Origin: Candidatus Roizmanbacteria bacterium
Lineage (GTDB): Bacteria > Patescibacteriota > Microgenomatia > UBA1406 > GWC2-37-13
DNA: 64,000 bases
Assembly: GCA_012798265.1 (NCBI GenBank)
Contig: JAAZNM010000001.1
Location: forward strand, 186,001 to 250,000
Reading direction: 5' to 3'
Shown piece after piece: positions 1 through 64,000 of this stretch. The notes below the pieces were generated by a model that saw only the letters and a list, made by a program, of their open reading frames with translations, ran no database searches and had not been told where the DNA came from. Position 1 is the first letter of the stretch; every line of letters starts with the position of its first letter. Made by a program: the position numbers and the translations under genes.

Positions 1-1393
1 TCCAATAATCTCCGTGAAGGACAATCAGCAGATCTCCTTTTTTGACCAAACCGCCGTCTTTGAGCGATTCGACCGCCTTGACTATCTGTTCCCTGGTAAC
101 CTCTGATTTTTTGCCGATTTTCTGGTCGGCAATGGCCGTCACTCCATAGTTTATGATCAAACTTTTTCCTACCGACTCATGAGGAGTAAAGGCAAATATC
201 GGCACAAGTGGCCGATACCGGGAAAGCAAGCGGGCCGTATTGCCGGTATGGGTAAATACCAAAAAACCGGACACCTGTTTCTGGCGCTGCCTGTAGAGAA
301 AATACAGCTCATAGGCGGTATCGCAAAGGATCGAAGCCTGATCTTCCAGATTGAAATTGAATCGTTTCCGGCTGTCGACCAGGTTTTTTTTCTCGTTGAA
401 GATAACCGTGTTTCTCATCACGTTTACCGTCTGAACCGGATACTGGCCCGTAGCCGTCTCTCCCGAAAGCATCACCGCATCGGTCAAATCATAGGTGGCA
501 TTAGCCACGTCCGAGACCTCGGCTCGAGTGGGGTAGGGATTGCCGACCATCGACTGGAGCATTTGGGTTGCCGTGATTACCGGAGTCCCTTTCTCTATGC
601 ATTTTTTTATGATGATTTTTTGGAAATAAGGGACCTTTTCATAAGGCAGCTCAACCCCCAGATCTCCCCGGGCAACCATGATTCCGTCGGTTTCCTTGAT
701 TATTTCGTCAAGATGATTAAGGGCTTTTTCCGTTTCTATTTTGGCTATTACTTTGGCTTTTAACCTGTATTTGGCCATCTCGCGGCGAAGATTGACTATA
801 TCTTTTTCCGTCCTGACGAAAGAAAGAGCCACATAATCGACTTCGTTCATATGAACAAGTTTGAGTCCTTCGAAATCTTTTTCGACCAGAGCCGGCAGGG
901 AAAAATCGGCTCCGACGATATTTAAGTTTTTGTGATTTTTTAATACTCCGTCGTTCTGACAACGGACAAATGTTTGTCCGTCTTCCCTTTCTATATTAAA
1001 GGCAAGACTGCCGTCGTCGGCCAGTATCCTTTGGCCACTTTTAAGTTCGGGTATAATCTGGGGATGAGATATGGAAAAGCCCGGATCTTCGTTACCCTTG
1101 ATAAAAACCTCGCTGCCGAAGATAAGGCGCTGGTCTTTTTCGATCTTGATTGCCTCGACCGGCATATTGACCCGCAGCTCCGGTCCTTGAAGGTCGATTA
1201 AAGTTCCGATGTTACGATTCATGTTTTTGGCGATCTCATTTACCCGTCTTATCCGCTCGTCATGCCAGTCCACCGTATTGTGTTTGAAGTTGAAACGGAA
1301 TATGTCGACGCCGGAATCAATCAGTTTTTTAATCGTCTCAGGCGAGTCGCAAGCCGGTCCGATCGTCGCCACGATCTTTGTAAGTTTATTCAT
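1..1393 (-). CDS. pyk: Pyruvate kinase, C-terminus cut by window edge
   Basis: Cytoplasmic last step of glycolysis: phosphoenolpyruvate plus ADP to pyruvate plus ATP. The minus-strand frame opens at ATG 1393 and is still open at base 2, giving about 464 residues of an enzyme usually near 470, so only the extreme C-terminus is missing. Visible motifs in order are KIVATIGPA near the N-terminus, DLQGPELR (usually DTKGPEIR), an AKIETEKAL active-site strand with the catalytic Lys and metal-binding Glu, MVARGDLGVE, TATQMLQSM and SGETATGQYP, followed by the C-terminal allosteric-type domain. It lies downstream of eno-apgM in the same direction, separated by a 113-bp palindrome-bearing gap. No Shine-Dalgarno is visible before the start. 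Confidence 0.96.
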   Translation of the reverse strand, partial: MNKLTKIVATIGPACDSPETIKKLIDSGVDIFRFNFKHNTVDWHDERIRRVNEIAKNMNRNIGTLIDLQGPELRVNMPVEAIKIEKDQRLIFGSEVFIKGNEDPGFSISHPQIIPELKSGQRILADDGSLAFNIEREDGQTFVRCQNDGVLKNHKNLNIVGADFSLPALVEKDFEGLKLVHMNEVDYVALSFVRTEKDIVNLRREMAKYRLKAKVIAKIETEKALNHLDEIIKETDGIMVARGDLGVELPYEKVPYFQKIIIKKCIEKGTPVITATQMLQSMVGNPYPTRAEVSDVANATYDLTDAVMLSGETATGQYPVQTVNVMRNTVIFNEKKNLVDSRKRFNFNLEDQASILCDTAYELYFLYRQRQKQVSGFLVFTHTGNTARLLSRYRPLVPIFAFTPHESVGKSLIINYGVTAIADQKIGKKSEVTREQIVKAVESLKDGGLVKKGDLLIVLHGDYW

Positions 1394-1506
1394 AAATTAA
1401 TTTTAAATTTAGAGTTTTAAATTTTTAATCAACTTGGCGACCTCGTAGGTCGACCTGCGAGGTCGCCGATAATAATTGGTTTAAAATTGAAAATTTGAAA
1501 TTAAAA
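1394..1506. repeat. Nested inverted repeat: AT-rich arms around a GC-rich REP-like palindrome
   Basis: The core at 1436-1467 is a 32-bp near-perfect palindrome (left half GGCGACCTCGTAGGTC) with two mismatches that become G-U pairs in RNA. About 35 bp of AT-rich sequence on each side (AATTAATTTTAA... on the left, ...TTAAAATTAATT on the right) is itself roughly inverted, so the whole apgM-pyk gap could fold into one long hairpin. Related cores occur at 5173-5200 and 26580-26604. It could act as a processing, stability or pause signal, or be a REP/MITE-type repeat. There is no strong U-tract directly after the core. Confidence 0.75.
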
Positions 1507-2742
1507 TTAATTCCCGTACAGTTTTGTATCTCCCCTCAGGTTTATCAGCATATCCATCAAATCCTCAGCTCCTTCCATATGTCCGATGCCGCCGGACTGA
1601 CATGACCGTTCGCCGAAGCTTTTGACCCTGTCGGTCCTCACGCCGAAACCGGCGATCAGTATCGGCAGTTCGTCAGCGGTATGGATTTTAAGATCTGAGG
1701 CGGTGCTATGATCGCCGGTCACCGCCAGGATTATCTCCCTTTTTTCGACTAGGGGAATAAGGGGAAACAATGCCTTATCGGCGCGGGTGATAAAATCCCT
1801 TTTTTCCAAAGCTTTACCGTCTTCGGCCAAACTGTCGGTTGCTTTTATATGGACGAACACGAAGTCATAAACCTTGACCATCTCGATAGCCTTGTTTATC
1901 TTTCCAACGACATTGGTGTTGGCCTTACCGTTGGCTCCTTCGACATCGATTATCTCCATGCCGACGATCTTGGCGATCCCTTTATAAAGTCCGGCGCCGG
2001 CGATGCAGGCCGATCTCAGGTTGTACTTTTCCTGGAAGCTTTCGTATTTGGCCATTCGACCGGCTCCCCTAAGCAACAAACAGTTGGCTAAAGGAAGGTT
2101 TTTTTTGGCCCTTTCTTTGTTTATCGGGTGACTCTTAAAAATCATGTGAGCCTTGTCTATGAGTTTATTGACCACTTTTGCCGTGAACTTAGCTTTATCG
2201 TCTCCGTCGAACTTCGCCAGGCATTTTTTCAACGGCTTATTGACGACATGAGGATCGACATCGGTGATTTTTTCCGAAAGTCCTTGGCCGCGCAACACCA
2301 CCGCTATTCTATGATTCAAACCGGCCTTGGCGATGACCTTAATACCGTCTATCTCAAGACCGTTAATCTTTTCGGCAAAAGCGTCCGATGATTCGATTCG
2401 GCCGGCCCGCCTGTCTACGACGATAAAATTATCATCAACCGTCCCTAAATTTCCCCGGAAGGCAATGTCTCCTTCCATAAGATCGATCCCGTAGCCTGAG
2501 GCTTCATAAGGTCCGCGTCCGGCGTAATAAAATTTCGGATTATATCCGAAAAGAGCCAGGTGGGCGACATCGGAACCGGGTCTGACTCCGCGCTCTATCG
2601 TATGAAGCATGCCGGTAATCCCCAGCTCGGCCAGTTTGTCAAGATCGGGAGTCACTGCCGCCTCAAGCGGCGTCATGTATCCCAGTTCTTTTATTGGCCG
2701 ATCGCCCAGTCCGTCAAAGATGACAAGTATTATCGGTTTCAC
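1507..2742 (-). CDS. apgM: Archaeal-type cofactor-independent phosphoglycerate mutase
   Basis: Interconverts 3- and 2-phosphoglycerate without 2,3-bisphosphoglycerate. The protein is 411 aa, the usual ApgM length and shorter than bacterial GpmI (about 510). It belongs to the alkaline-phosphatase fold with two metal ions. Visible motifs are FDGLGD (Asp10), RPGSDVAHL with the predicted nucleophile Ser57, VHIKATDS (298-304), TGDHST (343-348) and GIGHMEGAEDL (His388). It overlaps enolase by 4 bp (ATGA), so the two are translationally coupled, and pyk follows. The archaeal form is known from several bacterial lineages, so its presence fits CPR but is not proof of recent transfer. Confidence 0.95.
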   Translation of the reverse strand: MKPIILVIFDGLGDRPIKELGYMTPLEAAVTPDLDKLAELGITGMLHTIERGVRPGSDVAHLALFGYNPKFYYAGRGPYEASGYGIDLMEGDIAFRGNLGTVDDNFIVVDRRAGRIESSDAFAEKINGLEIDGIKVIAKAGLNHRIAVVLRGQGLSEKITDVDPHVVNKPLKKCLAKFDGDDKAKFTAKVVNKLIDKAHMIFKSHPINKERAKKNLPLANCLLLRGAGRMAKYESFQEKYNLRSACIAGAGLYKGIAKIVGMEIIDVEGANGKANTNVVGKINKAIEMVKVYDFVFVHIKATDSLAEDGKALEKRDFITRADKALFPLIPLVEKREIILAVTGDHSTASDLKIHTADELPILIAGFGVRTDRVKSFGERSCQSGGIGHMEGAEDLMDMLINLRGDTKLYGN

Positions 2743-3983
2743 GATCTTTGATCATCGATTTCTAACAGGCGATTGTATTTGCAAAGTCTTTCCGAACGGC
2801 TCATCGAACCGGTTTTTATAAAGTCGACCCCCGCTCCATAGGCCAGATCGGCGATAAACGAATCCTCGGTTTCGCCAGACCGGTGGGAAACGACTACCTT
2901 TTGCCCTGACTGTTGCGTAAGTTTTATCGCTTCCACCGTTTCTTTCATCGATCCTATCTGATTCGGTTTTATCAATACGGCCGACGAGGCTTTTTTGTCT
3001 ATTCCTTGTTGAATGCGGCTCGGATCGGTCACATAAAGATCATCACCGACTACCTGACCACCGCCTCCGACCGCCGCCGTCAACATGGTAAAACCTTCCC
3101 AGTCGTCTTCGGCAAAAGGATCTTCAAAGGACAAAATCTGATGTTTTATTTGCAAAGAAAGATAATACTCCACAAGCTGCCTGTTGCCGAATTGCTGATT
3201 GGTTTTTTTGAAGACGTATTTACCCGACTGGTAAAACTCCGTGGCGGCCGCATCAATCGCCAGATGAAAATCTTGACCGTTTTTATAACTCAAGACGGAC
3301 GCGCTTGACTCGATTGCCGACAAAACTTCTTCGTTTGAGGATAGGGAAGGGGAATATCCGCCTTCGTCACCAACCAAGGTCGACAGTTTTTTCTCCTTAA
3401 GAGTCGTTCCCAACTGGTGAAATATTTCCGACGCCACTCTTATGGCTTTCTTAGGTTCGGTACTTGTCGGAACAACCATAAACTCCTGAATATCGAAATT
3501 CCAACCGGCATGTTTACCGCCGTTGACGACATTGACCATAATCCTAGGAAATTTCGGTTGGCGATCGGGGAAGTAATACTCGCTGATCGTCTGCCAGAGA
3601 GGTTTATTCTTCAGAACCGATAACGCCCTTACCAGACCCATGGAAACCGAAAGGATAGCATTTGCCCCTAACCTTGATTTATTCTTCGTTCCGTCAAGTT
3701 CGAGCATCGTTTTATCAAGTGCATAAAGGTCTTCTATCCCTTTATTGATGATGGCCGGACCGATCACGCTGTTGACGTTGTTTACCGCCTTAAGCACGCC
3801 TTTGCCGTGATATCTTTTTTTGTCGTTGTCGCGCAGTTCTAAAGCTTCGTGAGTACCGGTCGAAGCACCGGAGGGTACGGAGGAAGAAACCTCAATCCCG
3901 TTTTCCAGCTTTATGAAAGCTCTGACCGTTGGATAACCGCGAGAATCTAGGACCTCGATCGCCCTTACGTCATCGATTTTCAT
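2739..3983 (-). CDS. eno: Enolase
   Basis: Converts 2-phosphoglycerate to phosphoenolpyruvate in the cytoplasm. At 414 aa it is near the family length of about 420-430. Visible motifs: SGASTGTHEA (38-46) loop, VNGGKHAGWNFDIQEFM with catalytic His158, GDEGG (205-209), metal ligands Asp244, Glu287-Asp288 and Asp314, catalytic Lys339 in LIKPNQIG, the SHRSGETED loop (366-374) and Lys390 in KTGSMSRSER. The EDPFAEDDWEGF segment resembles archaeal and eukaryotic enolases more than the usual bacterial form. First gene of the eno-apgM pair. A TATAAT lies about 24 nt upstream of the ATG, so this gene would have a short leader. Confidence 0.96.
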   Translation of the reverse strand: MKIDDVRAIEVLDSRGYPTVRAFIKLENGIEVSSSVPSGASTGTHEALELRDNDKKRYHGKGVLKAVNNVNSVIGPAIINKGIEDLYALDKTMLELDGTKNKSRLGANAILSVSMGLVRALSVLKNKPLWQTISEYYFPDRQPKFPRIMVNVVNGGKHAGWNFDIQEFMVVPTSTEPKKAIRVASEIFHQLGTTLKEKKLSTLVGDEGGYSPSLSSNEEVLSAIESSASVLSYKNGQDFHLAIDAAATEFYQSGKYVFKKTNQQFGNRQLVEYYLSLQIKHQILSFEDPFAEDDWEGFTMLTAAVGGGGQVVGDDLYVTDPSRIQQGIDKKASSAVLIKPNQIGSMKETVEAIKLTQQSGQKVVVSHRSGETEDSFIADLAYGAGVDFIKTGSMSRSERLCKYNRLLEIDDQRS

Positions 3984-4067
3984 ATTTATTGAAGACTGTT
4001 AATGTATTTATTATATATTAAATCGGCCCAACTTACTGTTAGACCTCGGCGATGACTCATTAAAAGC

Positions 4068-4096
4068 TTGCTTGTATTTTTAAAAATTGTTAAACT
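4068..4096 (+). promoter_or_regulatory. Sigma70-type promoter giving a leaderless start
   Basis: A TTGCTT -35 box (4068-4073), an exact 17-bp spacer and a TAAACT -10 box (4091-4096) sit 6 nt before the ATG at 4103, so transcription would start at or next to the start codon. Confidence 0.6.
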
Positions 4097-4102
4097 AAAG
4101 TT

Positions 4103-4528
4103 ATGAAAAAGTTTTCGTGTTTGTTTTTGTTGATGATTTTTTTAGGCGTTTTTCCGGTTGCTGCCCAGGCCAAACTTTTACCCCGCTTTTCGACCTCCAG
4201 ATCAACCGGCAAAACCTATTCTTCAGGCGTCGGCGTCTCGGCCCGACTGAGAGCTGACCACCAAGCCCTTAACGTATATTTCAGCAATCTGCAAAAAGCC
4301 GCAAGCGTTATGTATACCCTAGTCTATGAAGCCAACAGCAAAGAAGAAGGCGTTTCCGGCTCCATCGATATCTCCTCGGGCAACGCCTCAAGAGAGCTCC
4401 TTTTCGGCACCTGTTCGACCAACAACGTCTGTACCTACCATCAAAATATCACCAACATGCGCTTTGAGGTTACTACCGAACTGACAAACGGGAAAAAAAC
4501 TTTAAAAAGATTTCGGATCAGGGTTTAG
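4103..4528 (+). CDS. Small secreted protein of unknown function
   Basis: 141 aa. A Sec signal peptide is clear: charged MKK, a hydrophobic core (residues 5-17) and an AQA-K type cleavage site near residues 22-23. The mature part is about 118 residues, basic and beta-rich in character, with two cysteines (CSTNNVC) that could form a disulfide outside the cell. No family is recognised. It is followed after 3 nt by an anchored protein, so the pair is probably co-transcribed and may act at the envelope. The start is fixed by the promoter 6 nt upstream and by the signal peptide. Confidence 0.8.
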   Translation: MKKFSCLFLLMIFLGVFPVAAQAKLLPRFSTSRSTGKTYSSGVGVSARLRADHQALNVYFSNLQKAASVMYTLVYEANSKEEGVSGSIDISSGNASRELLFGTCSTNNVCTYHQNITNMRFEVTTELTNGKKTLKRFRIRV

Positions 4529-4531
4529 ACT

Positions 4532-5167
4532 ATGAAACAAAAAATCTTGCTTGGGGTTTTGGCGCTCGTTTTTTTTGTCGGGATCATCATCCTTTTACGC
4601 AATCGGTCCCAAACCAAGACCGCATCTCCCACCGTTTCGGATAATTTCCCTTCTTCCGCACCGACCGTCAGGACTGAGACCGGTTTCAAAGACTATACCG
4701 ACCCGGCCGGCTTCAAGTTCAGTTATCCGGCGGAGATCACCGTTGCTGCAAAAAACATAAGCGACGATACCGTCTACAGCCAGTTGGATATAAAGTCGCA
4801 GGAGGCTTCGGGTAGCATCTCTCTTAAGGCCGTTGCCAGTTCTTTGGCCAAAATCGACGACTATTTCGCAAGTAAAAAAACCAGTTCTTTTTTCGGCGGG
4901 GTCAAAAAACTTAAACTGGCCGACATCGACGCCCGCCAGTATCAGATCAACAACCAACTGATTACGGTTGCCCTTGATCAGGGAGTGATGTTTACGATAA
5001 CCACCGAATACCCGACAGACAAAAAAGACTACTGGAAAAAAATAAACGACGGCATCATCTCCAGTTTCGCTTTTGTCGAACCGACCGTCAATACTTCAGC
5101 CGCCGGCGGATCCTCTTCAGACGAAAGTGGAGACGTCGTCTTTGAGGGAGAAGAGATAGTTGAATGA
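4532..5167 (+). CDS. N-terminally membrane-anchored extracytoplasmic protein
   Basis: 211 aa. Residues 5-22 form one hydrophobic segment without a cleavage motif. A Ser/Thr/Pro-rich linker follows (about 27-48), then a folded domain (about 50-180) that starts YTDPAGFKFSYP, a wording seen in PsbP-like and DUF-type lipoprotein domains that bind or sense surface components. The tail is low-complexity and acidic (SSDESGDVVFEGEEIVE). It lies 3 nt after the secreted-protein gene, so co-transcription is likely. Function is not known, and the PsbP-like resemblance rests on a short motif only. Confidence 0.78.
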   Translation: MKQKILLGVLALVFFVGIIILLRNRSQTKTASPTVSDNFPSSAPTVRTETGFKDYTDPAGFKFSYPAEITVAAKNISDDTVYSQLDIKSQEASGSISLKAVASSLAKIDDYFASKKTSSFFGGVKKLKLADIDARQYQINNQLITVALDQGVMFTITTEYPTDKKDYWKKINDGIISSFAFVEPTVNTSAAGGSSSDESGDVVFEGEEIVE

Positions 5168-5172
5168 ACTCC

Positions 5173-5200
5173 GGCGACCTCGCAGGTCGACCTACGAGGT
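5173..5200. repeat. REP-like GC-rich palindrome, truncated copy
   Basis: Begins GGCGACCTCGCAGGTCG and continues as the same palindrome as 1436-1467, but lacks the last four bases. It sits between convergent genes, where it could double as a weak bidirectional terminator; TTTTAATTTTT follows on the plus strand. Confidence 0.7.
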
Positions 5201-5211
5201 TTTAATTTTTG

Positions 5212-6456
5212 TTATTTACCCAATATTATCCCTCCTCCATAAGCGATCGTGACGACGAGGGCAAAGATAACATCGACCGTTACCACCGATTGCATGTCTT
5301 TCCCGAATAACACCAACCCGGCCAAATAAAATGGGACAGCCGCCATTACCGTCAGCAGCAGATGCTTTTTCTTGGCCAAGCTGTAGTTGTTGAGGATCGC
5401 AACCAAACTGTAGAAGAATCCGAAAACCGCCGCCCACGGCAGATAGGGGATGATCGGATAATAACTTTTGTTGAAGATAAAATCGATGAATATCTTCCCG
5501 AAAAAATAATATCCGCCAAAAAGGAAGACGGCCGACAAGACAAACAGGCCGATGATAAGGATTAAAGCCCGATTATGCTTCTTCTCGTTTTCCTTGCTGG
5601 AAAAATATATGAAAGCCACCGTCGATACCGGACCGAGTACGTATCCGACTATCTTGGCCATCAGGTTCCACGCTCCGTAAAGACCGGCATCGATAGTCGG
5701 GAAGAATTTTTTGACATAGATCATATCCAGGTTGTTAAAAAGACTTATGCCCCATAAGGACAGTCCCAAAAATATTATTGACCGGTTAAAGATGACCTTC
5801 CTTAAGTTTTTCCTTACCGGAACATGATTATGGTCGACCGGTACGATCTTTCTGAATAAAAGACAGATTACCGTTAAAGGCGAAACCGCCGAAAGCACTA
5901 AGAAAATAAAGATCGTATTCAGTTGACCGGCGCCAAAATAAACGAATACCGGACCCAGTAACTTAATAAAAACCCCAAAGATCATAAAGGCTACGTAATA
6001 ATTAAAAAGCCGCAGACCCTGGAAAGAAGCCATAAAAAAAACCGATATTAGCGAAGTCAATAAAGATAAAAGTAGAGCGAAAGAAAAGCTGTAAGAAAGA
6101 TTTGTCACTTTGGGTAAAACCGCCACCAATCCGAAATAGGGGACTATCAGCCAAAACCAGCGTTTGGCTTTTTCGATCAACCATTTTTCCCACAGATAAA
6201 CCAGTCGGCTCTTTTCCGTCGTCACCGCCCCCAACCTTCTGATTATTTCGGCGCTTATTATCTGCATCGGTACCGACAGAACAAGGGTATAAGCGAAAAA
6301 AGTGGTTATTTCCCCGTATTTGGCCGGTCCCAAAGTCTTGGCCGAAAGGGAGTTGAAAAGATAGTTCAAAAAACCGATTATAAAGTTTGCGATCACAAGC
6401 AGTACGCTTCCTTGGAAAAACTCGTTTGCCATCATCCGATTTATCTTCGACCTCAT
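5212..6456 (-). CDS. Oligosaccharide flippase (Wzx/MATE-like polysaccharide exporter)
   Basis: 414 aa with about 12 predicted membrane helices spread over the whole length. The N-terminal half has the pattern of the MOP superfamily: FFQGSVLLVIANFIIGFLNYLFN, then LGPAKYGEITTFFAY. This GxxxYG motif after helix 1-2 is typical of polysaccharide biosynthesis proteins that flip lipid-linked oligosaccharides. It marks the left edge of the glycan region and is divergent from the GT2 gene at 6642. A TATAAT lies 11 nt upstream of the ATG. The substrate cannot be told from sequence. Confidence 0.85.
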   Translation of the reverse strand: MRSKINRMMANEFFQGSVLLVIANFIIGFLNYLFNSLSAKTLGPAKYGEITTFFAYTLVLSVPMQIISAEIIRRLGAVTTEKSRLVYLWEKWLIEKAKRWFWLIVPYFGLVAVLPKVTNLSYSFSFALLLSLLTSLISVFFMASFQGLRLFNYYVAFMIFGVFIKLLGPVFVYFGAGQLNTIFIFLVLSAVSPLTVICLLFRKIVPVDHNHVPVRKNLRKVIFNRSIIFLGLSLWGISLFNNLDMIYVKKFFPTIDAGLYGAWNLMAKIVGYVLGPVSTVAFIYFSSKENEKKHNRALILIIGLFVLSAVFLFGGYYFFGKIFIDFIFNKSYYPIIPYLPWAAVFGFFYSLVAILNNYSLAKKKHLLLTVMAAVPFYLAGLVLFGKDMQSVVTVDVIFALVVTIAYGGGIILGK

Positions 6457-6510
6457 AAGAATAATACATTATAGTATAAAGACGCGTAAAAGTATTGCTC
6501 CGTTAAGCTG

Positions 6511-6596
6511 CAAGTTCATCAAGTCTTTCAAGTTTATCAAGTAAGAAGAAATAATTTTACATTATAACTTTACAACTTGAAAAACTTGACGAACTT
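6511..6596. repeat. Inverted pair of degenerate 9-bp repeats (RAACTTGAN)
   Basis: The left array (6511-6542) and right array (6573-6596) are 9-bp-period repeats in opposite orientation; about 21 of 23 positions match when one is reverse-complemented. They lie between divergent genes and just upstream of TGTTATAAT at 6611. Confidence 0.75.
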
Positions 6597-6610
6597 ATTT
6601 TCCCATGATT

Positions 6611-6619
6611 TGTTATAAT
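6611..6619 (+). promoter_or_regulatory. Extended -10 promoter TGTTATAAT
   Basis: The TGN-TATAAT element ends 22 nt before the ATG at 6642, so the predicted leader is only about 15 nt. Confidence 0.55.
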
Positions 6620-6641
6620 TCCCTCAATTAGCCCAAACGAC

Positions 6642-7436
6642 ATGATCACTCCCAAAAAAAACCACCATTTTTTGAGCCTTGTCATACCGGCTTACCGACA
6701 AGAGAAAATTATTGTCAAAAATATCACCCAAATAAAAAAAGTCCTTGACAAGATCCGCTACGACTACGAGATCATCGTCGTCGTCGACGGGGAAATCGAC
6801 CACACCTTCGAAAAACTGAAAAAAGCCCATATCCCTAAAGTCAAAGTCCTCAGCTATAAGGATAATCAGGGCAAGAGCTTCGCCGTTCGCCTCGGTATGC
6901 ACTATGCCAAAGGCGATTATGTCACCTTTATCGATTCGGGTATGGAGATCGACCCTAACGGCATCTCTATGCTTGTCGAGCATATGGAATGGTATGACGC
7001 CGATATAATCGTCGGCTCCAAGCGCCATCTTGCCTCCCGGGTCGAGTATCCGTTGACGAGAAAGATACTGAGTTACGGATATTACTATATCGTCAAGCTA
7101 TTGTTCGGCCTTCGGATAACCGATACCCAAGCCGGCCTTAAACTGGTCCGCAAGGACGTGCTGGAAAGAGTCCTGCCGCGGATGATCGAAAAGAAGTTTG
7201 CCGGCGACCTAGAACTCTTGGTGGTAGCCGAAAAACTAGGTTACACCCGGATATACGAAGCTCCGGTGAAGCTCAATTACCGGCTCGGACCTTTTTCATC
7301 GGCGGCTACCTTTGTATCGATCTGGTATATACTCATGGACACTCTGGCTATTTATTACCGCCGCTATATAGCCCATTATTACCGCCGTCCCCACAAAAAA
7401 CTCACTGTCCCCAAAGACCTAAAGATAATCAAATAG
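6642..7436 (+). CDS. GT2 glycosyltransferase, DPM1/polyprenyl-phosphate-sugar synthase-like
   Basis: 264 aa. A GT-A fold begins SLVIPAYRQE (about 11-20), with IVVVDGEID in the nucleotide-binding region, and IDSGMEIDP (about 97-105) taking the DXD-type position. The DTQAGLKLVRKDVLERVLP segment (about 166-184) is the hallmark of polyprenyl-phosphate hexose synthases, which make the lipid-linked sugar donors used by GT-C enzymes, and this window has many of those. It has no clear membrane helices apart from a hydrophobic patch near 230-245. Donor sugar and lipid are inferred, not visible. Confidence 0.85.
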   Translation: MITPKKNHHFLSLVIPAYRQEKIIVKNITQIKKVLDKIRYDYEIIVVVDGEIDHTFEKLKKAHIPKVKVLSYKDNQGKSFAVRLGMHYAKGDYVTFIDSGMEIDPNGISMLVEHMEWYDADIIVGSKRHLASRVEYPLTRKILSYGYYYIVKLLFGLRITDTQAGLKLVRKDVLERVLPRMIEKKFAGDLELLVVAEKLGYTRIYEAPVKLNYRLGPFSSAATFVSIWYILMDTLAIYYRRYIAHYYRRPHKKLTVPKDLKIIK

Positions 7437-7442
7437 TTTATT

Positions 7443-7475
7443 AAGTCCATCAAGTTCGTCAAGTTCTTCAAGTTT
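7443..7475 (-). repeat. 9-bp repeat array, left inverted copy
   Basis: Read on the minus strand it is four RAACTTGAN units. It pairs as an inverted repeat with 8040-8063 across the four-helix-bundle gene. Confidence 0.7.
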
Positions 7476-7597
7476 TTGAATCAATTGATCTTTTGACGAA
7501 AATTATGAACCTGTTATTTAATAAACTTCTATCTTTGTAGCATATAGTCTATAGACAATCTCTTTAATATCTTTTAACTTAAAAGTTAAAAGATAAA

Positions 7598-7969
7598 ATG
7601 CAAAATTTAAATCTAAAATTCAAAAGTGATTTAAAGTTTAGATGTTATTTATTTAGTTTAGAACTAATTAAATTTATAGATAAGTTACCTAAACAAAGAA
7701 GCGTTTGGATAATCAGCGATCAACTCCTTAGAAGCGGAACTAGTATTGGAGCCAACTTAGTTGAAGCTTCTTCAGCTTCTTCCAGATTAGAATTCAAAAA
7801 ATATCATGAGATATCTTTAAAATCATCTAATGAAACAAAATATTGGTTAGGATTGCTTAGGGATTCTTTTAAATCAGATAAAAATGATGCTAACAGGCTG
7901 CTAAAAGAAGTTTGCGAACTATCAAATATGATAGCTTCAGGTATTTTAAGGCTGAAGGGTAAGATTTAA
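7598..7969 (+). CDS. Four-helix bundle protein (23S rRNA intervening-sequence family)
   Basis: 123 aa, all-helical. The middle holds the family signature: SDQLLRSGTSIGANLVEASSASSRLEFKKY-type helix (about 40-65), then ISLKSSNETKYWLGLL. These proteins form four-helix bundles and pentamers and occur in 23S rRNA intervening sequences, beside diversity-generating retroelements (Avd) and alone in CPR genomes; function is unknown. The gene is AT-rich, monocistronic, and flanked by inverted copies of the 9-bp repeat at 7443-7475 and 8040-8063. No reverse transcriptase is nearby, so Avd is unlikely. Confidence 0.85.
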   Translation: MQNLNLKFKSDLKFRCYLFSLELIKFIDKLPKQRSVWIISDQLLRSGTSIGANLVEASSASSRLEFKKYHEISLKSSNETKYWLGLLRDSFKSDKNDANRLLKEVCELSNMIASGILRLKGKI

Positions 7970-8039
7970 ACTTTTTACTTTTAATTTGTGTTTTTGACTT
8001 TTGATTTTTAAATTTTAAGTTTTAATTGACAGACTTTAT

Positions 8040-8063
8040 AACTTGAAGAGCTTGATAAACTTG
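8040..8063 (+). repeat. 9-bp repeat array, right copy
   Basis: AACTTGAAG-AGCTTGATA-AACTTG type units lie 15 nt before the TATAAT box of the next gene and form the inverted partner of 7443-7475. Confidence 0.7.
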
Positions 8064-8078
8064 CCACTTATTAAGTGT

Positions 8079-8084
8079 TATAAT
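8079..8084 (+). promoter_or_regulatory. TATAAT -10 box 6 nt before ATG (leaderless start)
   Basis: TATAAT, preceded by TG at -2, sits exactly 6 nt upstream of the ATG at 8091. This decides the start over an in-frame codon at 8043 that would lie upstream of the promoter. Confidence 0.65.
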
Positions 8085-8090
8085 TTCTCC

Positions 8091-8906
8091 ATGCAATCAC
8101 CCCTGGTTTCCGTCCTCATGCCGGCCTATAATGCCGAACTGTACATAGGTGAAGCAATCGAAAGCATACTCAACCAAACCTTCAAAGATTTCGAGTTCAT
8201 CATTGTCGACGATGCTTCAACCGATAAGACTTGGGAAACAATAAATAAGTATGCAAAAAAAGATAAAAGAATAAGGGCTTATCAAAATAAAAAAAATCTT
8301 AAAATTAGTCTAACTTTAAATAAAGGAATAAAAGCCACCAAAGGCAAATATATCGCCAGGATGGACGCCGACGATTGGAGTTACCCTTATCGTCTTAATA
8401 AACAGGTTGATTTTATGGAAAATAATCCTGAAGTGGTAATCTGCGGAGGAACAATGAATATATGCGACAGTCGATTAAGGATTTTGGCAAAAAGAGAGTA
8501 TCCGAAAGATAACGATAGACTTAAAAAAATCATATTCCGACATAGCCCTTTTTGCCATCCGTCGGTCATATATAGGACCGATATAGCCGTCAAAGTTAAA
8601 GGGTATTTTGATCAATACAACTGTGCCGAAGATATAGATTTTTATTTCAAAATGGGACAGCACGGAAAATTTTCAAATTTATCCATACCGCTTATAAAAT
8701 ACAGGACCGTACCCGGATCAATATCTCATCGATATGAAAAGAGGCAAGAGATAGTTACTATCCAGTCACGCTTTTATGCGGTAAAAAAATACGGATATAA
8801 AATGAGTTTTTTTGATAAGATATATAATTGTTTGCAATATATATCGATATTTATAATCCCGCCAGTCGTAAAAATCTGGCTGTTTAATAAGTTAAGGAAT
8901 TCTTAA
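8091..8906 (+). CDS. GT2 family glycosyltransferase
   Basis: 271 aa. Canonical GT2 start LVSVLMPAYNAELYIGEAIESILNQ (written in part), then FIIVDDASTD and the DXD-type metal site ARMDADDWS (about residues 88-96), with HPSVIYR and a CAEDIDFYFKM motif carrying the usual ED catalytic pair. It would transfer a sugar from a nucleotide donor to a surface-glycan intermediate on the inner face of the membrane. The C-terminal 25 residues are hydrophobic and may associate with the membrane. It is 3 nt upstream of the GME-like epimerase gene. Codon use drifts to AT-rich in the middle (about 8230-8330). Confidence 0.88.
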   Translation: MQSPLVSVLMPAYNAELYIGEAIESILNQTFKDFEFIIVDDASTDKTWETINKYAKKDKRIRAYQNKKNLKISLTLNKGIKATKGKYIARMDADDWSYPYRLNKQVDFMENNPEVVICGGTMNICDSRLRILAKREYPKDNDRLKKIIFRHSPFCHPSVIYRTDIAVKVKGYFDQYNCAEDIDFYFKMGQHGKFSNLSIPLIKYRTVPGSISHRYEKRQEIVTIQSRFYAVKKYGYKMSFFDKIYNCLQYISIFIIPPVVKIWLFNKLRNS

Positions 8907-8909
8907 TCT

Positions 8910-9878
8910 ATGAAAAAAGCTTTAGTATGTGGAGCCGGAGGCTTTATCGGTAGTCATTTGGTGAAAAAGCTCAAAAAAGAAGGCTTTTGGGTAAGGGGAG
9001 TTGATCTTAAACACCCGGAGTTTAGCAAAACCGCAGCCGATGACTTTATCATAGGAGATTTGAGGGAGGTTGAGGTTGTAAAAAAAATCTTAGATCGCCC
9101 CTTTGACGAAGTTTACCAATTGGCGGCCGATATGGGTGGAGCCGGATATATCTTTACCGGGAATAACGATGCTAACGTCATGCATAATTCGGCGACCATA
9201 AATCTTAATATGGCTTATTACGGAGTAAAAGCCAAGATAAAAAAAATATTTTTTTCCTCATCTGCTTGTATTTATCCTGCCTATAACCAAACCGACCCCG
9301 ATAACCCAAAACTTTCAGAGGAATCGGCTTATCCGGCAGCTCCCGACAGCGAGTATGGCTGGGAAAAACTTTTCAGCGAAAGACTTTATCTGTCTTTTCA
9401 TCGTAACTATGGACTTAACGTCAGGATAGCCCGTTTTCATAATATATTCGGCCCCGAAGGCACCTGGAGAGGCGGACGGGAAAAAGCACCGGCGGCCATT
9501 TGCCGTAAAGTGGCTGAAACGCCGGATGGTGGGACTATCGACATGTGGGGTGACGGTAAACAAACCAGATCGTTCCTGTATATAGACGAATGTTTAAAGG
9601 GCGTCAGAAAGTTGATGGACTCTGATTTTGTAGGTCCGGTCAATATCGGCTCTGAAGAAATGGTCACGATAAATAAATTGGCAGAGCTGGCCATGAAAAT
9701 AGCCGGGAAAAAAATCAAGATTAAACATATTCCCGGGCCGCTTGGGGTCCGAGGCCGTAACTCCGATAATCGTCTTATAAGAAAAAAACTCCATTGGGAA
9801 CCAAAGATGAAGCTCGAAGAAGGATTAAAAAAAACTTACGAATGGGTTAACAAACAAGTAATAAAAATACAGGAATAA
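8910..9878 (+). CDS. GDP-mannose 3,5-epimerase-like SDR
   Basis: 322 aa extended short-chain dehydrogenase. The NAD-binding GAGGFIGSH motif is at 8-16. The catalytic set matches plant GDP-D-mannose 3',5'-epimerase with a constant offset of 25 residues: Cys120 (C145 in Arabidopsis, within SSSACIYP), Tyr149 and Lys153 (Y174, K178, in YGWEK), and Lys192 (K217, in GGREKAPAA). RIARFHNIFGP and GVRGRNSDN are also plant-GME-like. The product would be GDP-L-galactose and/or GDP-L-gulose. It is followed after 5 nt by a GT11 enzyme. No Shine-Dalgarno. Donor specificity is family inference. Confidence 0.85.
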   Translation: MKKALVCGAGGFIGSHLVKKLKKEGFWVRGVDLKHPEFSKTAADDFIIGDLREVEVVKKILDRPFDEVYQLAADMGGAGYIFTGNNDANVMHNSATINLNMAYYGVKAKIKKIFFSSSACIYPAYNQTDPDNPKLSEESAYPAAPDSEYGWEKLFSERLYLSFHRNYGLNVRIARFHNIFGPEGTWRGGREKAPAAICRKVAETPDGGTIDMWGDGKQTRSFLYIDECLKGVRKLMDSDFVGPVNIGSEEMVTINKLAELAMKIAGKKIKIKHIPGPLGVRGRNSDNRLIRKKLHWEPKMKLEEGLKKTYEWVNKQVIKIQE

Positions 9879-9883
9879 GACCA

Positions 9884-10702
9884 ATGATTATCACTAATCT
9901 TACAGGCGGCCTTGGTAATCAGATGTTCCAATATGCCCTTGGTCGGCATCTTGCCTTAAAAAACAAAACCAAGCTGAAACTGCATTTTACCAACGCCCTA
10001 TTCAATACGAAAAGAGATTATGAATTAAGCATCTTCGACATCAAGGCTACCTTGGCGACAAGGGAAGATCTTAACAAAATGGGGGTTATGGAAAACCGGA
10101 TCGTCAACAGACTCCTCTATTTGATTGAAGACAGACTATCGATAAAGTTAAATAAAAAAATAGTTACCGAAAGGCCTCCTTATAGGTTTAACCATTCTGT
10201 TCTTAGCCTTACTGACAATATCTATCTCCAAGGCTATTGGCAAGATGAGAATTATTTCAAAGATATCGAGAATATAATAAGAAAAGATTTTACGTTTACC
10301 AATCCTCTTGACGAAAAAAACCGACAAATAGTCGATCTTATCAAAAAAACCGATTCCGTCAGCATCCATGTCAGAAGAGGGGACTATGTCAGTAATCCTT
10401 TAACCAAAGCCAAGCTTGGAGTACTTCCTTTTGGCTACTATAAAAAATCAATAGATAAAATCAAAAAAATGGTGAAAAAACCTGTTTTTTTCGTTTTCTC
10501 AGATGACATACCCTGGTGCAGGCATAATCTGAAAATAGGAGACAATGTCTATTTCATAGACCATAACAAGGGCATATATTCATATAGAGACATGCAGTTG
10601 ATGAGCCTGTGCAGACATAATATAATAGCCAACAGCACTTTTAGCTGGTGGGCAGGTTGGTTGAATGACGACAAAAGAAAAATAATTATAAAACCAAAAT
10701 GA
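9884..10702 (+). CDS. GT11 alpha-1,2-fucosyl/L-galactosyltransferase
   Basis: 272 aa. Visible GT11 motifs: GGLGNQMFQYA (8-18), the GDP-binding HVRRGDYV (162-169), FFVFSDDIPW (202-211) and NSTFSWWAGWL (250-260). The family adds L-fucose alpha-1,2 to galactose using GDP-fucose; GDP-L-galactose is a close analogue lacking only the 6-deoxy change. Because the gene sits directly after the GME-like epimerase, L-galactose transfer is a reasonable inference. The C-terminus stops about 12 residues after the last motif, some 15-20 shorter than many homologues, and overlaps the next gene by 4 bp (ATGA). Confidence 0.88.
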   Translation: MIITNLTGGLGNQMFQYALGRHLALKNKTKLKLHFTNALFNTKRDYELSIFDIKATLATREDLNKMGVMENRIVNRLLYLIEDRLSIKLNKKIVTERPPYRFNHSVLSLTDNIYLQGYWQDENYFKDIENIIRKDFTFTNPLDEKNRQIVDLIKKTDSVSIHVRRGDYVSNPLTKAKLGVLPFGYYKKSIDKIKKMVKKPVFFVFSDDIPWCRHNLKIGDNVYFIDHNKGIYSYRDMQLMSLCRHNIIANSTFSWWAGWLNDDKRKIIIKPK

Positions 10703-11430
10703 CATTAATAAAAAATCTTTTTTTTAGCTATTTCGGTTTTTTGTCTAATTCTTATAATCGCGATCAATGGGTCATAAAAGAATTAAGATCAATAAAAAAA
10801 GGGCAGAATATCCTTGACGCCGGAGCAGGGGAATGCCGGTACAAAAAATATTGCGACCACCTCAAATATATTAGCCAGGATTTCTGCGAATATGACGGAA
10901 AAGGTAATAATAAGGGGTTGCAAACAAAAAACAGAGATCATTCAAAAATTAAGATTGTTTCCGATATAACCACTATTCCTTTAAAAAATTCATCGATAGA
11001 CAATATCCTTTGTACAGAAGTATTGGAGCACCTGCCACGCCCCGAACTGGCTATTAAAGAATTCCATCGCTTATTGAAAAAAGGAGGCAAATTAATTTTG
11101 ACAGCTCCTTTTGCCTCTCTTACGCATTACTCTCCCTATCATTACATTACTGGTTTTAATATCTATTGGTATAAAAAAATATTGAAAGAAAATGGTTTCA
11201 AAATAACTAAAATAAGGGCAAACGGCAATTATTTTGACTACATTAACCAAGAACTATTAAGAATACCCTATGTAATAAAAAAATACTCTAATATCTTAGT
11301 TATGGTTTTAATATTAATACTTTATATGTTGATACTGCCTTTAGTTTTAATACTAAACTTTTTTAGAAAAACAAAACATTTAAATGAATTGGCTAATTTT
11401 GGTTATTTTATATCAATGTTAAAAACATAA
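10699..11430 (+). CDS. SAM-dependent methyltransferase with C-terminal membrane segment
   Basis: 243 aa class I methyltransferase. Motif I is NILDAGAGECRYKKY (about 36-50); the post-motif EVLEHLPRPELAIKEFHRLLKKGG (in part) is typical of methyltransferase type 11. A strongly hydrophobic stretch near 200-225 suggests the enzyme is tethered to the membrane. In this position it probably O-methylates a sugar or lipid-linked glycan. It is coupled to the GT11 gene by ATGA. GC content falls sharply along this gene, the entry to the AT-rich island. Confidence 0.82.
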   Translation: MTLIKNLFFSYFGFLSNSYNRDQWVIKELRSIKKGQNILDAGAGECRYKKYCDHLKYISQDFCEYDGKGNNKGLQTKNRDHSKIKIVSDITTIPLKNSSIDNILCTEVLEHLPRPELAIKEFHRLLKKGGKLILTAPFASLTHYSPYHYITGFNIYWYKKILKENGFKITKIRANGNYFDYINQELLRIPYVIKKYSNILVMVLILILYMLILPLVLILNFFRKTKHLNELANFGYFISMLKT

Positions 11431-11433
11431 CAT

Positions 11434-12486
11434 ATGAAAATATTGTATTATTTACCTAATCCAGATACTATTTACGCCGGTAAAACTATCTATCATGGAT
11501 ATAAACATGCTTTTGAAGATTTAGGACATGATTTTAAAACTTTGACTCCAGATTATGATCAAAAAAAACTATTTGAGGAATACAAACCCGATATTTTGAT
11601 GACCAGTATAAGCTCGCTTGTCTTCAGATTTTTGGATCTTGATTTAGTAAAAAAACAAAAGAAAAAAGGTATGAAAGTGTTTGTAAACACTCCTTATTGG
11701 AACTCTCCAATTTCAAAATTAAGAATAAACGAAACTCCTAGTCTAAAAGATAATAAAGATTGGGTAAAACTAATTGCTTCTGGAGAATACGGAGATATTT
11801 ATTACAATGTTTGTGAACAAGGAGATTCTCGTATGAAAGGATTTAAAAATAAAACAGGATATGATTATCATACTATTTTATTAGCCACTGATAAAACTTA
11901 TAGTAATCCAAAATTTTCAAATAAGTTTTTTTCAGAAATATCTTATATAGGAACTTATCTTCCAGCTAAGCGAGCTTATATGAAAAGACATTTATTTCCA
12001 CTAGGAAAAAAATATGATTTAAGACTTTATGGTCAGGATTGGAATTTATACGACAGATTTACTAATTTTATTCAAAAAGTTGGACAATATTTTAATATTC
12101 CATATATTAAATCATTCAAAAAAAATTCATTGAGTCTATATGAAGAAAGGCAAATATACAAATCTTCCGTTATATCGTTGAATATTCATGAAGATTACCA
12201 AAAAAAATATCCCGGTGATCTTAATGAAAGAACTTTTAAAATACCAGCTTCGGGTGGTTTTGAAATTACCGATTATATACCATCTCTCAAAAAATATTTT
12301 GTTGAAGGAAAAGAGATTGTAATAGCAAAAAATACTAAAGATTGGTTTGAAAAAATTGAATATTATTTAAAATATCCCGAAAAAAGGGCACCTATTATTA
12401 AAGCAGGACAAATAAAGGTACTTAAATACCATACTTATCATAATAGGGTAAAAAAATTATTAAATCTTTTTCAACAAATTTCATAA
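11434..12486 (+). CDS. CgeB-like glycosyltransferase (GT-B fold)
   Basis: 350 aa. It starts MKILYYLPNPDTIYAGKTIYHGY, like many GT-B enzymes. The C-terminal half has ISYIGTYLPAKRAYM (about 170-184) and then SLNIHEDYQKKYPGDLNERTFKI with PASGGF (about 250-277), the pattern of spore-protein CgeB/group-1-like transferases that keep an E at the nucleotide-sugar site. It ends with a helical DWFEKIEYYLKYPEKR region. Soluble, probably peripheral at the membrane. Very AT-rich, unlike genes left of 10.7 kb. Donor and acceptor unknown. Confidence 0.75.
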   Translation: MKILYYLPNPDTIYAGKTIYHGYKHAFEDLGHDFKTLTPDYDQKKLFEEYKPDILMTSISSLVFRFLDLDLVKKQKKKGMKVFVNTPYWNSPISKLRINETPSLKDNKDWVKLIASGEYGDIYYNVCEQGDSRMKGFKNKTGYDYHTILLATDKTYSNPKFSNKFFSEISYIGTYLPAKRAYMKRHLFPLGKKYDLRLYGQDWNLYDRFTNFIQKVGQYFNIPYIKSFKKNSLSLYEERQIYKSSVISLNIHEDYQKKYPGDLNERTFKIPASGGFEITDYIPSLKKYFVEGKEIVIAKNTKDWFEKIEYYLKYPEKRAPIIKAGQIKVLKYHTYHNRVKKLLNLFQQIS

Positions 12487-12490
12487 TAGC

Positions 12491-13114
12491 ATGCTTTTTC
12501 AATTACTGTATTTTATATATTCTTTATATCCAATCTATATTCTTATAAACATAATTAGATATTTAGGTTACAAAATTTCTCCTTATAGCCATTGTTTTAG
12601 TAAAAAAATTTCTAAAAAAGCTATAATTATGGGGGGAGTTTTTTTTGATTCCAAATCTAGTATTGATGATTACTCATATATATCTGGAGATAATTTTGGA
12701 TTTTCTAAATCAAAGATACTTAATACTCATATTGGAAAATATTGCTCTATTGGAACAAACTTAATTACTTTACCATCAGGTCATAATTATAGAATGATAA
12801 GTAATTATCCTTTTAAATTAATTTACCCAAAAAATAAAGACAATCTTACAAGCAAACCTATAACAATAAACAATGATGTATGGATAGGTAGTAATGTAAT
12901 AATTTTGGGTGGAGTAGTTATTTCAGACGGTGCTGTGATAGGGGCAGGATCAGTTGTAACGAAAAACGTTCCTCCATATACAATAGTTGCAGGTAATCCT
13001 GCCAAGATTATTAAAACGAGGTTTCAAAAAAATATAGTAGAACAAATTAAAAAAGAGCAATGGTGGAACCATAAAATTTCACAAAAATTGGCTAATAGAT
13101 TAAATAACATTTAA
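12491..13114 (+). CDS. Hexapeptide-repeat acetyltransferase (CatB/NodL-like)
   Basis: 207 aa. After a hydrophobic N-terminus (3-27) come left-handed beta-helix hexapeptide repeats, clearest at ITINNDVWIGSNVIILGGV and VISDGAVIGAGSVVTKNV (each given in part), then IVAGNPAKIIKTRF, the standard ending of xenobiotic-type acyltransferases. His62-region HNYRM gives a candidate catalytic His. It likely O-acetylates a sugar residue of the surface glycan using acetyl-CoA. Lies in the AT-rich island, 4 nt after the CgeB-like gene, and reads as part of one run of co-directional genes. Confidence 0.85.
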   Translation: MLFQLLYFIYSLYPIYILINIIRYLGYKISPYSHCFSKKISKKAIIMGGVFFDSKSSIDDYSYISGDNFGFSKSKILNTHIGKYCSIGTNLITLPSGHNYRMISNYPFKLIYPKNKDNLTSKPITINNDVWIGSNVIILGGVVISDGAVIGAGSVVTKNVPPYTIVAGNPAKIIKTRFQKNIVEQIKKEQWWNHKISQKLANRLNNI

Positions 13115-13119
13115 TAAAA

Positions 13120-13992
13120 ATGAAGCGTTTTAAATATTTATTTAAATTAAAAGATAATTTAAATAGAAAATGTTACCTAACAAACAATAGCATAATTTAC
13201 ATTAAATCAAATTACCATAATAATAGTTTTAAAGAAAAATACGATGCGTTTATTCCAAATAACAATCCCTTATTATTAAAACTAAGATACTTATATCAAA
13301 AGATGCAGGCAAACTTATATAAAAAAAATAAAAATATTTTTGAGGAGTTATTTTCAAACCTGTTAACATATGTACCAAAAATATATAGAGAAGGAAATTT
13401 TTTAGATGTAGGTTCTAACGATGGACTTTTTTTAAGTTTACTTCCAAAACATTGGAATAAATACGGAGTCGAAATCAGTAAAAAAGCTTATTTAAACAGT
13501 CTAAAATATAAAAATATAAAAGTATTTAATACTTCTTTAGAGAAACTAAGAACAGCGACTAAATTTGATTTAATTAGAGTTTCTCACGTAATAGAGCATA
13601 TAAAAAATTATCACGTGTTTGTCCATAAAATAAATGAATTAACAAAAAAAAACGGCCGTGTATTGATATACACTCCTAACACTTCAAGTCTCGCTTATTT
13701 TTTATTTAAAAAAAATTGGGCCGGATTTTATGAAAAAACTCATGTTAATTTATTTAACATAAATAGCCTCCAAAATATAATGGAAAAAGAGGGCTTCAAA
13801 ATAATAAAAAGCGGAACATACTATATGGGAACAGGAGCAGCTTCTCTATTGGCGTTTTTAAATATAAACCAAAATACTATATTCGGGACTATATTATTTT
13901 ATATATTTTTTATATTTTTATATCCTATTGGACTATTACTTAACTTATTCAAGTTAGGTTCTGTTTTGTATATTTATGCTTATAAAAAGTGA
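13120..13992 (+). CDS. Class I SAM methyltransferase with membrane tail
   Basis: 290 aa. Motif I is NFLDVGSNDGLFLSLLP (about 94-110), followed by YGVEISKKAYL, RVSHVIEHIKNY and RVLIYTPNTSSLAYFLF, the pattern of methyltransferase type 23 proteins. Residues about 250-288 are hydrophobic (two short helices). The first 80 residues have no recognised domain. Lies in the AT-rich island between an acyltransferase and a GT2, so sugar methylation is the natural inference. Confidence 0.8.
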   Translation: MKRFKYLFKLKDNLNRKCYLTNNSIIYIKSNYHNNSFKEKYDAFIPNNNPLLLKLRYLYQKMQANLYKKNKNIFEELFSNLLTYVPKIYREGNFLDVGSNDGLFLSLLPKHWNKYGVEISKKAYLNSLKYKNIKVFNTSLEKLRTATKFDLIRVSHVIEHIKNYHVFVHKINELTKKNGRVLIYTPNTSSLAYFLFKKNWAGFYEKTHVNLFNINSLQNIMEKEGFKIIKSGTYYMGTGAASLLAFLNINQNTIFGTILFYIFFIFLYPIGLLLNLFKLGSVLYIYAYKK

Positions 13993-14020
13993 ATTTATAA
14001 ATTTGTATAAGTAAATAGTT

Positions 14021-15019
14021 ATGGCCCAAAATTATCTTCATTTAGTTAAAAAAACGAAAATACAAAAAAAGAACGACATAGTCATTAATATTCCAACTTA
14101 CTACAGTTATCAAACTACTAAAAAAACCCTTAAGTTATTGTACAAACAAAAGGGAGTAAACTTTGACATTCTTATAATAGACAATAATAGTAATGATTAC
14201 TATAAATTAAGTAAAGAGTTTTCTGAATTAAATTATTTAGTCTTGAAGTACAATTCCGGTAGTAGTGGAGCTCAACGAATAGGAATAGAATTGGCTTTAA
14301 AGCTGAAATACAAATACATTGTTTGTACCGACAATGATGCAATACTTTTGGAAAATGATGGAATATTGAAGTTATATAAGAAGTTAACATCTAATTCAGA
14401 TATTGACTGCGTTGTCCCAAAACCGATAAAATCAAATAATAGGAAAGATTTGTTATGGAATCGGCAATTACCACTCCATTATTTATTTTTTAAATCAAAA
14501 GCTTTAGAAAAAATAGAGCTTCATAACTTTTACCTTTTCTTATTGACAGATGATATATCTTTAACTTCCAAGATTGTCAGCAAAGGAAAAATACTAATTG
14601 CATCTAATACAAGTTATTATCATCCTTTTAAACCCAAACATTTAGATAATGTTTATTCATATTTTTATATACGAGGATTATTAATAATAATTTTTTTAGA
14701 AAAAGGAATATCTTTCAAATTAAAAATTTACCATTCTTTGCATTTATTTTATAGGATAATTTTATGCTTTTTGTATAGTATTGAATTAAAAGATGTTTCC
14801 TATTTAAAAAATCTATTTCTTGCTTTTAAAAATTTTTTAACTAACTACAAAAAAATAGATTTTAATATACCAAAAAACAAATATTGCCTAAAGGAAACTA
14901 AAGTTAAAGAGCATTATGCATATAAATTTACATCTCTTAATATTTTATTTTTAAAAAAGTATTATTATTTAGATAGTTACCATAAAAAAATATTTCTTGA
15001 ATTAACAAAAAATGAATAG
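14021..15019 (+). CDS. GT2 family glycosyltransferase
   Basis: 332 aa. DIVINIPTYYSYQTTKKTL replaces the more usual VIPTYN start; ILIIDNNSNDYY and the metal-site loop CTDNDAILLEN (about 100-110) follow, then LTDDISLTSKI in the catalytic ED position. The C-terminal third is hydrophobic and lysine-rich, likely membrane-associated. Related to rhamnosyl-type GT2 enzymes by the NSGSSGAQRIGIE motif (NxGxxGG in the family). It overlaps the next gene by 8 bp. Confidence 0.85.
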   Translation: MAQNYLHLVKKTKIQKKNDIVINIPTYYSYQTTKKTLKLLYKQKGVNFDILIIDNNSNDYYKLSKEFSELNYLVLKYNSGSSGAQRIGIELALKLKYKYIVCTDNDAILLENDGILKLYKKLTSNSDIDCVVPKPIKSNNRKDLLWNRQLPLHYLFFKSKALEKIELHNFYLFLLTDDISLTSKIVSKGKILIASNTSYYHPFKPKHLDNVYSYFYIRGLLIIIFLEKGISFKLKIYHSLHLFYRIILCFLYSIELKDVSYLKNLFLAFKNFLTNYKKIDFNIPKNKYCLKETKVKEHYAYKFTSLNILFLKKYYYLDSYHKKIFLELTKNE

Positions 15020-17273
15020 ATTAAAACAAATTAAAAATATAAATACGGTTTTTGTTTTTATTTTATTGTTTCTATTGTCTTTTATCTTCATATGTTATCC
15101 CTATTTTAAATATATAAACACATATGATAACCTCGGATCTATAGGTGATTATTTACCACCATTAGATTTAATTAAAGATCCGTTAGCTCGGATGTATGTC
15201 TATAATCCTAAGGTGCAAGGAGGAGTTATAACTTCTTTCGTCATCGCTCAACACATACCATTTCTATTTTTCTTTAATACTTTGAGCGCTGTAAATATAT
15301 CTAATCTAATTATTGTTCTTATTTTTTTAAGTATTCTCTTTTTAGCTACTTCATTTAGTATGTATATTTACCTTCAATATGTTTTTGAATATAAACTAAA
15401 AATCGTGAACAAAATGAATACTATGGTTGCTTTTTTTGGGTCTCTTATTTATGCTTTTTCTCCATATTTTACTCGATTATTTGGACCTGGTCATTTTTTG
15501 ATTTTTGTGATTGGAGTTTTTCCTTTGGTATTAAAAAATTTTGATTTGTTATTGAATAACAATAAAAAGTATCTATTACATTCAACATATATATTTTTAT
15601 TATTTTTTGTTCAATCAACCATCTTTTCTAATATAGGATACATTTTAGTATACATAATAATTTTATTTTTTTATTCTTTAATCAATGCTTTTATATATAA
15701 AAAAATTAAGCGATCTTTTTATGTCCTGTGTTTTACCTTATTTTTACTATTTTTATCTAATTTTTGGTGGCTACTACCTTCGGTTTTTACTTATTTAACA
15801 CCCAAAAATATTAGTTTAAATAATGAAACTTCAAAATTAACTTTAGGATCACTAATAGATTATTCTACTAGAGCATCTAGTATCTTTAATATTTTAGTTG
15901 GCCAGCCTGAGGGACCAATTCCATTAAGCGTTAAACTAAATAGTCAAGTTATATTACATTTAATAACTACTTCTTATTTATTTTTGTTGATATTTATATT
16001 ATTTTCTTTAATAAAATATAAAAATAGGTTTATTATTTTACTTTTTTTTCTGCTGATTATATCTCTTTTCTTGATTAAAGGTCCACAAAAACCCTTTGGA
16101 GAATTTTTTTTATTTTTATATTACAATATAATTGGATTCCAATCATTCAGAAGACCTGCTAGTAAAATTTATTGGTTTTTTTTATTTTGCTTTACAACTA
16201 TGAGTATGGTAGGTCTTAGAATTTTTCTTAAAGAACAAAAAAATCATTTAATTAAAAAAGCTGTAATTATTATTACATTATTAATTAGTATATACTTTCT
16301 AAGTATTTTTGCTTTTACAAAAGAATTAGTTCCATTTAATATTCCAAATGAATACAAAAACGGAGAAGAATTTTTATTAAAAGATAATGCAACTAAAATA
16401 TTTTTATTACCTGATCTGCAAGGAGAACCAACTTATTATAACCATACTATTGGCTATTTAAAAGGAACAGATTTTTTAAACAAAATTTGGTCTTATCCTG
16501 ATTTTTTAACTAATAATCCTTCATACGTACCTAATCAACATACAAACAAAAAAGTTAATTTATTGTTACTTTTTATTCAAAAAAATGAAAGTATATGCGA
16601 TTTGTGTAAACAATTAAATATATCTCATATTATTGTAAGGGAAAATTTAGTAAATAATTTAGGAAAAAAAAGTCCAAAAGAACTAAAAGAACTTTTATAT
16701 CTAAATCAAGATATAAAAAATGGAATTGAATTTAAAACTAGTAAAAAGGAAAGCTTGTTTACAATTTTTTCATTAAAAAATAACTGTAGAAGTAATTTTT
16801 TATATATAGATAATAAAGCAAGCAATTTAACCTATCAAAAATTAAACTTACTTAAATATTCCATATCTATAAGGAGTTTAAGAAGAAAAACAAATTTAAT
16901 CTTGCTACAAAATTTTGAATCGGATTGGAAACTTTATTTGTCTAAAAAAAATCAACAATATATTAATGATGAAAATAATATATTCCGAGGAGATGAATTG
17001 AATTATTTAATAAAAAAACCAATATTTGAAAATACTCATAAGGAATTTTATAAATATGCTAATCAGTGGACGATAGATTCGGAATACATAAAAAATAATT
17101 TTGATAAAACTTATTATAAAGAAAATTCTGATGGGAGTATTGATTTAGAATTAATATTGTATTATAAACCTCAATCTTATCTTTATTTGGGAATTATTAT
17201 AAGTGGAATCACTTTGTTTGGAAGTTTATTCTATCTTATTTATTTAAAAAAGAAAGAAATCACTGATAAATAA
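15012..17273 (+). CDS. Large polytopic membrane protein, GT-C/YfhO- or AftD-like
   Basis: 753 aa. About 11-13 membrane helices cover residues 10-430 and one more lies near 730-750; the 300 residues between them form an extracytoplasmic domain. The acidic loop after helix 1 (NTYDNLGSIGDYLPPLDLI) is where GT-C enzymes carry their catalytic Asp, and FQSFRRPASKIYWFFLF resembles the FRxPxK region of YfhO/AftD-like proteins. It probably transfers a sugar from a polyprenyl-phosphate donor outside the membrane. Ends 1 nt before the convergent transketolase gene. AT-rich island; no close family name can be fixed from sequence. Confidence 0.65.
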   Translation: MNRLKQIKNINTVFVFILLFLLSFIFICYPYFKYINTYDNLGSIGDYLPPLDLIKDPLARMYVYNPKVQGGVITSFVIAQHIPFLFFFNTLSAVNISNLIIVLIFLSILFLATSFSMYIYLQYVFEYKLKIVNKMNTMVAFFGSLIYAFSPYFTRLFGPGHFLIFVIGVFPLVLKNFDLLLNNNKKYLLHSTYIFLLFFVQSTIFSNIGYILVYIIILFFYSLINAFIYKKIKRSFYVLCFTLFLLFLSNFWWLLPSVFTYLTPKNISLNNETSKLTLGSLIDYSTRASSIFNILVGQPEGPIPLSVKLNSQVILHLITTSYLFLLIFILFSLIKYKNRFIILLFFLLIISLFLIKGPQKPFGEFFLFLYYNIIGFQSFRRPASKIYWFFLFCFTTMSMVGLRIFLKEQKNHLIKKAVIIITLLISIYFLSIFAFTKELVPFNIPNEYKNGEEFLLKDNATKIFLLPDLQGEPTYYNHTIGYLKGTDFLNKIWSYPDFLTNNPSYVPNQHTNKKVNLLLLFIQKNESICDLCKQLNISHIIVRENLVNNLGKKSPKELKELLYLNQDIKNGIEFKTSKKESLFTIFSLKNNCRSNFLYIDNKASNLTYQKLNLLKYSISIRSLRRKTNLILLQNFESDWKLYLSKKNQQYINDENNIFRGDELNYLIKKPIFENTHKEFYKYANQWTIDSEYIKNNFDKTYYKENSDGSIDLELILYYKPQSYLYLGIIISGITLFGSLFYLIYLKKKEITDK

Positions 17274-17274
17274 A

Positions 17275-18198
17275 CTAATAAGTCTTTAGTTCTTTCAAAA
17301 TCGTATCCATTATACCTATACTATCTAAACAAAACTGTTTTCGTAAAAATGTTTGAGATCCAACGATATTAATAGGTTTGTCTTCAACGCCGAATCTCAT
17401 CACTCTGTTGCCCGGTAAATACTCGCCGATTACTTCGCTTACGGCCGATCCCAAACCTCCTATTATTCCGTGTTCTTCCAAAGTAATGATCAGTTTTTTA
17501 CCCTGACTTTCACTGATTATAAGATCATTATCTAGAGGTTTGATCGTATGCAGATTGATGATTTCGGCTTCTATGTTTTTTTCTTTCAGCAGATCGGCGG
17601 CGGATAAGGCCTCTCCAATAATCGGTCCTGTGGCAAATATAACCACATCTTTTCCCGGTCGTATAATCACTCCTTTGCCATACTGGAAGTCATAAGGTTG
17701 TTTGTAAATGATTTCTTCTTTCTTCTTCCCAATCCTTATGTAAAGAGGATGATGATGATTTTTGAAATATCTCATTCCTAGTCGTGCTTCAATCTCGTCA
17801 ACCGGTGAAAAAATCGTCATATTGGGTAGCGGCCTAAGGATGGCAATATCTTCCAAGGAAAAATGAGTGCTGCTTAAAATACCGTATGATAACCCGCTTC
17901 CGATTCCCAGTATCGTTATATCAAGATCATGAAAACAGACGTCGTTCCTTATCTGTTCGTAACATCTCATCGTCACAAAGGGGGTTATCGAGAAAACAAA
18001 TACCTTTTTTCCGGATAAAGCTAGTCCTGAGGCAACGCCTATCATATTCTGTTCGGCAACTCCCATATTGTAAAATCGGTTGGGAAACTCGGCTTCAATT
18101 TTCTCAAGCACGTCATACCCCAGATCCCCGGTAAGGAAATAAACATTGCCGTTTTCCTTCATCAGATTATATATTTCCTCGATAATAGCGCTTCTCAT
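17275..18198 (-). CDS. Transketolase, C-terminal (pyrimidine-binding) subunit
   Basis: 307 aa from the ATG at 18198, one base after the N-subunit stop (TGA-T-ATG). It holds the PYR domain with GVAEQNMIGVASGLALSGKKVF, in which Glu41-region VAEQN is the catalytic Glu that activates thiamine diphosphate, then the C-terminal domain with TLEEHGIIGGLGSAV. With the N-subunit it forms a two-chain transketolase, a split form common in archaea and CPR. In this glycan locus it may supply pentose or tetrose phosphates, or serve general carbon metabolism. Confidence 0.9.
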   Translation of the reverse strand: MRSAIIEEIYNLMKENGNVYFLTGDLGYDVLEKIEAEFPNRFYNMGVAEQNMIGVASGLALSGKKVFVFSITPFVTMRCYEQIRNDVCFHDLDITILGIGSGLSYGILSSTHFSLEDIAILRPLPNMTIFSPVDEIEARLGMRYFKNHHHPLYIRIGKKKEEIIYKQPYDFQYGKGVIIRPGKDVVIFATGPIIGEALSAADLLKEKNIEAEIINLHTIKPLDNDLIISESQGKKLIITLEEHGIIGGLGSAVSEVIGEYLPGNRVMRFGVEDKPINIVGSQTFLRKQFCLDSIGIMDTILKELKTY

Positions 18199-18199
18199 A

Positions 18200-19003
18200 T
18201 CATAGTTCAGATAATATTTTATCCTTAGTCTCCTGGTCAAGTTTCATATAATGGGCTTCGAACTTACCCTCGAAATAGGGGACTCCCTTACCTTTGACTG
18301 TTTTTGCGATAATACAGTTGGGTCTGTTGTTTTTTTCGAAACCGTCAAAAGTTTTCGTAAGTTCGTCAAAGTTATGTCCATCCGTTTCATATACATTCCA
18401 GCCGAACTCGCTTATCTTTTTTCCGATAGGGGAAAGATCTATAACTTTCTTTGTCTCACCGTAACCCTGAAAACCGTTAAGGTCTATGACTATGGTTAAA
18501 TTATCCAGACGGTGTTGGCCGGCGAACATGATCGCCTCCCAGTTGGATCCTTCATCCAGCTCACCATCCGACATAAGGACTGTGACTTGGTTGTTTTTTT
18601 TGTCGTTTTTGAACGATAAAGCAAAACCGACTCCAACCGGCAGTCCGTGGCCAAGTGAGCCTGTCGAAAGCTCAACCCCAGGAACGCCGCTACTGGCATG
18701 TTCGGGAAAAGAACTGTTATCTTGGTCATAAGTATCCAATAGCTTTTCCTTGAAAAATCCTTTTTTTTGCAAAATACAATATAAGGCCAAAGCCGCATGC
18801 CCTTTACTTAAGATAAAAATGTCCCGCTCCGGGTTTTTTGGCTCTTTGGGAAATATTCTGAGTTTTTTGAAATATAAGTAGGTCAGTATTTCAACTATTG
18901 ATAATGAGCAACCAATATGATGGGAATTATTAGGCACAACTGCCGCAATTATATCTTCTCTTATTTCTCTAGCCAAGTTTGTCAGACCAGTATTATTTTC
19001 CAT
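18200..19003 (-). CDS. Transketolase, N-terminal (diphosphate-binding) subunit
   Basis: 267 aa. The thiamine diphosphate motif is visible as SDGELDEGSNWEAIMFAG with the conserved GDG replaced by SDG, continuing to VIDLNGFQGYG (metal-binding N). ILSKGHAALALY and ELSTGSLGHGLPVGVG carry the His residues that contact substrate. Transfers two-carbon ketol units in the non-oxidative pentose phosphate pathway together with the C-subunit downstream. GC content returns to the window average here, so these genes are not part of the AT-rich island. Confidence 0.92.
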   Translation of the reverse strand: MENNTGLTNLAREIREDIIAAVVPNNSHHIGCSLSIVEILTYLYFKKLRIFPKEPKNPERDIFILSKGHAALALYCILQKKGFFKEKLLDTYDQDNSSFPEHASSGVPGVELSTGSLGHGLPVGVGFALSFKNDKKNNQVTVLMSDGELDEGSNWEAIMFAGQHRLDNLTIVIDLNGFQGYGETKKVIDLSPIGKKISEFGWNVYETDGHNFDELTKTFDGFEKNNRPNCIIAKTVKGKGVPYFEGKFEAHYMKLDQETKDKILSEL

Positions 19004-19142
19004 CGTTTATATTTATTAATTTTAAATGAAAAACTGAAAATTGTATAGTATGGCTATCCATAAATCTCAAAAGTCGCGTAGGTATAAAGAGAATGATTTT
19101 GATTAATTTTTTCCCTTATAGCGACTCAAACTATAGAATTTG

Positions 19143-19202
19143 TGGACTATCGTCCATAGACTTTGAATGGTTTTTGGTTAATCATACAAATGATGTTATA
19201 AT
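19143..19202 (+). promoter_or_regulatory. hicB promoter with leaderless start and possible operator
   Basis: TGTTATAAT ends at 19202, 6 nt before the hicB ATG. A TGGAC-TATC-GTCCA inverted repeat lies at 19143-19156, about 40 bp upstream, and could be an autoregulatory operator. The rest of the 205-bp gap (19004-19208) shows only weak AT-rich inverted sequence. Confidence 0.45.
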
Positions 19203-19208
19203 TTATCC

Positions 19209-19472
19209 ATGGTTAAGATGCTTAATTTTAAAATTATCATAGAACGGGACGAAGATGGGCTATTTATCGGCTCAGTTCCTGCTGTACCAGGATGTTTTTC
19301 GCAAGGAAAAACATATGAAGAGCTTATAAAAAACATCAAAGAAGCCCTTGAATTATCTCTTGATTTCGCAAAAAAAAATAGGGCTTACTCTGCCAAAATT
19401 CATTTTCCCGAAGAAAAAAAACAAACTGATTTTGTTAAAGTTATTGATCTTCCGATAAAATTTGCCTGCTAA
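19209..19472 (+). CDS. hicB: HicB-family antitoxin
   Basis: 87 aa. The N-terminal partial RNase H-like fold is typical: FKIIIERDEDGLFIGSVPAVPGCFSQGKTYEEL (in part), the DEDG..F..S.P.lPGC signature of UPF0150/HicB, then NIKEALELSLDFA. It would bind and neutralise the HicA toxin encoded next. There is no obvious C-terminal DNA-binding domain, so autoregulation would need the complex. The pair sits between the transketolase and an epimerase in the glycan region, possibly as an addiction module stabilising the locus. Confidence 0.85.
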   Translation: MVKMLNFKIIIERDEDGLFIGSVPAVPGCFSQGKTYEELIKNIKEALELSLDFAKKNRAYSAKIHFPEEKKQTDFVKVIDLPIKFAC

Positions 19473-19476
19473 AATA

Positions 19477-19716
19477 ATGCCGAAGCTTCCGATAGTAAAA
19501 TCTAGTCAAATTATAAAAATTCTAATAAAAATCGGATTTAAAAAAATAAGACAAAAAGGCAGCCACTGTTTCTTTTTCCGAAAAGAAGACAATAAAGCCG
19601 TAATAGTCCCCATACACAACAAAGACTTAGGTAAAGGATTGACTAGGAAAATTTTGAATGAAATAAATTTATCCGTTGAAGAATTTATTAATTGGCTTCA
19701 CAACCATAATAAATAG
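19477..19716 (+). CDS. hicA: HicA-family mRNA interferase toxin
   Basis: 79 aa from the ATG at 19477, 4 nt after the hicB stop (a TTG 15 nt upstream is less likely). Double-stranded RNA-binding-like fold: SSQIIKILIKIGFKKIRQKGSHCFFFRK, in which GSH (catalytic His, residue 33) is the family hallmark, then VPIHNKDLGKGLTRKIL, the second signature. It cleaves mRNA on the ribosome-independent model known for HicA. Gene order antitoxin first is the reverse of the E. coli arrangement but common elsewhere. Confidence 0.85.
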   Translation: MPKLPIVKSSQIIKILIKIGFKKIRQKGSHCFFFRKEDNKAVIVPIHNKDLGKGLTRKILNEINLSVEEFINWLHNHNK

Positions 19717-19740
19717 CTCATTTCAAAAATCACATTATTT

Positions 19741-19776
19741 CTTGACGAACTTGAAAAACTTGCTCCTTGATAAACT
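19741..19776 (+). repeat. 9-bp repeat array upstream of epimerase
   Basis: Four degenerate RAACTTGAN units end 5 nt before TGTTATAAT at 19782. Confidence 0.7.
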
Positions 19777-19781
19777 TATTT

Positions 19782-19790
19782 TGTTATAAT
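19782..19790 (+). promoter_or_regulatory. Extended -10 promoter TGTTATAAT
   Basis: Directly follows the 9-bp array and lies 26 nt before the ATG at 19817, supporting that start over a TTG at 19790 that overlaps the box. Confidence 0.55.
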
Positions 19791-19816
19791 TGTCAAAAGT
19801 TATTCTAAAAACAATT

Positions 19817-20791
19817 ATGCCAATGGCATCGATTCTTATCACAGGTTCAGCCGGATTTATCGGATTTCACTTGGTAAAAAAACTTCTTGAATCCAATTAC
19901 CAAATAATCGGTATAGACAATCTCAATGATTATTATGACAAAACCCTGAAAAAAGCAAGAAACAAAATATTATGCAAATCAAAAAAGTACATATTCTACG
20001 AAAATGATATTACCGATATAAACTCGCTGGATAACATTTTTAAAAAGCATAAAATCGATATCGTCTGTAATTTAGCCGCCCAAGCCGGTATTCCTTATTC
20101 CATCAAAAATCCTCTTTCCTATGAAAACGCCAATGGGAAAGGTTTTCTGAACGTGCTTGAAAGCTGCAAAAAACATCACGTTAAAAAACTGGTCTACGCC
20201 TCAAGCTCATCGATATATGGGGGACTGCCGATAAATAAAAATGGATTCAGGGAAGAGCAGTGCAAACACAGACCGTATTCGGTCTACGGCGCAACCAAGT
20301 TGTTCAACGAAATCCTTGCCTACACCTACCATCACCTGTATCCTATAAAAACGGTCGGTTTAAGGTTTTTTTCCGCTTACGGCCCTTATGGCCGTCCCGA
20401 TATGTCGTACTTCAAGTTCGCCAAGGCGATCTCCGAAGGTACACCGATAAGTCTGTATAACTACGGCCGCAGCGAAAGGGATTTCACCTATATAGATGAC
20501 ATCGTCCAGGGGATATGCATGGCGATAAAAAAAGACTTCAGTTACGAAATTTTCAACATCGGCACTTCAAAAAGCATAACGATGCTTAAGCTCATCCGTC
20601 TTCTGGAAAAATATCTGGGTAAAAAAGCCAAGGTTAACCTCCTTCCCAGAAATGTCTTCGACATGGTCAAGACCAAAGCCGATATCACCAAAGCCCGCCG
20701 ACTTCTTGGCTACAAGCCGGCAGTCTCTATCGATAAGGGAATGATGGAATTCGCCCGATGGTACAAAGACCAATATCCGCTACACCAATAA
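19817..20791 (+). CDS. NAD-dependent epimerase, UDP-glucuronate 4-epimerase-like
   Basis: 324 aa extended SDR. ILITGSAGFIGFHLV binds NAD; IDNLNDYYDKTLKKAR is the phrase typical of UDP-glucuronate 4-epimerases (UDP-GlcA to UDP-GalA). The active site is SSSSIYGG plus YSVYGATK (Tyr and Lys four apart). RSERDFTYIDDIVQGI and LLGYKPAVSIDKGM complete the family pattern. It would supply UDP-galacturonate or a related sugar to the surface glycan. Transcribed alone behind its own promoter; a cupin gene converges from the right. Specificity against other UDP-sugar epimerases is uncertain. Confidence 0.88.
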   Translation: MPMASILITGSAGFIGFHLVKKLLESNYQIIGIDNLNDYYDKTLKKARNKILCKSKKYIFYENDITDINSLDNIFKKHKIDIVCNLAAQAGIPYSIKNPLSYENANGKGFLNVLESCKKHHVKKLVYASSSSIYGGLPINKNGFREEQCKHRPYSVYGATKLFNEILAYTYHHLYPIKTVGLRFFSAYGPYGRPDMSYFKFAKAISEGTPISLYNYGRSERDFTYIDDIVQGICMAIKKDFSYEIFNIGTSKSITMLKLIRLLEKYLGKKAKVNLLPRNVFDMVKTKADITKARRLLGYKPAVSIDKGMMEFARWYKDQYPLHQ

Positions 20792-20813
20792 TCCGTTTTT
20801 GGATTGATATTTG

Positions 20814-21149
20814 TCATTTGAATTTGGTTCGCACAGATATCCAACGGAGTTTTTTTGATGACAGGTTTTTTAGTGAATGATATTCACCTTTTTGGACTAA
20901 AATACAGTCACTTTGACCGACTTTATACTCGGTATCGTCGATTGTCATCAGACCTTCTCCTTCAAGGAAATAATAGAGTTCTTCCCCGTCAACATGATTA
21001 TGGGGAGAAAAACTTTCTTCTTTATCAAGCCAGGCATCGTTGACGGTTTGGATACACGAGGCACAATCACCGACCTTGATAAGGGCTTTCCTTTTAACCT
21101 CGTTGTGGGCTAGTGTCGTCAAAAGGGAATTCGCGTTAATCTTTTTCAT
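20814..21149 (-). CDS. Small cupin-domain protein
   Basis: 111 aa single cupin. Motif 1 is SPHNHVDGEELYYFLEGEG (metal-binding His-His-Glu), motif 2 is CILVQKGEYHSLKN with the second His. The first 40 residues carry several cysteines (CASC) that may bind metal or are incidental. Single cupins next to sugar genes can be isomerases, dioxygenases or sugar-binding proteins; the reaction is not assignable. Convergent with the epimerase gene, with a short inverted AATCC/GGATT between them. Confidence 0.8.
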   Translation of the reverse strand: MKKINANSLLTTLAHNEVKRKALIKVGDCASCIQTVNDAWLDKEESFSPHNHVDGEELYYFLEGEGLMTIDDTEYKVGQSDCILVQKGEYHSLKNLSSKKLRWISVRTKFK

Positions 21150-21198
21150 AGATTAAAATATACTACAAAAAACTATTCATTGTTGTCCGATAGATCCG

Positions 21199-21253
21199 AT
21201 AAACTTGATGAACTTGAAAAACTTGTCACTTGATTAACTTATTTTGTTATAAT
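21199..21253 (+). promoter_or_regulatory. 9-bp repeat array with extended -10 promoter
   Basis: Five RAACTTGAN-like units in register (21199-21240) lead straight into TGTTATAAT (21245-21253), 8 nt before the ATG at 21262, giving a predicted leaderless transcript. Confidence 0.65.
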
Positions 21254-21261
21254 GGTTTCTT

Positions 21262-22449
21262 ATGAAAAGTTCCGGTACGATTGTTTTTTACGCTTTTCTG
21301 GTCATCTTTGTCACCCTCGCTTATCTTTACAACAACAATCTTCTTTCTTTTTTGCCGAAAAACGACACGCAAGTGAAATCCAGCCGGGCCGAAGTCGAGT
21401 TCAAGGATAAAGCCTTCAGATTGGATTTTTCCAAAAAATACGATGGCTATTCGACAGAGGCCGCTTCATTCGAAGAAACGGAAAAATGGTCCGGAGTCAA
21501 CTTCGACAACTTCGAATACGACGATATCACGTTTTTCGATGGCAAAACCAGTCTCGATATTGTCTCAAAAAACAGTCAAAATGCCGCGGTAAAAATGCAA
21601 AGAAATCTTGATCTAAATGATTATGAAATCATTAAAATGCTTGTATATTCACCAAAAGTTGAAAATAGCGATAATATAAAAAACCTTACTCTAACTTTTA
21701 ATACTTCAAATAATAACTCTTTTGAATATGATATTACTAATCTTAAAACCGGTTGGAACCTGGTCAAGATGCCGAAAAATACGTTCAGCTCGACCCAGAA
21801 GATGGCCTCGTCATCGGCCGGATGGGACAGGATAAAAGATATCCAAGTCAGCCTGGTCAGCCGTCCCAGCACCAAGGTCGAACTTAATCTTGATCGTATC
21901 TGGGCGGAAAAAGACGAATCCTACCAAGACTATTTATTGACCAATAACGAAAATATGCTTTCTCTTAAAGAATTTCAAGGAAAAAACTATCTTTTTATTA
22001 ACAATTTCGGCGGATTGAATTCTGTTATCAAAAAAGTTACTTCAGTCAAAAACTTTACTTATATAGTAAAAATCATTCCTATAAAAAAAGGTGTTTTTGG
22101 ACTAGGTGGTCGGTTTGATTTTATTACTGGTTATGGTTATTTTATGGAGTTTACAGGAATTAATAGTGGTAATTGGCAATTTTACAAATTAAGTAAACCT
22201 AACGCCGATAATAGTCCTATTACTCAACTTGATAGTGGTACTATTACAAACTACCAGATAGATATTGGTAAACCTATTTGGGTAAAAATGGCTTTTGAAA
22301 GTAAAAAAATTTCAGCGTACTTTTCCCTCGACGGCCAAAACTTCACCAGACTGACTGAGAAAAACGACGGCGAAATTGCCTCCGGCGGCATCGGTTTCTT
22401 TTCCAAGGGTGGAGGATTCCTGCTTGAGTCTGTCGACTTTACCCAGTAA
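21262..22449 (+). CDS. Membrane-anchored extracytoplasmic protein with two beta-sandwich-like domains
   Basis: 395 aa. One N-terminal membrane helix (6-29) anchors it. Residues about 60-215 (WSGVNFDNFEYDDITFFDG... LNLDRIWAE) look like a carbohydrate-binding-type beta-sandwich; residues about 235-395 (FTYIVKIIPIKKGVFGLGGRF, WVKMAFESKKISAYFSLDGQNF) resemble a LamG/concanavalin-type domain. It may bind or sense surface glycan. Base composition is patchy: about 21600-21750 and 21940-22310 are much more AT-rich than the rest. Heads a run of envelope genes to 28.8 kb. Confidence 0.75.
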   Translation: MKSSGTIVFYAFLVIFVTLAYLYNNNLLSFLPKNDTQVKSSRAEVEFKDKAFRLDFSKKYDGYSTEAASFEETEKWSGVNFDNFEYDDITFFDGKTSLDIVSKNSQNAAVKMQRNLDLNDYEIIKMLVYSPKVENSDNIKNLTLTFNTSNNNSFEYDITNLKTGWNLVKMPKNTFSSTQKMASSSAGWDRIKDIQVSLVSRPSTKVELNLDRIWAEKDESYQDYLLTNNENMLSLKEFQGKNYLFINNFGGLNSVIKKVTSVKNFTYIVKIIPIKKGVFGLGGRFDFITGYGYFMEFTGINSGNWQFYKLSKPNADNSPITQLDSGTITNYQIDIGKPIWVKMAFESKKISAYFSLDGQNFTRLTEKNDGEIASGGIGFFSKGGGFLLESVDFTQ

Positions 22450-22458
22450 AATGATAAA

Positions 22459-23190
22459 ATGGACGCTTTTTCGGTAATCCTTCTTATAAACGCTGTTTTT
22501 TTCATCATTACCGTTGCTTTCCAGAACGTTTCCATCTCTCTTGCCGTGTCCGTCTCCTTATTTTTTCTGATTACCTATCTGGTACATCGTGGCAAGTTGA
22601 AGTTGACCAGCGTCGACTTCAGGATAAAGGAAAGACTGAGTTCTCTTAACAATCGCGACTATATAATCGCCGTCGTCTGCCTGGTTTTATTTCTTGCCCT
22701 CGAGCCGAGTCTTGGCTTCAACGGCGCCATATTTACCGTCTTTTTTCTTTTCAGCCACCTCAATAAGCTCGACAGCCGGGCATCTTTTTTTATGGCCCTT
22801 ATTTTTTTGGGGCTGACGGCTTTCTTGTCGGCTCTCGGCAATCAGAAGCCGGCCGAGCAAACGGCGATTACCGCTTATTATTTCATGATCGTCGGCGCTT
22901 TATGGCAGGTATATGAAATCAGGAAAGAGGAACCCGAAACCGATATCCAAAACACGGAGGCCGACATGACGGCAAAAACTCCCAAACAATCGTACGGTCA
23001 GGCGACAATATATAAGGAAGATGTCGAAAAAAAAGAACAGTTGAAAAAAATTATCGTCTATGTAATCGCCATAATCATAATCTGTATCGTCAGTTATTTT
23101 GTCGACCGGAGCTATTCGCCGATTATAGACGAAATACTTCATCCGACTGTCAAAATTCCCGTCATTATGAATAACCCTAAATCACCATGA
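22459..23190 (+). CDS. Polytopic membrane protein of unknown function
   Basis: 243 aa. About five membrane helices between 5 and 155 and a last one near 195-215, with a charged cytoplasmic-type segment (about 155-190, KEEPETDIQNTEADMTAK). No family recognised. A TAAAAT lies 6 nt upstream of the ATG, matching the leaderless spacing seen elsewhere, although the previous stop is only 9 nt away. It overlaps the following IPT-domain gene by 4 bp (ATGA), so the two products probably act together. Confidence 0.75.
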   Translation: MDAFSVILLINAVFFIITVAFQNVSISLAVSVSLFFLITYLVHRGKLKLTSVDFRIKERLSSLNNRDYIIAVVCLVLFLALEPSLGFNGAIFTVFFLFSHLNKLDSRASFFMALIFLGLTAFLSALGNQKPAEQTAITAYYFMIVGALWQVYEIRKEEPETDIQNTEADMTAKTPKQSYGQATIYKEDVEKKEQLKKIIVYVIAIIIICIVSYFVDRSYSPIIDEILHPTVKIPVIMNNPKSP

Positions 23191-24197
23191 AAAAAATAAT
23201 CGACTATATCGTTTTGCTTATCTGGGCCTATATGATGATAGTCATCCCGCCCTTTCTCCTTATTTACGTAATCTATACTTTCGCTCCCGGATGGGAGATT
23301 TTCGCAAAGATAAGTACTCAGACTCCCGACTTCACCACCCTGATGCTTATGGCCCTGTTTTTTCCCGGCCTCGGAGCCCTTCTGCTTTTTGTCAGTAAAA
23401 GGGAAAAGCCAGTCGTTGTCTGGCGATACGGTATAAACAGACTCCTGGCCGATTTTACCGTATCGTTTATGATCTCGCTTATCTTATGGCGTTTTTTTGG
23501 TGTCCTTCGCGACTGGGGAATACCGGGTTTGCTGCTCATCTGTTTTTTCCTGGTTTTTTATCTGCCCCAGGCAGCCCTTTTCCTGGGGACAATCAGTCTA
23601 ACTGACTTCGGTATATTTTTTTCGATCGATTACAGGAATATCAAGGTAAACAAACCGCAGTTCAAACGCCGTTATTTTATTCTGTTGTTCAGAACTTTGG
23701 CGATAATTTCGTTGGCCGTTGCCTTCGTCCTGCTCGTCAACCGCGGCGTATCGCTCGGAAACAAAAAAATCGTTGCCTACAAAAAAGAACAGGTTTTCCT
23801 GTCGCGCCATCCTTATATAAAAAAGGGGGGGCCTTCCATCGTCTACCATTCGAACAAAATCGTCCTATACGGCAAAAATTTCGGTTGGCGCACCGGTAAA
23901 ATATCGACAAACGTGTATAACCAGTACGGCAAAGTTGCTCTTGACCTCTGGACCGACACTAAAATCGTCTTTCAGGTACCACTTCATTGGAAAACGGGCG
24001 AGATTACCGTCTGGGTGGAAAAACCCAATAACTGGGAAGGTAAGGATCTGATGCTCAAAAGCAACCAGGTGAAGTTCCAACTTTTGGAGACGTCCGGACC
24101 CTGGGATAAAAACGACGATGCTTATTTTGACCAACTGAGACATCTTGACAAAGAAACTCTCAAGATAAACGGATATAATAGTGATGACTATAAGTGA
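23187..24197 (+). CDS. Membrane protein with C-terminal IPT/TIG-like domain
   Basis: 336 aa. Five or so helices (about 7-30, 50-70, 90-110, 115-145, 160-185), then an extracytoplasmic part. Residues about 215-300 (GGPSIVYHSNKIVLYGKNFG, WTDTKIVFQVPLHWKTGEITVWV) have the wording of an IPT/TIG immunoglobulin-like fold, usually a surface adhesion or binding module. It is coupled to the preceding membrane protein. Role not known; an envelope complex with the two genes upstream is the best inference. Confidence 0.75.
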   Translation: MKKIIDYIVLLIWAYMMIVIPPFLLIYVIYTFAPGWEIFAKISTQTPDFTTLMLMALFFPGLGALLLFVSKREKPVVVWRYGINRLLADFTVSFMISLILWRFFGVLRDWGIPGLLLICFFLVFYLPQAALFLGTISLTDFGIFFSIDYRNIKVNKPQFKRRYFILLFRTLAIISLAVAFVLLVNRGVSLGNKKIVAYKKEQVFLSRHPYIKKGGPSIVYHSNKIVLYGKNFGWRTGKISTNVYNQYGKVALDLWTDTKIVFQVPLHWKTGEITVWVEKPNNWEGKDLMLKSNQVKFQLLETSGPWDKNDDAYFDQLRHLDKETLKINGYNSDDYK

Positions 24198-24216
24198 TAG
24201 TTGGAATTGTTATTTT

Positions 24217-25719
24217 ATGAAACGGTCTGTTGTAATTTTTGTTTTAAGCATTGTGGTGGCTTTTGGTCTCTGGTTCCGCCTGTCCGGCATCTCTCAAAAC
24301 CATTCCTTTTGGGATGACGAAGCCTACACTTCAAGCGTCGCCCGCGACATCGTTGCCGATCCGAAAAACTCTTTCGGAATAATAAAGACTTCTTTGTTGG
24401 GATATCAGCCGCTCAATATATTGATACTGGCTTTTTCCTTCAAACTTTTTGGAGCCTCTGAGTGGACGGCCAGAATGCCGACGGTCGTCTTCGGCACCCT
24501 GGGTATAATCTTTGCCTATCTGGTTGGGAAAAAACTATCAAATGATTACGGCGGGCTGTTAAGCGCTTTTGTCTATTCGTTTTCCCAGCTCAATCTGGCC
24601 CACGCCACCCAAGCCAAACCTTATGCCTCCCTGGAAACGCTAATTTTGATGATTGCCTATGTCATGATCTTGGCCGAGGAAAAAAAACCTAAGTTGATCC
24701 ACCACTTATCCCTACTCATCTTTTTGACAGCTGCTGCCCTCATGCACCGGATCGCCATAATGTATTGGCTGGCTTACGGAGTTTTTACCGTATTTCACTA
24801 CCGATCGGAGCTGGTGAAGTTCCTGAAAAAACCCTACGGAATCATTTTTTCGATCGCAGGACTTTTGTTCATAGGTTTTTGCCTAAACGGCTTTAAGGAA
24901 ATCGGTAATCTGTTTCTTCCATACACCAACGGCCGGATCTTCCTGCTTTTTAACAATACCACCTATCTGCGCGATCTTTTTTGGCGGCAGTATGGCTTTG
25001 TCACTCTTCCGGCCATCTTCGGACTGATTATCTCTTTGAGGAGAAAAAAGGCGACTGTCGCCGGACTTACCGCCTGGATCGTCCTTATCCTTTTCATGTG
25101 GAATTTCCGCAGTTACAGCCGGAATGTCCGTTACCTTATGCCTTTTTTCGGAGTGCTGTTGGTTTTTTTCGGCGTTTTTTGGGGACAGATGGCGGAAAAG
25201 TTTTTTGGCAAAAAAGCTTGGATAGCTTGTTTGCTTGTCGCCTCCGTTCTTTATCTGGGCGGATACAAAATCATCCGCAAACCCAACGTCTACTACAACC
25301 CCAACGCCGATTTTTACGGCGACGTCCAGATAGCCGACTACAAAACCATGTACGCGGAGATTGAAAGAAAATTCCCGGATCTTGACGACATCGCCCTCTT
25401 CAACGACATCATTGACACCGAAAAATGGTACCTCAAAAGATATTCCAACGCCTATTTCAAAAAAACAACCGGAAACACGGCCCCGACGATAAATCCTGTC
25501 AACAAAATCTATTATTATCACACTCTGTCCCAGTTTTTGGCGGAAAAAGCCAAGTATAAAAAAGGGCTGCTGATCGTTGAGGACTGGGAAAGCATCTTAC
25601 CGGAAGAGATCAAACAATACGCCAAAAAAAACATGAAAAGAGAGATGAGGGTTGAAGGCCTGCCCCAGGCCAAGGGAGACAACTGGCCTTTGGAAGTATA
25701 TTCATGGAATGACAAATGA
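24217..25719 (+). CDS. GT39/ArnT-like membrane glycosyltransferase
   Basis: 500 aa from the ATG at 24217. Helix 1 (3-22) is followed by HSFWDDEAYTSSVARDI, the acidic WDDEA loop that carries the catalytic Asp of GT-C enzymes, then about nine more helices to residue 365 and an extracytoplasmic domain of about 130 residues. RMPTVVFGTLGIIFAYLVGKKL is the characteristic PMT/ArnT helix 3 wording. It would move a sugar from a polyprenyl-phosphate donor to an extracellular acceptor. The in-frame GTG/ATG upstream overlap the previous gene and add no conserved sequence. Confidence 0.88.
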   Translation: MKRSVVIFVLSIVVAFGLWFRLSGISQNHSFWDDEAYTSSVARDIVADPKNSFGIIKTSLLGYQPLNILILAFSFKLFGASEWTARMPTVVFGTLGIIFAYLVGKKLSNDYGGLLSAFVYSFSQLNLAHATQAKPYASLETLILMIAYVMILAEEKKPKLIHHLSLLIFLTAAALMHRIAIMYWLAYGVFTVFHYRSELVKFLKKPYGIIFSIAGLLFIGFCLNGFKEIGNLFLPYTNGRIFLLFNNTTYLRDLFWRQYGFVTLPAIFGLIISLRRKKATVAGLTAWIVLILFMWNFRSYSRNVRYLMPFFGVLLVFFGVFWGQMAEKFFGKKAWIACLLVASVLYLGGYKIIRKPNVYYNPNADFYGDVQIADYKTMYAEIERKFPDLDDIALFNDIIDTEKWYLKRYSNAYFKKTTGNTAPTINPVNKIYYYHTLSQFLAEKAKYKKGLLIVEDWESILPEEIKQYAKKNMKREMRVEGLPQAKGDNWPLEVYSWNDK

Positions 25720-25763
25720 TAAATATCAAATATCAATTCAATAACAAAATTCCAAATTTAAAT

Positions 25764-26609
25764 ATGACATCAACCAGTGTCGTCATTCCTACCTTTGGGC
25801 GGATAAAGCTCGCTTTAAACTTAGCCCGGTCCATCCGTAGCTTTCACCATGATATCGAAATCATTATCGTCGATCAGGAAAACCAAAATCCTCCGGATGG
25901 AAAAACCTTAAGCGACACCGGAGTCCGATATTACAATCTCGATAAGGCCAATACTTCGGTTGCCAAAAATACCGGATGGCGGCAGGCTAGGGGAGAGGTG
26001 GTTATTTTTTTTGATGACGATATCGAGATTGCTCAAAATACCATTAAAACCCACCTTGATTGTTATTCGGATAAAGATGTCGTCGGAGTTGCCGGCCGGG
26101 TGATTGTTGATCATGAGAGCGTCCCGTCAGACACCGACGTCCTTACCGGCAAAACAAACTTTCTTGGGACTAAATTCGTCTACCGTTTCTGGAGCACGCA
26201 AAGACAGACAGTCGACTTTCCGTACGGATGCAATATGTCTTTTCGGAAGGCGATCCTTGAAAAAGTCGGCGGTTTTGACCCGGGCTTCCCGAAAATATTC
26301 GAAGAGGTCGATCTGGGAGTGAGGGTAAGCAAGATCGGTAAGATCGTTTTCGAACCCGAAACGCTTGCCTTCCACCATAAAGCCGGAGGCGGAGGGATAA
26401 GACCTGAAGAAAAAGCCAATAAACAGAGACTGATATTCCAAAATTACGGCCGCTATCTGGCCAAAAACGTCCCTTTCCCTTTTTCCCTAGTCTCACTTTT
26501 TATCCGCTCGATAACCGCGGCTAAAATAAACATTTGCCTGATAGGACACTTATGGAAAAACTACCTCCTCGGCCTCCGTCGACCTCGCAGGTCGCGCAGG
26601 CTCGAATGA
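25764..26609 (+). CDS. GT2 family glycosyltransferase with repeat-derived C-terminus
   Basis: 281 aa from ATG 25764; an ATG at 25716 overlaps the previous stop but adds 16 residues encoded by AT-rich intergenic-type sequence. SVVIPTFGRIKLAL, IIIVDQENQNPP, FFDDDIEI (DXD site) and FEEVDLGVRV (catalytic acid) are visible, with SFRKAIL and FDPGF. The last codons (RRPRRSRRLE) come from a REP-like palindrome copy at 26580-26604, which also supplies the ATGA overlap with the next gene, so the original C-terminus was probably replaced. Confidence 0.85.
   Translation: MTSTSVVIPTFGRIKLALNLARSIRSFHHDIEIIIVDQENQNPPDGKTLSDTGVRYYNLDKANTSVAKNTGWRQARGEVVIFFDDDIEIAQNTIKTHLDCYSDKDVVGVAGRVIVDHESVPSDTDVLTGKTNFLGTKFVYRFWSTQRQTVDFPYGCNMSFRKAILEKVGGFDPGFPKIFEEVDLGVRVSKIGKIVFEPETLAFHHKAGGGGIRPEEKANKQRLIFQNYGRYLAKNVPFPFSLVSLFIRSITAAKINICLIGHLWKNYLLGLRRPRRSRRLE
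26580..26604. repeat. REP-like palindrome copy inside a coding end
   Basis: CGACCTCGCAGGTCG followed by CGCAGGCTCG is the half-element shared with 1436-1467 and 5173-5200. Here it encodes the basic last residues of the GT2 protein. Confidence 0.6.
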
Positions 26610-27949
26610 ACCTCAAAAACATACTAATATTCTTGTTTTTTGTTTTGATTGTTTTCCTTCGCTTTTACCAAGTTCCGCAAGGATTCATTTTCGACATAGA
26701 CACCGAATACCAAGCTTTTTTAGCCAAAACCATCATTAAAGATTTCCATATCATCTGGGTTGGTGTCAGCGCCGGAAGCATCGGCTACTATCTTGGCCCG
26801 GGCCTAGTCTACCTGACTGCTTTCTTGCTTTTCATCTCAAAAGGCGACCCCTTGTCACTTGCTTACTTTTCCGCCTTAGTCGGAACAGTAACATTACTGA
26901 GTCTTTTTTTCGTGACTAAAAAAATCTTCGGAAATAAGGTTGCTTACATCGCCGGCGTTTTTTACGGATTTTCCGCCTTCATTATCTACTACGACCGCAA
27001 ATACTGGCCAATATTTATCCCTCTTGTCGGAATCTGGCTATTCTATAGCCTGATTAAAGCCAGAAAAGATACCCTGTGGCTGATATTGAGCGCTGTCCTT
27101 ATAGGGATATCCTTCCACGTCCATCTAACGTTGCTGATTTTTTTCGTTCCGTTTTTCTACACGGTCTTTAGAAAACGCAAAAAGATAAAGTCTGGCACAT
27201 GGATATTGATATCGTTTTCCTATCTTGTCACCACTTCGCCTTTGCTGGTTTTTGATTTCGTCCATAACTTCGACAATCTCTTGACTCCCTTGAAGTTCAT
27301 AAAGAACATCGGCCAGACTCCGGGATCGTTCAATCTCCACCTCAACCCGTTTCTTTTCGGCTTAAACAAAATAGTTTTTATAGACAGTCCCAAATATCGA
27401 TTCGCCAATATCATCATTACCCTGTTTTCTATTTTGATAATGGCAAAACTGACGGTCGCCAAAAAGAATTATCCCGGAAAATTGCTTTTTGCGATCGTTG
27501 CGCTATTTTCATTTTTGTTCTGTTTGTATCCGGGAAAAATACAGGAATATTATCTGGTCCTTTTGTTTCCTTTCTGGTCTATGGCTGCCGGACTGTTGCT
27601 CAAAAAACTGAAAAAAAACTATCTTTGCATACTTTTGTCAGTTTTTATCCTAACCAACCTTTACTCCTATTTTTCCCAAGACAACCCTCATGGACTGTCA
27701 ACTAAAAAGAAGTTTGTCGAGGAAACTTCGCGACGCTTAAACGAAGACTATTACCTGTCTTTCGGAAACGATGTCGACTATGAAGGCTGGCGTTATCTTT
27801 TTGAAACCTACGGCAAAAAACCGGCCCAAAGCCAAGCCGACGGCATGTTTGGCTGGACTTACCACGACGAAATATCAAAAACACCGCCAATATATAAACT
27901 GGTCATATTTTCAAAACAAGGTGTTTACAAAGCCAACATATACAGGTAA
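26606..27949 (+). CDS. GT39-like membrane glycosyltransferase
   Basis: 447 aa from the ATG at 26606 (ATGA overlap with the GT2 gene); an upstream in-frame start would run through the REP copy. Helix 1 (3-17) leads into FIFDIDTEYQAFLAKTII, the GT-C acidic loop (here FDIDTE instead of WxDE). About ten helices follow to residue 370, with a short C-terminal globular end. HVHLTLLIFFVPF and KIQEYYLVLLFPF are typical of CPR GT39 relatives. Probably adds one sugar to a surface polymer or protein outside the membrane. Confidence 0.82.
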   Translation: MNLKNILIFLFFVLIVFLRFYQVPQGFIFDIDTEYQAFLAKTIIKDFHIIWVGVSAGSIGYYLGPGLVYLTAFLLFISKGDPLSLAYFSALVGTVTLLSLFFVTKKIFGNKVAYIAGVFYGFSAFIIYYDRKYWPIFIPLVGIWLFYSLIKARKDTLWLILSAVLIGISFHVHLTLLIFFVPFFYTVFRKRKKIKSGTWILISFSYLVTTSPLLVFDFVHNFDNLLTPLKFIKNIGQTPGSFNLHLNPFLFGLNKIVFIDSPKYRFANIIITLFSILIMAKLTVAKKNYPGKLLFAIVALFSFLFCLYPGKIQEYYLVLLFPFWSMAAGLLLKKLKKNYLCILLSVFILTNLYSYFSQDNPHGLSTKKKFVEETSRRLNEDYYLSFGNDVDYEGWRYLFETYGKKPAQSQADGMFGWTYHDEISKTPPIYKLVIFSKQGVYKANIYR

Positions 27950-27961
27950 GATACTATAATA

Positions 27962-28798
27962 ATGAAACAGGTAGTCAGCGCTATCGTCGCCGCCTATAAC
28001 GAAGAAAGGTATATCGGCAGATGTATCGAATCGCTTCTTAAACAAAGTTATCAGCCCTTGGAAATAATCGTCGTTGACGACGGTTCAAAAGATAAAACCA
28101 GAGAGATTATCAAAAAATATCCTGGGGTATCCTGCTTTGAGACTCAGCATCAGGGGACGGCGATCGCCAGAAATTTCGGTGTCAGCCAATCCAGGGGAAA
28201 GATTGCGATTTTTGTCGACGCCGATATGGAGTTTAAAAAAAATTTCATCGACATGCTGACCCTTCCGATAAGGGAAGGGAGGGCGAAAGGTACTTTTTCC
28301 AAACTCGAGTACGTCGCCAATTGGGATAGACCGTTTGCCAGATGCTGGAACATAAACAGCAATCCCAATCTACCGGACAGATTAAGGGTTCTCCAAAACA
28401 AGGATAAAGGTGAAGATTTCCGGGCCATACTAAAGTCGGAGTTTGAAAAAGTTAAAGGTTTTGACAACATCGGCTATACTGATACCTGGACATTAGCCAA
28501 AAAACTGAACTATCGGCCCGTTAATGCTCCCGAAGCCGTCTATTACCATCATAATCCCGACAATATCGGGGAAATATTCCGATCGGCCTGTTGGATCGGA
28601 AAAAGGAACTATAAAATGGGGATCGTCGGCAGTCTGATCACCCTAGTCAGGTCATTTATTTTACTATCGATTATTAAAGGAACTATACGATCAATAAAAT
28701 ACCAAGGACTTCCCTTTATCACTTTTCAAGTAGTGTATGATTTTGGCTTATCGGTGGGGGTCATACAAAAAATACTTCTCAACCGCGTCAGCAAATGA
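27962..28798 (+). CDS. GT2 family glycosyltransferase
   Basis: 278 aa. VSAIVAAYNEERYIGRCIESLLKQ (in part), IIVVDDGSKDKT, IFVDADMEF (DXD site, about residues 77-85) and a C-terminal hydrophobic segment (about 220-240). CFETQHQGTAIARNFGV is the usual NxGxAxARN region with a substitution at the N. Preceded by GATACT 6 nt before the ATG. Last gene of the plus-strand run starting at 21.3 kb; the next two genes face it from the minus strand. Confidence 0.87.
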   Translation: MKQVVSAIVAAYNEERYIGRCIESLLKQSYQPLEIIVVDDGSKDKTREIIKKYPGVSCFETQHQGTAIARNFGVSQSRGKIAIFVDADMEFKKNFIDMLTLPIREGRAKGTFSKLEYVANWDRPFARCWNINSNPNLPDRLRVLQNKDKGEDFRAILKSEFEKVKGFDNIGYTDTWTLAKKLNYRPVNAPEAVYYHHNPDNIGEIFRSACWIGKRNYKMGIVGSLITLVRSFILLSIIKGTIRSIKYQGLPFITFQVVYDFGLSVGVIQKILLNRVSK

Positions 28799-28832
28799 TC
28801 TGCCCTCTGTATTTATTAGCCATCCCGTCGAC

Positions 28833-30062
28833 CTAATGGTAAAAAACCCAGGCACCGCATAAGTTGATCGCCAGACTGTAAATAAATACCGGCAGCTTTA
28901 GAAGGGGACTGATATTTCCTATCGCACCCATCGCCAGCAAAAAAACCAAAGGGATAACGTCAAAAAAATACCGGTTGCCCAGTTGGATCCAACCGGTTCC
29001 CACATTCATCATCAAAACGGCCAGTATCAGCAGTACGGAAAGCGATGACAACCAAAAAAATCCCCTTAAACGGCGATCTTTATAGAATATATTTTTCCAA
29101 AAAACAATCAATAGAACCGTCAAAGGATATATTGAAAAAACGCTGTTGCCCTCCCGATCGACGACCAAATGAGGTCTGGTGACGGAAAAATATGCCGGCC
29201 TGACAAAATAGTATTCGAAATTGTAGGGAATGTTTTTTGCGGAAAACATCTCGTTTTTCTTGAAGTAAGGATCAAAACGACTGGCCCCTTTCTGGTAACG
29301 GTACCCTGTTTCAAAAACGCTGCCAAAACGCAGATAATTATATGTCAAAAACAAAGCCGCAAAAAAAACGCCGGTTACGGCAAAACTTAAGATCACTTTA
29401 CGAATCAAGTTTCTGTCTTTAAGATATAAAACCGCCATTCCTATAAAAACAGGAATATAAAACGCTAAAGTGAAACGAGTCATCCAGGCCAGGTTAAAAA
29501 AAACCGCCGCCAAAATCCCGTAGACGGTTTTTTTGACGTTGAGAAAACGGAAAAAAAGCCATAGAGAAATCAAAAGGTAAAAAACCGCCACAATTTGATT
29601 GGTATGCCAGATACGCCCGGCAAGGGAAAGGTAAAAATTGGGCGAAGCCAGGGCATAACTTACGAAAACGATTATTTTATCCAGGACCTTTGTTTTCAAT
29701 CTGAAAAAACGGGAAAACTCCTTCATGAGCAGATAAAAAATACCCGCGTTCAGCAAACCGGCAACGGCGGTATAGATAATATCGCTGCTTTGAACTTTAT
29801 TAAAGAAATAAAAAGGGGCGATAAACAAAGTCGCCGCCGGCCCCCAGTACAAAAACCATCTCTCCTGGTAAAAGGAAAGGTCGTAACTGTAAGGAGAGAC
29901 AACATCAAGACGACCATGGATAAAAGCGCTGAGAAGATAGTTGTAGTGATTGTAACCTGTCGGAGTCAAGACGTCTTTGTTCAACAAAAAAACAAAGAGG
30001 ACATAACAGAAAACTATGATCAAAAAAATTGCCGCAAACAAGGGATTATTTTTTGGCTTCAT
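28833..30062 (-). CDS. GT39-like polytopic membrane protein
   Basis: 409 aa with about ten helices. After helix 1 the loop YNHYNYLLSAFIHGRLDVVSPYSYDLSFYQERWFLYWGPAATLFIAPF (in part) lacks the classic WxDE motif but is common in CPR membrane proteins of unknown specificity. WHTNQIVAVFYLLISLWLFF and NRYFFDVIPLVFLLAM suggest the GT-C fold. It overlaps the GDP-mannose dehydratase gene by 17 bp, so the two are probably translated together. Function uncertain; glycosyltransferase is the best guess. Confidence 0.65.
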   Translation of the reverse strand: MKPKNNPLFAAIFLIIVFCYVLFVFLLNKDVLTPTGYNHYNYLLSAFIHGRLDVVSPYSYDLSFYQERWFLYWGPAATLFIAPFYFFNKVQSSDIIYTAVAGLLNAGIFYLLMKEFSRFFRLKTKVLDKIIVFVSYALASPNFYLSLAGRIWHTNQIVAVFYLLISLWLFFRFLNVKKTVYGILAAVFFNLAWMTRFTLAFYIPVFIGMAVLYLKDRNLIRKVILSFAVTGVFFAALFLTYNYLRFGSVFETGYRYQKGASRFDPYFKKNEMFSAKNIPYNFEYYFVRPAYFSVTRPHLVVDREGNSVFSIYPLTVLLIVFWKNIFYKDRRLRGFFWLSSLSVLLILAVLMMNVGTGWIQLGNRYFFDVIPLVFLLAMGAIGNISPLLKLPVFIYSLAINLCGAWVFYH

Positions 30063-31026
30063 ACCTTTTCAGGTCGGCTTCAACCATAAGCTTAACCAAT
30101 TCGGGGAAGCTTATTTTAGGTTGCCAACCCAAGATTTTTTTCGCTTTGGCGGCATTGGCCTTAAGATCCGGTACCTCGGCCGGCCTTTTGAAACGGGGAT
30201 CGACAACCACATACTTATGCCAGTCATCGATACCAACCACTTTAAACGCCTCTTCGACAAACTCCTTGACGCTGTGATTTACGCCGGTACCGACGACATA
30301 GTCATCCGGTTTCTCCTGCTGAAGCATCAAGTACATCGCCTCCACATAATCACCGGCAAACCCCCAGTCACGTTTCGACTCAAGGTTGCCGAGTCTCAAC
30401 TCCTTGGAAAGGCCGAGCTTGATTCTGGCTACGCCGTCGCTTATTTTCCTTGTCACAAACTGTATGCCGCGCAAAGGCGATTCGTGATTGAATAATACGC
30501 CGTTGCAGGTGAAAATACCGTATGATTCGCGGAAGTTGATCGTCATCCAATAAGCATAAACCTTGGATATCCCGTAGGGACTGCGAGGATGAAAGGACGT
30601 CTTTTCGTCCTGATAACCGTTGGTGTTGCCAAGGCCGAACATCTCCGAAGTCGAAGCCTGATAAAACTTGGTCGTCGGCGAAAAAAATTTGATGGCGTTT
30701 AAAAGGTAAAGCACTCCCAAAGCGTTTATCTCGGCCGTCAGTTTGGCTTGATCCCATGAGGATCCGACAAAAGACTGGGCCGCCAGGTTATAGACTTCTT
30801 CCGGTCTCAAGTTTCTTACCAGGTTGATAAGCGACGCTTCATCGTTAAGGTCACCTTCGACAAAGTCGACTTTGTCGGTAATCCCCAGATAATCCAGGTG
30901 TTCGTAATTCGGCTTGGAATACCGCCTCATCATCCCATAAACCTTGTAGCCTTTTTCAAGAAGTAATTTGGCCAGATAGGGCCCGTCCTGACCTAGTATA
31001 CCTGTGACCAAAGCGGTTTTTGCCAT
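30046..31026 (-). CDS. gmd: GDP-mannose 4,6-dehydratase
   Basis: 326 aa SDR. TALVTGILGQDGPYLAKLL is the GMD-specific NADP motif (GxxGQDG), with RRYSKPN, AAQSFVGSSW, the STSEMFG catalytic stretch, SPYGISKVYAYW (Tyr-x3-Lys) and GVLFNHESPLRG. It makes GDP-4-keto-6-deoxy-mannose, precursor of GDP-fucose, GDP-rhamnose or GDP-perosamine. No GDP-fucose synthase or Rmd gene is seen in this window, so the final sugar is not decided here. First gene of a two-gene minus-strand unit with 28833-30062. Confidence 0.94.
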   Translation of the reverse strand: MAKTALVTGILGQDGPYLAKLLLEKGYKVYGMMRRYSKPNYEHLDYLGITDKVDFVEGDLNDEASLINLVRNLRPEEVYNLAAQSFVGSSWDQAKLTAEINALGVLYLLNAIKFFSPTTKFYQASTSEMFGLGNTNGYQDEKTSFHPRSPYGISKVYAYWMTINFRESYGIFTCNGVLFNHESPLRGIQFVTRKISDGVARIKLGLSKELRLGNLESKRDWGFAGDYVEAMYLMLQQEKPDDYVVGTGVNHSVKEFVEEAFKVVGIDDWHKYVVVDPRFKRPAEVPDLKANAAKAKKILGWQPKISFPELVKLMVEADLKRYEAKK

Positions 31027-31132
31027 AGATAAAATGAATTATTAAAATCAAACAATAAGTAATTATAGATTACCGGAATTTGTAATGCAATTGTTATGGA
31101 GTGCCGCCTCAAAAGTGCTAAAATATAGTATT

Positions 31133-32416
31133 ATGCTTCAAAAAGCCCTTAACTTCATCAAAAAACCGACCAGCAAGGATGTCATGATCAATACGATCGG
31201 TAATTATTTCAACGTTTTTTTCACGGCGTTTTTCGCCCTTCTTCTTGTCCGCATCCTTTCTCCGTCGCAGTACGGGGTACTGAGCGTCCTCCTGGGTATA
31301 GCTTACGTCCTGGCCAACGTCCTTGATTTCGGAACAACGGCGACGATTTACTCTTACCTGCCGCCGATGCTGGAGAAAAGGGGAAACAACGTTTTTCGTT
31401 TTATAAAAACCATATTTTTTTACCAATCGCTTTTTTCTTTGGGGGTTATCCTGATTCTTTTCGCCACTTTCCCGTATCTTGACAAAATATTTTTCAAAAC
31501 CGGCGCCCCGGTCTGGGAACTTTACATTACCGCCTTTGCCGTTCTTTTTTTTATCTGGCAGAACTTCGCCACCAACATCCTTTTTGCCGCCAAAAAGTTC
31601 CTGCAGGCCAATCTCTTTATACTTTTCTCCAATATCATAAAAACACTGGTGATTGTTTTTTTTGTCCTGACCAAAACCGTCACCGTCGGCTCGATTATCT
31701 TTGCCTTCGGCGTGGTCGGTCCGGCGGTATTCTTCATCTTCCTTTTTTTTGACAAAAAAGATCTCTTTTTCATCTTGATAAAGTCCAAGGTCGCCAAGGA
31801 GGAGTTTAAGTTCGGCTTCACGTTGACCTATTTCCTTGCCTCCCAGTTTTTTAACCTGGGACTGCGCATGGACCTTTTTTTGTTGTCTTTTTTCATGCCC
31901 GGTTCACCGGAAATCGGTTACTACGGTCTGTCGCAAAAAATCATCCTTACCATTATGACCACCGTCACCAGCATTACCCAGGTCCTTTCTCCGGGTTTTT
32001 CCAAGGTAAAAACCAAACGCGAAGTCTTGCATCAGTTAAAGATCGGGTTCGCCTATATTCTTTTGCCGGCCGGCCTGTATATCCTTCTTTTTTTGACCCC
32101 CGATCCGGTCTTTTTTCTTTTTTTCACAAAAAAATTTGCCCAGACGGCAGCCATCTCCCGCTCCCTCGGGCTGTCTTTTTATTTTTATACCCTAAGCACC
32201 ATTCCGTCCTTACTGCTTCTGTATACGGTCAAAAAACCCGTCTATATTTTGATTATTAATATAGTCTTTTTCGTCACTCTTACCGCCGGCTGCTATGTCC
32301 TTATACCCGTTTACAAGGCTTTTGGCCCACCGTACGCTCTTATTGCATCTTTCGTATTAGTTGATATAATATACCTGCTTATCGGTCTTAAGCAATATAA
32401 GGCCCTAAGCAGCTAA
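31133..32416 (+). CDS. Oligosaccharide flippase (second Wzx/MATE-like)
   Basis: 427 aa from ATG 31133, which follows TAAAAT by 8 nt. Twelve or more helices. TIGNYFNVFFTAFFALLLVRIL then SPSQYGVLSVLLGIAYV is the MOP-superfamily N-terminus; GLRMDLFLLSFFMPGSPEIGYYGL in the middle repeats the pattern at helix 7-8. Exports a lipid-linked saccharide. An earlier in-frame ATG (31085) lies upstream of the -10-like box. It is divergent from gmd and followed after 3 nt by an unknown soluble protein. Confidence 0.88.
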   Translation: MLQKALNFIKKPTSKDVMINTIGNYFNVFFTAFFALLLVRILSPSQYGVLSVLLGIAYVLANVLDFGTTATIYSYLPPMLEKRGNNVFRFIKTIFFYQSLFSLGVILILFATFPYLDKIFFKTGAPVWELYITAFAVLFFIWQNFATNILFAAKKFLQANLFILFSNIIKTLVIVFFVLTKTVTVGSIIFAFGVVGPAVFFIFLFFDKKDLFFILIKSKVAKEEFKFGFTLTYFLASQFFNLGLRMDLFLLSFFMPGSPEIGYYGLSQKIILTIMTTVTSITQVLSPGFSKVKTKREVLHQLKIGFAYILLPAGLYILLFLTPDPVFFLFFTKKFAQTAAISRSLGLSFYFYTLSTIPSLLLLYTVKKPVYILIINIVFFVTLTAGCYVLIPVYKAFGPPYALIASFVLVDIIYLLIGLKQYKALSS

Positions 32417-32419
32417 TAT

Positions 32420-33718
32420 ATGGCAAATCCCAGAGATGAAATTTTATTGGGAATACCCGCCGGCGGAAAACATACATGGTCATTGAATCAGGAATCTGCT
32501 CCTAATTTCAAAGATTTAAGCGAAATCCATTTGATATCCGATCAACAGATGATTGAAGCGGCTTTTTGCCCTTCGGCCAGGGATTTTTTCGGCCCTTTGC
32601 CGCAGCTGCCCGATCACTATTCGGCCTTAACCAACCTTAATTCAGGAGCCGTTCTTTTTACCAAAACCGCCAGAATAACCAAAAGATACCAGGGAGAAGA
32701 CCTGCCTTTTAACGTCAGGTTAGTTAGGGACGCAACCAGCGTCGGCTTAATCATCGATGACGACCACCATCAGATCCACAAACTGGTGCTTAGGGATCGC
32801 CGCTACGACGGCACGAACGATGCCACTCCGCCCAACTACCATAAAATGATATACGGAAAGGAATATGTAAGTCCCCAATCTTTGCTTATAGGTGCGACAA
32901 TGTGGGGCTATTCCAGTCCAAGTGATATCGTTCCGGGAGGCAGAAGAGCGGTCGAATTCTCGATAGCCTCGGCCGATCCGCGGCTGCTTCTGAAGGACGT
33001 CTTAACTAAAAAAAGGCAAAGGAACAGCGAAAACCTTTGGATAGACGACCCGGAAAAATATGCCGATTTTATCGATGATCCTTATCAAGAAATACCCCGC
33101 GGCAATCCGACCGACGAAAATCTTTCCCACTGGTATGCCTACTGGTGGCAGATAACCTCAAGGATACTGCGCGGCAAAGACGGCAATCCCGTACCGGGTC
33201 AGGCGGCCGTCAAGTCTTTTTCCGGGTTTTTCGATTACATGATGGAAAACTCGGCCAATCTCCTTTATTCCAAAGGTTTTACTCACTTTTCCGGAGTGCC
33301 GACATGGACTTACGTCAGGGACATTTTTTTGCATAAGGGCTTTACGCCTGACGATATGAGAAAACACTATATAGCCTCTGTTTTCATAGACAGTCTTAAA
33401 AAGATAAGAATACCGCCTAAATTCCAAAAAAATCTTAAGGCACAAACGGTGGAAGACGTCAACTCCCATAGTCCGCTTATACCCTGGATCGCCGTCCTTC
33501 CTTTTGCCTTGGAACTCAATCCCGACATCAAGCCGGTCTTTACCGACCCGATGGTCACCCAGGATATCCAAGATGACTTTAATGAGTTTTTCGCCGCCGT
33601 AAAGGAAACCGTTATCGATCATTATGGAAATATAAAAAAATACCCTTTGTCTCCCGAATCGAACTTATGGTATAGTCTTGGTTTGGAAGACTATTGTTCA
33701 GACGAGATACAACCATGA
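32420..33718 (+). CDS. Soluble protein of unknown function
   Basis: 432 aa, no signal peptide and no membrane helices. No family recognised. It contains acidic and His-rich patches (IIDDDHHQIHK, about 110-120), a run of aromatic residues (HWYAYWWQITSRIL, about 236-249) and a C-terminal all-helical part. Lies 3 nt after a flippase gene and overlaps the M20 amidohydrolase by 4 bp (ATGA), so the three are likely co-expressed. Could be an enzyme of glycan or peptide metabolism, but the sequence alone does not say. Confidence 0.75.
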   Translation: MANPRDEILLGIPAGGKHTWSLNQESAPNFKDLSEIHLISDQQMIEAAFCPSARDFFGPLPQLPDHYSALTNLNSGAVLFTKTARITKRYQGEDLPFNVRLVRDATSVGLIIDDDHHQIHKLVLRDRRYDGTNDATPPNYHKMIYGKEYVSPQSLLIGATMWGYSSPSDIVPGGRRAVEFSIASADPRLLLKDVLTKKRQRNSENLWIDDPEKYADFIDDPYQEIPRGNPTDENLSHWYAYWWQITSRILRGKDGNPVPGQAAVKSFSGFFDYMMENSANLLYSKGFTHFSGVPTWTYVRDIFLHKGFTPDDMRKHYIASVFIDSLKKIRIPPKFQKNLKAQTVEDVNSHSPLIPWIAVLPFALELNPDIKPVFTDPMVTQDIQDDFNEFFAAVKETVIDHYGNIKKYPLSPESNLWYSLGLEDYCSDEIQP

Positions 33719-34821
33719 AAAACAATATTGAATCGATGACCGTCGCCGCCAAAAAAGATCTTGACCGTCTGGCGGAGATCGGTTGGCTTGAAAAAAAGAC
33801 CACCCGGTATATTTTGAAAGCCTTAGGTGACAAACCGTACAGGACGGGATTCGCCGGAAAAAAAGTGGGGGCAATCTTCAAGATCGGCCGGGGAAAAAAC
33901 AAATATCTGCTGCGTTCCGATATCGACGGCTTGAAAACCAAAGACGGCATAAGACACATATGCGGTCATTCCAGCCATACGGCCGGTCTTATCGGCGCCT
34001 ACCGCTATGCCAAAAGCCTTGAAAAAAAACTTATTGACAAAGACAGCGAGATCTACTTCCTTTTCCAACCGGCCGAAGAAACTTATCCCTCGGGAGCCAA
34101 GGCTTTTATCGATGAAGACCTGAGACTGGTTAAACAGATAAAAAAAGCCTTTGCCTGCCATGTCAAACCTGAGCTCAAAAAAGGGGAGATAGGGCTGCAG
34201 TCGGGCGATGTTTTTGCCGCCGGAGATTACTTTGAAATCGAGATTTTCGGAACCCAGGTTCATGTCAAAGACGCTGCCTACAGCATTGACGCCCTCGAAG
34301 GAACAGCCCAAGTTATCATCGAACTCAAAAAGATCCTAAAAAAAATTACTCCTAACGGCGTCATCAATGCTGGAGTTGTAAGCGGCGGACGCCAACCCAA
34401 TGCCGTCGCAGATTATGCGATCTTAAAAGGCGACATCCGCTGTCGTGAAGAAAAAACCAGACGGCTGATCAAAAAAAGCCTTGAAGATATTGCCGCCAAG
34501 AAAAACATCGGCTATCGGGGAAAGATAAGGGTAGGCTATTTCGACGGCTACCCTTTGCTGAAAAATAACCGGAAAATAACCGACGAGTTTACCAAGTTCG
34601 TCAGAACCAAAAACGTCTTCGGAAAAATAATCGATAGGGGAATGTTTTCTTTCGGCACCGAAGATTTTTCCTTTATCGCCGACGCCGTCCCTTCGCTTTA
34701 TGCCTATATCGGCGTCGACCAACCGTACCCCCTCCATAGCGACAAGCTTTATGTAGATGACGCAGGAACTTTGCAGGTGCTTAAATATTTCGAAAATGTA
34801 ATTGATTTTATTGTCGGCTAA
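33715..34821 (+). CDS. M20-family amidohydrolase/deacylase
   Basis: 368 aa. The dimetal peptidase M20D pattern is visible: LLRSDIDGL, HICGHSSHTAGLIGAYRYA (Cys and His ligands; the usual CGHDxH Asp is Ser), FLFQPAEET with the general-base Glu pair, ACHVKPEL, a lid domain with GTQVHVKDAAYSIDAL, and LKGDIRC. FGTEDFSFIADAVPSLYAYIG gives the C-terminal ligand region with His in YPLHSDK. It removes an acyl or aminoacyl group from an amide such as an N-acyl amino acid or sugar. Start set by ATGA coupling. Overlaps the convergent GT-C gene by 14 bp. Confidence 0.85.
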   Translation: MKNNIESMTVAAKKDLDRLAEIGWLEKKTTRYILKALGDKPYRTGFAGKKVGAIFKIGRGKNKYLLRSDIDGLKTKDGIRHICGHSSHTAGLIGAYRYAKSLEKKLIDKDSEIYFLFQPAEETYPSGAKAFIDEDLRLVKQIKKAFACHVKPELKKGEIGLQSGDVFAAGDYFEIEIFGTQVHVKDAAYSIDALEGTAQVIIELKKILKKITPNGVINAGVVSGGRQPNAVADYAILKGDIRCREEKTRRLIKKSLEDIAAKKNIGYRGKIRVGYFDGYPLLKNNRKITDEFTKFVRTKNVFGKIIDRGMFSFGTEDFSFIADAVPSLYAYIGVDQPYPLHSDKLYVDDAGTLQVLKYFENVIDFIVG

Positions 34822-36169
34822 ACCTCTCCCAATACACCTCACGAAAAACTTTTTTCTCCCTCAACAAATAATTTTCATTATCCAGTTTTTTTCGATAATC
34901 AAATCCGTATATGTCTGCCGTATAGGGAATAACCGTCAGATCTTTTTCCGTACCCAGATAGCGGCCTATTTGCCGCAGATCTATGATCTTTACATCGGGA
35001 CGATAATAGCCGATAGGATCGGAAGACGACCTGATCATAAACACTTTTGCCTGCCGGGCAAAACTGCGGCTAAGTGCCTTCCAATCTTCGCGATGGAACT
35101 GGGGAATAAATAAATACACACAACTCAAGACCGTAAACCCGACCGCGACCAACAGACCGCTCCTGTTTGTATGGGACCGGTCCGGCAATCCGTAACTGAT
35201 TATGATCGCCAACACCGGCAAAAGATAAAGAAAACGGAAGTATTGAAGTAGGGGAGAGGCAAATGAAAAAATTAGTCCTAAAAGTAAAGGAAATAAAAAT
35301 AGAAAAAAGTAACCTTTTTTTTCGAACCCGCCTTTTACAGCAAAATAAAATACAATAGCCGTCCATAATCCGGACAGCAAGTAATAAATATATTTTGGAT
35401 AAAAACTGATTCGGCCGAAACAAAACTTCAAAGGAATAAGGAACAAATTTTTTAAGTTGGCTTTACCTAAAACCATCGACCATTGGGTTACCGTCTGCAG
35501 CATAATTTTTGAATTGACGAACTGTCTATGCAGCAAAGGCAACAAAGGTAATGATAAGACCAAAAAAACCAATCCGGAAATACAAAAAACTGGGTACTGT
35601 TTTTTATAAAACAGGTATACGAATAAAGTAACTATAAAAAATATTGAGCCGTAAAAAGTGTAGAAAGATGATATCAACAATAAACCCAGCAATATCGCGG
35701 TAAATATTTTTTTTGAAGAGTCAGTCGTCTGACGAGCGTTCGGCGAGGAGTTGACCTCTGAAAAAAAATTGTTTACAAGATATATGGATAAGGTTAGGAA
35801 AAATACCGCCATCATATACATTCTCGCCTCTTGCGAATAATAAACCACCAAGGGATTGAAAAGAAAAAATATCGCCGGCCAGATACCGGCCATAAGGTAA
35901 AGTATCCAACCGGTCGCTAAGGAAAAGATAACTGACGGCATCCGTAAAGCGATCTCGGAATAACCAAAAAAACCGGTCCAAAATTTCATAAAAAGATAGT
36001 AAAACGGAGGGTGAAAATCAGTCGGGGAAAACTGGGTTATGATCTGTCCGTAACCGTAATGGCTGACTACTTTGGCGGTTACCGCCTCGTCAAGCCAAAG
36101 CGACTGGTCAAGAGATATTAACCGCAGTATCAAAGCCGCTAAAAAAATTAATATGATTTTTTTAGTCAT
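34808..36169 (-). CDS. GT39-like membrane glycosyltransferase
   Basis: 453 aa. Helix 1 (4-18), then SLDQSLWLDEAVTAKVV with the WLDEA catalytic loop, FHPPFYYLFMKFW (PPFY substrate loop) and RMPSVIFSLATGWILYL, all standard for PMT/ArnT relatives. About ten helices to residue 350; the last 100 residues are soluble and extracytoplasmic. A TATAAT lies 8 nt before the ATG, so the mRNA is probably leaderless. Monocistronic, divergent from tRNA-Gly. Confidence 0.88.
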   Translation of the reverse strand: MTKKIILIFLAALILRLISLDQSLWLDEAVTAKVVSHYGYGQIITQFSPTDFHPPFYYLFMKFWTGFFGYSEIALRMPSVIFSLATGWILYLMAGIWPAIFFLFNPLVVYYSQEARMYMMAVFFLTLSIYLVNNFFSEVNSSPNARQTTDSSKKIFTAILLGLLLISSFYTFYGSIFFIVTLFVYLFYKKQYPVFCISGLVFLVLSLPLLPLLHRQFVNSKIMLQTVTQWSMVLGKANLKNLFLIPLKFCFGRISFYPKYIYYLLSGLWTAIVFYFAVKGGFEKKGYFFLFLFPLLLGLIFSFASPLLQYFRFLYLLPVLAIIISYGLPDRSHTNRSGLLVAVGFTVLSCVYLFIPQFHREDWKALSRSFARQAKVFMIRSSSDPIGYYRPDVKIIDLRQIGRYLGTEKDLTVIPYTADIYGFDYRKKLDNENYLLREKKVFREVYWERFSRQ

Positions 36170-36193
36170 TTGCTATAATTATATTTGATTTTT

Positions 36194-36264
36194 GCGGGAT
36201 TAGTTAAACGGCTTAATATCTGCTTTCCAAGCAGAGGAAACGGGTTCGACTCCCGTATCCCGCT
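36194..36264 (+). tRNA. tRNA-Gly (anticodon UCC)
   Basis: 71 nt. Acceptor arms GCGGGAT and ATCCCGC pair fully. The anticodon stem TCTGC/GCAGA encloses TTTCCAA, reading TCC (glycine GGA). The T arm GGGTTCGACTCCC is standard. CCA is not encoded. The D loop is short and lacks a clear GG in a usual position. Confidence 0.95.
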
Positions 36265-36376
36265 CAAATTTGCACCTAAATTTTTACTAAAATTGTTTTT
36301 GACTGGAATTTTTCGATACTGGCAACCGGAGTCGGACCTAAAAGATTGAAGGGTACGAAACGAATGGATTAAATAC

Positions 36377-36661
36377 TTAATCCGAAGAAATTTTTTTAAA
36401 CCTCGGAACTTGCTGTCCGTCTATTTCAGTAGGTACTATCCAACCGTCTTGACCATCAAATGACCTGTCCCAGGAAATTGGTGGCTCATGATTTAATTCT
36501 TTGTAAATAACTCTTATTTCTTCGTTGTCTTCGCGGATTACCAAATCTGTGACGACATATTCATTGCCACTCTTTGTATGTTGATACCTTGTTCCAACCT
36601 CAATCTGAGCTTTAGCTTGCTCCAGCTTTTTTAACAAAACCTCTCTTTCGGTATGTGCCAT
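36377..36661 (-). CDS. DUF1653-like small protein
   Basis: 94 aa from the ATG at 36661; an upstream ATG at 36676 is possible. Residues about 22-60 (VGTRYQHTKSGNEYVVTDLV, RVIYKEL) match the DUF1653 pattern of a small beta-barrel (GxRYxHxKxGxxYxV), preceded by a short helical segment. Cytoplasmic, function unknown. It follows the tRNA-Gly gene on the other strand; about 110 bp between them hold nothing recognisable. Confidence 0.7.
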   Translation of the reverse strand: MAHTEREVLLKKLEQAKAQIEVGTRYQHTKSGNEYVVTDLVIREDNEEIRVIYKELNHEPPISWDRSFDGQDGWIVPTEIDGQQVPRFKKISSD

Positions 36662-36798
36662 ATATTTATGATACAATAATTCCTGTCTCTGCAGCTAAGG
36701 CTAATCACTGTTATGTGTCGTCAGCTCCATAAAAAAGGTACCTTCACCACAGAGATCATCCGGTATGCTAATTTTATCACTTTTGATATACTCGAGTT

Positions 36799-36939
36799 AT
36801 GTCTAGGTATATAGTGCATAAACCCCCACAAGAAAATTTTAACAAGGAATGTGATTTTAGTTACTACATTCTTTCTGGAAGAGGATATTTCTTAATTAAT
36901 GAAGAAAGAGAAGAATGTGCGGAAGGAGTACAAAGGTAA
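36799..36939 (+). pseudogene. Cupin remnant
   Basis: 46-codon frame with TATACT 6 nt before its ATG. SYYILSGRGYFLINEE (residues 21-36) reads like the first cupin motif, but the frame stops at 36939 before the second motif. The same frame after the stop ends with RARGNF, hinting at a decayed continuation. The rest of 36662-37028 shows no other gene. Confidence 0.4.
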
Positions 36940-37028
36940 GTTGAGAATGTTGCTAAACGTTACCCCACCATTTTTTCCCGAGCAAGAGGAAACTTTTGAC
37001 TCCTGAAGGACAGGGTCTTTTAATCTTT

Positions 37029-37778
37029 ATGTTTGACAAAGCCGGAAGAAAAAAACCAAAAAAATATTCTAAAGACAGAATCTTACTTGATCACCAATCG
37101 AAACAGATTGAAACAATCAATGAGATTGAGAACAAGATAAACTCCAATAACCCCTTAGGCTTCAGTACCGTAGCTCCGGTAGCCGATTACGTCGATGACT
37201 CCCGTATCTGCCTGACCAGCGTCCATCTTCCCGACAGCTCGTTATTGTCGCAGGTAAACCGGATCTTGATCGATCCGCTCAAAAAAATCGCTCCCGGGTT
37301 ACATTATTATCCGCCCCAATCTCTCCATCTGACCATAAAAAATATAAGAGTCATCAACGATCCCCCTAATTTCGACGATGACGATGTTGCAAAAGCCGTT
37401 GAAGTGTTTTCGAAGATTATTCCAAGACATAGACCGTTTTCCGTCTATTTTTACAGGCTGCTGCTTTTTCCGAACAACCTGGCGCTTATCGGAACCACCG
37501 ACCCGGAGCTCGATTGCATAATCGCCGATTTGGATCGGGCTTTATCAAGGCAAGGGATCCCGGATGACAAGAAGTATATAAACTCGAAATATTTTTTTTG
37601 CAATATGACTCTGGCCAGGTTTAATGAGCGGCCGTCGGAAGCCCTTATAAATCAGGTGAAAAAACTTTCGGATGCCATCGTTGTCAATTTCAAACCTTAT
37701 CTGGTCGATTCGGTAACTTTATTAAGTTGTAACGCGGTCTTTGAAAAACGCCGGATAAGAGGCAGGTGGCCGTTATAA
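37029..37778 (+). CDS. 2H-phosphoesterase/2'-5' RNA ligase-like protein, second His lost
   Basis: 249 aa from ATG 37029 (a TTG at 36996 is the alternative). CLTSVHLPDSSLLSQVN followed by YYPPQSLHLTIKN carries the first HxTx motif (HLTI) of the 2H superfamily; the second is NMTLARF, in which the usual His is Asn. The first 50 residues are basic and probably disordered. 2H proteins act on cyclic phosphates or 2'-5' linkages; with one His missing, catalysis is doubtful. Ends 6 bp inside the convergent SAM hydrolase gene. Confidence 0.68.
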   Translation: MFDKAGRKKPKKYSKDRILLDHQSKQIETINEIENKINSNNPLGFSTVAPVADYVDDSRICLTSVHLPDSSLLSQVNRILIDPLKKIAPGLHYYPPQSLHLTIKNIRVINDPPNFDDDDVAKAVEVFSKIIPRHRPFSVYFYRLLLFPNNLALIGTTDPELDCIIADLDRALSRQGIPDDKKYINSKYFFCNMTLARFNERPSEALINQVKKLSDAIVVNFKPYLVDSVTLLSCNAVFEKRRIRGRWPL

Positions 37779-38525
37779 CTCCTTTATTTTCAATATCTCA
37801 CCCGTCTGAACGGCGTATTTTTCAGCGGCGCTGCCGAGATTGACGGCAAGTTCCAATGTCTCGCTGCTTCCCAAGAGAGCCAGAGGTTTACCCTCGCTTA
37901 CCTCGGAAAAGGTCTTGACCACCGGGATTTTAACGGTCTTTCCCTTAAGACGGAAAAGCAGTTGTCTCCCGACCAATAGTTTTTTGTCCCACTGGATTTT
38001 AACGTTGCCGTAGTTGTCGATATGGACCACCTGTCCGGGTCGGAGAGAGGTGGAAACCAGTTCGGACAACGCCAGGGGTTTTGATCTGAAGTTCTTGGGA
38101 TGTTTTCCCTGGGCCAGATATACTGCCACTTTAATAAAGACGTCCCGACCGTGAAAAGTGCTTGAAACATAGTCGCTTATATGCGACTCCTGGATACGCC
38201 AAGCCTTAACTATGCCTTCGCTTACGGCGCTCGGATAAAGTACTCCGTTGTTTGGACCGACAAACCAGCTTCTTTTTGACCTAATGATGACACCCGCCCG
38301 ATCGCTGCCGACTCCCGGATCGATAACGCCAACATGCACCGAACCTTCGGGAGTGAAACGGGTTAGAGTCATTATTTGGAACGCTCCTTCGACAACCGAG
38401 AAGTTGGATACGTCATGGTTTTCGATCAAAGGGCCGTTATGATTTAAGGAAGCAATAATTGCCCGCAGTTGCGCCGCGGCAAAACTGTCTCCGAAATCCG
38501 TGGTTACGGTAATCAATTTTTTCAT
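37773..38525 (-). CDS. S-adenosylmethionine hydrolase (DUF62/SAM hydroxide adenosyltransferase)
   Basis: 250 aa. ITVTTDFGDSFA (Asp10) opens the N-terminal domain; the conserved Asp-Arg-His triad is Asp69 (VIDPGVG), Arg76 and His125 (FHGRDVF), nearly the positions known for the archaeal enzyme PH0463 (D68, R75, H127). PNNG replaces the usual PDNG. The C-terminal domain has VHIDNYGNVKIQW. The family splits SAM to adenosine and L-methionine with hydroxide. It follows a Met-codon leader and terminator (38538-38620), suggesting induction when Met-tRNA is short. Not a halogenase: the chloride-loop insertion is absent. Confidence 0.9.
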   Translation of the reverse strand: MKKLITVTTDFGDSFAAAQLRAIIASLNHNGPLIENHDVSNFSVVEGAFQIMTLTRFTPEGSVHVGVIDPGVGSDRAGVIIRSKRSWFVGPNNGVLYPSAVSEGIVKAWRIQESHISDYVSSTFHGRDVFIKVAVYLAQGKHPKNFRSKPLALSELVSTSLRPGQVVHIDNYGNVKIQWDKKLLVGRQLLFRLKGKTVKIPVVKTFSEVSEGKPLALLGSSETLELAVNLGSAAEKYAVQTGEILKIKEL

Positions 38526-38537
38526 TTTGGATCAATT

Positions 38538-38563
38538 AAAAAAACCTCCTTGCGGAGGTTTTA
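38538..38563 (-). terminator. Rho-independent terminator within the leader
   Basis: On the minus strand AAACCTCC-GCAA-GGAGGTTT followed by TTTTT: an 8-bp stem with a tetraloop and a U-tract, ending 13 nt before the SAM hydrolase ATG. The position before a gene rather than after one points to attenuation. Confidence 0.85.
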
Positions 38564-38584
38564 ACTTTGAACATCAAACCTCCG

Positions 38585-38611
38585 CTATCCTGCGCGCATG
38601 ACCATCATCAT
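38585..38611 (-). CDS. Methionine-rich leader peptide (8 aa)
   Basis: Encodes MMMVMRAG and a TAG stop. Four of the first five codons are ATG, which is hard to explain by chance between two mutually complementary blocks. It starts 17 nt after the stop of the upstream membrane-protein gene and has no Shine-Dalgarno; the base stretch before it (AAACCTCC) is anti-SD-like. The peptide itself probably has no function beyond sensing Met-tRNA charging. Confidence 0.7.
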   Translation of the reverse strand: MMMVMRAG

Positions 38612-38627
38612 GGAGGTTTGAATAAGT

Positions 38628-40799
38628 TTACTCATGTGCTTTAATAATACCATATTTTTCTAAAAGTTGTGCAAGATGATGTACCGGTGAGTAATATACC
38701 TCAAGTCGGCCCGGCTTCCCGACCACAAAAGATAAACCCACCGCAGTTTTTGCGTAGGTTAAATACTGGTTGTCCAACTTTACCAAAAAACCTTCGGGAT
38801 TGATGTTGAGGTCGACCCGCCGTCCCGTATCCTCTTTTTTTACGGTAAATACCGTCTTGTTGGGATCCTCATATACAGGCTCCAGGCGTCGATAGCCGCC
38901 ATCAGCTTCAACAAAAGCATAGATCGGTCGGGCGTCTTTTTTTTCAGTCAAAACATTGACGTTTTTTTTGACGTATCTTACCGAAAGCTCTTGCCAACGC
39001 CGATCCGACCAGGTGACCCGGGAAAGTTCAATGGTATTTATGCTCGAACCTTTTTCGCTCTGGGCAAAATACGGATTTTGTTTGATGATCTCGGCATACT
39101 CCCGCATATAATTGTCTGACGGGTTTTTAAAATAATCGGCGATTCTTTTGGGGACAAAGGTATTATATCCCTGAACCGATTTGATCCGATAAACGCTGGT
39201 CCACGATGGCAAGATAAAAGAAATGTAACCGTCAAACAGACCAAGCGTCTTTTTTTCCCTGTCGTCTATGAAGGTTTTGCTTTTGGCAAAAGGGGGCTGT
39301 TGGAAGTAAACGTTAAAAACGTAGTTGACGAAACTCACGTAAGGAGTTACCTCAAGCGCCGACTGGTAACGATAGTTGACCAAATCCATATTCCCGAAAG
39401 AAACCTTAGGGACTATCCTGCCGGCCGGAACATAATAGTTGTAGCCTGTGTTTATCAGTGTTCCTTCGATAAGCACAACTGCAAAAATGACTACCCAAAC
39501 CGTTCTCTTTTTCAAAAAACCCGCCGACAGAATTCCTGCCGGAATCAGCATGGCAAAAACCAAACTTTTGGCGATCAACCTGCCGATTGCCAATACGGTG
39601 AGTCTATCGAAAAATAACGACGGCGGATTTTTTTTGACAATCTTATAGATCGACGAGAACATGCCGTAAAAATATCCGCTTGAGAAAAAAATAATGCCGG
39701 CGGCTAACAACAAAAAGATCAGTAAAAAAACCAACCTGGCTTTTCCGTTTGAAAGATTTTTGGTCAACAACCGGCCGATCTCTTTTTCGCGCTCGGCGAT
39801 TATTGTTAGGCCGACGATGTGAAATAAAATAAACACCTGGCCGGCTCCCCTGAAAAACGGCGGTTTGATCAAACCTAAAGCCGATATGAGCAAAAGAGCG
39901 AGGACCGATAACTTGGCTTTGGAAATTTTTTTGCCGATAACCAAAAAGGCCAAAAACACCGTGAAAAAAAGCGATACCGGAACTACGTTTGTAAAACCGG
40001 CGTTCCATTTTGATCCGCTGACTACCTCGCCGAAAAAAAACGGAAATGCCAGTTCGATCATCTGAAGCGCTTTTATCGGGCCGGTATCGGTCGAGACCTT
40101 GTCTACATAAAATCTAGTTGAAGAAAAGATAAGCGGCAACGACATGATAAAATACCAAGAAGTCAAAATCCCCAGAACAAAAAAATACCGCAGGATCGTC
40201 TTTAACGATTGCCGGTAAAAAACCAAACAGATGATAAAACCAAGGATACAACCGTAAAATACATACTGTATATGCCCGGACAAAATCAACGATACGCCGA
40301 TTATGTAAGGAAACAGTTTGTTTTTTTTCTTACCAAAAAAAGACAATGAATAGAAAAACAGCCCGTAATGGCTAACCGGCAACAACATCGTCGGGTTACC
40401 CATCCGGATAAAAAAACCGCTGCCGGACAGAAACAATATTATCGTCAGCAAAAAAGCGAATCTGTCGGTTCTGGCGAATTTTCTGAAAAATAAGAAAAAA
40501 CCCGTCAAGAAAACAAAGGCCGTTGATCCGCTCCATAAAGCATAAGAAAAAGGGTAGGGAAGCAGGAAAAAAACATTGAAGGGATGGAAGTTGCCCAACC
40601 CTATGTCAAACAAAAACGGCACACCGGCAAAGATATACGGATTAAACCAAGGAACAACTCCCTTGGTAAGCCAAAAACCGAAAAATATCTTAAGCGGCAA
40701 AAAAAGCATTATTACGTCGAGGGATAGATTGACGTAAAAAAAGAAAAAAACAGCAATCGCCAGGGAGATGAAAAAAAATACGTTTAGATATTTTTTCAT
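38628..40799 (-). CDS. YfhO-like large membrane protein
   Basis: 723 aa. About 12-13 helices between 5 and 450, then an extracytoplasmic domain of about 230 residues and a final weak hydrophobic stretch. WFNPYIFAGVPFLFDIGLGNFHP (in part) is the YfhO signature of an acidic, Pro-rich loop, and FFIRMGNPTMLLPVSHYGLFFYSLSFF follows the family. YfhO relatives glycosylate lipoteichoic acid or other surface polymers from lipid-linked sugars. 4 nt downstream of another GT39-like gene, so co-transcribed. The SAM hydrolase leader begins 8 nt after its stop. Confidence 0.8.
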   Translation of the reverse strand: MKKYLNVFFFISLAIAVFFFFYVNLSLDVIMLFLPLKIFFGFWLTKGVVPWFNPYIFAGVPFLFDIGLGNFHPFNVFFLLPYPFSYALWSGSTAFVFLTGFFLFFRKFARTDRFAFLLTIILFLSGSGFFIRMGNPTMLLPVSHYGLFFYSLSFFGKKKNKLFPYIIGVSLILSGHIQYVFYGCILGFIICLVFYRQSLKTILRYFFVLGILTSWYFIMSLPLIFSSTRFYVDKVSTDTGPIKALQMIELAFPFFFGEVVSGSKWNAGFTNVVPVSLFFTVFLAFLVIGKKISKAKLSVLALLLISALGLIKPPFFRGAGQVFILFHIVGLTIIAEREKEIGRLLTKNLSNGKARLVFLLIFLLLAAGIIFFSSGYFYGMFSSIYKIVKKNPPSLFFDRLTVLAIGRLIAKSLVFAMLIPAGILSAGFLKKRTVWVVIFAVVLIEGTLINTGYNYYVPAGRIVPKVSFGNMDLVNYRYQSALEVTPYVSFVNYVFNVYFQQPPFAKSKTFIDDREKKTLGLFDGYISFILPSWTSVYRIKSVQGYNTFVPKRIADYFKNPSDNYMREYAEIIKQNPYFAQSEKGSSINTIELSRVTWSDRRWQELSVRYVKKNVNVLTEKKDARPIYAFVEADGGYRRLEPVYEDPNKTVFTVKKEDTGRRVDLNINPEGFLVKLDNQYLTYAKTAVGLSFVVGKPGRLEVYYSPVHHLAQLLEKYGIIKAHE

Positions 40800-40803
40800 T
40801 GTC

Positions 40804-42285
40804 TTATTGTCCGTATATATAATTCAAAACCGCTCCCTCCCTTTTAACGGTATGGAGTACCGGTTTTTTTATCTGACCGTTAAGGTAGGAATCTTTATAA
40901 CATATGAGATAATCGGCCCTGTTTTTATCCTGGGTCAATGCCATCCTGCCTGAAAAATAATAGGTCGCGGAAAAATTGTCGCCACAGACGAAAATATTTG
41001 CCTTATTTTTTTTATTTTCGGCCAAATAACCATCCAACCATCTGACTGCCTCCCTGTTACTGGCACTCCAGTAGTCGGTTTCCATCAAAGAAGACGCTTT
41101 GCTTAAACCTCCGATCAGACTGTTAAAATATACATATTCGTAAGGATGGAGACTGATATAGGCTATCGATATCAAAATAAAATCTGCGATGACAAACAAT
41201 GCGGCGATTTTTTTGAACTGGCCATTAAGGCTTAAAAACGATACTACTGCGACAAACGCCATCTGAGGCAGCAAAAAAAGCGTGTGTCTCAAACCGTTAT
41301 AGACGGTCGGTCGAGCAAGAAAATATATGAAAAGATTGATGAAAATCGACGTGAAAAAAAGATCGATGAGTTTGTTTTTTTTCTTCTGGAAAAAACCTGT
41401 CAAAAAAAGCGCCAGTATGGAAACGGGGGTGGTGACGCCTGCCCAAACCGGCAGATAAAACCAAGGAAGAGGCGATCCTCCTTTTCCCAGATTATATTCT
41501 TTCCCCAAAAAAAGCAGGTTGCCGATCCAAGGAAAACGGTTGTTCCTGACAATCAGATTTTTAAGGTTGTTGAAAGGATCGGCTCCGAGATGGGGAAGAA
41601 AAAAAATATTGGTCAAAAAACCGATTAGAAAAATAATAAAGCTTTCTTTGACGACATCCAAGATTTTTTTGTCCTTTACGTAAAAAACCGAATAAAAAAA
41701 ATTGACGGCAAAAAGCGAATATCCGACGAAACGGAGGCTGGCGGTTAACCCGAAAACAAAACCCAATAAGATAAGCCTGTTTTTTTCCTCCCATTTTGCG
41801 GAAAAGTAAACAGCCGTCAACGACAAAAAATACATTACGGCAAACGGCATATCCTTGGGATTGGCCGGTAGGTCGCCGAAAAATCTCGGGGTAAAAACAA
41901 GGAATATCGGGCTAAGGATCGCCAAGTAAGGTTTTTTGAAAACCGAAAGAAGCAACTCATAGGCGGCTATGAAAATCAGTACGGCGAACATAAGATTGAG
42001 CAGATGGTATCTTTCGAAGTTTTCCTGTCCGTTGAATATATAGAGAACCGCCGGATAGACCGATGACGAGTAAAGCAAGTCCTTATTGCCGTTTTTTTGT
42101 TTTATGACGAAATCCTTTTGGAGTACCGGATCATTACCTTTTATTTTTGTATAAAACAGTTTGCCGCGCCAGTAAACATCCCATTCATCGAAAGTAATTC
42201 CGTAGTCCTTATGGGAATATACGGCAAACAGCAGGTAAAAAACCAAAAACAAGATAAGCGGCCATCGTCTTTTGACTGTTGACAT
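40804..42285 (-). CDS. GT39-like membrane glycosyltransferase
   Basis: 493 aa. Helix 1 (8-24), then HKDYGITFDEWDVYWRGKLFY with FDEWD in the GT-C catalytic loop. LPANPKDMPFAVMYFLSLTAVYFS is the second luminal loop with KDxPF, seen in a CPR-rich GT39 subgroup; RPTVYNGLRHTLFLLPQMAFV and MGTDYWSASNREAVRWL-like MET DYW (in part) complete it. Ten or so helices plus a C-terminal soluble domain of about 110 residues. Acceptor unknown. Runs in a minus-strand unit from 44777 to 38628. Confidence 0.85.
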   Translation of the reverse strand: MSTVKRRWPLILFLVFYLLFAVYSHKDYGITFDEWDVYWRGKLFYTKIKGNDPVLQKDFVIKQKNGNKDLLYSSSVYPAVLYIFNGQENFERYHLLNLMFAVLIFIAAYELLLSVFKKPYLAILSPIFLVFTPRFFGDLPANPKDMPFAVMYFLSLTAVYFSAKWEEKNRLILLGFVFGLTASLRFVGYSLFAVNFFYSVFYVKDKKILDVVKESFIIFLIGFLTNIFFLPHLGADPFNNLKNLIVRNNRFPWIGNLLFLGKEYNLGKGGSPLPWFYLPVWAGVTTPVSILALFLTGFFQKKKNKLIDLFFTSIFINLFIYFLARPTVYNGLRHTLFLLPQMAFVAVVSFLSLNGQFKKIAALFVIADFILISIAYISLHPYEYVYFNSLIGGLSKASSLMETDYWSASNREAVRWLDGYLAENKKNKANIFVCGDNFSATYYFSGRMALTQDKNRADYLICYKDSYLNGQIKKPVLHTVKREGAVLNYIYGQ

Positions 42286-42291
42286 GTCTTG

Positions 42292-43017
42292 TCAAGGAAA
42301 AATATTAAAACGGAATATCTCCCAGAGGGCTTTTATTCCGTCTATCCAGCCGATTTTTTTTCCTTCTTGGTAGGTTCGGCCACTGTAAGAAATCCCTACC
42401 TCGAAAAATCTTAAGTTTTTTATTTTGGCGATCCTGGCGGTCACCTCCGGTTCGAAGCCGAAACGCCGGCTCTTAAGTTTTTCGGCTATCGGTCTTATCA
42501 GGTCTCCCCGAAAAACCTTATAACCTGTTTCCATATCGGTCAGATTAAGATTGGTAAAAAAATTTGACAGCAGAGTAAGCGAACTATTGGCCAAGGCATG
42601 CCAAAAATAAAGCACCCTATGAGGATATCCCGACACAAACCGGCTCCCGTAAACGACATCGGCATTTTGCGACACAAAAGGCTGCAATAGACAGGGATAA
42701 TCATCGGGACTGTATTCGAGATCGGCGTCTTGGACCAAAACGATATCTCCGGTTGACCTCAGAATACCGGTCTTAATAGCCGTGCCTTTGCCGGAGTTTT
42801 TTTCTCTGTCGACAAAAATGGTCTTAGTTTTCTGCATTTTTTTTGAGGCGAGTTTTTTTATCTTTCGGCGGCTGCCATCGGTTGAGCCGTCATTGACGAT
42901 GATTATCTCTTTCCGCAAGAATAGGGTATTGGAAGCGACTACCTTGCTGAAGGTCTTCTCTATATATTTTTCCTCGTTGTAAACGGGAATCACTATCGAC
43001 AGGGTTTTAAAAGCCAT
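42292..43017 (-). CDS. GT2, dolichyl/polyprenyl-phosphate-sugar synthase-like
   Basis: 241 aa from ATG 43017, which overlaps the end of the upstream gene by 11 bp; an ATG at 43056 would overlap more. LSIVIPVYNEEKYIEKTFSKV, IIIVNDGSTDGSRR, the DXD site LVQDADLEYSPDDY, VYGSRFVSG, and DMETGYKVFRGDLIRPI are those of DPM1-type enzymes. It would make the lipid-phosphate sugar used by the neighbouring GT-C proteins. No membrane helices of its own. Confidence 0.9.
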   Translation of the reverse strand: MAFKTLSIVIPVYNEEKYIEKTFSKVVASNTLFLRKEIIIVNDGSTDGSRRKIKKLASKKMQKTKTIFVDREKNSGKGTAIKTGILRSTGDIVLVQDADLEYSPDDYPCLLQPFVSQNADVVYGSRFVSGYPHRVLYFWHALANSSLTLLSNFFTNLNLTDMETGYKVFRGDLIRPIAEKLKSRRFGFEPEVTARIAKIKNLRFFEVGISYSGRTYQEGKKIGWIDGIKALWEIFRFNIFP

Positions 43018-43765
43018 TGGTTTTTTGATAAATTTTTTCGCTTTCCTTAAGTTCATCGGTGGTATTTATCCCGATACCGACATTGTCGAAAGGGACTTCC
43101 AGTCCGACTATTTTTTTATTTTGGGCAACGGCGATCTTCACCAGATAGTTTATATAATATTCACCCGACTTAGGCGACTTGACGATTTTGGAAATGTTTT
43201 GCTTGAGGAAATCGAAATCTATGCAGTAAAAACCGGCGTTAAGCTCGTTTATCGTTCTTTGTTTTTCACTGATATCCTTGTCTTCGACGTTGTCGATTAT
43301 CTCGTTTTTTTCATCGCGGACGATCCTTCCCCATCTCAGTTTTTCCGGATGATCGTAACGGGTGGTGATCAAAGACAAAACCGCTTTGTTTTTCCGGTGA
43401 AGCCGGATGAGTTCGCTTACGGTCTCTTTTTTGTAGAACATCGTGTGATCGCCGTACCCGACCAGGACCGCCTCAGGAGCCGGTCTTTTCGAAAGCCTGC
43501 ACAAACCTACTTTGGTCGCGTGTCCCGTACCTAACCTTTTTTTCTGGTGGGCATAGATTACCTCGTACCCTTTCAAAACTTTTTTTATGCTGTCGGCAAA
43601 AGCGCCGACGACCACGATCACCGGATCGACTATACCGCTCATGAGTTCAACGGCATAAATAATGAGAGGCTTATTCAAAAAGGGAAGAGTCACTTTGTTT
43701 TTGTCTTTTGATTTGGCCCGGGTTCCTTTTCCGCCGGCCAAAATTATCCCGGCTATTTTTGTCAT
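43007..43765 (-). CDS. Sugar nucleotidyltransferase, GlmU N-domain-like
   Basis: 252 aa. GIILAGGKGTRAKSKDKNKVTLPFLNKPLI is the nucleotidyltransferase signature (the GxGTRM loop is GKGTRA with an inserted Ser-Lys-Asp), followed by YAHQKKRLGTGHA and VGYGDHTMF (metal-binding Asp), then ELNAGFYCID and NVGIGINTTDEL, typical of GlmU-type uridylyltransferases (UDP-GlcNAc or UDP-sugar formation). It lacks the hexapeptide acetyltransferase half of GlmU. 1 nt after galE; a donor for the GT enzymes downstream. Confidence 0.85.
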   Translation of the reverse strand: MTKIAGIILAGGKGTRAKSKDKNKVTLPFLNKPLIIYAVELMSGIVDPVIVVVGAFADSIKKVLKGYEVIYAHQKKRLGTGHATKVGLCRLSKRPAPEAVLVGYGDHTMFYKKETVSELIRLHRKNKAVLSLITTRYDHPEKLRWGRIVRDEKNEIIDNVEDKDISEKQRTINELNAGFYCIDFDFLKQNISKIVKSPKSGEYYINYLVKIAVAQNKKIVGLEVPFDNVGIGINTTDELKESEKIYQKTNGF

Positions 43766-43766
43766 A

Positions 43767-44777
43767 TCACCTGTCCCATCCTTTTGGATGTAGATTATAC
43801 CAAGTCATAAGCGACTTAACACTGTCTTCTATGCTCCGTTTCGGCTGCCAGTTGAGGATTTTTTTGGCCTTATCGATAGCGGCGATTTTTTTAGGATCAT
43901 CTCCTTGGCGGGGAGTGGTTTTTTTCAGGTCGAATTTGACGCCGGATATTTCCTGAACTTTGTTGACTATTTCCAAAACCGAGTTACCCGTTCCCGTGCC
44001 CAGGTTTATGGTTTCGCTTCCGGCGCCATTGGATAAATAAGTCAAAGCCGCCAGATGAGCCTCATTGAGGTCAACCACGTTTATGTAATCGCGGATTGGC
44101 GTCTTATCGGGAGTGTCAACCTCAGGACAGGTAAGATAAAAAGGCTCTATGCCAAGAGCTCCCCTGACGGCGTTCTGAACCATCAATGTCGAGGGTTTTT
44201 TTGAATCGCCGATCAGGCCGTCGTCGGTAGCGCCGCAAACGTTAAAATAACGCAAGATGACGTAACGGAAGTTTTTGAGCTGTCCGTACCAACCCAACAA
44301 CTCTTCAACGATTTTTTTGGATGCTCCGTATGGCGTCGTCGGTCTCAATGGATGTTTTTCGTCGATGGGGAAGTACTCGGCCTCGCCGTAAACGGCACAG
44401 GTTGAAGAAAAAACCAATCTGTCGATATTATAACGCATAAGATAAGTAAGCAAGTTTTGCGTTCCGCAGACGTTATTGGAAAAGTATTTTTCCGGGTTTT
44501 TCACCGACTCGTCGACCAAACAAGAGGCCGCGTAATGAACCACCGCACTTATACCCGTTTCTTTTTCCAAGATGGGGGAAAGGTCATCTTTGAGATCGGC
44601 TTCATATACGCGAATTTTGTCCTGGGAAAATTTTTCCCGAAGCAGCTCAAGAGGTTGGTGATAGCCGGTTGTGAAGTTATCCAAAGCAACCACTTGATAA
44701 CCTTGCTTAAGGAAAAGATAAGCGGCTACCGAACCGATATAACCACCGGCGCCCGTGACCAGTATTTTTTTATCCAT
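43767..44777 (-). CDS. galE: UDP-glucose 4-epimerase
   Basis: 336 aa. ILVTGAGGYIGSVAAYLFLKQGY, VALDNFTTGYHQPL, HYAASCLVDESVKNPEKYFSNN and the active site SSTCAVYG with YGASKKIVEELL (Tyr-x3-Lys) are GalE-specific, as are LRYFNVCGATDDG and RDYINVVDLNEAHL. Interconverts UDP-glucose and UDP-galactose; supplies galactose for glycans, including a possible acceptor of the GT11 enzyme. Leads the minus-strand unit galE, NTP transferase, GT2, GT39, YfhO-like. Confidence 0.94.
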   Translation of the reverse strand: MDKKILVTGAGGYIGSVAAYLFLKQGYQVVALDNFTTGYHQPLELLREKFSQDKIRVYEADLKDDLSPILEKETGISAVVHYAASCLVDESVKNPEKYFSNNVCGTQNLLTYLMRYNIDRLVFSSTCAVYGEAEYFPIDEKHPLRPTTPYGASKKIVEELLGWYGQLKNFRYVILRYFNVCGATDDGLIGDSKKPSTLMVQNAVRGALGIEPFYLTCPEVDTPDKTPIRDYINVVDLNEAHLAALTYLSNGAGSETINLGTGTGNSVLEIVNKVQEISGVKFDLKKTTPRQGDDPKKIAAIDKAKKILNWQPKRSIEDSVKSLMTWYNLHPKGWDR

Positions 44778-44871
44778 ATTTTAAAACCGATCAATTTTAT
44801 AAATCAATGACAAATGGAAATCTATTAAATTATACGACAATCACGATAATAAATCGCCGATATTCCCTTTT

Positions 44872-45813
44872 TTAACGACGATCGTTGTTGTTTTGGGGAA
44901 CAATGTACTTTTTTATCCTATGCAAAGGATGATAGTGTATCCTTCCTTCCGCGATCAAAATTCCGCCAAAAACCAAAACCGACCCGATATAAAAAAACAT
45001 GTCCGGATGTTCGTTCACCAACGGCGCCGCCAAGATTACGGCCACTACCGGATCGATATAGCTAAATACCCCGACTTCCTGGCCCTTTATTTTCGATATG
45101 CCGTAGTTAAACAGACCATACGCGATAAACGAAGAAAAAATGACTCCGAAGATTATTCCGACATAACCGTGGATATCAAGCTGCCCGAATGACCAATGCC
45201 TAAGTTCGCCAAGCATCATCGGCAAAAAACTCAATCCTCCGAAAATAAAGCTTATAAGACTTACCTGATAATGGTCGATTTTTTTAAGAACATTTTTATA
45301 TACGATAACGTTACCGACCGCTCCAAAAGTAGCTATGACCAGAAAAAAATTACCGAGCATCAGCGTATCCGACTTTATCGAAAACAAACCACCGCTGACG
45401 ATTATTGGAGACAAAACAATAATCAAAACTCCTATAAACGACAAAAGAATCCCTGTTATGACTTTTTTGCGCGGTCTTTCTTTTAAAAAAAGGATGGAAA
45501 AAATATATAAAAAAATAGGCTGCGATGAGGCGATTATCGGCGCATTAATACTTTCTGTTTTCTGTATCCCGAGAAAAAAGAAACTGATATTGACGCTAAT
45601 GCCGAAAAAAGCTCCAAGCAACAACATAAACCAATCTCTTCCTGATATCTTATGCCAGTGTTTTATACCCCACGGCAAAAATAAAACCGCCGCACCGAAA
45701 AAACGGATAAACGCCAAAGTAAACGGAGGAATGTTAATTAGGGCGTATTTGAATATCGGCGAAGCCGCTCCCCAAATTACGTTAGTGATTATTAAAGCCA
45801 GAACAGGATTCAT
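44872..45813 (-). CDS. EamA-family (DMT superfamily) transporter
   Basis: 313 aa with ten membrane helices arranged as two EamA repeats. VIWGAASPIFKYALINIPPFTLAFIRFFGAA is the first repeat start, and IGVLIIVLSPII marks its end; the second repeat ends with SYIDPVVAVILAAPLVNEHPD, a well-kept EamA phrase. Such carriers export or exchange small metabolites, amino acids or nucleotide sugars. The substrate is unknown; a nucleotide-sugar or metabolite role is suggested only by location. Short soluble tail of basic residues. Confidence 0.87.
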   Translation of the reverse strand: MNPVLALIITNVIWGAASPIFKYALINIPPFTLAFIRFFGAAVLFLPWGIKHWHKISGRDWFMLLLGAFFGISVNISFFFLGIQKTESINAPIIASSQPIFLYIFSILFLKERPRKKVITGILLSFIGVLIIVLSPIIVSGGLFSIKSDTLMLGNFFLVIATFGAVGNVIVYKNVLKKIDHYQVSLISFIFGGLSFLPMMLGELRHWSFGQLDIHGYVGIIFGVIFSSFIAYGLFNYGISKIKGQEVGVFSYIDPVVAVILAAPLVNEHPDMFFYIGSVLVFGGILIAEGRIHYHPLHRIKKYIVPQNNNDRR

Positions 45814-45819
45814 AAGATG

Positions 45820-45896
45820 AGTTTATCAAGTCATAAAGTTTGTCAAGTTTATCAAGAGATTTTACCGATTATTTTTTTCTTATTATCTTGATAAAC
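45820..45896. repeat. 9-bp repeat cluster with inverted arms
   Basis: GTTTATCAAG-type units (45821-45856), and CTTGATAAAC at 45887-45896, face each other. The gap between the GT2 gene and EamA gene is almost all repeat; a poly-T run lies at the centre. Confidence 0.65.
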
Positions 45897-45897
45897 T

Positions 45898-46785
45898 TTA
45901 TAACTTATTATTTTTTTTATTCAGATAAACGATCAGTTCGCCAATAATCCCGGTCATCGTTATCTGGATACCAACAATTATCAGCAAGACCCCCAACTGG
46001 AGAATCGGCCTTCGGTAAAGAAGTACATAACTGAATATCCGTTCTATCGAGAGATACAAAGTAATCAAAAATCCTGCCAAAAAAAAACCTCCGCCGATAG
46101 GACCGAAAAAATGAAGGGGTTTTTCCGAAAACTTATATATGAAGTAAGTCGTCAAAGTATCAAGCAATCCGAAAAAAAGCCGTAAAAAACCATATTTAGA
46201 GCGACCGTGTTTCCTGGGGTGATGTTTGACGACGACTTCGCCGGTTTTGAAACCGGACTTTTCCGCCAGGACCGGCAAAAAACGGTAGTTGTCGCCGTAC
46301 AAAGGAATCTCGTCCAACACCTCTTTTTTCATGGCTTTAAAACCGCAGTTGATATCATGGAATTTTGATTTCAAAAATACTTTCAGCAAAAAGGTATTGA
46401 AAATCGACGACGGAAGGGTTTTTGACAGGCCATCATTGCGCACCTTGCGCCAACCGTTGACCAGATCAAACCCCGAGTCAATCCGTCTCGCAAACTGATG
46501 GAGATCGGCCGGATCATTCTGAAGGTCGGCATCCATGAAAATAATGGTCTCTCCCTTGGCTTTTTTAAAACCGGTAGCCAACGCCTTTCCTTTACCAAGT
46601 CTTTTTCTGTGTTTGATCAATTTGATTTTGTCGTTTGCGGCAAGACTATAATCGTCATCCGAACCGTCATCGACAAATATGACCTCCCAATCGTCTTTGA
46701 TATTCTTCAACTCCCTGGTTAATCCGCCTATCAAAAGCGGAAGATTGTCTTTTTCGTTGTAAAAAGGAATTATTATCGACAACAT
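45898..46785 (-). CDS. GT2, ArnC/GtrB-like polyprenyl-phosphate glycosyltransferase
   Basis: 295 aa. LSIIIPFYNEKDNLPLLI, VIFVDDGSDDDY, FMDADLQNDPADLHQF (DXD) and KFHDINCGFKAMKKEVLDEIP are standard for GtrB/ArnC-like enzymes that place a sugar on undecaprenyl phosphate. Two C-terminal membrane helices (about 222-248 and 258-285) are also typical. It starts inside the DUF2079 gene (13-bp overlap). The product would feed the DUF2079 and GT39 proteins nearby. Confidence 0.92.
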   Translation of the reverse strand: MLSIIIPFYNEKDNLPLLIGGLTRELKNIKDDWEVIFVDDGSDDDYSLAANDKIKLIKHRKRLGKGKALATGFKKAKGETIIFMDADLQNDPADLHQFARRIDSGFDLVNGWRKVRNDGLSKTLPSSIFNTFLLKVFLKSKFHDINCGFKAMKKEVLDEIPLYGDNYRFLPVLAEKSGFKTGEVVVKHHPRKHGRSKYGFLRLFFGLLDTLTTYFIYKFSEKPLHFFGPIGGGFFLAGFLITLYLSIERIFSYVLLYRRPILQLGVLLIIVGIQITMTGIIGELIVYLNKKNNKL

Positions 46786-48272
46786 ATGAAAATTTTGAAT
46801 TTTGACTTTAAACTTTTGATTTTTATTTTTTCGTATACCTCAAAATCGTAATACTTATATATTAGCTGATAATTGTCGTCTTTTTTTAGGTTTTCATAAA
46901 CTTTAAGCAAATTGGCGCTGTCAGAATGGTCACGAATATCGTTAACTCTCAATAGGATATAGTCGGCCAGGGAATAACGATTGGAAAATATATAAAATCT
47001 CCGATAAGAAGTGAAGTTCGCCGCCAGATAATCGGTAGCCGATATCTTCAGGCTGTCGTCGCTTAATTTCTGCTGCCATTCTTTTATAAGAAAGGCCTCA
47101 TTCTTAGGCCAACGCCATGGATAAATATCCTGGTCTCGGCTAAAAGGTAAGGGCCCGAACCAATAAGCACCCATCAAGGACAGGGCCACAATGACTACTG
47201 CAATATTGACCGGTGTAAGTTTATTGAACCGATTTATCAGCCGTCTGGTGGAAAAAACCGCCGATATAAAAACAAAGGGAATGATGACCGCTACATAATG
47301 GAGGTTGATGTTACGCATAAACCAGTTGTTGCTAAAAAAATTTATCGCCAGTTCCGGTAGGGATATGAAAAAAACATCCAATGCAAAAAAGGGCAAAAAA
47401 GCAACCGGGAGAAAAAGACGGAAGAGATAATAAGCATTATCCCAATGAAAAATGTAACTTAATAGCTTAAATGGTTGACGGATATCGCTGTAATATGACA
47501 TGGCAAAATGCTGCCCTTGGCGGAAATAGGGGATGATCAACCAGTTGGAAACAATAAACCAGACTGTACTGACGATAATTATCAATAGACCATACTTGAC
47601 CTCCCGACTGCTCCGGTTTATTTTATTTTTTCCGTATGAGCGACTGCTTAAACTGACCATATAATATACTCCGAAAAAACAAGTGGTCAAAGCCACCTGC
47701 TCCTTAGTCGATAAAGACAACAGGAAAAAAACAAAGCTCCAAAAGAACTTCTTGACATAGGAAAAATAAAACATGAAAAGCAAAAAGGTCACCGACAAGG
47801 TAACCGCATGGAAATCAAAAATATTAGCTCTCTGCAACGGCGAAAAAATCAGATAGGAAAAAGCCATGGCAAAAGCATACGGTTTTGACTTTATTACTTT
47901 TTTCGCAAGTAGATAGACGGCCAACGCCCCGAAAGCCACCACTACCGTCTGGATTACCAGTAAAGTCTCCGGTCCGCTATGGATAAAATAAAGAGGAGAA
48001 AGCAACGCCAGCAATAAATCGTTATGGATCGCCATCCTTTTTATCTGCAACGGTCCATCCGGATCGGTCAGCTCGAGAAACCGGCCCCAATCGCCCCTTA
48101 CGATGGCTTGATAACTGTTGTATACCGTCTGGTGCATTATCCCCAGATCAAAATAATAAGCGTAAAGGGAAGCAAGACGTTTTATAGTAAACAAAGAAAA
48201 GTACAAAATATAGGCAGCAATAAAAAAACCCAGTAGAATTTCCCAGCGGTATTTTTTAAGAAAAGCGGTCAT
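46773..48272 (-). CDS. DUF2079 membrane protein
   Basis: 499 aa. Helix 1 (9-33) is followed by YAYYFDLGIMHQTVYN (the DLGIxxQ motif), then MAIHNDLLLALLSPLYF and NIFDFHAVTLSVTFLL (DFHPV-like motif), which define DUF2079, a GT-C-like family widespread in archaea and CPR. About ten helices and a C-terminal soluble part. The last residues KIKSLKSKFKIF come from AT-rich intergenic-type repeat sequence, so the tail has drifted. TATAAT sits 12 nt before the ATG. Confidence 0.9.
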   Translation of the reverse strand: MTAFLKKYRWEILLGFFIAAYILYFSLFTIKRLASLYAYYFDLGIMHQTVYNSYQAIVRGDWGRFLELTDPDGPLQIKRMAIHNDLLLALLSPLYFIHSGPETLLVIQTVVVAFGALAVYLLAKKVIKSKPYAFAMAFSYLIFSPLQRANIFDFHAVTLSVTFLLFMFYFSYVKKFFWSFVFFLLSLSTKEQVALTTCFFGVYYMVSLSSRSYGKNKINRSSREVKYGLLIIIVSTVWFIVSNWLIIPYFRQGQHFAMSYYSDIRQPFKLLSYIFHWDNAYYLFRLFLPVAFLPFFALDVFFISLPELAINFFSNNWFMRNINLHYVAVIIPFVFISAVFSTRRLINRFNKLTPVNIAVVIVALSLMGAYWFGPLPFSRDQDIYPWRWPKNEAFLIKEWQQKLSDDSLKISATDYLAANFTSYRRFYIFSNRYSLADYILLRVNDIRDHSDSANLLKVYENLKKDDNYQLIYKYYDFEVYEKIKIKSLKSKFKIFICCR

Positions 48273-48290
48273 TATTGATAGACTATTATA

Positions 48291-49229
48291 TCACTTGTTT
48301 CCTGAATGAAACCTTTCATGGATCTCCTTTAACCTCAGATTGGTGACATGGGTATAGATCTGAGTAGTGGCAATGTTTTTGTGTCCCAACATTTCCTGAA
48401 CGGAACGAAGATCAGCTCCATGTGTCAACAGATCGGTCGCAAAGGAATGACGCAGGGCATGAGGACCGATTCTGATCAAGATACCGGCTTTTTTACGGTA
48501 TTTGTCGATCAATCTTTCGACCGACCTGACCGAAAGCCGGAGTTTTTCGTCGGTCAATCCCTCTTTTGGTTTTGGACCAGAATAACGTATAAATAGCGCC
48601 CGATAAGGATCATGCCTTGCCTCAAGATATCTTTTGAGCCAATCTTTCGACTGTTTTGACAAAAAAACCACCCGGGCTTTGCCGCCTTTACCTATGACGC
48701 TGAACTCTCCCATCTGGATATTGATATTTTCGCGGTTTAAGGCTACCATTTCCGACACACGCAGACCGGTCGAGAAAAGAACTTCAAGAATCGCCCGGTC
48801 GCGAAGCCCTATAGTGTCCTTCGTGTCAACTACGGCAAACAGCCTGTCCAAATCCTCCGGCAACAGATATTTGATATGCCGATCCCGTTGTTTGCCAAGC
48901 TCGATCATCTCCGGGGCAAGAACCGCCTTTTTCTGTTTGATAAGGTAGCGAAACAGCGATCGGAGTGCTACCAAAAAATAACTTTGGGTTTGGCGTTTCA
49001 AATCGCCCTTATATGGGTTTTTATACTGATGGGAAAGGTAAAGACGGAAGTTGCGGACAGTATTGTCATCGATCTTTTCCACCGGAAAATCATCAACATT
49101 AAGGCTTTTCAACAACCAATCCTGAAAGAAAAAGAGGTAATAGCCGTACATTTTTACCGTCCTCAAAGACAGGTTTTTATCAAGTTCACAATACTCCAAA
49201 AAACGCAACACGGCTTCCTTTGTACCCAT
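48291..49229 (-). CDS. Tyrosine recombinase, XerC/XerD-like
   Basis: 312 aa. N-terminal SAM-like core-binding domain (about 1-100), then the catalytic domain with the complete set Arg157 (TGLRVSE), Lys181 (GKGGK), His257 and Arg260 (HALRH), His283 (LGHKN) and nucleophile Tyr292 (TQIYTH). LSTGLRVSEMV, ADLRSVQEMLGH and SLRTVKMYGYYLFFF are typical of a single-recombinase chromosome dimer-resolution system; no integron-specific helix is seen. TATCAT lies 3 nt before the ATG. The neighbouring palindrome-rich gap could be searched for a dif site. Confidence 0.93.
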   Translation of the reverse strand: MGTKEAVLRFLEYCELDKNLSLRTVKMYGYYLFFFQDWLLKSLNVDDFPVEKIDDNTVRNFRLYLSHQYKNPYKGDLKRQTQSYFLVALRSLFRYLIKQKKAVLAPEMIELGKQRDRHIKYLLPEDLDRLFAVVDTKDTIGLRDRAILEVLFSTGLRVSEMVALNRENINIQMGEFSVIGKGGKARVVFLSKQSKDWLKRYLEARHDPYRALFIRYSGPKPKEGLTDEKLRLSVRSVERLIDKYRKKAGILIRIGPHALRHSFATDLLTHGADLRSVQEMLGHKNIATTQIYTHVTNLRLKEIHERFHSGNK

Positions 49230-49537
49230 AATATGATATTAACCGACGTCAAAAAAATAGTCAATAACGGTTTACGATACGTTTTTTTTCCCCTTGAATT
49301 GTATAAATTATAGGTATAATAGAGGTAGAGAACAATCAGGATGGTGTTTTAATTGATGATTTAGATTGTTATGACAGTCTAAATATAATAGTTTCTTTGG
49401 TTAGCAGAGTTATTGTATGTTTGCTAACGAATATTATAGGTAATAATAGTTTTAACGTTCTGTTTTAATTAGCGGCTTCAATTGTAGCTATACAATAATT
49501 ATAGGTTATAATATAAGAAAATATAATAGTTTTTTAA
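49230..49537. other. AT-rich intergenic region with ordered palindromes and hairpins
   Basis: No gene. It holds three related palindromes with TATAAT right arms (ATTATA-GG-TATAAT at 49307-49320; TATTAT-AGGTA-ATAATA at 49432-49448; ATTATA-GGT-TATAAT at 49498-49512), a 10-bp hairpin with TATG loop (49360-49383), a 7-bp stem GTTAGCA/TGCTAAC (49400-49428) and ATTGTA-GCTA-TACAAT (49481-49496). AATAGTTT follows at several places. Could be tandem promoters for tRNA-Leu, operators, an RNA, or recombination sites. Confidence 0.6.
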
Positions 49538-49622
49538 GCCAGAGTGGTGAAATTGGCATACACGCAGGTTTTAGGAACCTGTGCCCGAATAAGGCGTGGG
49601 AGTTCAAGTCTCCCCTCTGGCA
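49538..49622 (+). tRNA. tRNA-Leu (anticodon UAG)
   Basis: 85 nt with the long variable arm of class II tRNAs. Acceptor GCCAGAG/CTCTGGC; anticodon stem CAGGT/ACCTG encloses TTTAGGA, reading TAG (leucine CUA). T arm GGAGTTCAAGTCTCC. TATAAT-type boxes lie just upstream. CCA is not encoded. Confidence 0.95.
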
Positions 49623-49630
49623 CACTCTCT

Positions 49631-50122
49631 TTAACGATTTTGGCAGACGACCGTCCCCGGACGCACCAGGCTGAAGGTGTTCGGGATTGATCCGGTATCG
49701 GCCTTACCCAAACTGGCTCCCTGGGGAGAAAAAATCTCAGCTTCCTGAATATCGTTGAATCTGGAGGGGTTCGGGCCTAATACGGCCATTCCGCCAAACA
49801 CAGTCCCGCCGGAAGGCAGGGAGACGCAAGCTCTTGCCAGATTTGAAGGATCTGAAGCCCTAGGGTAAAAAGTTCCCGTCAAAGGATTGAGTATTCCGCT
49901 ATCTACGGCAGTCGGTATCTCAGTCGGGATTGCCGGATTATCTTTTATAAAGTCTGCCGTCTCTGTTTGAAAAACTATAGGAGTCGGCTCCGGTAAAGAA
50001 ACATTACTGTCTTTAGGCGAAAAAACATAGGCAAATCCCAAGACTGCACATCCAAAAATGCCGATTACTGATGTACCGATCAAAAAATCTCTCGTTCCTT
50101 CATGCCAGATGTTACCACTCAT
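49631..50122 (-). CDS. Single-pass membrane protein of unknown function
   Basis: 163 aa. Residues 13-34 form one helix after a short N-terminal segment, then a Pro/Thr/Glu-rich extracytoplasmic stretch and a C-terminal region (LARACVSLPSGGTVFGG, VRPGTVVCQNR) with two cysteines that could pair. No family recognised. TATATT lies 10 nt before the ATG. Sits between tRNA-Leu and SAH hydrolase, with 21 bp to the latter. Confidence 0.7.
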   Translation of the reverse strand: MSGNIWHEGTRDFLIGTSVIGIFGCAVLGFAYVFSPKDSNVSLPEPTPIVFQTETADFIKDNPAIPTEIPTAVDSGILNPLTGTFYPRASDPSNLARACVSLPSGGTVFGGMAVLGPNPSRFNDIQEAEIFSPQGASLGKADTGSIPNTFSLVRPGTVVCQNR

Positions 50123-50143
50123 AGAGACCCATAATATACTATA

Positions 50144-51397
50144 TCAAGTACCTTCTTTCCAGGAATGAAGATATTTTTTCTGCTCGGTGCTTAATCTGTC
50201 TATTGCAATACCGTTTGACCTCAACTTCAAATAAGCGATCCGTTCATCAAGTTGTTTAGGTAAACGGTACACTTTTTTTTCCAGCTTGTCTTTATTGATC
50301 CAAAGATATTCCGCCCCCAAAGCCTGGCCGGCAAAACTCATGTCCATGACCGAGGCCGGATGGCCTTCGGCGGCCGCCAGATTGACCAAACGTCCTTCAC
50401 CCAGAAGATAAATCTTCTTGTGTCCCAGGTCGTATTCGTCAACCATCGGCCTAACCTTCCTTACTTTTTTTGCCAGTTTTTTTAAGGCGACTTTGTTTAT
50501 CTCGACATCAAAATGTCCGGCGTTGGCCAAAAGCACGCCGTTCTTCGCCAAACGAATATGGGATTCGTCAACCACATACTTGTCTCCGGTAGTCGACAGA
50601 ACGATATCGGCTTTTTTTATCGCCTGTTTAAGCGGCATGACCAAATATCCGTCCATTGAAGCCTCAAGAGCTTTAACCGGATCAACTTCGCAAACGATCA
50701 CCTGGGCACCCATACCTCGCGCCCGCAAGGCAACGCCACGACCGCACCATCCGTATCCGCAGACGACAAATGTTTTTCCGGCCAGAAGTATGTTGCTTGC
50801 CCGCAAGATACCGTCGATCGTCGACTGTCCGGTACCGTAGCGGTTATCAAAAAGATGTTTTGTCAGATTGTCATTGACGGCCAGAACCGGAATCTTTAAA
50901 GCTTTGTCTTTTTCCATAGCCCGCAATCTGATTACGCCGGTGGTCGTCTCTTCACTTGAGGCGACGACGTTTTTAAGCAACTCTGTCCGCCGACTATGAA
51001 GCAAGCTCACCAAATCAGCTCCGTCGTCCATAGTCAAGTTGGGTTTGTAATCCAAAGCGGCATTCAAATGAGCATAATAAGTTTTATTATCTTCTCCTTT
51101 TATCGCATAAACAGGAATCCCATAATCTTTAACAAGTGAAGCAGCCACGGCATCATTCGTTGACAGAGGATTGGATGCACAAAGAACAACCTGGGCACCA
51201 CCCTGTTTTAACGTAATTACCAGATTGGCTGTTTCCGATGTCACATGAAGACAGGCACCCAAAACCACCCCTTTTAACGGTTTTTCCTTTTTAAAACGTT
51301 CGGCGATCAGTTTCAAAACCGGCATATCCCGAGCGGCCCACTCAATCAACAGTTTCCCTTCTGCAGATAGTTTGGGATCTTTGATGTCATGTTTCAT
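50144..51397 (-). CDS. ahcY: Adenosylhomocysteinase (SAH hydrolase), archaeal-length form
   Basis: 417 aa. ACLHVTSETANLVITLKQGGA, SNPLSTNDAVAA, DDGADLVSLLHS, SSEETTTGVIRLRAM and NLTKHLFDNRYGTGQS carry the substrate residues; CGYGWCGRGVALRARGMGAQVIV is the NAD site; NAGHFDVEIN follows. It lacks the roughly 40-residue insertion and the KxxxxY tail of proteobacterial enzymes, as in archaeal and Thermotoga forms. Hydrolyses SAH to homocysteine and adenosine, keeping methyltransferases (two or three here) active. TATAAT 9 nt before ATG, divergent from the kinase gene. Confidence 0.96.
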   Translation of the reverse strand: MKHDIKDPKLSAEGKLLIEWAARDMPVLKLIAERFKKEKPLKGVVLGACLHVTSETANLVITLKQGGAQVVLCASNPLSTNDAVAASLVKDYGIPVYAIKGEDNKTYYAHLNAALDYKPNLTMDDGADLVSLLHSRRTELLKNVVASSEETTTGVIRLRAMEKDKALKIPVLAVNDNLTKHLFDNRYGTGQSTIDGILRASNILLAGKTFVVCGYGWCGRGVALRARGMGAQVIVCEVDPVKALEASMDGYLVMPLKQAIKKADIVLSTTGDKYVVDESHIRLAKNGVLLANAGHFDVEINKVALKKLAKKVRKVRPMVDEYDLGHKKIYLLGEGRLVNLAAAEGHPASVMDMSFAGQALGAEYLWINKDKLEKKVYRLPKQLDERIAYLKLRSNGIAIDRLSTEQKKYLHSWKEGT

Positions 51398-51444
51398 AAG
51401 GATTTGATTATAACAAAAAACTCCGGCTGGTATATAATACTTGA
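51398..51444. promoter_or_regulatory. Divergent leaderless promoters of ahcY and kinase
   Basis: Only 47 bp separate the two start codons. TGTTATAAT on the minus strand is 9 nt before the ahcY ATG; TATAAT (51433-51438) is 6 nt before the kinase ATG at 51445. The two promoters are back to back and may be co-regulated. Confidence 0.65.
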
Positions 51445-52410
51445 ATGTTTAAAAAATATTCTTCGGTTATCGTCACCGGATCGATGGCTTATGATGACAT
51501 CATGGACTTTCCTGGTTTTTTTAAAGACTATCTGCACCCGGACAAACTTCATCAGATAAACGTATCTTTTGTCTTGGATAAAATTGAAAAACAGATCGGT
51601 GGTACCGGCACTAACATTGCCTATAATCTTAAACTTGTCCTTGGAGGCGACAAAGTACCGGTGATTCTTCTTGGGGCTGTCGGCAAAGACGGTCAGGAAT
51701 TCATTCGTTTTTTGAAAAAAAATCGCTGTGACACAAAAGGAATTATCGTTGACAAAAAACTCTATACGGCTACCGGAAAAGTCATCACTGATAAAAACGA
51801 TAACCAGATCTGGGGATTCTATTACGGCGCCTCACAAACGGCATCCAAACACCAATTAAAAAAATACGCCGATAGCGACAGTCTTGTTTTTATATCCGCC
51901 AATCATCCGAAAGCCTTTCTTCATTTTCAAAAACAGGCCATAGCCGGGGAGTATGATTATTTTTACGACCCGGGTATGTCACTTACCTGGATTACCGATA
52001 AGGACTTGAAAGAAGGCGTCTTTAATTCAAAGTTTTTAGTAGGCAACGATTATGAGATAGCCATGATCTGTAAAAGATTAAAAATTGACGTAAAAAATCT
52101 TGTCAAAAAGGCGATAAACGTCGTTACTACCTTAGGAGAAAAAGGCGTGTGTTACGAATACTCGGAAAAAAATCTCTATAAAAAAATTGTCGTTCCGGCT
52201 TTTCCGGTAAGAAATGTTCTTGATCCGACCGGCGCCGGAGATGCTTGGCGGGCCGGATTTACCGCCGGTATCATAAAAGACTGCTCGCTTACGGACTGTT
52301 TGAAGTTGGGTAACGTAATGGCCAGCTTTGCCATCGAAACTTACGGAACCGTCAACCATCATCCAGATCAAAAAGCAATTACTGATCGTAGTTTGTTAAT
52401 TTCGGCGTAA
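51445..52410 (+). CDS. PfkB-family kinase, adenosine kinase-like
   Basis: 321 aa ribokinase fold. Residues 10-20 VTGSMAYDDIM are the usual N-terminal motif with GSMxxDxx, IGGTGTNIAYNLKLV is the substrate lid, and DPTGAGDAWRAGF (about 261-273) is the PfkB signature with catalytic Asp. The family covers adenosine, ribose and fructose kinases. Pairing with ahcY, which releases adenosine, favours adenosine salvage to AMP. The gene overlaps the convergent MFS gene by 32 bp. Confidence 0.85.
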   Translation: MFKKYSSVIVTGSMAYDDIMDFPGFFKDYLHPDKLHQINVSFVLDKIEKQIGGTGTNIAYNLKLVLGGDKVPVILLGAVGKDGQEFIRFLKKNRCDTKGIIVDKKLYTATGKVITDKNDNQIWGFYYGASQTASKHQLKKYADSDSLVFISANHPKAFLHFQKQAIAGEYDYFYDPGMSLTWITDKDLKEGVFNSKFLVGNDYEIAMICKRLKIDVKNLVKKAINVVTTLGEKGVCYEYSEKNLYKKIVVPAFPVRNVLDPTGAGDAWRAGFTAGIIKDCSLTDCLKLGNVMASFAIETYGTVNHHPDQKAITDRSLLISA

Positions 52411-53599
52411 CCAAACCTATAATCAAAGTGCTGATTATCGCCCCAACTCCGCCTATGACAACCGATATGGGCGCACCGATAAATGAAGCCATGACCCCTG
52501 CCTCAACTTCACCCAACTCTGGTCCTCCATAAAAAAATATCATGCTAACCGACGACATTCTTCCCCGGATATAATCGGGAGTATTCAATTGCCTAATCGT
52601 GTTTCTGATAGTTGAACTGATCACATCGGCAAAGCCGGTTATTGCCAAAAAAACAAAGGAAAGAAAAAACAATTTGGATAGACCAAAAAAAAGAGTCGCC
52701 AGCCCGTAAACAATTACGGCTACCAAAATCAGTCTTCCCTGATGGCGAATTTTTTCCATAAAAGACAGACAAATTCCGGCTGCCGCTCCTCCTATAGCTG
52801 AAGCGGCCGATAAAAAACCATATCCTTGGGCACCTACTTTTAAAATATCTTTGGCAAAAATAGGAAGGAGAACATTACCCGAAGCAAAAAAAGTCGCAAA
52901 GAAATCCAAAAACATAGTGGAACAAATAAGCGGTGATTTGAAGACAAAAGAAAAACCTTCTTTAATCGAGAACAAGGAAAGTTTACGATTTGAATAAATC
53001 TGGTTAACCGACCCTATTTCAAGAAGAACAAAGATAATCGCCAAAAAAGAAATCGCATTGAATAAATAGACCGATCCTATATTAAACCCGGCGATCATCA
53101 ACCCTCCTATACCCGGACCGATAATCGCGCTTAACCGCCACATGACATTAATGAGGCTTGAAGCATTGGCAAAATATTTTTCCGGTAAAAGCAAAGGCAT
53201 AAACGACTGTCTGGCCGGAATATCAATTGCCATCGCTATGGCATTGATGAAAATAATCACATAAATCATCAATGGATTGATAATATTCAGATAGGTCAAT
53301 ATTGTTAACGATATGGCGCAAACAGTCATGATCGTCTGGGCTACCAAGATAAGCTTTCTCCGGTTGTGAATATCGGCTAACACCCCGGTAAAAGGAGCCA
53401 GAAGTATTATCGGAACAATCTTTACCAAACCTATCATTGCCAAAGAAAGAGCTGACTTGGTCAAAAGGTAAATATGCCAGTTTATCGCCGTCACCTGCAT
53501 CATTGATCCAATTGAGGAGATAAAAAGCCCTATCCATACCAAACGAAAATTCCTGAATCTTAGGGTAATAAAAGGAGAGTGATTGTCTTTTTTTTCCAT
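52379..53599 (-). CDS. MFS transporter (drug/metabolite exporter type)
   Basis: 406 aa with 12 membrane helices. FRLVWIGLFISSIGSMMQVTAINWHIYLLT is helix 1-2 of the DHA3/enterobactin-exporter-type MFS, with GVLADIHNRRKLIL matching the GxxxDxxxRRxxL loop motif. IIGPGIGGLMIAG is motif C of exporters. Efflux of small molecules is the likely role; the substrate is unknown. Shares the 3' end with the convergent kinase gene. Confidence 0.9.
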   Translation of the reverse strand: MEKKDNHSPFITLRFRNFRLVWIGLFISSIGSMMQVTAINWHIYLLTKSALSLAMIGLVKIVPIILLAPFTGVLADIHNRRKLILVAQTIMTVCAISLTILTYLNIINPLMIYVIIFINAIAMAIDIPARQSFMPLLLPEKYFANASSLINVMWRLSAIIGPGIGGLMIAGFNIGSVYLFNAISFLAIIFVLLEIGSVNQIYSNRKLSLFSIKEGFSFVFKSPLICSTMFLDFFATFFASGNVLLPIFAKDILKVGAQGYGFLSAASAIGGAAAGICLSFMEKIRHQGRLILVAVIVYGLATLFFGLSKLFFLSFVFLAITGFADVISSTIRNTIRQLNTPDYIRGRMSSVSMIFFYGGPELGEVEAGVMASFIGAPISVVIGGVGAIISTLIIGLVTPKLTNYDQ

Positions 53600-53708
53600 A
53601 GAGATAGCTTACTGGTATTTGCCGAAGTAAGAAGTATAATCCTTTGTTTTCTTCCTGTAAAGACTCAGTTTGTATTAATGACCTTTAAATGATAAAATTC
53701 TTAAAAAT

Positions 53709-54635
53709 ATGAATATAGAGCGTGTTGGTAATCCAATTACTGAAAGTAAACGATATCTGCAAACTCTTACCCTAGCCCGAGATTGGTACGAAAGTAGGGG
53801 ATTACAACCTATATTTGTCGGAGGTGTCATCGCCAAAACTCTTAATTTAGCTTCCATACAGCAAAGTTGTATCAATCATAAAGAAAGAACAATCACGATA
53901 CCGGTTGATAAAAACACTTATACTTTAAGGAGAAAAGATGGAACTTTTGACGATTTTGATATCATAGTCCAACACCCCAGTCAAGATCATGTTCAAACAA
54001 CGATTAAAGAACTGGAACAGCATCTGCATAAAGAAGAGCTTGATGACCACTTTGTCAGTACGGAAGCCGTAAGATATGATCATTGGAATCCAAAAAGAAA
54101 CAAACTTACTCAGATGGTATCGGGATTGGAAGTTACGGATAATCTATTACGTTTTACCTTCGGAGAACTGTCTTCCGATCCTATTCCTCAAGCGACTATG
54201 GAAAGGTGGACCTACGACTTTGTTGATAACGGATTAAGTTTTTTGAGTTTGCCAAGTCTAAACCCCGCGTTTTTCGGTTTCCGATATCTTATGAGACTAC
54301 CTCTTAGCCAAACGGGGGGACTACGAGCCAAAGACCGTGTTACCAAAATAGATGAAAATACAAATAAGAGCACCAACAAAATTCACACTCTGATGAAACT
54401 GCGCGAGAAAGCTTTGTTAACCGGCGCGGAACAAGGTATCGTTTACGATCAATCTGCTTGGCAAGATTTTATTATCAAACTTCAAAAACCCCAATATCAT
54501 GATCCGATCACCCACATGAAATCTGAGTTAATGAATTTGTGGTGGAACCAGCTTGGATTTTTGTCTACCGCAATCGCTCATGGAGAAGGAGTTTTCAAAC
54601 AAGTCGCCAAATTGGGTAATAAATTCGTAGGTTAA
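53709..54635 (+). CDS. Nucleotidyltransferase-like protein of unknown function
   Basis: 308 aa, soluble. IFVGGVIAKTLN (about 38-49) and FDDFDIIVQHP (about 80-90) recall the G-G and D-x-D elements of MNT/Pol-beta nucleotidyltransferases, spaced a little wider than normal. The C-terminal half is helical (LGFLSTAIAHGEGVFKQVAK). This call rests on two short motifs only. TAAAAT lies 10 nt before the ATG. Monocistronic, 25 nt before a convergent ATP-grasp gene. Confidence 0.55.
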   Translation: MNIERVGNPITESKRYLQTLTLARDWYESRGLQPIFVGGVIAKTLNLASIQQSCINHKERTITIPVDKNTYTLRRKDGTFDDFDIIVQHPSQDHVQTTIKELEQHLHKEELDDHFVSTEAVRYDHWNPKRNKLTQMVSGLEVTDNLLRFTFGELSSDPIPQATMERWTYDFVDNGLSFLSLPSLNPAFFGFRYLMRLPLSQTGGLRAKDRVTKIDENTNKSTNKIHTLMKLREKALLTGAEQGIVYDQSAWQDFIIKLQKPQYHDPITHMKSELMNLWWNQLGFLSTAIAHGEGVFKQVAKLGNKFVG

Positions 54636-54660
54636 TTATATAAAATAACCCATTATATCG

Positions 54661-55764
54661 CTAGAAATAATCCCTAAAATCGATTGCCAGTAACTTATTC
54701 AATTCTTCTTTACTTCTTTTTTCAACATAAGCAATACCGAAGGCAGGATTTTTTTTATAGTCAAGTTCATAAAAATGCAATACGTTACCTAAGTCTTTTT
54801 TAAGTTTTCCGTAATCTGGTTTATGTTTTTCCAAATTAATCCCGATTCCGTTGTAGCACAAAACCCAGCCGTAATATTTCCCTTGATGTTGTTTTAGTAT
54901 TTTTTTCCAGTCGGGTTTTTTTCCGGCAAAAAAATATTCAAAAGGCTCAATGCCATAACCGTAATAGGGGAGATCGGCTACCCCAAAACCGCCGAACCGG
55001 GGGACATTCCATTCGATCGGAATAAGCCTTCCTTGTTTTTCCCTGAACTCGGCATGAACGGCAAGGTTTTTTATGCCCAGCGTTCTGTTGAAATGAGTAA
55101 AGATTTTAAGTATCTGTCCGGAAAATTTTTCATATATCTTATCGCAGGTATAATATAAAAGATGAAAATAATCTTTTATCTTCGACATCGGATGATGACA
55201 AAAATTGACGATGATCGGCGATCCCTGTTCGTCGTAAAATACGTCAAAGGTATACTCCTCGCCGCCGATAAACTCTTCTATCAAAAAATCGTCTTTCGTA
55301 AAGACGTCTTTTGAAAAAAAATCCGATGATTTTTGTATCTCTTTTTTAAGCTCCTTGGCGATTTTTTTTAAATCGGTCGTACTGTCAATCTCCCTGACTG
55401 CCGCTCCGAAAAAACCTTTTTGGGGTTTGATTACGTATTTTTTGTTTTTTGGAAGTTTTACAAAAGGTAGCTTGTCAATCGTTACCTGCTCGAAATAAAA
55501 ATCAGGATAAATACTTTTCAATAAAAGCCGGCACTTGTATTTGTTTTTTATGTTGTCGACCTTATCTCTGGTTTCTTCATCGGCGATCTTCCCCAAGATT
55601 ATCGGTACCGACGTCTCATCCGGAGCATAAATTTTGTCTTTTTTGCCGAAACATATATCTGACGACTGCAATCTCCCTTCAGTCATCACGACAAAACCGG
55701 CTTTGGTTTTGTATCCGTCAAACAAAGGAGAGGTAAAATTTTTTCCGGTAATTATGTATTTCAT
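54661..55764 (-). CDS. ATP-grasp domain protein
   Basis: 367 aa. The central part has the ATP-grasp folds: KKYVIKPQKGFFGAAVREID (about 105-124; Lys and glycine loop), FLIEEFIGGEEYTFDVFYDE (about 158-177) and IPIEWNVPRFGGFGVADL with the metal-binding E-x-N pair. It ligates a carboxylate to an amino or related nucleophile using ATP; relatives make peptides, cell-wall links or amino-acid ligations. Start codon directly follows the stop of the Cys-rich gene (TAG-ATG), and a TATAAT 9 nt before it gives it an extra promoter. Confidence 0.82.
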   Translation of the reverse strand: MKYIITGKNFTSPLFDGYKTKAGFVVMTEGRLQSSDICFGKKDKIYAPDETSVPIILGKIADEETRDKVDNIKNKYKCRLLLKSIYPDFYFEQVTIDKLPFVKLPKNKKYVIKPQKGFFGAAVREIDSTTDLKKIAKELKKEIQKSSDFFSKDVFTKDDFLIEEFIGGEEYTFDVFYDEQGSPIIVNFCHHPMSKIKDYFHLLYYTCDKIYEKFSGQILKIFTHFNRTLGIKNLAVHAEFREKQGRLIPIEWNVPRFGGFGVADLPYYGYGIEPFEYFFAGKKPDWKKILKQHQGKYYGWVLCYNGIGINLEKHKPDYGKLKKDLGNVLHFYELDYKKNPAFGIAYVEKRSKEELNKLLAIDFRDYF

Positions 55765-55950
55765 CTATAAATTATTATAACTGCTTTTACAGTTTTTACC
55801 TGCCTTATACCGTTTACACGAATCCGCAAAAGGACAGCCCGAACAATAACCGCGACTATCCCGGGAGAACGTCTTTTTGAGCAGACGACAGATATAACAT
55901 ATCGCCGAAAAAACGATAACGGCAGACAGCATTATTTCGATAACAGTCAT
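55765..55950 (-). CDS. FeoB-associated Cys-rich membrane protein
   Basis: 61 aa. One membrane helix (3-22) and then GYCSGCPFADSCKRYKAGKNC, a C-x2-C-x5-C-x8-C cluster like those of FeoB-associated cysteine-rich proteins. It may bind Fe-S or ferrous iron and help FeoB. The ATG is 1 nt from the feoB stop. It was recognised by its frame, not by length: the longer frame upstream of this ATG is a shadow of feoB. Confidence 0.8.
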   Translation of the reverse strand: MTVIEIMLSAVIVFSAICYICRLLKKTFSRDSRGYCSGCPFADSCKRYKAGKNCKSSYNNL

Positions 55951-55951
55951 A

Positions 55952-57751
55952 TTAAGAAAAACCCAGCAACTTTCCGCCCTGGTATATAAAAAAACTGACA
56001 ATCCAAGCGACAAAGGTCGTATAAACGACCGTAAACAAAGGCCACTTCCATGAGTTGGTTTCTTTCTTAATGGCCGCCAGCACGGCAATGCAGGGAATAT
56101 ACAGCAGGGCGAAAACCATGAAAGAATAGGCGGCCAAAGGCGTAAAATCATGCCGCAAAGCTGCTTCCAAACTTGAACCGGCCTTATATAAAGTACCGAA
56201 AGCGCTAACCACCACCTCCTTGGCAACCAATCCAAACATTAGGGCGGTCGTTGATTTCCAATTACCGAACCCAAGAGGTCTGAAAAAAGGTGTTAATGTC
56301 TGTCCGATTAATCCGAAATAGCTTTTTTCAGATCCGTATTCGACGCCGGCGGGAAAACTCGCCAGAACCCAGATTATCACGGAAAAGGCAAGGATAAGCG
56401 TTCCGGCCCTTTTTATAAAAAGCCAAACCCTTGTCCATACGTGGAGAACAATTCCGGTAAGCGAAGGCAATCGGTAGGGAGGCAGTTCGATAAAAAACGG
56501 CGAAGCCTCTTTTTTCACGAACAATCTTTGGAAGAGCAATCCGGAAAGGATGGCCACGATTATCCCCATAACATATAAGGAAAAGATAACCCAACCTTGG
56601 TTGTCGGCAAAAAAAATACCGGTAAATAGTACGTATATGGGTAGACGGGCGGCACAAGAGACAAAAGGATTAATTAATATCGCCAACAATCTGTCTCTTT
56701 CGTTTTCCAAGGTTTTGGTGGCTATAATCCCGGGGACGTTACAACCGAACCCCAAAATTAAAGAAATAAACGCCTTTCCGTGCAAACCAAGCTTCATCAT
56801 GAGAAAATCCATGACATAAGCCACCCTTGCCATATAACCGCTATCCTCAAAAACGCTGATAAAAAAGTAGAGAAATCCTATGACCGGAACAAAGGTCAGC
56901 ACACCGCCAACACCGCTGACAATCCCTTCGGTAATCAAGGAGATAAACAACTTCGAAGCCCCCAACCGCCTCAAAAACGAATCGACATCAACCGCCAGAA
57001 GATTAAGGATCCGTTCCAACATATTTTCAAGCGGCGCCGACAGGGAAAAAGACACCTGAAAAACAACCAGCATTATGACCAAAAAAATCGGGATACCGAG
57101 GTATTTGTTAGTCACGATCCGGTCTATTTTTTCCTCAAGACCGGTTACCGTCGGCTTTTTATTCCGAAAGATTGCCTTATTGACCAAGTCCTTAATATAG
57201 CGATACCGTTCACTCGGCAAAAAACCAATGTTTTTTAATGAGGGTGTTTTTTTCCTGTCCGCGATTATTTCATCTAACAACCCTATCAATGATTTTTTGT
57301 TCCTCGAATCAATGGGGATAACCGGAATTCCAAGAACCTCCGACAACAGTACGACATTGACCGATATGCCTTGCTTTTCGGCAGACTGGTTCATGTTGAG
57401 AGCCAAAATCAACGGTTTTTTAAGGTCAATCAATTGGGTCGTCAGATAAAGGTTGCGTACCAGATTTTGAGCGTCGACTATCTGAACGATTGTATCGCTT
57501 CTGTCGTTTGACAGGAAATCCGATACGACCGATTCTTCTTCGGTATAGGGATAAAGGCTGTACGAACCGGGCAGGTCGACTATTTTGATGGTTTTACCTT
57601 TATGGACAAACGATCCTTCCTTTTTTTCAACGGTCTTGCCCGGCCAGTTACCCACATGTTGACGAGCCCCGGTTAAAGAGTTGAAAAGAGTCGACTTTCC
57701 GACATTCGGGTTACCTATCAAACATATGTTCAGCTGGTTTTTTTTCTCCAT
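55952..57751 (-). CDS. feoB: Ferrous iron transporter FeoB with altered G4 motif
   Basis: 599 aa, shorter than E. coli FeoB (about 770). The N-terminal GTPase has G1 GNPNVGKS (13-20), G3 DLPG (59-62) and a deviant G4: NMNQ (119-122) in place of NMxD. The helical domain follows, then a polytopic permease (about 215-590) with the two FeoB gate repeats, including GFGCNVPGI. Imports Fe2+ across the membrane. Missing Asp in G4 would weaken guanine specificity. Operon dtxR-feoA-feoB-Cys-rich, with feoA overlapping by 41 bp. Confidence 0.94.
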
Positions 57752-57959
57752 AGATCTTAAAAGCCTCTCCTTTCCCGATAGCTATTTTTGAGTCAAATAT
57801 TCTAATTATCAAAGGACCCCACCGGTCGTTTTTCAGTATCTTTATTTCGGCTCCCTCATAAATGCCCAGTTCTGAAAGCCTAAGGTTAAAATTCCGGCCG
57901 CAATCTATGGAAACGATGTTAACAATATCTCCTTTTTTGAAATCGATTATCGGACTCAT
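57711..57959 (-). CDS. feoA: FeoA-like SH3-domain protein
   Basis: 82 aa. [39 protein letters not shown] (in part) is the FeoA domain, an SH3-like fold that interacts with FeoB; the GP in [19 protein letters not shown] is family-typical. Lies 1 nt after the repressor gene and overlaps feoB by 41 bp, so all are translated from one mRNA. Cytoplasmic accessory of ferrous iron uptake. Confidence 0.92.
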
Positions 57960-57960
57960 A

Positions 57961-58377
57961 TTATTTTTTCAATCTAGGTATGGTATGTCCGCAAGGACAC
58001 AGTTTCGGGCAACCCAAAAAACCGTCGAGTTTTTTGGCGGTCTCGTAAGAAATCGCATGCTCCAACCTGTGGGCTTCCTCATGTATTTTTTTTCTGTCAA
58101 GCTTAAGTGTTTGTATAAGAAAAACTTCGACGATTCTGTGTTTATAGATAAGCATCTGAGCTTCTTTTTTTCCTTTGCTGGTCAGTTTTACTTCGGAGTA
58201 ATAATCGGCGTTAACCAACTTGTTTTTGTCAAGCAACTTAAGCATTTTGGAAACAGCCGCTTTACTGATATCAAGGTCACGGGCAATCGCGATAGATCTG
58301 ACGTCATCGCTATCGGTTTTTTCGATATGCGAGTATATAGCTTTCAAATAGTCCTCCTGGTTCCTCGTATTAATCAT
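57961..58377 (-). CDS. DtxR/MntR-family metal-dependent repressor
   Basis: 138 aa. Winged helix-turn-helix at about 8-70 (DYLKAIYSHIE, AIARDLDISKAAVSKMLKLLDKNKLV) and the dimerization/metal domain with HRIVEVFLIQTL and HRLEHAISYETAKKLDGFLGCPKLCPCGHTIP (in part), where Cys and His residues form metal sites. It lacks the C-terminal SH3 domain of full DtxR. It senses iron (or manganese) and would repress the feo operon it heads. The start codon touches a perfect 26-bp palindrome (58378-58403). Confidence 0.93.
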   Translation of the reverse strand: MINTRNQEDYLKAIYSHIEKTDSDDVRSIAIARDLDISKAAVSKMLKLLDKNKLVNADYYSEVKLTSKGKKEAQMLIYKHRIVEVFLIQTLKLDRKKIHEEAHRLEHAISYETAKKLDGFLGCPKLCPCGHTIPRLKK

Positions 58378-58403
58378 AATAAGTTAACTATAGTTAACTT
58401 ATT
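58378..58403. promoter_or_regulatory. Perfect 26-bp palindromic operator at dtxR-feo promoter
   Basis: The centre is AGTTAACTATAGTTAACT and the perfect symmetry runs three to four bases further on each side. TATAGT within it, 9 nt before the ATG at 58377, is a plausible -10 box, so a bound repressor would cover the promoter. Architecture resembles DtxR/IdeR/MntR boxes in spacing; the exact consensus is not the mycobacterial one. Confidence 0.8.
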
Positions 58404-58459
58404 AAACCACAACCTGTCGATAAAATCAAGGAATTTTTAATAGTATTTCGGTAAACGAA

Positions 58460-59098
58460 TCATTTTTTGCACAATACTGTAAAAATGTCGGAAGACTTGT
58501 CTTCCTCTCGACCGACAGAGGAAAAAATGATTTGAAACCCTACCGAAGAAAGAACTTTTTTTATTTCCGGTAAAGAATAAAAAGAAAGATAATAATATAT
58601 GCTGTTGTTTTTATCAGTTTTTATACGGTGCCAACCGGTTTTATTGTCGGATATTATTTCAAAACTGCTCTGGAATATCCCACCTTTAGGCAATATACGA
58701 TATATTGATCCCAATACTTTTTTTATGCTTCTTTTTGGAAGATTCATTAAGGACAGATGCTCGTGGATCCCGTTCGGGTTCAAGATCTTGTATTTTTCTA
58801 GATTAAGTAAATCATCGACGATAAATATCAGGTTCGGATTGACCTGCCTGGCTATCTTTATTGATTCGGAAGAAACGTCTATTCCGTAAGTCAAAAAACC
58901 TTTTCTTTTTAAGTAAGCCGCTTCCAAACCAAAACCGCATCCGATATCTATGACGGATCCTTTTTTTGGCAGATGTTCCATGAATTTTTTCAGCTTTTTT
59001 CTATACCTGAGATTGTATCGGCCGATTTTTTTGTTTTTGAGGCCTAAAGCCACGGCATCATAAAGAATGGCGGCTTGCAGCGATGGATTTTTGTTCAT
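58460..59098 (-). CDS. SAM-dependent methyltransferase
   Basis: 212 aa. Motif I is SVIDIGCGFGLEAAYLKRKGF (about 54-74), then YGIDVSSESIKIAR, and NLPKRSIKKVLGSIYRILPKGGIFQSSF with the post-motif acidic residues. A soluble class I enzyme of the methyltransferase 11/25 type. Its neighbours to the right (HprK-like kinase, radical SAM/SPASM) raise the chance that the substrate is a peptide, but a small molecule is equally possible. Divergent from the kinase; the 68-bp gap has TATAAT boxes for both directions. Confidence 0.85.
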   Translation of the reverse strand: MNKNPSLQAAILYDAVALGLKNKKIGRYNLRYRKKLKKFMEHLPKKGSVIDIGCGFGLEAAYLKRKGFLTYGIDVSSESIKIARQVNPNLIFIVDDLLNLEKYKILNPNGIHEHLSLMNLPKRSIKKVLGSIYRILPKGGIFQSSFEIISDNKTGWHRIKTDKNNSIYYYLSFYSLPEIKKVLSSVGFQIIFSSVGREEDKSSDIFTVLCKK

Positions 59099-59166
59099 TT
59101 ATTATATTTATTATAATAAACTCAGTTTGACCGAAAAAATCCAAATATTTAATTGCAGTATCAAAG

Positions 59167-59949
59167 ATGGCAGATGAAGAATTTATTCGTATAGCCGGCT
59201 TCAATATTCAGCTGATCTTTTGTAGAACCAATTTTTCGTTTTTTAAAAGAAGAGTCCGGCAAGAAATCAATGAATACGTTAAAGGATTCATATCTTTAAA
59301 AAAACCAAAAAAAATTCACTATCGCGTTAAATTTGTCGAGAACAAGAAAACGACAATTTTTGATAAATCCGGCCAGGTTTTTATTCATTTTTACGGAAAA
59401 AAAGAAAATTCCCTGACGACTCATTATTACATTAATGATTTTCTATTTAATTTTATTTTGAGGAATATTCTTTATATATTATTAAAAAACGAGGGAATCA
59501 TACTGCATTGTTCCGCTGTCAAAATCAAAAAAAGCGCGGTATTGTTTTTAGGGAACTCCAGCGCCGGCAAATCAACTATCGTATCGCTCCTTAAGGGGAA
59601 ATATCCTCCATTGGCCGATGATCTCGGTATTTTAAAAAGGGAGGATGGCAAGTATTACTTTTACCAGACTCCTTTTTTGGAAAAAAATATGAATTTTGAA
59701 AAAAATTCCGAAAAAACTATCGTCAAAGAGGTCTATTTTATTAAAAAGGCGGAGTCGATACGGGCACGAAGGATTACCGGTCGCGATCAGATACTCGAAA
59801 AACTACTTCCCCAAGTTCTTTTTGAAAACAAAAGCAATCATTTGCCCTCGTTAAAATTCTTAATGGACTTTGGATCTTCATTCCCTGATTTTTTTACCCT
59901 TAATTTTCCTAAAAATACGGAAGCTCTCACTGAATTTTTCATGTCTTAG
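59167..59949 (+). CDS. HPr-kinase-like P-loop kinase
   Basis: 260 aa. Walker A GNSSAGKST (129-137) follows the family phrase IILHCSAVKIKKSAVLFLG (in part), and PLADDLGIL (148-156) gives the acidic pair of HprK/P-loop kinases that phosphorylate serine. The first 100 residues lack the DRTGG-type N-domain of true HprK; the protein resembles the HprK-like kinases beside lasso-peptide, PqqD and SPASM genes. It could phosphorylate a peptide or act as a scaffold. Overlaps the convergent radical SAM gene by 72 bp. Confidence 0.82.
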   Translation: MADEEFIRIAGFNIQLIFCRTNFSFFKRRVRQEINEYVKGFISLKKPKKIHYRVKFVENKKTTIFDKSGQVFIHFYGKKENSLTTHYYINDFLFNFILRNILYILLKNEGIILHCSAVKIKKSAVLFLGNSSAGKSTIVSLLKGKYPPLADDLGILKREDGKYYFYQTPFLEKNMNFEKNSEKTIVKEVYFIKKAESIRARRITGRDQILEKLLPQVLFENKSNHLPSLKFLMDFGSSFPDFFTLNFPKNTEALTEFFMS

Positions 59950-61323
59950 TCCGAATTTGATCAATCTGTTTGCTTCAATCTTCAGTATCTCCGGGATAAT
60001 CGCCTTATAAAAATCACAGTAAGGTGAGTTTGAAGAAGCTTTTCCTTTGTTTTGGATCGTCAGATAAGCGCATCCTCCCGTACATATATATCGGAAACTG
60101 CATGTTTTACATATCTCTTTATCGTCGACTTCAAATCCGTTTTGTGCTATCAATCTTTTTTCTTTTATCGTTTTTATAATATCTTTATCGCCTATGGAAC
60201 CGATCCTGTTTTCCATCATTAACGGACAAGAAGAAAGGAATCCTTTATGGTCAACCGTAAAATAAGAAATTCCTAAACCGCAGGTGACGCTATGAGGGAA
60301 AAAACTTATGCCGGCTATTAAAGAATTGATGATGGAATTGGCCGGAGGATCGTCCCGTATGATCCTAAAGCTTTTTGACATGTATTTGATCAAGTCTTTG
60401 TTATCTGCGGTGAGTCCGTCTGGAGCTCTAATATTTTCCTGGTATAAGTTGAAAGCGAAAGGAATGTCTTTTTTCAATAAAAATCCAGTTATTTGGGGAA
60501 TGTTTTTTATGTTAAGCGAGGTAACCGTGATCGTTACGTAAAAAGGAACCTTATATTTGCCCAAGGCATCGATTCCTTTCTCAACTAGATCAAAAGAGCC
60601 TTTACCGTTGGCGAATATTCGTTGAATATCATGATATTTTTTAGTCCCATCTAAAGAAACGTAAATATCCAGACCGCCAAAATCTGTTTCTTTTTTTAAT
60701 ATTTTAGCAACTCTTTCGTCAATCAAAGTTCCGTTGGTTAACAATGAATATTTGATCTTTATCCTTGTTTTTTTTGACAACTCCCTGCCGTAATTGATTA
60801 AAAAAATGATTTTGTCAAAAACCAACAAAGATTCACCGCCACCAAAAACAAGTTCTATCAACTTAAATTTGTTCTTTGCGGCATCTTTGAAAATTTTTTG
60901 CATAGATTTTACCGCCAATCCCAAATCCATTTTTTCATTTGTTTTATAGACGAAGCAATATTTGCATCTTAGATTACATTGGTTTGTGATATGGAGCCAA
61001 ACGGAAATTTTTTTTGTAGGATTATTATCTATGGCATTTTTCCCAATAGGTTTATCTACGAAAACAATTTCTTTTTTAAGAAAGTCTTTAATTATTTTTT
61101 TGATTTCGGATTTCTTGGCCCGTTTATCTTTTCTTTTGGCAGAACTAAAAATTTCGCTGAATTTTTTTTCTTTAGTAATCGAATCGTACAGGAATGCTGC
61201 TGGTCTATTCAACACAACTACTCCTTTGGCGGATAGGGGATTATAGACCAACAGATATTCTCCGATTTTATCAGTATGGGAAGAAGGGTATGTCTTGATT
61301 ACGGTCTCCGCCGTTATTCTCAT
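59878..61323 (-). CDS. Radical SAM/SPASM peptide-maturase-like protein with PqqD-like N-domain
   Basis: 481 aa from ATG 61323. Residues about 21-90 (YLLVYNPLSAKGVVVLN, AAFLYDSI) look like the PqqD-type RiPP recognition element. The radical SAM cluster is C116-x3-C120-x2-C123 (CNLRCKYC) with GGGESLLVF. The SPASM part (about 345-450) has CGLGISYF, CPLM, CKTCSFRYICTGGC and CDFY. It likely modifies a ribosomal peptide by radical chemistry. TACAAT lies 8 nt before the ATG, and a peptide-like frame ends 5 nt before it. Confidence 0.88.
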   Translation of the reverse strand: MRITAETVIKTYPSSHTDKIGEYLLVYNPLSAKGVVVLNRPAAFLYDSITKEKKFSEIFSSAKRKDKRAKKSEIKKIIKDFLKKEIVFVDKPIGKNAIDNNPTKKISVWLHITNQCNLRCKYCFVYKTNEKMDLGLAVKSMQKIFKDAAKNKFKLIELVFGGGESLLVFDKIIFLINYGRELSKKTRIKIKYSLLTNGTLIDERVAKILKKETDFGGLDIYVSLDGTKKYHDIQRIFANGKGSFDLVEKGIDALGKYKVPFYVTITVTSLNIKNIPQITGFLLKKDIPFAFNLYQENIRAPDGLTADNKDLIKYMSKSFRIIRDDPPANSIINSLIAGISFFPHSVTCGLGISYFTVDHKGFLSSCPLMMENRIGSIGDKDIIKTIKEKRLIAQNGFEVDDKEICKTCSFRYICTGGCAYLTIQNKGKASSNSPYCDFYKAIIPEILKIEANRLIKFGLRHEKFSESFRIFRKIKGKKIRE

Positions 61324-61328
61324 CAGAG

Positions 61329-61466
61329 TTAATTGTAGCAGGATCCGCCCCCGACATGATGACATCCGCTTGCGTTAACGACTCCAATAATACCGAAATC
61401 ATATAAACTACTGCTTATTATCTCCGAATCGGAAAAAAAACTTAACTTAATCCTAGTTGTTTTTAT
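61329..61466 (-). other. Precursor-peptide-like reading frame without ATG
   Basis: Open frame directly upstream of the radical SAM gene that ends NASGCHHVGGGSCYN-stop. With an ATA (61466) start it is 45 residues and with ATT (61451) 40, the size of many RiPP precursors; Gly, Cys, His and Ser cluster at the C-terminus. No ATG, GTG or TTG lies in frame, and the last codons overlap the TACAAT promoter box of the next gene, so this may be chance or a decayed gene. Confidence 0.3.
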
Positions 61467-61512
61467 GGTCGGTTTTGCATAGATAACTCTATTTTTTTCA
61501 CATTTTTATTTA

Positions 61513-62163
61513 TCATAGTCTGGTAAGGGTTAATTTTACGTCTGAGCTTGTCGATGAAACCATAAGATCGGTCGTATCTTCAATCAAGATAGAATCGCCG
61601 TTTTTAAGATCCGTCATCTGCATAGGAATCCTTTTTTCATCTTTCATTTGAAAAAACCCTATTTTTTTTATCATATCCTGATTATAATACATATCTATCT
61701 CCGATCCTTTCTCTCCGGTCAGGACAAAATAAAAATATTTTTCCTGTCCCAACTTTCCGGGTTTATCAAATTTAATATCAGAGATCTTCCCCTTAACTTT
61801 TGTTGTGGCGAAAAATGAGACGAGATGGTCTTTATTGAATGTCGTCAACTCGATCCAGCGACCATAATCAATCCCCATATTTTTCCTCATATCCAAATAT
61901 TTTTCCGCAGGCAGATCGATATATATCCTGTTTTGAGTTTCGTCATAAACCAAAGGCAAATAAGTCTTATATACGGGATCGTTTAATAACGCCAGATCAG
62001 CTTGAGAAAAAACATTGTTTTTAGTTATTGAAGAACTCGACTTATTGGATATTTTTGATTTTTGATTTGTTTCCACTATATCTTTTTTAATACACAGGTA
62101 CCCACACTCAAAACTGACTATCATCAATGAAACAATTAACAACAGCTTAAGAATTTTATTCAT
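61513..62163 (-). CDS. Membrane-anchored or secreted protein of unknown function
   Basis: 216 aa. N-terminal hydrophobic segment (4-21) with a Cys near 20-25 (FECGYLCIKK) that could be a lipobox-like or uncleaved anchor. A Ser/Lys-rich linker (about 30-50) leads to a folded domain (about 55-210) ending in beta strands (SVKLTLTRL-type). No family recognised. Located upstream of the SPASM gene on the same strand, about 190 bp away, so a link to that system is possible but not shown. Confidence 0.7.
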   Translation of the reverse strand: MNKILKLLLIVSLMIVSFECGYLCIKKDIVETNQKSKISNKSSSSITKNNVFSQADLALLNDPVYKTYLPLVYDETQNRIYIDLPAEKYLDMRKNMGIDYGRWIELTTFNKDHLVSFFATTKVKGKISDIKFDKPGKLGQEKYFYFVLTGEKGSEIDMYYNQDMIKKIGFFQMKDEKRIPMQMTDLKNGDSILIEDTTDLMVSSTSSDVKLTLTRL

Positions 62164-62216
62164 GAGTTAAATACCTATAGGGAAAGGGTATCAGTTTTTT
62201 TATGGGAAAGTCAAGG

Positions 62217-62537
62217 CTAATTTTTTAAATGACGAAGACGGTTTTGAAGATAAAATAAGGCTCCCGTTAAAATGAATGTTCCACCGATGATCAGACCCAT
62301 TGGCCAATCAAAACTAAAAAACGCAACGGCACCGACGAATATGAATACCCATGATCCGATCTCCGGTTTTTTCCAACTCAAGACAGCTATAAATAAGATC
62401 GGCAACGTCAAAAGCAGATGCATTAAGGAGTCTTTCCAATCGAATTTCGGACTAAATCCTTCGAAAACAAACAGACCAAAAAAAACAACCATGGCTACCG
62501 TCAACAATCTCGGCAGATAAAAAAGAATTCTTTTCAT
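62217..62537 (-). CDS. Small four-helix membrane protein
   Basis: 106 aa. Four membrane helices (about 7-25, 36-53, 60-77, 80-98) with short loops and a basic C-terminus (QNRLRHLKN). The sequence WKKPEIGSWVFIFVGAV is common in uncharacterised CPR and other bacterial membrane proteins. Function unknown. Follows the next small membrane-protein gene by 15 bp, so they form a unit. Confidence 0.72.
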   Translation of the reverse strand: MKRILFYLPRLLTVAMVVFFGLFVFEGFSPKFDWKDSLMHLLLTLPILFIAVLSWKKPEIGSWVFIFVGAVAFFSFDWPMGLIIGGTFILTGALFYLQNRLRHLKN

Positions 62538-62552
62538 ATTTTATGCAAATAA

Positions 62553-62807
62553 TCATCCCGTTGCTTTTTTAGCTCCGCCGCTAAAAGCGCCTATTCCCAA
62601 AAGAAAACCGAAGTCGTACCACCGTCCGTTATTGTTGGTTTCGTAGACTTTGACGTTGGCGGTAAACAGACCAATTATAAAAACGAGCGGAGCGATTATA
62701 CCATGCCACAGTCCAACCCAAAATCCGGCCGGTTTCGCCCCCTTCAGCTTAAATTTAGAATTGGGGCCGGCTACCCAAAGGATATTATGATCTTGCTTTT
62801 TTTTCAT
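62553..62807 (-). CDS. Small membrane protein (WHG...NNG type)
   Basis: 84 aa. After a soluble N-terminus it has FWVGLWHGIIAPLVFIIGLF (about 29-48), then VYETNNNGRWYDFGFLLGIGAF. This WHGxxAPxxF / NNNGxxYxxGF wording marks a recurrent small family of unknown function found in many bacteria. Two membrane helices. Probably co-transcribed with the following gene. Confidence 0.75.
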   Translation of the reverse strand: MKKKQDHNILWVAGPNSKFKLKGAKPAGFWVGLWHGIIAPLVFIIGLFTANVKVYETNNNGRWYDFGFLLGIGAFSGGAKKATG

Positions 62808-62853
62808 ATTGAATCTATTTCAAATAGTAACAATAAATTATAACATTAAGTCC

Positions 62854-63624
62854 TTATCGGTTATTATTCAAAACAAATCTGTCAATAACATCAGCCACTC
62901 CGTCTTTTTCCACCGAGGGAGCTATATAATCGGCAATCGCTTTTAAGTCGTCAACGGCGTTACCCATGGCTACTTTCAACCCACAAGCCATGAGGAGCGG
63001 AAAGTCATTGTAATGATCGCCTATGCCGATTATCTCCTCCCTGGAAATTTTCAATATCTCCGCCAGTTTAAGGACGGCATGCTGTTTGGTCGCATCAGGA
63101 TTGGTAACATAAACGTCCAGTAGGTCTTTTCCTTTGAATGACGAAGTCCGGACTACGATTACGTCTTTAAGTGCCGCTTCTATTTTTTTTATATAACTGC
63201 CGGCCTCTTCCGGCTTCAAACCCATGGCGACAAACTTCCTTGGTCTCATGTCTTCCGGAATTTTGTCTTTCAACTCATAACTTTCCCTGCCGCTTGACGC
63301 CCGTATTTCTTTTCTATAGGTTTTGGCTATCTCCAGTATGATATCGGCCGATTCTTTTTTTATTATCGAATCCCAGAGCGGTTTTTTGGTCAAAGGGTCA
63401 TAAATGGCGGCTCCGTTATCGACAATAACAGGCGATTTTATCTCCAACTCTTCGATTAAATGCTCTATAAGAAAAAATGGCTTGCCGGTCGCCAGACTAA
63501 ACGTGAAATTTTTACCGTTTAGGTCCTTTATGGCTTTTTTGACACGGTCGCTTATTACGGAGTGATAAACTACGGGGGCTAGGGTACCATCGATATCGGA
63601 AATGATTGCCTTATATTTTCCCAT
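62854..63624 (-). CDS. HAD-superfamily (Cof-like) phosphatase
   Basis: 256 aa from ATG 63624, with TATACT 5 nt upstream; the ATG at 63645 lies before that box. IISDIDGTL (Asp nucleophile and Asp acid), FSLATGKPFF motif II, and GIGDHYNDFPLL with MGNA motif IV are of the Cof/sucrose-phosphatase subfamily. The cap domain is between about 85 and 180. It hydrolyses sugar or nucleotide phosphates; specificity is unknown. Confidence 0.9.
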   Translation of the reverse strand: MGKYKAIISDIDGTLAPVVYHSVISDRVKKAIKDLNGKNFTFSLATGKPFFLIEHLIEELEIKSPVIVDNGAAIYDPLTKKPLWDSIIKKESADIILEIAKTYRKEIRASSGRESYELKDKIPEDMRPRKFVAMGLKPEEAGSYIKKIEAALKDVIVVRTSSFKGKDLLDVYVTNPDATKQHAVLKLAEILKISREEIIGIGDHYNDFPLLMACGLKVAMGNAVDDLKAIADYIAPSVEKDGVADVIDRFVLNNNR

Positions 63625-63674
63625 AACTAAGTATAACAGAAGCAACTTAAAAACAAGTCCGCTAAAATAGATTA

Positions 63675-64000
63675 TTATTTCAGGTTTTTCTCGTAGAAAA
63701 ATTTATTTCCTTTCTTGTCCTTTCTGGTAAAATTGTTTTTTTCGTAAAACCGGTGGGCTCTATGCATAAGTTCATAAGTGTTTAATATTATTTTTGAGAA
63801 TTTTTTTTCACTGGCAAAATCCAAAGCCTGATCAAGCAATATTTGGCCTATACCGGTTCCGTGATAATCGACCAATACAAACATTCTGTTAAGTTTGGCT
63901 ACGTTGCCACCCATATCACGGATAGCCACCGTCCCGACGACTTTATCGCCGTCAAGAGCTACCCAAAACCTGCCTTTTCCCGAATAAACTTCTTCTATCC
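63675..64000 (-). CDS. GNAT acetyltransferase, N-terminus cut by window edge
   Basis: The minus-strand frame is open from base 64000 and ends at 63675, leaving at least 108 residues. FWVALDGDKVVGTVAIRDMGGN, then LNRMFVLVDYHGTGIGQILLDQAL (in part) with the acetyl-CoA loop Q/R-x-x-G-x-G/A as HGTGIGQ, and HRFYEKNNF near the end, are GNAT features. Acceptor unknown. An internal GTG codon at 63929 is not a likely start because the fold begins upstream. Confidence 0.85.
   Translation of the reverse strand, partial: IEEVYSGKGRFWVALDGDKVVGTVAIRDMGGNVAKLNRMFVLVDYHGTGIGQILLDQALDFASEKKFSKIILNTYELMHRAHRFYEKNNFTRKDKKGNKFFYEKNLK

Follow-up and report, generated by a model that had tools for sequence, protein, structure and literature searches.

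In the 64,000-nucleotide stretch of DNA analyzed here (the window), the gene for a SAM hydroxide adenosyltransferase (DUF62/SAM_HAT) is very probably controlled by a ribosome-mediated transcription attenuator that senses a shortage of charged Met-tRNA. As read from its sequence, the element is of the trp type in all features open to testing, with the 1:2 helix, which is not universal, as the one exception.

Architecture of the leader element

All features of the element lie on the minus strand. A promoter scan gives a -10 box, TATTAT (38644-38649), which with its preceding TGG is an extended -10, and a weak -35 hexamer, TGCACA (38668-38673). The leader ATG begins 8 nt past the -10 box and opens a reading frame of 16 codons, MSKLIQTSMMMVMRAG-stop (38585-38635), which contains four non-start Met codons and overlaps the final codons of the upstream gene for a 723-aa membrane protein (38628-40799). 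The initial annotation had described an 8-codon frame, MMMVMRAG; its Met run is real, and it is the second half of the longer frame, the start of which moves upstream to 38635. Judging by the promoter spacing, the transcript on which the leader is translated is probably leaderless or nearly so.

Direct reading of the sequence places the four complementary blocks and the U-tract where they had been annotated. Block 1, CAAACCTCC (38612-38620), can pair with block 2 as a protector helix. Block 2, GCGGAGGTTTG (core GCGGAGGTTT(G); 38575-38585), which the leader stop codon adjoins or touches, would form the 5' arm of an antiterminator. It is followed by block 3, AAAACCTCCGC (AAAACCTCC(GC); 38552-38562), common to antiterminator and terminator, by block 4, GGAGGTTTT (38541-38549), the 3' arm of the terminator, and by the U-tract of the intrinsic terminator, seven U that overlap the end of block 4 (38538-38544). 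The whole element, from the -10 box to the U-tract, measures only about 110 nt and is filled by leader and hairpins. The regulated gene, encoding 250 aa, lies downstream at 37773-38525.

The span 38538-38620 folds at -31.4 kcal/mol, compared with a shuffle mean of -18 (z -4.5; 0/200 shuffles), with the 2:3 helix at -17.2 and the 3:4 helix at -12.7 kcal/mol. When the block-2 segment is shuffled, an equally stable 2:3 helix arises in 0/1000 trials. A scan of both strands of the own genome (953 kb) for the leader plan yields four distinct candidates. The window element ranks first among them and is the only one with four identical residues in five codons, and the identical scan of the reversed genome yields one candidate, which argues that the element is not a product of chance.

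These features suggest the following course of events. Transcription would start a few bases ahead of the leader ATG, and a ribosome would begin MSKLIQTSMMMVMRAG behind the polymerase. With ample Met-tRNA, the ribosome would reach the stop codon and cover block 2, so that blocks 3 and 4 would pair and transcription would end. With scarce Met-tRNA, it would stall at a Met codon with block 2 just past its front edge; block 2 would then pair with block 3, no terminator would form, and the SAM hydrolase gene would be transcribed. The methionine that the enzyme is predicted to release, along with adenosine, would relieve the shortage, and in six relatives the same transcript would probably also yield methionyl-tRNA synthetase.

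Conservation among SAM_HAT homologues

Searching 373 genomes of the class at the protein level (E below 1e-20), we found eight close homologues, namely the own gene and seven others at 52-59% identity, distributed over eight genera and four families. Because they were collected by protein search, counts among them are unbiased with respect to leaders. A short Met-rich reading frame lies between a -10 box and a terminator in all eight. Beside MSKLIQTSMMMVMRAG, the leaders are MTIQSSVMMDMMLAS, MKQTLKTSTMAMVAV, MISQTSVMMDMMNAS, MKLGVYMMAMDSA, MNVNIVAMSMMMTC (with a GTG start), MDKNVVAMGMMMTC and MNKFVTMMQMTSV. Met occupies codon -4 from the stop in 8/8 and codon -7 in 7/8; beyond the Met codons and the register in which they lie, the peptides differ in sequence, and the genes upstream of the element differ among the eight. 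In all eight class homologues, as well as in locus L104, the leader start follows 6-9 nt after the end of a -10-like hexamer, and in one distant SAM_HAT case the -10 box is 23 nt off the leader frame. Two distant SAM_HAT genes of another class of the phylum (~30% identity) also have Met leaders, MKLLLSLLMQMMMHLVRGYCRV and MQISFAKSEQTNMMMSMMMLSQRRFEFVA, with terminators.

The initial annotation had proposed a Met-codon leader-peptide attenuator in front of SAM hydrolase and had made its case depend on conservation in relatives. The proposal is supported by the retention of Met codons and of paired blocks in 8/8 close homologues and by their recurrence in the two distant SAM_HAT genes. Other SAM_HAT genes of the phylum (L003, L004, L005, L007, L102, L103 and L112-L114) have upstream reading frames with at most one Met per seven codons, indicating that the leader is a trait of some family members. 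A search of viral contigs returned no relatives. In a protein-profile scan of genome contigs, the best 80 matches are SAM_HATs of archaea and other bacteria (29-38% identity), none of them from CPR; the plan is convincingly present in none of their upstream regions, the nearest being MIFNDMMMLTV in L028.

Competing helices and ribosome position

The alternative between 2:3 and 3:4 pairing is the conserved part of the structure. Computed before block 4 is made, the 2:3 antiterminator is more stable than the 3:4 terminator in 10/10 leaders (equilibrium energies under standard parameters), and, depending on the leader, 0 to 4% of shuffles of the block-2 segment form a 2:3 helix as stable as the natural one. 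Blocks 2, 3 and 4 co-vary as triples, for example ATA/GCG/CGC. Specifically, position 1 of the triples is GCG or CGC, position 2 is GCG or CGC, position 3 is ATA, CGC or GCG, and position 4 is GCG or ATA; among six representatives, only 2/720 permutations of partners pair equally well. Inspection by eye shows a clear 1:2 helix for the window, L014 and L015 and no clear one for L017-L019. Hence, of the annotated scheme in which 1:2 and 3:4 exclude 2:3, the opposition of 2:3 and 3:4 holds throughout, whereas the 1:2 helix is evident in the own genome and not in every relative.

Spacing ties these helices to the position of a translating ribosome. Block 2 starts 2-4 nt past the first base of the stop codon in 8/8 close homologues, and therefore a terminating ribosome must cover it. 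Measured from the first base of the final Met codon, it starts 11-15 nt downstream in 10/10 leaders, which by ribosome footprints is about the front edge of a ribosome holding that codon in the A site. The distance from stop codon to the end of the U-tract is 47-51 nt. When a ribosome is modelled at the stop codon, pairing of the terminator arm reaches at least 0.97 in every one of the 10 leaders; when it is modelled at the Met codons, each of the 10 has at least one such codon at which 2:3 either is the minimum-energy fold or competes strongly.

A GTG recurs 14-19 nt past the leader stop, in the spacer between blocks 2 and 3, in many leaders (for example GGAGGTTTTTTATTGTG in L013). It may mark a site at which the polymerase pauses, allowing the ribosome to close the gap.

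The downstream enzyme and its genomic context

The 250-aa protein matches Pfam SAM_HAT_N (3.9e-39) and SAM_HAT_C (3.3e-19). Its nearest PDB relative is PH0463 (7.4e-36), with which the VIDPGVG-R and FHGRD motifs align, and residues D69, R76 and H125 are invariant across the eight homologues and aligned with PH0463. An Asp-Arg-His triad separates DUF62 hydrolases from halogenases (PMC10491745). Domains and triad together predict the reaction SAM + water -> methionine + adenosine, in agreement with the annotated enzyme that frees methionine from SAM.

In 6/8 homologues the gene order is leader, SAM_HAT, a cupin or VOC protein or nothing, and then methionyl-tRNA synthetase (metG). The leader precedes SAM_HAT without an adjacent metG in the window, L014, L104 and L115, and the metG genes in these four genomes have no Met leader. 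From a set of hand-picked non-carrier genomes it had seemed that metG bears a Met leader only behind SAM_HAT; this was overturned when the covariance model described below found Met leaders at metG elsewhere. The SAM synthetase gene metK is absent from the own genome (99% complete) and from seven of the other nine carriers, a frequency (8/10) that does not differ significantly from that in controls (20/30). From the absence of metK we infer that SAM would come from outside the cell and that its cleavage would give net methionine, metK being missing from two thirds of the controls as well. Carriers G133 and G1003 encode metK, and there SAM hydrolysis could be a futile cycle.

The biological function of DUF62 has been termed not obvious, and an alternative role proposed for the family is removal of the (R,S)-SAM epimer, which StDUF62 prefers (PMC10491745). 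This alternative makes it less certain that the cell gains from producing the enzyme when Met is scarce. The attenuator could accordingly be real while the task of the SAM hydrolase is to clear damaged (R,S)-SAM or to bring SAM down, its Met leader being inherited from a metG operon. The preference of StDUF62 favors such a role, as does the name (R)-S-adenosyl-L-methionine hydrolase carried by a PDB relative, and the shared operon of SAM_HAT and metG in 6/8 homologues would have made carry-over of the leader possible. Inheritance fits poorly with the four loci in which the leader accompanies SAM_HAT rather than metG, and SAM removal fits poorly with the 8/10 carriers that lack metK, in which cleavage of outside SAM would yield net methionine. 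We regard this reading as a serious possibility that is nonetheless unlikely, and favor a methionine-supplying enzyme under Met-tRNA control.

Further SAM_HAT-like proteins were seen in these genomes. A second, divergent paralogue with an ADW/SDW N-terminus (C5:120263-120571 in the own genome, G000, and L003-L011) has ten family members including that of the own genome, and no Met leader wherever its upstream region was examined. Met leaders do precede another divergent SAM_HAT-like protein in L178 (709-1500, minus strand; followed by metG) and L279 (732-1499, minus strand; P0001). In this protein the C-terminal domain PF20257 is retained, at 29.6 bits in L178 and with a weak match in L279, and the FHGRD motif is missing; the protein may represent a new branch of the SAM_HAT family.

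Cognate leaders for other amino acids

We built a covariance model from the eight leaders, using an N-padded in-register alignment because MAFFT alignments set the start codons out of register. Being built on Met leaders, the model favors ATG runs, and the link between Met leaders and SAM_HAT rests on the protein search instead. Its counts across the class are lower bounds, as at most about ten candidates per genome were scored. Downstream genes were assigned partly by NCBIfam and partly by recognizing the N-terminus by eye (metG, thrS, hisS). Run over the class, the model ranks its eight source leaders first. The recurrence that the initial annotation had suggested looking for with such a model, before SAM hydrolase or methionine genes, is found before SAM_HAT and, in other genomes, before metG (at least 11 genomes of the class). 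The matches L202, L205 and L211 are not clean cognate leaders, so a match to the model alone is no proof of an attenuator.

Leaders for other amino acids recur in the same way (these leaders in other genomes of the class lie among loci L166-L226). Thr leaders precede thrS in at least 12 cases, one via an intervening gene. Another Thr leader lies before ilvA, followed by what is likely thrS, and another before an epimerase/aminotransferase pair that may serve threonine breakdown. Model matches also include His leaders before hisS (at least five), Phe leaders before pheS (at least two), an Ile leader before ileS, Ile/Val leaders before ilvB (at least three), Leu, Tyr and Lys leaders before leuS, tyrS and lysS, and Cys leaders before cysteine synthase and cystathionine synthase/lyase. 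In other classes, MRKTYMTALHHHMGH precedes a hisS-like gene and MTHANSINMMMQSPS a SAM_HAT-like gene. The 36 synthetase-linked leaders hold 129 cognate residues, against 51 expected by label shuffling (0/20,000); without the Met leaders, the values are 93 and 45 (0/20,000).

The own genome holds further candidates. MSNFGLVTKKFYFYFYPTKRGEIF (contig C5, leader start 161917, minus strand; L242) has competing helices and a terminator, lies upstream of genes for a PfkB kinase, DAHP synthase and 3-dehydroquinate synthase, and is likely a Phe/Tyr attenuator of the aromatic pathway. The Ile/Leu/Val-rich MKNLVLSVIGILLINPLKGGRR (C8, leader start 107980, minus strand; L227, L271), upstream of a 596-aa protein without assigned function and an ArgE/DapE-like peptidase, is a possible branched-chain leader. 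The fourth candidate of the genome scan is weak.

Three loci elsewhere have unusual features. In L167 (1500-3076) a Met leader, MIMITSMMMKMNSV, precedes three small proteins. Pfam matches neither the first nor the second of them, and NCBIfam neither the first nor the third; the three genes are candidates for a methionine-related function. In L209 (79-1863, minus strand) a 595-aa protein, in which an AlaXM-like editing domain is joined to PheS, lies behind the Phe leader MKSVNTFAFFFTS. In L280 (1500-1610), from a genome of another class, the leader MKYTTRTNNNNNNPA contains a run of six Asn codons.

The match between leader codons and downstream genes bears on what the window element senses. Arrest peptides that respond to small molecules are known, and SAM is the substrate of the enzyme downstream, as would suit a sensor of the nascent chain or of a ligand (SAM or Met in the ribosome exit tunnel) instead of Met-tRNA scarcity. 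However, only the Met codons and their register are conserved in the peptide, and leaders of the same plan for Thr, His, Phe and other amino acids match the synthetase downstream, which fits sensing of tRNA charging and makes a ligand sensor improbable.

We consider it more improbable still that the element is the ordinary intrinsic terminator of the 723-aa gene, with a Met-rich reading frame arising by chance and the 1:2 and 2:3 helices as by-products of a CCTCC/GGAGG repeat. Such a terminator would be at home between two genes of the same strand, and comparable CCTCC-GGAGG terminators are common in the class; yet 8/8 homologues, with differing genes upstream, share the Met leader, its spacing and the triple covariation, the genome-wide scan leaves the element as one of only four, and the leaders of other synthetases hold their own cognate codons. 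Although SAM riboswitches and T-boxes govern methionine genes in other phyla, control of this gene by one of them, with the short reading frame incidental, can practically be dismissed, as an Rfam scan of the window returned two tRNAs only and no SAM riboswitch or T-box, and leader and hairpins already occupy the ~110 nt from -10 box to U-tract.

With Met-tRNA sensing as the preferred reading, the window element would belong to a wider system of leader-peptide attenuators in CPR; the phylum is assigned to Patescibacteria/CPR on the basis of genome sizes and of a member whose genes contain in-frame TGA codons. We think it somewhat probable that tRNA charging is sensed class-wide by compact leaderless attenuators, each carrying codons for a single amino acid ahead of the matching synthetase or pathway gene, and that the SAM hydrolase is a starvation enzyme, mining SAM (probably imported) for methionine in cells unable to make SAM. 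Since cognate leaders exist for many amino acids, these genomes become readable for what each cell senses.

Comparison with known systems

Gene regulation in CPR is almost unexplored (PMC11665869), and a search of 5.39 million open papers returned nothing relevant on leader-peptide attenuation or riboswitches in CPR/Patescibacteria. Leader peptides with other amino-acid specificities are discussed for Proteobacteria, Actinobacteria and Firmicutes in a broad attenuator survey (PMC2965389), and a comparative study of methionine operons in Actinobacteria reports no conserved RNA structures upstream (PMC1262725). We found no description of methionine-dependent control of a DUF62 gene in the open literature. 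The regulated protein shares family, Pfam domains and Asp-Arg-His positions with PH0463, SaDUF62 and StDUF62, and what DUF62 SAM hydrolases do in the cell has yet to be settled (PMC10491745). A Met attenuator, often governing the enzyme jointly with methionyl-tRNA synthetase, would give DUF62 a direct and testable role in methionine supply.

The classical leader-peptide attenuators are those of E. coli trp, his, thr, leu and pheST (Vitreschak et al. 2004, cited in PMC8079986). Like them, the window element has a short reading frame with regulatory codons, a stop codon beside the antiterminator arm, an arm shared by both hairpins and a cognate gene downstream; unlike them, it would sense methionine, targets a SAM hydrolase, has its leader frame at or near the transcript start, measures ~110 nt and belongs to CPR. 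In the accessible text of PMC8079986, metL of S. lividans (MSTTSDRTPATEATTTPGARCMCRRMCAF), upstream of metNIQ, is likewise a leaderless leader peptide with Met codons ahead of a methionine gene set, and it differs in its scattered Met codons, in lacking a clear terminator or comparative support, and in its importer target. Among the open papers searched, this weakly supported case is the only other Met leader found. The leuS and trpS attenuators of Streptomyces (PMC1262725, PMC8079986) are also leader-peptide attenuators, several of them leaderless, before aminoacyl-tRNA synthetase genes, and they differ in phylum and in amino acid. Compared with these systems, what is new here is the sensing of methionine with a SAM hydrolase as target, the compact leaderless form in CPR, and the tie to an enzyme of unsettled role.
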